Source: a virus
Direction: 5' to 3' (one strand)
Length of the DNA: 23,891 bases
IMG/VR virus record: IMGVR_UViG_3300034198_008166
Span: 1 to 23,891 of that record
This document shows, in pieces, positions 1 to 23,891 of the stretch (its first letter is position 1; every line of letters begins with the position of its first letter). Both the position numbers and the translations under genes were made by a program. Below the pieces are notes generated by a model. It saw only the letters and a program-made list of their open reading frames with translations. It made no database searches and had not been told where the DNA came from.

Positions 1-583
1 AAGAACCTGATGTACCAGAACTTCCAGATGAACCTGAACTTCCAGATGAACCTGAACTACCCGATGACCCGGACGAACCTGATGTTCCAGATGAACCTGA
101 CGTACCACTAGACCCCGATGTTCCAGAAGAACCACTTGTTCCAGAACTCCCAGATGAACCAGAAGAACCACTACTACCCGATGTTCCAGATGAACCAGAA
201 GAACCTGATGACCCTGACGTACCACTAGACCCCGATGTTCCGGATGAACCACTTGTTCCGGATGAACCACTTGTACCAGAAGAACCTGATTCTCCACTAC
301 TACCAGAGGAACCTGATGAACCCGAACTACCAGAGGAACCCGAACTACCGCTTGAACCGGAAAAACCACTACTACCAGAGGAGCCAGATGAACCAGAAGA
401 ACCTGATTCTCCACTACTACCAGAGGAGCCAGATGAACCGGAAGAACCTGATTCTCCACTACTACCAGAGGAACCAGAACTACCGCTAGAACCAGAACTA
501 CCCGATTCTCCACTAGAGCCTGATGAACCAGAACTACCCGATGTTCCAGAAGAACCGCTTGACCCGTCGATACCTGATGTACC
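1..583 (-). repeat. Long Gly-Ser-Ser/Thr coding repeat, second run
   Basis: Nine-base (three-codon) periodicity in which every third codon of the fibre frame is Gly. Higher-order copies exist: near-identical 45-bp units begin at 366, 411 and 456. Such tandem repeats expand and contract easily by slippage, so the length here may vary between isolates or be mis-assembled. Confidence 0.85.
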
Positions 584-1408
584 CGAAGTCATTGCGGAAA
601 AATCTACACCATTTACAATAAGACTACCAGTTATATTAACTGAACCAGTAAAAATATGATAATCATCAAAACTATTACCGAATACATGTGAACCAGAAGC
701 GAATGATTCAGTAACATACATTACTGATGATGAAACAATAAATTGTTGAGCAATTAAGTTACCTTGTACAATTATATCGCCACTAACAACTTGACTACCA
801 GTAACCGATAATGTATTGTTATTAAAATTTAAATTTGATGAAGCGGTGGCAGCATTTGTTGTGCCATCAGATAAAATAATTCTATTTTGTCCCGAATTAT
901 TTATTGTTGAAAATCCAGTTCCACTTGTTCCAGATGAACCTGACGTGCCAGAAGAACCCGCACTACCTGAACTACCGCTAGCGCCTGATGTACCGGAAGA
1001 ACCCGAACTTCCTGATTGACCCCTACTTCCACTTGTACCTGACGTACCAGAAGAACCTGCGCTACCCGAACTACCACTAGCACCCGATGTACCGGAAGTT
1101 CCCGATGAACCATCAATACCTGATGTTCCAGAAGTCATTGCAGAGAAGTCTACACCATTTACAATAAGACTACCCGTTATATTTAATGAACCGGTTACTT
1201 GTAAATCATTGGTTGTAGCATAAAAAGAACCGGTTTGTATCCAAATACCGGCACTATTAATGATACTTGATAAATTAACACCAGAGACGTATAAATTATT
1301 TGCATAGACCGCATTTAGTGGGTTTTGTAAAGTTGCAAGGTCTATTAATGAGCCAGTTGGTATATATAACGTATCAATCTGGGTCCAGTTAATCTTTTGT
1401 AGTGGCAT
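1..1408 (-). CDS. Collagen-like Gly-X-Y repeat fibre protein, 5' part only
   Basis: The reading frame opens at an ATG at 1408 and stays open to the left edge, so about 469 residues are visible and the C-terminus is missing. Residues 1-92 are non-repetitive and end in a 'TGSLNITGSLIVNGVDFS' module. A strict Gly-X-Y run of 24 triplets follows (1129-914), then a spacer of about 110 residues, a second copy of the TGS/VNGVDFS module, and a second Gly-X-Y run (583 to the edge, at least 64 triplets with no break seen). X and Y are almost always Ser or Thr, with occasional Glu, Ala, Ile-Asp, Arg-Gln or Phe, and essentially no Pro. Such modules are usual in trimeric phage tail fibres or other virion appendages, so a fibre role is inferred. 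The repeats are much richer in G+C than the rest of the window. A terminator separates the gene from the redox genes upstream, so it probably has its own promoter. Confidence 0.8.
   Translation of the reverse strand, partial: MPLQKINWTQIDTLYIPTGSLIDLATLQNPLNAVYANNLYVSGVNLSSIINSAGIWIQTGSFYATTNDLQVTGSLNITGSLIVNGVDFSAMTSGTSGIDGSSGTSGTSGASGSSGSAGSSGTSGTSGSRGQSGSSGSSGTSGASGSSGSAGSSGTSGSSGTSGTGFSTINNSGQNRIILSDGTTNAATASSNLNFNNNTLSVTGSQVVSGDIIVQGNLIAQQFIVSSSVMYVTESFASGSHVFGNSFDDYHIFTGSVNITGSLIVNGVDFSAMTSGTSGIDGSSGSSGTSGSSGSSGSSGESGSSGSSGSSGSSGSSGESGSSGSSGSSGSSGESGSSGSSGSSGSSGFSGSSGSSGSSGSSGSSGSSGSSGESGSSGTSGSSGTSGSSGTSGSSGTSGSSGSSGSSGTSGSSGSSGSSGSSGTSGSSGTSGSSGTSGSSGTSGSSGSSGSSGSSGSSGSSGSSGTSGS
571..649 (-). 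repeat. Fibre module copy 2 (TGS/VNGVDFSAMTSGTSGIDG)
   Basis: A 79-bp segment matching 1117-1195 at roughly nine positions in ten, offset by 546 bp. It encodes the junction between a TGS-type beta module and a Gly-X-Y run. Each Gly-X-Y run starts directly after a copy, so module plus run looks like the unit that was duplicated. Confidence 0.8.
914..1129 (-). repeat. Gly-X-Y coding repeat, first run
   Basis: Twenty-four Gly-X-Y triplets in the fibre frame. A block encoding SGASGSSGSAGSSGTSG occurs twice within it, pointing to internal duplication. Confidence 0.8.
1117..1195 (-). repeat. Fibre module copy 1 (TGS/VNGVDFSAMTSGTSGIDG)
   Basis: Partner of the copy at 571-649; see that entry. Most differences between the copies fall at synonymous or conservative positions, so both appear to be under protein-level constraint. 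Confidence 0.8.
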
Positions 1409-1427
1409 TTAAACTTTAACTCTTTTA

Positions 1428-1437
1428 CATAAATAGT
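1428..1437 (-). promoter_or_regulatory. Candidate promoter element upstream of the fibre gene
   Basis: On the minus strand this reads ACTATTTATG, 20 bases upstream of the fibre start. The same ACTATTTAT core lies directly upstream of the virion gene starting at 23391. It sits between the terminator at 1458-1486 and the fibre start, where a new promoter is needed. The assignment is a guess from position and recurrence in AT-rich DNA. Confidence 0.3.
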
Positions 1438-1457
1438 TTTATTAGAGTTATTTGCAT

Positions 1458-1486
1458 AAAAAAAAGGACTCATCGTCCTTTTTTTT
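1458..1486 (-). terminator. Bidirectional-looking hairpin terminator
   Basis: A perfect 12-bp stem (eight A then GGAC, pairing with GTCC then eight T) closes a 5-base loop (TCATC). On the minus strand it lies only two bases past the stop of the glutaredoxin gene and ends in a T run, as expected for an intrinsic terminator of the redox/AAA+/NusG transcript. Symmetry means it could act in either direction. Confidence 0.85.
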
Positions 1487-1488
1487 GT

Positions 1489-1761
1489 TTAAATGTATTT
1501 TTTTATGATTTCCACTATTTCATCTTCACTTTCATAATCTCTACCGGGCACATATACGGGTCCGTCATCGGTATTTTTTTTCTTTATAAAAATTGTTGGA
1601 ATTGAATCATGACCCGTTTGTTCTACCACTTGATTCCATATATTTTCGTTTTTAGTTATTTCAACGTCGATATATGGTATAGATAATTTTTTTAATCTTT
1701 GTTTTAAACTATTGCAATGAATACAACCGTTTAATGTAAAAACAATTATTGTATTATCCAT
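1489..1761 (-). CDS. Glutaredoxin-like protein
   Basis: A 90-residue protein the size of a classic glutaredoxin. The redox motif C13-I-H-C16 follows a first beta strand (TIIVFTLNG). S53-I-P55-T gives the cis-proline that packs against the active site, and a VPGRDYES segment precedes the final helix. It would exchange thiols and disulfides in the cytoplasm, for example to recycle ribonucleotide reductase; no reductase gene is visible in this window, so the substrate is unknown. The start overlaps the end of the thioredoxin gene by 8 bases, so the two are very probably co-translated, and a terminator follows the stop. The CIHC pair differs from the common CPYC. Confidence 0.85.
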   Translation of the reverse strand: MDNTIIVFTLNGCIHCNSLKQRLKKLSIPYIDVEITKNENIWNQVVEQTGHDSIPTIFIKKKNTDDGPVYVPGRDYESEDEIVEIIKKYI

Positions 1762-2065
1762 TAATAGTATCTAAAATTCTTTTATAAACGTGTTGGTCAT
1801 TAACACCATGTGTTCTTTCAACAATATCGCTACCTTTATAAAAAATAACGGTGGGGATACTTCTAATACCCAATTCCATAACTTCATTTCTACATTTATC
1901 AATATCTATAGCAACAAAATTCACATTTGGATAGTCTTTTTCTATAGCCTCTAATTTTGGTGTTAATATTTTACAAGGTTGACACCAATTTGCTTTATAA
2001 TCTACAACTAATGTTTTACCTTGTGATTGTAGTTCTTTTAAGTTTTCTAATGTAATTTCAGTCAT
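1754..2065 (-). CDS. Thioredoxin
   Basis: 103 residues, the normal thioredoxin length. The fold is readable in order: strand VVDYKANW, active site W27-C28-Q-P-C31, strand VNFVAIDID, and the cis-proline in S69-I-P71-T. The active site is WCQPC rather than WCGPC. An extra Cys58 follows the third strand. It would reduce protein disulfides in the cytoplasm; known phage thioredoxins serve as reductase partners or polymerase processivity factors, but nothing here fixes the target. The gene starts immediately after the AAA+ ATPase stop (2066-2068) and overlaps the glutaredoxin gene by 8 bases. Confidence 0.9.
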   Translation of the reverse strand: MTEITLENLKELQSQGKTLVVDYKANWCQPCKILTPKLEAIEKDYPNVNFVAIDIDKCRNEVMELGIRSIPTVIFYKGSDIVERTHGVNDQHVYKRILDTING

Positions 2066-3148
2066 TTAAAATCCAATTTTATTTGTTTTATTCGTTGATT
2101 TGAACAATTCAACATCTATATTATATATATCCGCTAAACACATTTCTTCACTTGTTGTAATATTTTTTTCAAGATGTTTAAGTAGTTTATTAGTATCGTT
2201 AACCGATAATTTACTGAATTTATGCTCCACAATTAATCTACCCTTACGTAATAGGGCTTTATCTATTTTTTCCCTTTTCATATTGAAAGTAGCAACAATT
2301 TGAATATTCAAACAATCACCAAGAATACCATCAGTTAGGTTTAATATATTTGAAACTCCCGCCGGGGAACCATTTATTTCCCTATCTGATATGACTCTTT
2401 CAGCATCTTCAATTATCAGAATAGAATTTTTGTGGTCCATCAAAAATGGTATAATTGACGGTTCAGATAACATTTCAGCCATAGATGGCGGTATGAAAAG
2501 AATATCCTTTTCTTTAACAATAGATGTTAAATATTTAATATATGACGTTTTACCTGTACCGGGGTCACCATGCAATAATATTATACCTTTGTCATTTTCT
2601 TTATTGATTCTATTATTGATTACTTCATGTATTTTTAAAAAAGATTCACCATAATTCAATAACAAATCCATAGGGGGAACATGAATATCATATTCTTGAG
2701 TATCGAGATGGCCCATTTCACTTTTAATCAAATGAATATTTGATTTTTTTCTTTTTCTCTCATAATTTCTTAATTCAAGAAAATCAATTTGGCCCTCAAT
2801 ATCACCCAACATTATGTTATATAAAAAATCAATCTGAACTAAATTATTTTTGGTTTTATCTTCATTACCAAAAACTCTAACAATCAATTGATTTTCTTTA
2901 TTTATATATAAAGATTGGGTTATTTTATCATATCTTCTACTTGTTGAATAAACTTTAGATACTTCAACAAAATTATTTGATAAAAAATAATTAATAACGG
3001 AAGCATCATAATTATTTGAATCTACATGCTTGGAGGGTAAATGGTCAAATAAAAAAACAAAATATTGTTCAGCGGGAAAATCGGAGCCATAAACACTATC
3101 ATATAAATTATATGAATGCGGAAGTTGCTTTTCTTGTGTTTTATTCAT
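2066..3148 (-). CDS. AAA+ ATPase, BCS1-like
   Basis: 360 residues. An N-terminal region of about 185 residues with no recognised motif precedes one AAA+ module. The Walker A is G194-DPGTGK-T201. The Walker B is ILIIEDAE (243-250), with E-D in place of the usual D-E order. Sensor 1 is TFN (N289), and ALLRKGR (299-304) supplies likely arginine finger residues. The LNLTDGI stretch at 270-275 and the LLRKGR segment resemble BCS1-type AAA proteins. It would use ATP to remodel a protein or complex; the target is unknown. The stop abuts the thioredoxin ATG, so these genes form one unit. It could be a chaperone for virion assembly or replication, but I see no evidence that decides. Confidence 0.8.
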   Translation of the reverse strand: MNKTQEKQLPHSYNLYDSVYGSDFPAEQYFVFLFDHLPSKHVDSNNYDASVINYFLSNNFVEVSKVYSTSRRYDKITQSLYINKENQLIVRVFGNEDKTKNNLVQIDFLYNIMLGDIEGQIDFLELRNYERKRKKSNIHLIKSEMGHLDTQEYDIHVPPMDLLLNYGESFLKIHEVINNRINKENDKGIILLHGDPGTGKTSYIKYLTSIVKEKDILFIPPSMAEMLSEPSIIPFLMDHKNSILIIEDAERVISDREINGSPAGVSNILNLTDGILGDCLNIQIVATFNMKREKIDKALLRKGRLIVEHKFSKLSVNDTNKLLKHLEKNITTSEEMCLADIYNIDVELFKSTNKTNKIGF

Positions 3149-3184
3149 AGAGTAAAAATAAAATAAAAAAATGAAAATATAAAA

Positions 3185-3517
3185 TCAATTAAGACATATT
3201 TTTCCATAGTCACCAATATCTACAAATATATTTGTTACATCAAAATCAAGATTGGTTTTTTCTAAAGATTCATTTTTTAATTCACCTTTGGATGCTGCAA
3301 TAGCCAAAACCGTTTTTCTTAATAATTCAAATTGATTGATATTTAACATGACTTCTCCGTTATCTTCAAAATTTTTTTGTGATATTTTAGCAAGGTGTTC
3401 AAAAAATAAATCACTATCTATATGTGATAAAAAATATTTTTTGGCTTCATTGTTATTATCCAAGTATCTTTTAACTGATTGTATGTATATTAATACTTCC
3501 GGAGTAAACCCACTCAT
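3185..3517 (-). CDS. Hypothetical protein, 110 aa
   Basis: Not recognised. The sequence looks like a compact, mostly helical soluble protein (long helix-forming stretches at residues 5-45 and 60-85, acidic C-terminal part DFDVTNIFVDIGDYG) with no signal peptide, membrane segment or metal motif. Its ATG overlaps the stop of the NusG-like gene by 4 bases, so it is almost certainly co-translated with that gene, and it may share its transcription role, though nothing in the protein shows this. Confidence 0.65.
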   Translation of the reverse strand: MSGFTPEVLIYIQSVKRYLDNNNEAKKYFLSHIDSDLFFEHLAKISQKNFEDNGEVMLNINQFELLRKTVLAIAASKGELKNESLEKTNLDFDVTNIFVDIGDYGKICLN

Positions 3518-4038
3518 ATTTTTTGTATTTGGTCTAAGCCTAATGACACAACCGTATTTCTTCCAAATATTTTTACTTCAATATCAACTTTATCACTTTT
3601 TAATTCAAGAATACATCCTTCAAATGTTGAAAATGGTCCATCAGAAATAATAACCTTTTCACCATAAAGATATTTTAATTTTTTAGTTTCAATATGGTCT
3701 TCCAATTTTTCATCTTTTAATATTCTTTCCACGTCTTTTTTATTCATGAGCATTGGTAATTTTTCACCAACCATACCCATAATGTTTGGAATTAATGATA
3801 TGTTTTTTAACTCATCTTCATTTAACTTATTTTCTGATTCAAAATAAAGATAGCCGCCATATATCACTTTTTCTCTCAAAACTTTTTTCTTTTTAGTTGT
3901 TACAAACTCTTTTTCGGTTGGGCACACGAATCTTTTAATATTTTTAATTCTACCTAAGTTAATTTGTTGATTAAATTGCTCGTTTAATTGTCTCTCTTTA
4001 CCCGGTAAAACTTTAATGACGTACCAATTTGTATCCAT
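3514..4038 (-). CDS. nusG: NusG-like transcription elongation/antitermination factor
   Basis: 174 residues, close to bacterial NusG length. An NGN domain (about 1-110) begins with the characteristic W5-Y-V-I-K followed by PGKERQLNEQF, and contains the GGYLYFE strand. A KOW domain (about 125-174) shows GEKVIISDGPFSTFEG and ends VSLGLDQIQKI. NusG proteins bind the RNA polymerase clamp and change pausing and termination; specialised paralogues such as RfaH act on chosen operons. A phage copy could tune host polymerase for phage transcripts. It is the first gene of the minus-strand cluster down to 1489 and faces the divergent plus-strand genes across a 110-base gap that should hold promoters for both. 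It could be a specialised NusG paralogue rather than a true replacement. Confidence 0.85.
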   Translation of the reverse strand: MDTNWYVIKVLPGKERQLNEQFNQQINLGRIKNIKRFVCPTEKEFVTTKKKKVLREKVIYGGYLYFESENKLNEDELKNISLIPNIMGMVGEKLPMLMNKKDVERILKDEKLEDHIETKKLKYLYGEKVIISDGPFSTFEGCILELKSDKVDIEVKIFGRNTVVSLGLDQIQKI

Positions 4039-4148
4039 ATTCTTTTTTTTATAAATATTAATTTATATGAGGATAATGTCCCCAATTTCACTTAAAAAAT
4101 ATAATCAATTATTTACATAAAGAAAAATTAAATGTATATATTTCATAT
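4039..4148. promoter_or_regulatory. Divergent intergenic region, likely promoters on both sides
   Basis: A 110-base AT-rich gap separates the minus-strand NusG gene from the plus-strand pair. It should carry promoters in both directions. A TATAAATATTA stretch at 4050-4060 reads TAATATTTATA toward NusG, like the motif seen ahead of other minus-strand genes. Toward the plus genes, TTTA at 4112 and TATATTTC at 4137 faintly resemble the Bacteroidetes TTTG/TAnnTTTG promoter, but the start codon would then lie almost at the transcript start. Confidence 0.35.
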
Positions 4149-4334
4149 ATGGGATGTTCAAATTGTAAAAAGAAAAATAATTTTGTTCAAAAAATCCAAG
4201 ATGACATTGAGAATGGCGCATCGTCAACCCCCAAAAAAGTAATTTGGTTTGTTGCTATTTGGTTTATTTTGGGGATTTACGGTTTATACACATTAATCCA
4301 CGATTTATATAATTTAATTACTCATTTACTATGA
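4149..4334 (+). CDS. Small CxxC membrane protein, 61 aa
   Basis: Not a named family. The N-terminus carries a Cys3-S-N-Cys6 pair followed by a lysine cluster, then a polar stretch, and one hydrophobic segment at about 31-51 that should span the membrane. The lysines before this segment suggest that the N-terminal cysteines stay in the cytoplasm. It is the first of two plus-strand genes, the only ones in the window, and its TGA overlaps the start of the next gene by 4 bases. The cysteine pair could bind a metal or form a disulfide; neither is shown. Confidence 0.65.
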   Translation: MGCSNCKKKNNFVQKIQDDIENGASSTPKKVIWFVAIWFILGIYGLYTLIHDLYNLITHLL

Positions 4335-4969
4335 AAAATGGAAAATATTTCATAGTTCTTTTTTGTAATAAAAAAAAGGTTAAAATTCTAAATCGTTGTA
4401 TGAAAAGAACAACGATTTATGAATATTGGAGAGAATTTAGGACAGAAAGAAAACCTCCGTATGTACAAATTCAAGGGGGGAAAAGAAACAAAGAATTACT
4501 TTATGAATTAGCTCTTATTTTCCCCAATAATCGATGGGCGACAAAAACATATGTTAAAGATAGTCTTGGTAGAAATACTGAAGCAAAAATTGAGAATGAT
4601 AAATTTAGGATAAAAGAAATTATACCATATTGGAAAGAAGAATTGATATATGATTATAATATCAAAAAAAGAATAAGATATCATCAAATGATGGAATATA
4701 TATTAACCATCAATGAAATCGCGCAAATTTTTACATTGAACAACAAATTGTTTGTTCAAATAGAAAATGATATTAGATTATACGGAAATAAAAACATTAC
4801 TGATACTGAAAGATTATTTGAAATAGTAAAAGAAGAACTATTAAAGAAAAAGAGAGGTAATTTTATATTTGTTAAAGACATTACCAGACACCAAAGAAGT
4901 TTATTGTATAAAATGCTTGAGGATAAAGGATTTAAAAGAACAGAATTATTTAGACATTATTCATATTAA
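4331..4969 (+). CDS. Hypothetical basic protein, 212 aa
   Basis: Function not recognised. The protein is lysine/arginine rich with many aromatic residues and no membrane segment. Notable stretches are the basic KRTTIYEYWREFRTERKPP near residue 25, FPNNRWATKTYVKD near 65, and a C-terminal end RHQRSLLYKMLEDKGFKRTE typical of a compact alpha/beta domain. The high basic content would suit nucleic-acid binding, which is an inference only. It overlaps the upstream small membrane gene by 4 bases and runs 20 bases into the convergent gene that ends at 4950, with no hairpin terminator seen between the two convergent units. Confidence 0.6.
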   Translation: MKNGKYFIVLFCNKKKVKILNRCMKRTTIYEYWREFRTERKPPYVQIQGGKRNKELLYELALIFPNNRWATKTYVKDSLGRNTEAKIENDKFRIKEIIPYWKEELIYDYNIKKRIRYHQMMEYILTINEIAQIFTLNNKLFVQIENDIRLYGNKNITDTERLFEIVKEELLKKKRGNFIFVKDITRHQRSLLYKMLEDKGFKRTELFRHYSY

Positions 4970-5183
4970 AAATAATATCTATTGTTCCGAGTTTAATTGT
5001 AAATGTTTCTTCCGGTAAATCTGTTTTTTTGTTATATTTTTTTTCAAAATAATTAAAAACATTTTTAAACTCATCTTTTTTTAATTCAACTATAATTGTA
5101 ACTGATTCTGTTTCAGTATTTATTTTTTCTAATAAATCTGATATGATAGCAAATTGATTTAATAAATCACCCTTTTTTTCCAT
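4950..5183 (-). CDS. Hypothetical protein, 77 aa
   Basis: Unrecognised small protein, the last gene of the minus-strand cluster that starts at 6628. The predicted order is a helix (residues 5-20) followed by strands (SVTIIVEL, FTIKLGTIDIIF), so it may be a small alpha/beta fold. Its 3' end overlaps the 3' end of the convergent plus-strand gene by 20 bases, and its start overlaps the preceding gene by 17 bases. Confidence 0.5.
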   Translation of the reverse strand: MEKKGDLLNQFAIISDLLEKINTETESVTIIVELKKDEFKNVFNYFEKKYNKKTDLPEETFTIKLGTIDIIFNMNNV

Positions 5184-5283
5184 ATCCTAATATGCTAAAT
5201 ATTTTATTAAATATAGATTTTTTCTTTTTAGGTTCTGGTTTAAACATTTCTTTTTTGTCCAATTTTTTTATTTCATCAATCAT
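5167..5283 (-). CDS. Small lysine-rich hypothetical protein, about 38 aa
   Basis: The open frame reaches an ATG at 5370, which would give 67 residues, but I prefer the ATG at 5283. Between 5370 and 5284 this frame has mostly G or C at third codon positions, unlike the genome, whereas the frame of the upstream gene has A or T there; below 5283 the third positions in this frame become A/T rich. From 5283 the start overlaps the upstream TGA by 8 bases, the same spacing as the thioredoxin/glutaredoxin junction. The product is very basic (KPEPKKKKSIFNK) with a short hydrophobic end. No function is recognised. Confidence 0.45.
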   Translation of the reverse strand: MIDEIKKLDKKEMFKPEPKKKKSIFNKIFSILGYGKKG

Positions 5284-5764
5284 CTTCTGCTTGTGCCTCT
5301 CTATCTCCTTTTTGTCCTTTTCCAATTCCTTGTTCAACCATTCCATCCCTTGATGTAAACTCTTGTCCATAATCCGATAATAGATTAATATCTTTTAATT
5401 TTTCTAATGATTCTTTTTTAAATAATTCTTGTAATTCTTTTATTCTTTTTTGATAATCTTCTTGTAGCAATCTTTGTTTCTCTTTAAATAATCTTTCTTT
5501 CTCTTCTTCTTCTTTGTTTTTTGTAATAACTTCTAGCGCACATGCAAATGCAACATCATAACCATCTTGAGTAGCATTGGCAATAAAAGATAATAATGTA
5601 AATTTTTCATTTTTATCTTGTACTTTTATTTTTACCGAACTATATGGCGCGACTATTTTTTCATATAACCAGTTTAATGGTAATTTTAAATCTAAACTAA
5701 CATTACTATCAATTTCTCTTAAAGAGAAAAAATAAGGTCTTAATGATTTAATATTTTCAAACAC
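5276..5764 (-). CDS. Hypothetical protein with coiled coil, 162 aa
   Basis: The start appears to be GTG at 5764, abutting the stop of the next upstream gene (5765-5767). Residues 1-85 look globular and end in NATQDGYDVAFACALEVI; residues 86-128 are a strongly charged helix rich in K, E, Q and R that should form a coiled coil; the last 30 residues are Gly, Asp and Gln rich and probably disordered. No family is recognised. Its final 95 bases are also open in the +1 frame used by the next gene; third-position composition says this frame is the coding one there. Confidence 0.55.
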   Translation of the reverse strand: MFENIKSLRPYFFSLREIDSNVSLDLKLPLNWLYEKIVAPYSSVKIKVQDKNEKFTLLSFIANATQDGYDVAFACALEVITKNKEEEEKERLFKEKQRLLQEDYQKRIKELQELFKKESLEKLKDINLLSDYGQEFTSRDGMVEQGIGKGQKGDREAQAEDD

Positions 5765-5962
5765 TTAATGTAATATTAGATATGTGATTATATATGATAT
5801 GGTAAGTAATAAAAATACTTGCCCAGTTTTAGATAATGTAATTGGTTCATCAGTATAATTAAAAGCCATTTTATACCCTATTTCAACTACGTATCTTAAA
5901 ACAAACAATAAACTGGATATAAATAAAAATAACTTAATCCACGATAATATTTCCATCATCAT
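5765..5962 (-). CDS. Small two-helix membrane protein, 65 aa
   Basis: Two hydrophobic segments, at about residues 5-27 and 47-64, are joined by a polar loop (NYTDEPITLSKTG), giving a hairpin membrane topology. Three consecutive ATG codons (5962, 5959, 5956) could each be the start. The gene overlaps the end of the H1-like gene by 23 to 29 bases. A holin would have this size and topology, but the location among nucleoid and unknown genes gives no support, so I leave it unassigned. Confidence 0.55.
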   Translation of the reverse strand: MMMEILSWIKLFLFISSLLFVLRYVVEIGYKMAFNYTDEPITLSKTGQVFLLLTISYIITYLILH

Positions 5963-6137
5963 TATATTTTTTAATTTCTTCCAGTATTTCTTTTCTATAT
6001 TTAGAAATTAATGTTTTGATTTCTTGTGCATGTTTTCTTGCGCGTATTGATGCGCTTCGGTTTCCCTTTTCATAAACCTTTTTTGTATCTATGGACATCA
6101 TCTCAACAAGAGATTTTATCCTTTCCAAAGTTTCCAT
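5934..6137 (-). CDS. Histone H1-like (Hc1-type) nucleoid protein
   Basis: 67 residues matching the Hc1-like pattern common in Bacteroidetes and Chlamydiae: a helix (ERIKSLVEMMSIDTKKVYE), the short link KGNRSASIRARKHAQE with Gly-Asn then Arg-Ala-Arg-Lys, and a second helix (IKTLISKYRKEILEEIKK). These small proteins bind DNA and compact the nucleoid. This copy lacks the long lysine/alanine tail of chlamydial Hc1 and ends in an acidic NDDGNIIVD. It could act on phage DNA, on the host nucleoid, or on transcription. It is preceded by a 35-base gap and followed by an overlapping membrane gene. The family call rests on pattern memory and is fairly firm; the function is inferred. Confidence 0.7.
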   Translation of the reverse strand: METLERIKSLVEMMSIDTKKVYEKGNRSASIRARKHAQEIKTLISKYRKEILEEIKKYNDDGNIIVD

Positions 6138-6172
6138 AATTTCGATTTTAGTATCAATATATGGAATTTTTT

Positions 6173-6628
6173 TTACTTTTTCAAGTTTTGTTCCAGCATT
6201 TTATAAATTTCCGTCAACATGTCTAATTCAGACCTTGATTTTTTGTGATTGAAATTAAAAAGAATATAAAAGTATTCAGGAATTTTTATTGCGCTATCAT
6301 CTATTTTCATCAAATAATATGCTTCCAAAAAGAAGTTCCAAAAATATTCGTAATGATTTCCTTTATCTTTGAAATGAATATTTTCTTTTTCTAAATTATT
6401 TATGATTTTATTCCAACACCATTTAAAATGATTTTTCTGGTCGCTTTCATAATTAAGCACATCAGTACCTAAATAAGTTTCATCCACAACTTCATATAAT
6501 GAAGTTAGGAAATCATAAAATAATTCTATTTTTTCGGAAAATATATTATTAGCCTTAAACCAAATATCAATTTGGTGTTTGTAACTTTCAGATGTAATAA
6601 ACTCAATATATCCTTCTTTCTTCTCCAT
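6173..6628 (-). CDS. Hypothetical aromatic-rich protein, 151 aa
   Basis: Not recognised as a functional family. The protein is predicted to be all-helical, soluble, acidic, and unusually rich in Phe, Tyr and Trp (for example HFKWCWNKIINNLEKE near residue 68 and HYEYFWNFFLEAYYL near 92). No catalytic or metal motif and no signal peptide is visible. Upstream, the minus strand reads TTTTATAATATAAGGG, a TATAAT-like stretch about 10 bases before the ATG, so a transcript may begin here and cover the small genes down to 4950. Confidence 0.6.
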   Translation of the reverse strand: MEKKEGYIEFITSESYKHQIDIWFKANNIFSEKIELFYDFLTSLYEVVDETYLGTDVLNYESDQKNHFKWCWNKIINNLEKENIHFKDKGNHYEYFWNFFLEAYYLMKIDDSAIKIPEYFYILFNFNHKKSRSELDMLTEIYKMLEQNLKK

Positions 6629-6676
6629 AACCCTTATATTATAAAATATGAGGATAAAAGAATATAAAAAGAAGTG

Positions 6677-8089
6677 TTACTGAGTTTTCTTATTATAATT
6701 GGAAATTTTTTTCATTCTTTCAATTTCTTCATTTAGAATGCTAGTTAATTTCCCTTTAGATTCGTTAACTTCAGGCACTTTTTTATCATTAACTGGTACT
6801 TTTTCTTTTGGATATAATACCCTATTCTTCTTATCCTCCGCCCTATCTTTCATTTGTTGTTTAATCTTCTTTGATGTCTCCGGTGTTTCTATTGCGTTAC
6901 CATTTGGATGTTCAGATTCTTCGCCCTTTTCTGCGCCATTTGATGGCTTAATTGATGCTTTCTCTGTTTTAGGCGCATTACCCATTAATGAATCACCTTC
7001 AATAGACATTTTCAATCTTTTTTTGAATTGCTCCGATGGTTCTAAATCGTAATCTAAGTTTTCTAAACCAGCAAAATTTCTTGCGGTTTCTTCATCTTGC
7101 TTATCTGTATTTTTATATGCTACCTTCTCTCCTTTACCAATTTGTTTTGGAAACTCAGGATTATCGTTACCATCGAATGAAAGATACTTTTTCATTTTCT
7201 TTTCTACATCACCCAAATAATCGTCATTTTCTTTTTTACTTGCGTCTTGAACTCTTTTTGTTACGGTTTTACCGGGAATACCTGAAATGCCGGGTTGACC
7301 TTTCATTGCTTCACTTACCATTTTATCAATAATTTTAACAAATTCAGATTCTTTTATGCGCACTGTCTTATTTTTAGATTCCCATATTTTACCATTTCCC
7401 ATACACTCATTACAAACACCTTCTTCATTTAATGGTCCGCCACATTCATTACACATACCGTGTTCTTCAAGTCTATGATATTGCGAGTCACCATCAGGTG
7501 CATGTTCTTCCATTTCCTTGGGTTCTTCATTACCTAAATCATGTCTTGATTCATTATCGTAGTTATCGGAATCGTCATCCATAAATGTTTCATCAGGACC
7601 ATCATACGAATCGTCATCAGAATTTTTACCATCTTCATCGTCAAAATATGTTTCAAATTCATGTTTAGAACCTAAGATATCATAATCTTCTTGCTCTCCC
7701 ATTTGGCTATCACCACATTCGTCGCATTGACCTTCTTCTTCATTCCAATATTGTTCTTCTGACATTTCTTCGTTTACTTTAATATTTTTCATATTTGGGG
7801 TTTCTTTTTCTTCTAATTCTTCTCCCATATTATCCAATTTATCAATCATATCCGAATGTGAATCGTATTTTGATTTTTCAATAATAAATTGTTTACCGGG
7901 ATGTTCTTTTTTATATATGTCTAAATGACTTTCAGCTTCTTCTTGAGAATTAAACGTTGCTACGGGTTCTCCCTCACAAGTAATGTGATAAACTTCTTTT
8001 TTATCGCTTTCTTCTTCATTAATTAACGCTTTTTTTATCTCATCGATAATTGCGCTTTCTATTAATTCGTTTAATTCTTTAATCTTCAT
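6677..8089 (-). CDS. Acidic protein with zinc-ribbon cysteines, 470 aa
   Basis: No named family. The N-terminus (LNELIESAIIDEIKKALINE, residues 6-25) is an amphipathic helix; a small alpha/beta segment follows (VYHITCEGEPVATF). Residues 90-210 are extremely acidic and probably disordered. C122-x2-C125 stands alone, while C213-x2-C216 and C226-x2-C229 form a likely four-cysteine zinc ribbon. Two further helices of the same type as the N-terminus occur at about 247-261 and near the end (SILNEEIERMKK), separated by a Lys/Glu/Pro-rich low-complexity stretch. Repeated short helices in a disordered acidic chain suggest docking segments, for example a head-assembly or scaffold-type protein, but this is speculation. 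It overlaps the next upstream gene by 11 bases. Confidence 0.6.
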   Translation of the reverse strand: MKIKELNELIESAIIDEIKKALINEEESDKKEVYHITCEGEPVATFNSQEEAESHLDIYKKEHPGKQFIIEKSKYDSHSDMIDKLDNMGEELEEKETPNMKNIKVNEEMSEEQYWNEEEGQCDECGDSQMGEQEDYDILGSKHEFETYFDDEDGKNSDDDSYDGPDETFMDDDSDNYDNESRHDLGNEEPKEMEEHAPDGDSQYHRLEEHGMCNECGGPLNEEGVCNECMGNGKIWESKNKTVRIKESEFVKIIDKMVSEAMKGQPGISGIPGKTVTKRVQDASKKENDDYLGDVEKKMKKYLSFDGNDNPEFPKQIGKGEKVAYKNTDKQDEETARNFAGLENLDYDLEPSEQFKKRLKMSIEGDSLMGNAPKTEKASIKPSNGAEKGEESEHPNGNAIETPETSKKIKQQMKDRAEDKKNRVLYPKEKVPVNDKKVPEVNESKGKLTSILNEEIERMKKISNYNKKTQ

Positions 8090-8636
8090 AATTAATAAAT
8101 ATCTTATTTATTTCATTTAATACAATATTCTCCACTTCGTGACGAGGAATTCCATAATTTTTTGCGGTTTCAGTAATAGCCTCTTTCAAAACCTCAATTG
8201 CATTAATATCACCTTGATTACAATATGGGAATTTTTTACACTTTTCTTTTACTTTAATATAAACGCCGCCGGGACCCCCCCATTTAGGAAAATTTTTGTC
8301 TTTTACTGCTCTTGTTTTTGCTATTGTTTTTGGTCCGCCTATTTTTAAAGGGTCTTTTCGACCTTTAGGTGATGAACCAAGGAATGGTACATCAAATTCA
8401 CCTGTACCTAATATAGTTTCTTTTAAATCGAAGTTGTGAACCTTATCTATATCTTTCTTTAATATTTTTCTACCAAACACAGGTGCCTCATATGAACCGG
8501 ATGAAGAAGCCATTGTTTGTTCTTCCGTTTCTTTCTTTTTACCCATAATTTTATCATACGTTTCTTTCTCGTGCGGAGGTGGACTATATGACTTAATATT
8601 TTTAGTTAATTTATATTCTTTAGTGTCCTTTTTCAT
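8079..8636 (-). CDS. Conserved phage hypothetical protein, 185 aa
   Basis: No function recognised. The N-terminal half is basic and low in structure (SPPPHEKETYDKIMGKKKE, then SSSGSYEAPVFG near residue 48). A Gly/Lys-rich middle (GGPKTIAKTRAVKDKNFPKWGGPGGVYIKVKEKCKKFPYCNQGD) contains Cys133 and Cys139, and the C-terminal 40 residues are two helices (EVLKEAITE, HEVENIVLNEINKIF). Proteins with the SSGSYE and KFPYCNQGD blocks seem widespread in uncultured marine phages, from memory. It is the middle of a tight run of genes from 9980 to 6677 and abuts the next gene upstream at 8637. Confidence 0.6.
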   Translation of the reverse strand: MKKDTKEYKLTKNIKSYSPPPHEKETYDKIMGKKKETEEQTMASSSGSYEAPVFGRKILKKDIDKVHNFDLKETILGTGEFDVPFLGSSPKGRKDPLKIGGPKTIAKTRAVKDKNFPKWGGPGGVYIKVKEKCKKFPYCNQGDINAIEVLKEAITETAKNYGIPRHEVENIVLNEINKIFINYED

Positions 8637-8876
8637 TTATTTAACATTTTTTAATGCGCTTTCCCAAGAGGACTTTCTAATCCATAATGTTTTAAATAAC
8701 TCCACAACGACTTTAGTTGATAAGTCCACTATCTTATCATCAATTTTTTTTGTACCCAATTCTTTTTGAATTACTTGTACAACGATTTTATGGGCTTGTG
8801 TGGAGTCCATAAAATCTTTAATCTCTTTCCTTATTAATTTTTCTATTTCTTTTTTGTCGTCGTTAGTTAAAGCCAT
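8637..8876 (-). CDS. Conserved phage hypothetical protein, 79 aa
   Basis: A small, wholly helical protein beginning MALTNDDKKEIEKLIRKEIK, a pattern I associate with hypothetical proteins of T4-like phages from marine samples. There are no cysteines, no membrane segment and no catalytic motif. The last part (FKTLWIRKSSWESALKN) has two tryptophans that could form a docking surface. Its ATG overlaps the stop of the upstream gene by one base (TAATG), so the two are translationally coupled, and its stop abuts the next gene. Confidence 0.6.
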   Translation of the reverse strand: MALTNDDKKEIEKLIRKEIKDFMDSTQAHKIVVQVIQKELGTKKIDDKIVDLSTKVVVELFKTLWIRKSSWESALKNVK

Positions 8877-9385
8877 TACTTAATATTGGTTTGTCTTTGT
8901 GTTATTAACGGTTCCATGGCCGTTTTATATACCATTTCAAATTTCAATAACTTGGATACAATATCAATAACATCTTGCTCAATTTTCAACATATCAGCAT
9001 TAATATATAAACCATTTTCTTCACCAGCAATAAAAACAAAACTAATATCTTTATCGGTTAGTGTACCATCTAATCTAATTTGTCTTTCGTTTATTGTCAT
9101 GCCCGGTGTGAATTGAACTATTTGTGATACTTGTTGTCTAAAATTGTCAATCAATTGTGAAACCGTTGTTTTTTGTTCATCACTTAAATGCATGTCATTT
9201 TGGTCGGATGATAACATTTTTACGTCAACATCATTAATTACCGTAATATCATTTTTAATATTTTTTTGAGCATTCTCATCTTGCTCTCTTAAATTACTTG
9301 ATGTTTGTTTTGATTCATTAAGTTTTCTTAATGTATTCAACATTTTCTTTGTTTCATCGTAACCTATATTCTTATAGTTGCTCAT
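8876..9385 (-). CDS. Hypothetical protein, 169 aa
   Basis: Not recognised. An N-terminal helix (YDETKKMLNTLRKLNES) is followed by a disordered Gln/Asn-rich linker to about residue 60, then a domain of roughly 100 residues with alternating helices and strands (VSQLIDNFRQQVSQIV, INERQIRLDGTLTD, ISFVFIAGEENGLYINADML, VDIVSKLLKFEMVY). A short N-terminal helix joined by a linker to a folded domain is common among phage head-associated proteins, but that is weak evidence. It overlaps the amidase-like gene by 14 bases and the next gene by one base. Confidence 0.55.
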   Translation of the reverse strand: MSNYKNIGYDETKKMLNTLRKLNESKQTSSNLREQDENAQKNIKNDITVINDVDVKMLSSDQNDMHLSDEQKTTVSQLIDNFRQQVSQIVQFTPGMTINERQIRLDGTLTDKDISFVFIAGEENGLYINADMLKIEQDVIDIVSKLLKFEMVYKTAMEPLITQRQTNIK

Positions 9386-9980
9386 TATTGAAAATTGTTC
9401 TAAAATTGAATGAAGGGTTTATATCTGTATAAATATCTGAAAAGTTGGATTTACATACTATCCCGTTAAAATTAGGGACATTTTGTAAGTACCCTTGAGA
9501 AGAAACGGCTTGTTTATTTATGTGGTGTTTATCACATAAAAATTCACACAATTCAGAAACTAGTTCTAATTGTGTGTCCGTGTATTTGTCCCAAAAAAAA
9601 CGATTTCTCCAACCTTTTATATAGGGTTCTGACCTATATGGGTCACCTATCCAATTATTCAGTACACCGGTTATCGTATTTTTATTAAGCCACCCTAAAT
9701 TTTCTATAGCAATACTTATAATTTTTTTATCTATTTTTGGTTCATTAAAAATAATAGAACTATGATTTGTGTCAAATATTTGATATACTTGGCCTAACTT
9801 GGAGATAATAAAATGTGGTATTTCTTGATACCTACCGTTTTTTCTATATTGGAGTTTATTTACGTAGTCGTCCAATCTTCTTTTGGTATCAAATAATAGA
9901 ATTTGACTTTTTTTAGTCTTTCTTTTATTTATATTTAATTTCTTATTATTTAATGCTTCTACGCCTTGGATTGTTAACAT
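9372..9980 (-). CDS. Amidase_2/PGRP-fold protein, zinc ligands degenerate
   Basis: 202 residues. The Amidase_2 order can be followed: first strand ILLF (27-30), IPHFIISKLGQVYQIFD (54-70) like the family's HF.I...G.vyq, IISIAIENLGW (87-97), the YTDTQLELVSELCEFL helix (133-148), and T185-D186-I-N-P189-S-F at the end. The family cleaves the amide between N-acetylmuramic acid and L-alanine using zinc held by two His and one Asp or Cys (H34, H154, D164 in AmpD; H17, H122, C130 in T7 lysozyme). Here the first His position reads Asp31 and the second falls in AVSSQG (159-163) without a His; only D186 remains. The protein may therefore bind but not cut peptidoglycan, or have another role. Its start lies inside the -1 frame extension of the next upstream gene. 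Confidence 0.6.
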   Translation of the reverse strand: MLTIQGVEALNNKKLNINKRKTKKSQILLFDTKRRLDDYVNKLQYRKNGRYQEIPHFIISKLGQVYQIFDTNHSSIIFNEPKIDKKIISIAIENLGWLNKNTITGVLNNWIGDPYRSEPYIKGWRNRFFWDKYTDTQLELVSELCEFLCDKHHINKQAVSSQGYLQNVPNFNGIVCKSNFSDIYTDINPSFNFRTIFNNEQL

Positions 9981-10182
9981 TTCTTGACACCACTCTTTTT
10001 TCTATACTTATGGGGTTAATTGGTGTTGTTTCTAAATTATAAACTATTTCAATAGGATTATCCTCGTCTTTTTCCTCAAATACTTCGTCAGATTCTTGTA
10101 ATTCTGAAATTGGAAGAACTTGTTCTATCGTCGTATCGATAATTACTTCTGTCTCTTGGATTATAATATTCGATTCTATTGA
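9946..10182 (-). other. Frame-shifted 78-codon extension of the membrane protein gene
   Basis: Immediately past the A10 tract (10183-10192) the -1 frame is open from 10182 to a TAA at 9946-9948. It reads SIESNIIIQETEVIIDTT and continues with the same Glu/Asp-rich composition as the tail it would extend (ESDEVFEEKDEDNPIE), ending in a basic VVSRNVNNPRRRSIK. There is no ATG in this frame and no convincing start of its own, so it is best read as the continuation of the upstream gene by ribosomal or polymerase slippage, or as evidence of a one-base error in the homopolymer. It overlaps the amidase-like gene by 35 bases. Without it the 195 bases at 9981-10175 would be noncoding, which would be odd in so tightly packed a region. 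Confidence 0.65.
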
Positions 10183-11375
10183 TTTTTTTTTTCAACCTCT
10201 TCAGTTAAGGTTTCTTCAACTTTTGGTTCTTCTTTTGATTCAATAATCGGTTGTTCAGTTGACTGATAATTCTGTTGCTCATCTTCTATTGTTGGTTCAT
10301 GTGTTAATGTTTCTTGATTAACGATTTCTTCCTTAATTAATGGATTTGATGTGTAATCATATAAACCCATTTCTTGGGCTTGTTGTGTCAAAAAATCTAA
10401 TAATTCTGCTCTTTCCTCATCTGTCGGTCCTTCGTTATTTTCTTTAATAGATTCTGAATATTGATTAGTAGACTCTTTCAATTTTTCGTTTGGTTCCGGC
10501 GGGTTATTTAAATATTTTTCCAATACTTTTAAATCCTCCTCAGATGCTCTCCAACGAGAAATTTCACCAACTAAATCAACGGCTTCAATTTTATCAACCG
10601 GTTCGTCAACTTTATCTGCTTTTGGTTCTTCTTTGTTTTCTGGTAATTTAGAATTCATTACTAATTGATTCAAAGCAATAACTAAAGCGATTGCCAACGG
10701 ATCGAACACAATTACAATCAATATAATAAAAAACTTAACAACGGTATTTAAATCAACATTAAAGGCCTGAGCTACAAATCTAAAACCGCCCACTTCTCGC
10801 TCAATATCAATATTGTTATTTTTTATTTTGTTGATTTCCTCGTTATATTTAACGTTTTCATCTTGTAGTAAACTAATTTTATCAGATATTTTATTAGTTT
10901 GTTTATCACGATTATCAATCGACTTTAGTAGTCTATTGTTTACTTTACCATTGTCAATAATTTTATCTTGATTGGATTGTAAATTATTTAATTGATTTGT
11001 TAAAGTTGATACTTGTTGATTATTTGTTTTAATTTTTGTATCCCAAACGGAAATATCTCTTTGTACTTGGTCTAATTTTAAATTTTGTTGCTGAAATGCG
11101 TTGGATAAATAACCAAAAATACCTGCAGAAGTAATAACCATAAGTACCGCCACAGAAGATGTTAGATACCATTTGTTAAAACCTTTTACAACATCCCATT
11201 TTTGTTTAAGATATGTTGCAGTAACTAATTTAGCAAATTCCAAAGAACCCGCCATAATCATAACGGATATTGATGCACCAGCAAACAATATCCCTAAACC
11301 AGTTACTGAAAAATAAGCGGCACTACCTGCAATCATAATGGCCGCTATTGCAACCAAATATTTTAACCAATTCAT
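10176..11375 (-). CDS. Four-helix membrane protein with coiled coil and acidic tail
   Basis: 399 residues to the in-frame stop. Hydrophobic segments lie at about 4-22, 24-44, 70-92 and 212-238. Between the third and fourth is a polar, heptad-like coiled coil (about 96-192, rich in Gln, Asn, Lys, Asp). The tail from 239 on is highly acidic and low complexity (EEPKVEETLTEEVEKKNQ). FRFVAQAFN before the last segment and FDPLAIALVIA within it are the most distinctive blocks. Similar 'coil-containing' membrane proteins occur in marine T4-like phages; function is unknown. The frame ends just after an A10 tract, and the same type of acidic sequence continues for 78 codons in the -1 frame, so the true protein may be about 475 residues. 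Confidence 0.75.
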   Translation of the reverse strand: MNWLKYLVAIAAIMIAGSAAYFSVTGLGILFAGASISVMIMAGSLEFAKLVTATYLKQKWDVVKGFNKWYLTSSVAVLMVITSAGIFGYLSNAFQQQNLKLDQVQRDISVWDTKIKTNNQQVSTLTNQLNNLQSNQDKIIDNGKVNNRLLKSIDNRDKQTNKISDKISLLQDENVKYNEEINKIKNNNIDIEREVGGFRFVAQAFNVDLNTVVKFFIILIVIVFDPLAIALVIALNQLVMNSKLPENKEEPKADKVDEPVDKIEAVDLVGEISRWRASEEDLKVLEKYLNNPPEPNEKLKESTNQYSESIKENNEGPTDEERAELLDFLTQQAQEMGLYDYTSNPLIKEEIVNQETLTHEPTIEDEQQNYQSTEQPIIESKEEPKVEETLTEEVEKKNQ

Positions 11376-11381
11376 AGCATG

Positions 11382-12191
11382 TTATAAATATTTTAGAAGT
11401 AAAAAACTTTCGTTTCTCAACTTCTTTATGGCTTTATCCCTTAATTGTCTAATACGCTCTTTAGTACAATTAAATTCTTCACCTAAATCCTCAAGATTAG
11501 ATTCTATTCCGGTTAATCCGTAATATTTTTCTATAATTGTTTTTTCTCTCTCATCAAGAACACCAAGCATTAATGATACCTTTTTCTTTATTTCATCATT
11601 GGTGTTTAGTGCGTTTTCCGGATTATCAGCATTATGATTAGGGATAATATCAATTAGTTCATCACCATCCTCATTTATTTCATTATATAAACCTATACAA
11701 TAAGGAAAGGAAGAACCTGCTTGGTCATCTGATTGATGTACGTAATAATTATCCTCTTCGTTTAATTCCTCTTTCTTTTGTTTTTGGGATTCTTGTACAA
11801 TATTAGACGGAAGTCTTATTGTTCTAGCATTTTCGTTTAAGGATGACATTATAGATTGTCTAACCCACCATACGGCATATGAAATAAATTTATAACCCTT
11901 TGTGGAATCAAATTTTTCTACCGCTTTTATTAAGCCTATATTACCCTCATTAACCAAATCTAAAAAATCCATGCCTTGATTTTGGTAGGATTTGACCACA
12001 GATAAGACAAATCTCAAATTTCCAACCACCAATTCATCATGTAATTTTTTTCTTTGTTGTTTTGTTAAGTCTTTTTTCTTTAGTGATTCAAAAATTTCTT
12101 CTTGTCTTTCATGAGATATAACAGGAATTTTTCTTATATCCTTTATATATTGCTGAATCTCATCTGTGTTAATAATAATAGATTTTCTCAT
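11382..12191 (-). CDS. Sigma-70 family RNA polymerase sigma factor
   Basis: 269 residues. Region 1.2-like sequence lies at about 11-40. Region 2 spans about 54-127 and is very well kept: NLRFVLSVVKSYQNQGM, DLVNEGNIGLIKAVEKFD, YKFISYAVWWVRQSI (core binding and -10 melting). Region 4 (about 205-262) has LDEREKTIIEKYYGL and a helix-turn-helix (NLEDLGEEFNCTKERIRQLRDKA). Region 3 is replaced by a shorter acidic, low-complexity link (about 133-200). The overall style is like Bacteroidetes primary sigma factors rather than T4 gp55, which lacks a full region 4. It would direct polymerase to phage promoters. A TATAAT-like stretch (GTTATATAATCC) lies about 15 bases before the ATG. The gene ends 6 bases before the membrane protein start. 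Confidence 0.9.
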   Translation of the reverse strand: MRKSIIINTDEIQQYIKDIRKIPVISHERQEEIFESLKKKDLTKQQRKKLHDELVVGNLRFVLSVVKSYQNQGMDFLDLVNEGNIGLIKAVEKFDSTKGYKFISYAVWWVRQSIMSSLNENARTIRLPSNIVQESQKQKKEELNEEDNYYVHQSDDQAGSSFPYCIGLYNEINEDGDELIDIIPNHNADNPENALNTNDEIKKKVSLMLGVLDEREKTIIEKYYGLTGIESNLEDLGEEFNCTKERIRQLRDKAIKKLRNESFLLLKYL

Positions 12192-12241
12192 AGCAAACGG
12201 ATTGGATTATATAACGTAAAGATAAAAATAGGAATAATAAA

Positions 12242-12685
12242 TTAATTTTCAAAATTGTCCAGAAATTTTTTTTCTTCTTTTGTCAAACTTTCAACCCCCC
12301 TTTTTTTTATTTTGTCAAGTAATTCGTCTAAATCTAATTTATTATTTTGGATTATGTCGTCTTCAATAATAATTTCAGTTATGTCTGATTTTGGTTTAAA
12401 AATTAAATCTTTAACAGATTGAGGAATATATGATAAAACTAAACCTTCTTTTTCAAACATAAAATAAAAATTAACATTATCGTTATTTAACAATGGATGT
12501 ATCTCTTCTTCTAAATTGGGGATATCTATATCGGATTCAAAAATAATAATTATATTTTTATTATTTTCAATGACATATTTTATTGAATTTATTTTTGGTG
12601 AATCGCCTAGCACGTCTAAACAAAAATATTCAATATCATCATGATCTTCAAACGTTCCGAATACAAATAATATATATGTATTCAT
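12242..12685 (-). CDS. Hypothetical protein with Bacteroidetes-type C-terminal motif
   Basis: 147 residues. The N-terminal 90 residues look like a small alpha/beta domain (YILFVFGTF, NIIIIFES, NFYFMFEKEG). The last 30 residues read LDELLDKIKKRGVESL then TKEEKKFLDN, a short helical motif that I recall at the ends of unrelated Bacteroidetes proteins, including rhomboid-type membrane proteases. Its job there is not known to me. The gene lies between the sigma factor and a membrane-anchored protein. An A8G6 homopolymer (minus strand, 12295-12308) lies inside the motif, yet the frame stays open through it. Confidence 0.6.
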   Translation of the reverse strand: MNTYILFVFGTFEDHDDIEYFCLDVLGDSPKINSIKYVIENNKNIIIIFESDIDIPNLEEEIHPLLNNDNVNFYFMFEKEGLVLSYIPQSVKDLIFKPKSDITEIIIEDDIIQNNKLDLDELLDKIKKRGVESLTKEEKKFLDNFEN

Positions 12686-12698
12686 AAAGATATAAAAA

Positions 12699-13346
12699 TT
12701 ATTTTTTTAGTTTCAATTTCCAATAAATGCCGCCACTAATGTATGGCGAAAGAGTTCCGGTCATGCCGTCTACTGTGTGATTATTAACACCTGCACCAAT
12801 TTTATAAATCTTATCAGATTTTGATTTTAACATGATTGCCGCGCCTAAATTGCTTACAACATCTGTTTTATTAAAACCACCATCAAAACCAAAATATAAT
12901 TGTGCTTTTGGTAATTCTTTAACTATTGTTGTTTCTTTTATTGTTCTCTGTTTTACGTTTGATTTAAATATTCTACTTGCTATGGCATTTTTACTTATTG
13001 TATCTGTCAAAAAGACATAACCTAAACTATCTGGCAAGTGTAAAGTATCTTTATAAACATTCTTAGCAAAATAATCTTTAAGAATTGTAATTGTATCGAT
13101 TTCACCATTTAGCGGAACATATATTGTTGTATCATGATATATGTCTTTACCTTTTTTTGTTATAGTTTGTGTTTTAACTACTTCAATTGTGTCTATATCA
13201 TGTTTGAGTAATTCAAACTTTTTACCATCAATTTTTGTGGTAACGATATTTTTATTCTTATTTCCACCACATTCTTGAAAAAATAAGATTAAGCCAATTA
13301 CAACAATTGCAATAGTTTTTATATCAAGTTTAAGTAACTTCTTCAT
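12699..13346 (-). CDS. Membrane-anchored protein with beta-rich C-terminus
   Basis: 215 residues. One hydrophobic segment (about 8-24, KTIAIVVIGLILFFQE) near a lysine-rich N-terminus should anchor the protein in the inner membrane or act as an uncleaved signal; the Cys26 after it lacks the usual lipobox, so a lipoprotein is unlikely. Residues 30-145 are mostly strands rich in Lys, Asp and Thr. The last 65 residues alternate hydrophobic and polar positions with Gly-rich turns (LYFGFDGGFN, GAAIMLKSK, IGAGVNNH, YISGGIYWKLKLKK), like beta hairpins of outer-membrane proteins. An envelope-spanning role, for example in lysis, is possible but not shown. Upstream the minus strand reads TATTTATTATAAAAC before the ATG. 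Confidence 0.6.
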   Translation of the reverse strand: MKKLLKLDIKTIAIVVIGLILFFQECGGNKNKNIVTTKIDGKKFELLKHDIDTIEVVKTQTITKKGKDIYHDTTIYVPLNGEIDTITILKDYFAKNVYKDTLHLPDSLGYVFLTDTISKNAIASRIFKSNVKQRTIKETTIVKELPKAQLYFGFDGGFNKTDVVSNLGAAIMLKSKSDKIYKIGAGVNNHTVDGMTGTLSPYISGGIYWKLKLKK

Positions 13347-13383
13347 ATTTGTGTTTTATAATAAATATGAAGAAAAAAGGTTA

Positions 13384-14067
13384 TTACGATTTCTTAACCA
13401 CAATTTCATCAATAATACCATACACCAACGCTTCTTCAGCAGATAACCACAAATCTCTCGTAGCGTCGTTTTTTACTTGCTCCATAGGCTTATTACAATA
13501 TTTACCCAATAATTCAAATAACCTATCATTTTTCTTTTTCCACCACATCATTGTAATTTCAGCATCTTGGATATTTCCATATGCTCCACCAGAAGATTGG
13601 TGTAACATTATCTCAGAATCATATAGCGACCCTCTTTTACCTTTTGTTCCAGCACCCAATAATACCGAACCCATCGAAGCGGCCATTCCTGTACAAATAG
13701 TACGTATATCTGAATTTATGTATTCCATTACGTTTACCATAGATAAACCAGATTTGACACTACCACCCGGACTATCGACATGCATAGTAATATCATTATG
13801 ATCTAAACTATCCAAGAACATCAATTGAGCCTGAACAATAGTTGACATTCCGTCATTAACCTCACCTGCTACCCAAATAATTCTTTCGAGCATCAATCTA
13901 CTAAAAACATCAATCTGAGTAACATTCATTTGTCTTTCTTCAAGAACATATGGGGTCATGCTATCTTGAATCATTTGGTTATGATAGTGAAGATTCAATG
14001 AACTTATGCCTTTGTCTCTAGCAAAAAGATTAAACTTTTTATATTCGTTTGATTGCATGTAAATCAT
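13384..14067 (-). CDS. clpP: ClpP-type serine protease
   Basis: 227 residues, slightly longer than bacterial ClpP. The catalytic triad is complete: Ser131 in GMAASMGS, His156 in MLHQSSGG, Asp205 in ATRDLWLSAEEAL. The HVDSPGGSV loop (96-104) that forms the oxyanion region and the C-terminal YGIIDEIV are present. ClpP forms barrels that degrade proteins fed by AAA+ partners; in many phages a ClpP-like protease is instead the head maturation protease. No ClpX or ClpA partner and no capsid genes lie in this window, so either role fits. Two ATG codons (14067, 14058) could start the protein. A TACATTATAA stretch precedes the gene, very like that ahead of 16772. Confidence 0.9.
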   Translation of the reverse strand: MIYMQSNEYKKFNLFARDKGISSLNLHYHNQMIQDSMTPYVLEERQMNVTQIDVFSRLMLERIIWVAGEVNDGMSTIVQAQLMFLDSLDHNDITMHVDSPGGSVKSGLSMVNVMEYINSDIRTICTGMAASMGSVLLGAGTKGKRGSLYDSEIMLHQSSGGAYGNIQDAEITMMWWKKKNDRLFELLGKYCNKPMEQVKNDATRDLWLSAEEALVYGIIDEIVVKKS

Positions 14068-14112
14068 TTTAATTATAATGTAAGAATAGATAAAAAATTT
14101 TCTAATTAAAAA

Positions 14113-16458
14113 TTATGTGGAAATCTTTGTTGTTATATAATCTATTTTTGAAATATTATCCTCTTTCTTAATCATTATAATATTGTCCGACCAGTTTCTT
14201 ATTAACGGATTATGTGAAATCAGAATTATATGTTCAAAATAATTTTTAATCTTTTTAAAGAATTCTCCAACCATTTCCAGATTCTCCTCAGCAATTTTAC
14301 CAAATACTTCATCCATAACTATAATGTTTGGTTTTGGTAATGATGAAATTTTTGTGAGAACGCTACGTATAGCCATAGATGAAATTGTCCTTTCATAACC
14401 AGACCCCGAATTAAGAGGCTTTACAACGCGAGTTTCAGTATCAATCATCATAAATTCAACTTCATTTTTATCACTTATATTCAATTCTAAAATAAAATGA
14501 CAACTATCGACAAGCAATCTAAACAATTCAATATTCAATAATGGAATCATGTTTTTCAAAATAATTTTTGAAATACCATTCTTTCCATAAATTGTTAAAT
14601 AAATTTTAAATACTGATAATAATTCTTCTTCTTGTTTTATTTTAACTATTAATTCATTATTTGTTTTTATTTTTTCTATTAGATTGCTAATGTTATTTTT
14701 ATGCTTTTCTAAATTACTATTAGTTACTCTGATATCCGCATTTACTGTATCAATTTGTGTACGTAATCGTATAATTTGAGAATCAATTCTTTGGTTTTCT
14801 TCTAATTTCTTTTTATTGCTTTCGTATCTTTCTAATTTATTTTGCTTAGTGTTTATCTCTAATTGTTTTTGCTCAACTTCAAGTAGGTGTCTTTCTTTTT
14901 TTAGTTTATTCTTTTCGTATGTATCATACTCTATTTTTAAGTCAGTATAATATTTTTCAGATAATTTTAGTTCTGAAATTTCTTCTGTTATTACACTTTG
15001 TTTTGTTCTTATTGATTGAATTTCATTTAAAATAGTATTAATTTCTTCTGTATGGTCAACATCAACCAATGGCCTATTACACGTTGGACAGACAGAACCT
15101 TCTTCAAATTTTTTAATTAATTTGACATTACTTTCTATTTTACTTTCATTTAATTTTAAATTTAAATGTAAACCAGAAATTTTGTTCTTTATTTTTTCGT
15201 GGTCGTCTTCCAAATAATAATTGGATGGTTCCACTACATTAATAGAATCAGCATTTTTTTGTGCGATTAGTTTATTGTTATTTAAATCAACGATTTCTCT
15301 TTGTAATAGGGTTGGATTAACATTTATTAATTCTTTATCTATATCATTGTTTCTTGAACCCAACGCTTCGTCTTTCTCTTTTTCAATATTTTTTAAATTA
15401 GTTGTAAATTTTACTAATTCCCCATCTAATATTTTAATTTCATTTTCTGAATTTTCAATATTATCACTATTTTTTTGATTTTCATTTTCTAAATCAATAA
15501 TATTATATGTGTTTGAAATTAATTTTTTACTCCAATCATTATAAAATCCTTTACAGATTTCTTCTTTGATTTTAAGATTTTCCAATCCTAAAAACTTGGT
15601 TAGTATTTGTCCTCTCGCTGTTGGCTTAGATTCTATTAGTTCTTCAAGATTATAACCGGTTGTCAATATTGTTGAAAGAAAATCCTCCTCGCTACCAATT
15701 GCTGAAGATATAAATGTTTCGGTTTCTCTTCTTTGTTCACCGGTTAAATTCTCAATTTCACCGTTGTCTTTTCTTTTATAGAATTCTAATTTATTTGTAA
15801 CCGTATATTCACCAGACTTCCCAAGTTTTCGTGAAATTGTGCGTTCAATCACATAATCATAACCGTCAATTGTTATTTCTCCTTTGACACTAACTTCATT
15901 TTTATCGGTAAATTTATTAAAAATTTCTCCGTTAGTTTTTGTTTTAGTTGTACTATTAAAAAACAAAAACATTAATAAATCAACCGTTGACGTTGATTTA
16001 CCTCCAAAGTTTTTTGGCGTTGATTCTATAACAGTAATACCATCTAATGTTGTAAATTCAATTACATTGTCATCACTAAAAGAAAGAAAATTAGAAAATT
16101 CAATTTTTTTAATATACCATTTATTATAACGTATCTTATTTTGATTTTGCTTATCAATTTCAACATTTACTTTATTATCTAATCTATCAATCATTTCCCA
16201 TTTGACATCAATATTATTTTCCTTAATAAAATCTTTCATCAATTTCTTTTGATATTGATGGTCAAGAATATTATCGGACGCTTCTAATGATTCAAGTTTT
16301 GTTGATTTGGTATCCGAAATATTTTTTGTTATTACTTGAACGGTCTTCGTATTATATTTATTTTGAAAATACGCCTTTACTCTTCTTATTTTTTCAGAGG
16401 TAAAATTTTCAGATGTATCGTGCCAAGTAACTTTAACTAAAGGATTGTTATATTCCAT
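14113..16458 (-). CDS. Rad50/SbcC-like recombination ATPase (T4 gp46-like)
   Basis: 781 residues. After an unusual N-terminal extension of about 115 residues, the ABC head starts at WYIKKIEFSNFLSFSDD. The P-loop reads STPKNFGGKST (146-156): the GKST part is intact, but the first glycine of the usual GxNGxGKS is Pro. A long coiled coil (about 315-615) is split by a zinc hook C457-P-T-C460. The C-terminal head carries the signature SGSGYERTISS (684-694), Walker B IIVMDE (712-717), D-loop and the H-loop His749. With the Mre11-like partner at 17102 it would resect DNA ends for recombination-dependent replication. Two small genes separate it from that partner. Identity is firm; the N-terminal extension has no recognised domain. 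Confidence 0.9.
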   Translation of the reverse strand: MEYNNPLVKVTWHDTSENFTSEKIRRVKAYFQNKYNTKTVQVITKNISDTKSTKLESLEASDNILDHQYQKKLMKDFIKENNIDVKWEMIDRLDNKVNVEIDKQNQNKIRYNKWYIKKIEFSNFLSFSDDNVIEFTTLDGITVIESTPKNFGGKSTSTVDLLMFLFFNSTTKTKTNGEIFNKFTDKNEVSVKGEITIDGYDYVIERTISRKLGKSGEYTVTNKLEFYKRKDNGEIENLTGEQRRETETFISSAIGSEEDFLSTILTTGYNLEELIESKPTARGQILTKFLGLENLKIKEEICKGFYNDWSKKLISNTYNIIDLENENQKNSDNIENSENEIKILDGELVKFTTNLKNIEKEKDEALGSRNNDIDKELINVNPTLLQREIVDLNNNKLIAQKNADSINVVEPSNYYLEDDHEKIKNKISGLHLNLKLNESKIESNVKLIKKFEEGSVCPTCNRPLVDVDHTEEINTILNEIQSIRTKQSVITEEISELKLSEKYYTDLKIEYDTYEKNKLKKERHLLEVEQKQLEINTKQNKLERYESNKKKLEENQRIDSQIIRLRTQIDTVNADIRVTNSNLEKHKNNISNLIEKIKTNNELIVKIKQEEELLSVFKIYLTIYGKNGISKIILKNMIPLLNIELFRLLVDSCHFILELNISDKNEVEFMMIDTETRVVKPLNSGSGYERTISSMAIRSVLTKISSLPKPNIIVMDEVFGKIAEENLEMVGEFFKKIKNYFEHIILISHNPLIRNWSDNIIMIKKEDNISKIDYITTKIST

Positions 16459-16460
16459 AT

Positions 16461-16772
16461 TTATTTAATTCTACTTTCTTCAAAAAATTCAATAATTGTA
16501 TTTATTGCCCAGACAGAACCAGCGGTAAGCATACCGTCAAAAAATATGGAAACATACCTATCTATTCCAAATACTTGATTAGTAAAACCACCTAAAACTA
16601 TGGACATAAAAAATCCAACCCAAGTGGCGGTACACAATGTGCAACTAATTAAATCGCCAAAAAATTTAGAATGTGCTTTAATCCAAATTCTAACTTTTTC
16701 AAAAATACTTCCCCAAACTATTATGGATGTCATTCCATATGCTATAAAAATCCACAAAAATAATACGTACAT
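16461..16772 (-). CDS. DUF1360-like membrane protein
   Basis: 103 residues with hydrophobic segments at about 2-22, 47-62 and 78-95. The cysteine pair in LISC44-T-L-C47-T-A-T-W51 followed by a hydrophobic helix, and a final GSVWAINTIIEFFEE, match the DUF1360 pattern found in bacterial and phage membrane proteins of unknown function. It lies between the gp46-like gene, whose ATG is two bases past this stop, and a small unknown gene. Upstream the minus strand reads TACATTATAAAACC, a TATAAT-like stretch shared with other gene starts here, so the gp46-like gene may be transcribed from this point. Confidence 0.65.
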   Translation of the reverse strand: MYVLFLWIFIAYGMTSIIVWGSIFEKVRIWIKAHSKFFGDLISCTLCTATWVGFFMSIVLGGFTNQVFGIDRYVSIFFDGMLTAGSVWAINTIIEFFEESRIK

Positions 16773-16818
16773 AAATTGGTTTTATAATGTATAATATAAT
16801 AAATTATTATGACAAAAA

Positions 16819-17136
16819 TTATTCGTCATATAAATTTGTTTCAATATTTTTTGGTTTCACCGAAATGTTACCTTCCACATAAACTTTATTTACCGGTGGT
16901 ATAGGTGGAGGAGGTGGAGGTGGTGCTTGTGTATTTGTTATAACTTCTTTCACATTTTTTTTCATAATACCATCAACTAAAGGTTTAGGTATTTTTGGTT
17001 CTCTATCATATTTGATTGATGTAAATCCTTTTGTGAAAACTTCCTTTGCGAATTTTTCAATATCTTGAATATTATTCAATTCACAATATTTTATGAATTC
17101 ATCATCCAAGATTAAGTAATTGTTCTTTTTCATCAT
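16819..17136 (-). CDS. Hypothetical protein with polyproline stretch, 105 aa
   Basis: The N-terminal half is a conserved-looking small domain (ILDDEFIKYCELNNIQDIEK, then FAKEVFTKGFTSIKY) I associate with phage hypothetical proteins. A run of seven prolines then IPP follows (residues 72-81), and the tail is polar. Runs of proline slow ribosomes and normally require EF-P, so this product may be made slowly. Two adjacent ATGs (17136, 17133) lie within the end of the gp47-like gene, giving a 35-base overlap. A weak six-base stem (16808-16813 with 16825-16830) surrounds the stop. No function is recognised. Confidence 0.6.
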   Translation of the reverse strand: MMKKNNYLILDDEFIKYCELNNIQDIEKFAKEVFTKGFTSIKYDREPKIPKPLVDGIMKKNVKEVITNTQAPPPPPPPIPPVNKVYVEGNISVKPKNIETNLYDE

Positions 17137-17908
17137 CTATATCTTTTATATCACTTATTGAAAAATGCATGAATGGTTGTTCACTATGTAAATCATAAAA
17201 TTCATACTTGTCTGCATTAATATCATATATTCCATAACCATGGTGTTTAATAGTTTCACCAAAATTTTGTTGTATTAAACTACCAACCATTATAGCTTTT
17301 CCACTACCTGACAATTCGAATTGTTGTCTTTTGTGTATGTCTCCACATAATAATAAATCCAAATCAACAAAATTTAATCTATCATATGCGTCATCAAATT
17401 TATAACCGGTATCTGTAGACAAACCTTGTATTGGGCCATGAAATAAACCAACATAAAGTTTACCATCATCTTCTTTTTTAAATTTTGGGCGTTCATTGTG
17501 TTGATATAAAGAGTATACGACCCATTTTACATTTGAATCTTCATATACCCCGCTATCTTTATAATATTCAACATTGATATCATCCATCATTTCAATAATT
17601 GGCGTAATGCTATCTAATCTTTGGGTATTATTTTCCAAGAAATCATGATTACCCGGAATAATAATCACTACACCAATTTTAGTTAGTTCTTTAATAAACC
17701 AACTTGTTAGTAATAATTGTTCATTAGAGATATTAATTTTATTATGAAAAAGGTCCCCAGTAATTATAATTCTAATTTCATTTTGTTCATAACTTGATAA
17801 CTTAATTTTTAATTGCTCAATTAATTTTTCAAATTGAGTTTTATATAAATCATGATATTGAACCGTTCGGATGTGTATATCAGCAATATGGATTATTTTT
17901 TTTATCAT
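17102..17908 (-). CDS. Mre11/SbcD-like nuclease (T4 gp47-like)
   Basis: 268 residues. The calcineurin-type phosphoesterase motifs are all readable: I: HIADIHIR (D9, H11); II: GDLFHNK (about 50-56); III: IPGNHDF (N87, H88); IV: LFHGPIQ; V: CGDIHKRQ (D and H); then VGSLIQQNFGE. These residues hold two metal ions and cut DNA as endo- and exonuclease. The protein is shorter than cellular SbcD and close to T4 gp47 in size, so the capping domain is small. It would pair with the ATPase at 14113. Its start overlaps the end of the PD-(D/E)XK gene by 4 bases. Confidence 0.9.
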   Translation of the reverse strand: MIKKIIHIADIHIRTVQYHDLYKTQFEKLIEQLKIKLSSYEQNEIRIIITGDLFHNKINISNEQLLLTSWFIKELTKIGVVIIIPGNHDFLENNTQRLDSITPIIEMMDDINVEYYKDSGVYEDSNVKWVVYSLYQHNERPKFKKEDDGKLYVGLFHGPIQGLSTDTGYKFDDAYDRLNFVDLDLLLCGDIHKRQQFELSGSGKAIMVGSLIQQNFGETIKHHGYGIYDINADKYEFYDLHSEQPFMHFSISDIKDIDDEKEQLLNLG

Positions 17909-18765
17909 CTTTTTATATATTTTTTTAAATCTAAATTAAAAATAGCGTAATTAACCTCTGGTGGTACTCTATATTCAATAAAAGTGCCGTCATCTTTTAA
18001 TAAAACAATTACACCACCCAGAAATTTTTTATACTCATATTTTGTTCCTTTCAACATCTTCCTTAATAATCTAGCGTATAATGGTAATTGTAAATAATAG
18101 TGACTTAATGCCGTGTCAGGATATTTTCCAAATGGCTGAAACATTTGCTTAGTATAATATTGTACTTCAAAGTTTTTTGGTTGATTAGTTTTATAATCAG
18201 TTAAAACAAAACCAAAATCATTTTTATCTTTATTTAAGATTAACCAAACTTTATCAGGTTGACCTGTATATTCTTCTTCAGGGTCGCCTAAAACTATTTC
18301 AGTATCTAATAATACTCCGTCACGTTCTTTCATTAAATTTAAAAAATCGTGTCCGGCTTTAATCATATTATCGCTTTTTAATTTTTGTTCCTCATCAATT
18401 TCAAAAATTGGTTTTCTAACTTCCTTATAATCTTTATGTTGATTAATTAAATATTTTTCTAATTCATAATGTACTCTACTTCCCATATTAGTAGAATAAT
18501 CTGCCGCAGCTTTCCATTCTGCTAAAATTTCTTTTTTTCTTCCCTCATCACCACCGGACATCCTATGTGCTACACCATTGGCATCAAATGGTTCGTAAAA
18601 TTTTTTAATAATTTTAGAAACAGATGGGAAATTATTTTTAACAACACCATCTAAATCTTTCATGTAGTAGATGTGTTGTTCTTCAACGAATGTTAATTCT
18701 AATTCTTTTCTTTTTTGTTCCAACAATTCTCTTATCTCTAACGATATTTCTTGTAAATTCATCAA
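17905..18765 (-). CDS. PD-(D/E)XK superfamily nuclease (RecB/Cas4-like)
   Basis: 286 residues. The RecB-type motif order is complete: GSRVHYELEKYL (95-106) with His99, DTEIVLG (154-160), GQPDKVW with Asp171, TDYKT with Asp190 and Lys192, and the helical LQLPLYARLL with Gln226 and Tyr230. These residues coordinate a metal ion for DNA cleavage. Phage members of this group serve as exonucleases in recombination or DNA degradation. It sits between the primase and the gp47-like gene, overlapping each by 4 bases, so it is translated with them and probably works with them. It has no helicase or iron-sulfur cysteine cluster, unlike AddB or Cas4. Confidence 0.85.
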   Translation of the reverse strand: MMNLQEISLEIRELLEQKRKELELTFVEEQHIYYMKDLDGVVKNNFPSVSKIIKKFYEPFDANGVAHRMSGGDEGRKKEILAEWKAAADYSTNMGSRVHYELEKYLINQHKDYKEVRKPIFEIDEEQKLKSDNMIKAGHDFLNLMKERDGVLLDTEIVLGDPEEEYTGQPDKVWLILNKDKNDFGFVLTDYKTNQPKNFEVQYYTKQMFQPFGKYPDTALSHYYLQLPLYARLLRKMLKGTKYEYKKFLGGVIVLLKDDGTFIEYRVPPEVNYAIFNLDLKKYIKR

Positions 18766-19703
18766 TTTAAATGTTTTGGTTCGTATCCAGTTAAATCACC
18801 TTTTAAATCGGCAATATCTTTATCTCCCTCTAAATTTATACACCATACTTTACCCATTAATTTACCGCAATTCAATCTATGGTATAGTTTTTCTTGGTCT
18901 TCACGAGCATCGGGGTCCAATATTATAATAATTTTTTTAGCATTATCATATAGTTTATTGAATAAATGTTTATTCATGAATTTACCTAACATCGGTATTG
19001 CATTGGGTAAAAAAATACTATCAAAAACACCTTCAACAATATAGATTGGTTCGTCCCACTTTATAAGATGTTCATTAAATATTATTAACTCTTTTTGCGC
19101 TTCCGGATTCTTATACTTCATTTTTGTTTTATCAAGATAAGAACGAGCAATAAAATAATTTATTCTTTTGTTTTCATCATACGATGGAATTATTATTCTA
19201 TTTTGATAAATGCCACTATAACAAAATCCAATATTAAAGACTTGCAACATCAAGTCTGTTATATTTCTTTTCTTAATGTAATTAAATGCTTGTTTATATT
19301 GTGGTGTCATTTTTAAACCCGGACTAGCACTTTTAAAGGGTATCAATTCTTTTGGTAAAACAATAGGTTTATAAACCCTATTTGGTTTTTCTTCTGTTTC
19401 GTCCGGTTTTAATAATAGATATTTTTTTAATTGCTTATCATTACCAAATTTTTTTATTAACCAATATATTGTTCCGTGTGTTTCATGTGTTTCACTACAA
19501 ACCCAGCATTTAAATACGTTATGAACATAATTAACTTCTAAGTTACCTTTACCATCTAAATCGTCTAGCCCTTTTATATCATAACTGCAAACCGGACAAT
19601 CAAAGGACATTTGTCCTTTATATTCGGAATGCATTCTTGGTGAACCAAGAATATCTTCAAGTATTTCAATTACTGAAGTATAATCTATACTTGTTGCATT
19701 CAT
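18762..19703 (-). CDS. DnaG-type primase (zinc ribbon plus TOPRIM)
   Basis: 313 residues. Zinc ligands are C36-P-V-C39 and C66-W-V-C69. A basic linker and RNA-polymerase-like region follow (about 100-210, with FNIGFCYSGIYQNRIIIPSYD). The TOPRIM domain has the glutamate E224 in YIVEGVFDSI and the Asp pair D263-P-D265 in IIIILDPDA, then GDKDIADL like the family's KDP.D motif. It would lay RNA primers for lagging-strand synthesis. It is short: no helicase domain is fused, so the helicase must be another gene outside this window. It starts 31 bases past the terminator at 19734-19769 (in the minus direction), so it needs its own promoter; GTTATATTATC lies just upstream of the ATG. Confidence 0.88.
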   Translation of the reverse strand: MNATSIDYTSVIEILEDILGSPRMHSEYKGQMSFDCPVCSYDIKGLDDLDGKGNLEVNYVHNVFKCWVCSETHETHGTIYWLIKKFGNDKQLKKYLLLKPDETEEKPNRVYKPIVLPKELIPFKSASPGLKMTPQYKQAFNYIKKRNITDLMLQVFNIGFCYSGIYQNRIIIPSYDENKRINYFIARSYLDKTKMKYKNPEAQKELIIFNEHLIKWDEPIYIVEGVFDSIFLPNAIPMLGKFMNKHLFNKLYDNAKKIIIILDPDAREDQEKLYHRLNCGKLMGKVWCINLEGDKDIADLKGDLTGYEPKHLN

Positions 19704-19733
19704 AGTATAGATAATATAACTTAAAAATATGAG

Positions 19734-19769
19734 AAAAAAAAATGGGGGACTCGCACCACCAAGTCCCCC
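19734..19769 (-). terminator. Strong intrinsic terminator after the resolvase gene
   Basis: On the minus strand a GC-rich 8-bp stem (GGGGGACT pairing with AGTCCCCC, 19762-19769 and 19744-19751) closes a 10-base loop and is followed by a T run of nine after CA. It stands out sharply from the AT-rich surroundings. It should end the transcript that covers the homing endonuclease and RuvC-like genes. Confidence 0.85.
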
Positions 19770-19852
19770 TCACCAACTAAACGTATATTGCTATACGTCC
19801 CGTCCTAATATAAATATAGCAGAGTAATCTGTTATTGTAAAAGGTTATCTGC
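19770..19852 (-). ncRNA. Structured untranslated region, candidate small RNA
   Basis: The 83 bases between the resolvase stop and the terminator contain two more possible stems: a 7-bp stem (ACGTATA/TATACGT, 19781-19798, 4-base loop) and a weaker 5-bp stem (19819-19823 with 19848-19852). With the terminator this makes three consecutive hairpins, more structure than a simple 3' end needs. The stretch TTTAGTTGGTGAGG resembles a tRNA D-arm but no complete tRNA can be drawn. It may be a 3' untranslated region or a small RNA processed from it. Confidence 0.35.
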
Positions 19853-20470
19853 CTAATTTTTAATATTCATTTTATTCATGTTGACATATCCAATAACCGT
19901 AGCAATAGCGTCGGCCATATCATAATTTTCTTTTTTTAAATTATTATTTTTTCCATATAACCATTTGATGTCAGGGAATAAAGAATTTACACGTTCCCAT
20001 ATTACTTGTTTTTTATCGATATCTTTTGGATAACCACCAAATAAAACACTACGTCCTTTATCGTTTTTACCTAACAAATCAGGGAAAGCATATTTTCTTG
20101 CATTGTATGTTGATATGAATGTTGGTAATATACCCAAAATATCATAACAATTTTTTAAAATCATCGTATTATATCTTAATAAAGTACCGACAGTGTAAAT
20201 GTTATTCGATTGTAATAATGGTTCTTCAATGACAATACGAATTATACCCATATTTTTATAATTCTCTAAGTGCTTTGCAAAAGCATCGGCTTTTTTCAAT
20301 AACTCCTCTATTTTATCCTCTGGTTGTGGTTTTATTTTTGGTGAAAAATGCGTCAACTCTAAAAGTTCAGAACCATTCAAATCAAATAATGCAAAACCCA
20401 CGGTTTTACTAGACACATCCAATCCCAAAATTTTAGGTTTATTTTTAAATTTAATTAAATTATCACTCAT
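19853..20470 (-). CDS. RuvC-like Holliday junction resolvase
   Basis: 205 residues with the RNase H-like fold of RuvC. The first catalytic Asp is D18 in ILGLDVSSKTVGFALFD, the Glu is in RIVIEEPL (81-82), and the C-terminal Asp is in NYDMADAIAT (183 or 186). The enzyme would cut four-way junctions or branched DNA that recombination and replication leave before packaging. T4 uses an unrelated resolvase (endonuclease VII), so this is a replacement, as in several Bacteroidetes and poxvirus-type systems. The start overlaps the end of the homing endonuclease gene by 8 bases. Confidence 0.85.
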   Translation of the reverse strand: MSDNLIKFKNKPKILGLDVSSKTVGFALFDLNGSELLELTHFSPKIKPQPEDKIEELLKKADAFAKHLENYKNMGIIRIVIEEPLLQSNNIYTVGTLLRYNTMILKNCYDILGILPTFISTYNARKYAFPDLLGKNDKGRSVLFGGYPKDIDKKQVIWERVNSLFPDIKWLYGKNNNLKKENYDMADAIATVIGYVNMNKMNIKN

Positions 20471-21185
20471 AATATTTCCATTTATATCCTGCCGCTGTTT
20501 TTACTTTACCTAAACAACATTCACTAATATGATTATTTTTATATTTTTTTTTAGCTTCCGATATTGACCCCCAAATTTTTATCACTTTATTATCCAATGT
20601 CAATTGTACTATTTGTTTTTTTTGGTGCGAATGTGAATTAGATAATTTCTCACAATATTCTTTATCATATTTTTTCCCTTTATTGGGGGATGTTCTACCT
20701 TTTAATGATAATGATAAATTATTTCTATGTGAAAGTGAACGTTCTTTTCCGCGTAAACGTAATATTGGTTTACCTTTTTTTGCCAATGAAATATTTTTTC
20801 TTGTTATTTCACTTCTTTTTTTACCTATATTAGATTTAGAAATTCTTTCAATTTCTTCTTTTGTTCTTTTTCTTCCTATTAGGTTTGGTGGATTTTCCCC
20901 CCCTTGAGAGATATTAGTTAATTTACAACCGATAAATTTATAATATGAAATGTAATGTTTTTCCCAAAATTCCCAATTATATTCATCTACTTCATCTATT
21001 ATTAATAATTCGGGTTTGTTATTATTTTCTAATAAAGAATATATCCATTTGTCTTTGTAACTAATTTTTTTATTACTATCTTGTAAATGTTTTCTGTAAC
21101 GAGATTTTGGATTTATACTTTTACCAACATATTTTAATTCGTTTTTTGATTTATCAACTAATCCGTATATGTATACTTTTCCCAA
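20463..21185 (-). CDS. GIY-YIG homing endonuclease with NUMOD3 repeats
   Basis: 240 residues. The GIY-YIG core shows VYIYGLVD (4-11), LKYVGKS (17-23), and RYRKHL, followed by an aromatic helix WEFWEKHYISYYK that carries the catalytic Glu. From about 100 come NUMOD3-type DNA-binding repeats (GRKRTKEEIERISKSNIG, KKRSEITRKNISLAKKGKP, GRTSPNKGKK) and a C-terminal HTH-like KIWGSISEAKKKYKN with GYKWKYYE. Such free-standing nucleases cut a relative's genome and copy themselves into the break. The start codon seems to be TTG at 21185; I see no upstream ATG. The gene sits directly before the resolvase and overlaps it by 8 bases, suggesting it entered between genes and now shares the transcript. Confidence 0.9.
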   Translation of the reverse strand: MGKVYIYGLVDKSKNELKYVGKSINPKSRYRKHLQDSNKKISYKDKWIYSLLENNNKPELLIIDEVDEYNWEFWEKHYISYYKFIGCKLTNISQGGENPPNLIGRKRTKEEIERISKSNIGKKRSEITRKNISLAKKGKPILRLRGKERSLSHRNNLSLSLKGRTSPNKGKKYDKEYCEKLSNSHSHQKKQIVQLTLDNKVIKIWGSISEAKKKYKNNHISECCLGKVKTAAGYKWKYYE

Positions 21186-21246
21186 AATAATAAATATATA
21201 GTGGTTGTGAAAAAGATATATTTTGTAATAATATCTAATCCAAATA

Positions 21247-23391
21247 TTAAAAATCCATTCTTACAGAAATTACTTGAGCGCCGCTTCTTGTAAGTGGATT
21301 TGAAATTTTAGCAATTATCATTACCTCTTTATTATCATTCAGTAACGCCACTTCTGTTATTTTTTTCTCTTCACCACTCACATATGTTGGATTTTGGGTT
21401 TCCAAAAATTGTGAAGACGGAAGATTAACTTGAAAATTCATAACCGCTAAATCAGATGCTCTGATTAATCTAACGCTTCCGGGAAAAGGTTGTTCATCAC
21501 CAAATTGTGGTTGTGTTGTCCATGTAGTATCACCTAAATAATTTGTATCTGATGGTGTTGTTTTTAAATAAGTTTCTAAATCAAAAAAAGATGCGCCAGT
21601 GTAACCAGAATAATATATTGTGAATGTATGGTTGTATAAATTATTTTGGTCTATTAATTGACCAATTGTATGATTTGGTATAACTGAAGTATAATCAATA
21701 ATTTTCCATAAATCATGTGATGGTAAATCGCCGGTATTTGTTATTTGCACTAATATATAAAATTTATCCGCTATAAAACCATATTTTACATCTGTAAATG
21801 ATGTTTCCATATATGGTAACGAATCTGTATTTAATTTAAATGTTACTTGTGATGGTGTAGATGATAAACACGCATTACCATTAACATCTAAACGAGTTTT
21901 CATGAAATAATTACATGGTAATGAATTTAATTGTGTATCACCCGTATATTGAAACATGTAAGTAACCCAAACGGTTTGACCAGTCGAACCCGTCAACATT
22001 GAATTTTCGGGTGTTGTGTCACTTGCAACGGTAGATACTTTTGGTGCAGGTAGTGTATAGCGTCTATTTGACCTATAATCTAACATTGCAACTAATTCTT
22101 GGTCATCAAAAACAAAAATTTTATTTTTTGGAAATACTTTACCTACTCTAAATCCTTGCTCATCCAACAAGTATCTATACATTAAAGCATGTTTTTCATT
22201 TTTTGTTGACTTAATATAATAGTCTTCAACATCCATTTTAAAAATAGCACCTATGGTAGTTGATGTATTTCTATGATAATGTATAAATGGTATATAAACT
22301 TCAAAGTATTCAGTATCACTTATTGGAATGTCATTTGAATCTGTTATAATTGAATCAAAAAGATTTGTATCATAACTTATATAATCATCGTATTTCCAAA
22401 ATCTTTCAGGATCTATAGATACGTCATTTAAATCGGAATAATGTACAATAGCAACACATCTTTGTTCGTTAGGTGGTACATCGACAACTTCACCAAATGA
22501 TGTAATAAATGATGTTGCGTCTGAAATTGTATTTCCCGTAAAATCAGTAAACGTTTGTCCGGTAGATGTATATCCTAATAATTCTTTAGCTGATGCATAA
22601 ATATTACTTGTATAACCAGTCAAACCTTCATCTGTGCCACTTACATCCGCACCTATAGGTTTATCTCCCCAAACAATATTTAATGTCCATGGATTTAATT
22701 GTCCTTCAGTATTTAATGTTGATAATGGTGCACCTTCTACTTCGCATTTATTACAAATAACTTGAGCATTACTTGAAATAGATGATAAATTTGGCATATT
22801 TCTATCCAAATAAAGGTAATTAGTTGATATACCCGTAACTTTATAAATTAAACTATTATAATTGGTGTCAGTTATTACTGGTAAATTTGGGTCTGTTCCG
22901 CCTAAATCACCAAAAAGAATTGTAATATATTCACAATTTTGAAATAATGTGGAATCATCAACATATAGTGTATTTGAACCGTTAACAACTACCATATTTA
23001 CAACATCCACAGAACATGCAACTGTTGTTCCTGATGCAGTAGCAATATCAAAAGGAATATAATTTGAAACAAAACCAGCGGGACCCATTATATTTCTAAT
23101 AGGTTCAATAAGTGCATTTTGAACCGGAATACCATATGTTGTTGATGGTGTTGATGCGTCAAATTTATATGGATATTTAACACCGCTTTCTTTATCAAAA
23201 GGAGCCATTACCTTTTGTCCGGGTACACTTCCTAAACCAGTATATCCGCTAAATGGATTGGTATAATCATATTCTGAATCACCAATTTGAAAATAACTGA
23301 TTTTAAAATTACCTTGAGCAATGGCATTTCTACCCTTTTGGGTTATTCTTACTGATACATAATCCGAATTATTGCTATCTAAAAAACTCAT
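21247..23391 (-). CDS. Virion structural protein, probably baseplate or tail
   Basis: 714 residues, rich in Thr, Ser, Asn, Tyr and beta strands, with few lysines and no membrane segments or enzyme motifs. The N-terminal block (YVSVRITQKGRNAIAQGNFK, then ISYFQIGDSEYDY) and the C-terminal block (ITEVALLNDNKEVMIIAKIS, then NPLTRSG) look like those of phage tail and baseplate proteins; the phrase 'EVAL.ND..EVM.IAKIS' recurs in such proteins from memory. Cysteines are few and scattered. A structural role is inferred from composition and from the neighbouring DUF4832-like gene. The minus strand reads ACTATTTATTAG just before the ATG, matching the element ahead of the fibre gene. The next upstream gene ends 19 bases before the start. 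Confidence 0.65.
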   Translation of the reverse strand: MSFLDSNNSDYVSVRITQKGRNAIAQGNFKISYFQIGDSEYDYTNPFSGYTGLGSVPGQKVMAPFDKESGVKYPYKFDASTPSTTYGIPVQNALIEPIRNIMGPAGFVSNYIPFDIATASGTTVACSVDVVNMVVVNGSNTLYVDDSTLFQNCEYITILFGDLGGTDPNLPVITDTNYNSLIYKVTGISTNYLYLDRNMPNLSSISSNAQVICNKCEVEGAPLSTLNTEGQLNPWTLNIVWGDKPIGADVSGTDEGLTGYTSNIYASAKELLGYTSTGQTFTDFTGNTISDATSFITSFGEVVDVPPNEQRCVAIVHYSDLNDVSIDPERFWKYDDYISYDTNLFDSIITDSNDIPISDTEYFEVYIPFIHYHRNTSTTIGAIFKMDVEDYYIKSTKNEKHALMYRYLLDEQGFRVGKVFPKNKIFVFDDQELVAMLDYRSNRRYTLPAPKVSTVASDTTPENSMLTGSTGQTVWVTYMFQYTGDTQLNSLPCNYFMKTRLDVNGNACLSSTPSQVTFKLNTDSLPYMETSFTDVKYGFIADKFYILVQITNTGDLPSHDLWKIIDYTSVIPNHTIGQLIDQNNLYNHTFTIYYSGYTGASFFDLETYLKTTPSDTNYLGDTTWTTQPQFGDEQPFPGSVRLIRASDLAVMNFQVNLPSSQFLETQNPTYVSGEEKKITEVALLNDNKEVMIIAKISNPLTRSGAQVISVRMDF

Positions 23392-23393
23392 AT

Positions 23394-23405
23394 CTAATAA
23401 ATAGT
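23394..23405 (-). promoter_or_regulatory. Candidate promoter element upstream of the virion gene
   Basis: On the minus strand this reads ACTATTTATTAG, ending 2 bases before the ATG at 23391. It shares ACTATTTAT with the element at 1428-1437 ahead of the fibre gene and is close to ACTATATATTTATTA (21189-21202) ahead of the homing endonuclease. If it sets a transcript start it would have to lie inside the gene or the element must act differently, so the role is uncertain. Confidence 0.25.
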
Positions 23406-23410
23406 GTTTT

Positions 23411-23891
23411 TTAAATTACTTGTATACTATTAGAAAGTATATAACTACCGTCTGATTGTATACCCGTTATTCCTAATTTCATTGGTGCCATATAATTATT
23501 AGCATCTTTGATAATCATAACTAATTTATACGTATTTGCAACAATACCTGTTATACTAAATGTATCGGTTGTTGGTGTCGCAGAAGTACTAGGTAAGAAC
23601 AATCTCAATTGTTTTGATGAAGTACCTGACCATACGGCTATGTTATTATTTGTGTTTCTTAATTCAAAAACAACATTCCAATCATAATATGGCGGAGTAA
23701 GTCCAATATTTTGCCAATTAACTATTATTTGAAACGATGTATTATTTTGTATGGATGATGGTATAGTAGCATTTGTTGCTATAATTCTATGTCCCATAGC
23801 ATGTCCCGCAGCTTGCATGTGAGTTATAGTAGAAGTACTAGTTGGGTTTTCTAAATTACCATTTCCTAAATATGTCATGTGATAGGTAGTA
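23411..23891 (-). CDS. DUF4832-like carbohydrate-associated domain protein, 3' part only
   Basis: The frame is open to the right edge of the window with no stop before the ATG at 23878, so this is probably the C-terminal end of a larger protein. The visible 155+ residues form one beta-sandwich domain: MGHRIIATNATIP, FQIIVNWQNIGLTPPYYDWN, VVFELRN, SKQLRLFLPS, TFSITGIV, TYKLVMIIKDANN, DGSYILSNSIQV. The HRI...N.G..P.Y pattern resembles DUF4832, a C-terminal domain attached to glycosidase-like proteins in Bacteroidetes. Here it most likely belongs to a virion protein that contacts surface sugars; this is inferred from the next gene, a virion protein 19 bases downstream. A complete small protein starting at 23878 is the alternative. 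Confidence 0.55.
   Translation of the reverse strand, partial: TTYHMTYLGNGNLENPTSTSTITHMQAAGHAMGHRIIATNATIPSSIQNNTSFQIIVNWQNIGLTPPYYDWNVVFELRNTNNNIAVWSGTSSKQLRLFLPSTSATPTTDTFSITGIVANTYKLVMIIKDANNYMAPMKLGITGIQSDGSYILSNSIQVI

Follow-up and report, generated by a model that had tools for sequence, protein, structure and literature searches.

A hairpin-flanked poly-A run in a phage gene family suggests two membrane-protein forms made by programmed transcriptional slippage

For phages, programmed frameshifting has been described chiefly as a ribosomal event, and chiefly in genes for tail and coat proteins. The question here is whether a membrane-protein gene found in a viral genome (IMG/VR record IMGVR_UViG_3300034198_008166) is read into two products of different length and, if so, whether RNA polymerase or the ribosome slips. 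The gene lies on the minus strand of the window, by which we mean the whole stretch of 23,891 nt analysed, and the site reads GAGGTTG-AAAAAAAAAA-TCAATAG (Table 1). The original prediction held that the gene stops just after ten A, that the -1 frame beyond is open for 78 codons without a start codon and fills a 195-base noncoding gap, and that slippage would yield products of about 399 and 475 residues, whether by the ribosome or by the polymerase being left open. The sequence bears out this layout: the -1 frame is open from stop to stop at 9946-10191 (81 codons, 78 of them past the run), carries no ATG and only two GTG, at codons 63-64, spans the entire 195 nt between the short-form ORF and the amidase gene and then enters the latter, and the short and long products would have 399 and ~476 aa. 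Shuffled sequence of the same composition stays open over an equal -1 distance in only ~0.2% of trials. The run is the sole A10 in the window, with no longer A-run there, and in the related 212-kb contig G013 the corresponding run is the only one of A10 or more on either strand.

Table 1 Features of the two-form gene and its surroundings in the window
Feature	Positions	Strand	Remark
A10 slippery run	10183-10192	-	read directly; A9-A11 in all 53 relative clusters
Zero-frame stop TAG, short-form end	10176-10178	-	4 nt past the A10 run
Short-form ORF, 399 aa	10176-11375	-	four predicted TM helices, a long helical hairpin between predicted helices three and four, acidic tail last
RNA hairpin AACCTT(7-nt loop)GAGGTT, 6 bp	10194-10212	-	1 nt before the A10 run; 10212-10207 pairs with 10199-10194
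-1 frame extension	9946-10182	-	78 codons + stop; conserved EKD-x-x-NP...Y-[DN]-L-E motif
N-acetylmuramoyl-L-alanine amidase gene (PF01510)	9372-9980	-	downstream; homologue follows the run in relatives
Extension end overlapping amidase gene start	9946-9980	-	35 nt
Sigma-70 family factor gene	11382-12191	-	upstream; conserved neighbour in L092, L094 and G013

Searches with two sequences returned 80 loci sharing the membrane core of a first N-terminal module. In those closest in the tail, the zero frame stops 0-4 codons past a run of A9-A11 and the -1 frame continues for tens of codons with the common motif LYWEKDDxNPNQVIYDLENNKVIIP, the one exception being L017, a close relative of L021, whose extension lies in the +1 frame. 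A search based on the extension recovered L092-L094, in which a single uninterrupted frame of 527-564 aa takes in core, A10 and extension, and one based on the linker showed that a different N-terminal membrane module can also precede this tail, run and extension; the loci without the VFDPLA motif of the first module carry this second module, with tail and run identical in kind. When the second module was searched by its conserved N-terminal peptides, and hence blind to the run, 54 distinct tails were obtained: the extension is at -1 in 43 and in frame in 4, and the other 7 belong to short proteins without tail or run. Collapsing near-identical relatives left 53 sequence clusters with the two membrane modules, which share a common ancestry and are thus incompletely independent. 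The extension is at -1 in 46 of them, in frame in six and at +1 in one, and the run is A9 (n = 2), A10 (n = 42) or A11 (n = 9), never shorter than nine. This conservation strongly supports the original proposal that programmed slippage yields a short and a long product. Long -1 ORFs behind L026, L031 and L084 were rejected as extensions, being an unrelated gene in another context with its own ATG. No cultured close relative was found, the best phage matches being below 60% identity, and a scan of genome contigs for the host gave 176 pattern matches and no confirmed relative. A distant homologue was seen near position 3885 of L009 (LR756501.1), a 735-kb phage, with a 47-codon -1 extension and an A9 sitting behind AACC-AGT-GGTT, a weak fold.

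A one-base homopolymer error, or a decaying gene with one base missing from a truly continuous frame, would give the same appearance in a single contig. The -1 relation, however, is found again in 46 clusters whose flanks differ and which come from many independent metagenomes, both parts of the gene are under purifying selection and the stop stands directly past the run, so that such an error, which the original prediction had offered as the simpler alternative, is excluded as a general explanation, and we give it very little credence. The sequence beyond the short stop is homologous between relatives rather than unrelated, and in the six in-frame clusters the aligned long form is one continuous frame, which marks the predicted extension as part of the same protein. 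In all six of these clusters the +1 frame terminates 1-3 codons past the run, implying that slippage there would yield the short form; on this comparison two products appear to be retained whichever form is in frame.

The extension itself behaves as coding sequence. We computed dN/dS in the -1 frame with the last 45 nt left out; for pairs of greater divergence the values were ~0.1-0.3 (L012/L013 0.22, L015/L127 0.16, L096/L138 0.09, and the in-frame pair L092/L094 0.18), and most pairs show purifying selection. The values are more scattered where sequences are very close or short: pairs among L100, L102 and L118 gave 0.3-0.8, and L129/L139 gave 2.5 over only 35 codons, comparisons too short or too recent to be informative. 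The conserved -1 motif is LYWEKDDxNPNQVIYDLEN; the conserved end, RNVxNxxRRxxR, was left out of the evidence because it overlaps the amidase start. An independent start for the extension was rejected, since 24 of 27 extensions carry no ATG.

Could the run instead toggle the two forms through changes of the DNA tract between phages? Over 7.6 kb, L017 and L021 share 98.4% identity, with 117 differing positions and a sole gap, which falls within the A-run (A10 versus A11), and the six in-frame clusters would also fit such phase variation; the difference between L017 and L021 may reflect true variation in length or an error in the consensus. But the phases are far from random (46:6:1), and where run length differs between lineages a compensating change preserves the -1 relation (L012 with A11, L013 with A10). 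DNA slippage, moreover, has no need of the covarying RNA hairpin described below. Run length was constant in the other close groups compared, including pairs 94-97% identical, and phase variation is therefore not our main reading; we consider it very improbable.

On reading all the relatives, a small inverted repeat was noticed in the 20 nt preceding the run. In the window the stem has a computed energy of -4.9 kcal/mol (z -2.1), and over 33 representatives the 26-nt windows ending at the run average -6.3 kcal/mol, against means of -0.1 to -2.1 kcal/mol at other offsets within 150 nt of the same sequences; put more broadly, the hairpin averages about -6 kcal/mol, versus about -1.3 elsewhere in the genes. 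An energy of -4 kcal/mol or better was reached in 80% of the 46 -1 clusters and in 9.2% of 4242 control windows. The clusters carry 28 different stems, and when the 5' and 3' arms were swapped between clusters the mean stability fell from -6.1 to -2.6, none of 5000 permutations being as stable, as expected if the arms covary. In 24 of 27 cases stem and run are separated by 0-3 nt. Under a harder control, shuffles that preserve the codons, the mean was -2.5 and 12 of 33 hairpins were individually significant, and a clear adjacent hairpin is absent in 10 of the 46 -1 clusters, for example L104, L175 and L183. None of the other runs of at least nine A in G013 or the window has such a hairpin, and an Rfam search of the window gave no match. 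Among the A-runs of the window, one of nine A lies in a GIY-YIG homing endonuclease gene (20463-21185), 78 nt before that gene's own stop.

The long form might also arise from unaltered mRNA if the ribosome shifted by -1 on A_AAA_AAA or A_AAA_AAG. The window run, read as GAA AAA AAA AAT, contains an in-frame A_AAA_AAA heptamer of the X_XXY_YYZ type, as do the runs of the relatives, with A_AAA_AAG at L001, L028 and L152; -1 is the usual direction of such shifts, and ribosomes are known to slide on poly-A (A11; PMC4363877). However, a downstream stimulator was not seen: over the 75 nt past the run in 24 relatives the mean z was -0.52 versus -0.35 in control windows, in a model that covers structures other than pseudoknots. 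A hairpin adjoining the site on its upstream side attenuates -1 shifting, also by 70S ribosomes (PMC6321510). The heptamer needs just 6-7 A, yet runs below nine are absent in the 53 clusters, and in the in-frame relatives the short form would call for a shift of +1 or -2. In a test for a Shine-Dalgarno-like stimulator, the purine-rich stretches upstream of the run were not separable from the acidic codons. Ribosomal frameshifting as the source of the long form is thus unlikely in our judgement, and polymerase and ribosome could both contribute.

Runs of A9 followed by G (A_AAA_AAG) precede a -1 extension of a different kind at L152:7729-8013, L028:4950-5050 and L001:5831-6727. The extension of L152 is a C-terminal domain with DxDGDG repeats (KWINDQNAVNYW), which in related proteins, L023 and L058 among them, is in frame. 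L028 and L152 have no adjacent hairpin, so these A9G sites may be ribosomal.

The covarying hairpin directly 5' of the run, the lack of downstream structure and the run of at least nine A together point to the polymerase rather than the ribosome, and nine A is the length given for efficient slippage by bacterial polymerase (PMC5009743). Five features can be read in the genomes themselves: the A-run, its hairpin, a frame relation that is conserved, purifying selection on the extension and the amidase overlap. From these we infer that one gene probably gives rise to two membrane-protein forms through programmed transcriptional slippage. In copying the A10 tract, RNA polymerase would carry an rA:dT hybrid of 9-10 bp, and the nascent-RNA hairpin would at the same time fold just behind the enzyme, an arrangement like that of an intrinsic terminator with A replacing U. 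The hybrid would then realign, presumably at a rate that leaves a fraction of the mRNAs with one extra A (or two fewer). The unslipped mRNA would be translated into the 399-aa form, and the slipped mRNA, translated in the normal way, into the ~476-aa form bearing the conserved C-terminal extension. Ribosomes on the slipped mRNA would terminate just inside the amidase start, and slippage may for this reason also couple translation into the amidase.

In the representatives examined, the extension ends 32-38 nt inside the amidase gene or 1-21 nt before its start, the position in L118 depending on the start codon chosen, and the reported case of Shigella spa13/spa32 (PMC5009743) makes coupling to the amidase a reasonable hypothesis. 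The gene does not adjoin tail tube or tape measure genes, the position of lambda G/GT. Besides the sigma-70 family factor the phage encodes a NusG-like antiterminator (window 3514-4038), which suggests phage control of the host RNA polymerase; a search of four related contigs for an RNA polymerase beta subunit of the phage's own was negative. Elsewhere in the window an SbcC-like gene (14113-16458) and an SbcD-like gene (17102-17908) form a close pair among primase, exonuclease and RuvC-like genes.

As to the protein, structure models suggest that four helices cross the membrane, that the first module has a long helical hairpin and that the tail is disordered (mean pLDDT 60.6 and 47.9). At E 0.001 or better the model folds matched nothing in the PDB, and given this and the low confidence of the models we draw no function from the fold. 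The protein core had no accepted match in Pfam or PHROG. In L097, L103, L104 and L117, acidic and PTPTPT repeat tails lie between the membrane module and the slippage site; they are variable, with very different lengths in relatives.

Taken more widely, we give an even chance to the reading that hairpin and A9-A11 run form a dedicated polymerase-slippage cassette, which large tailed phages of one clade carry on two different membrane-protein modules. The polymerase rather than the ribosome would then determine both the proportions of short and extended protein and the coupling of translation to the amidase. A few bacterial genes and mobile elements already provide examples of this class of mechanism; what is surprising here is the setting, its scale and the covariation. 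In the literature we found no conserved phage family using a hairpin and an A-run for slippage, and to our knowledge no earlier case of conserved stem-loop transcriptional slippage exists in DNA phages, so that, if the cassette reading is true, this would be the first as far as we know. About fifty natural cassette variants in which the hairpin is kept while its sequence changes amount to a natural mutagenesis set for asking in what way polymerase slippage is driven by a hairpin in the nascent RNA. Gene callers would miss the conserved C-terminus in many such phages.

Several known systems resemble this locus in part. Like the G/GT tail chaperone gene of phage lambda, it is a phage gene with a short product and a -1 extended one, the ratio in lambda being fixed (PMC5009743), but the lambda shift is ribosomal and serves a tail-assembly gene, whereas the neighbours here are a sigma factor and an amidase. 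In Shigella spa13/spa32 a slippage extension likewise overlaps the start of the next gene; there the gene belongs to type III secretion and the effect on expression of the next gene was measured, whereas here the coupling is inferred (PMC5009743). Poly-A transcriptional slippage in tssM1 of Citrobacter rodentium (A11) and tssM3 of Yersinia pseudotuberculosis also gives a membrane protein in two lengths, one gene being lengthened and the other shortened (PMC4256274), much as the -1 and in-frame relatives would be here, although tssM is a bacterial secretion gene for an unrelated protein. In the Roseiflexus IS630 element, studied by Penno et al. 2015 and described in PMC5009743, stem-loop-mediated slippage on T5C5 proceeds with loss of one C; the hairpin is similarly 5'-adjacent to the slippery sequence in a terminator-like geometry, but that sequence is heteropolymeric, whereas the window has a poly-A run and would need one A gained or two lost. 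Similar to the window, too, is IS1447 of the IS3 family, in which an A9 lies directly behind a stem loop and slippage joins two frames into a longer protein; there the +1 frame is required for the functional product, slippage reaches ~16% in either direction and a run of seven A is enough (PMC6211511). Unlike that transposase, the gene described here encodes a phage membrane protein, is extended in the -1 frame from a run of A9-A11, and has kept its hairpin by covariation.
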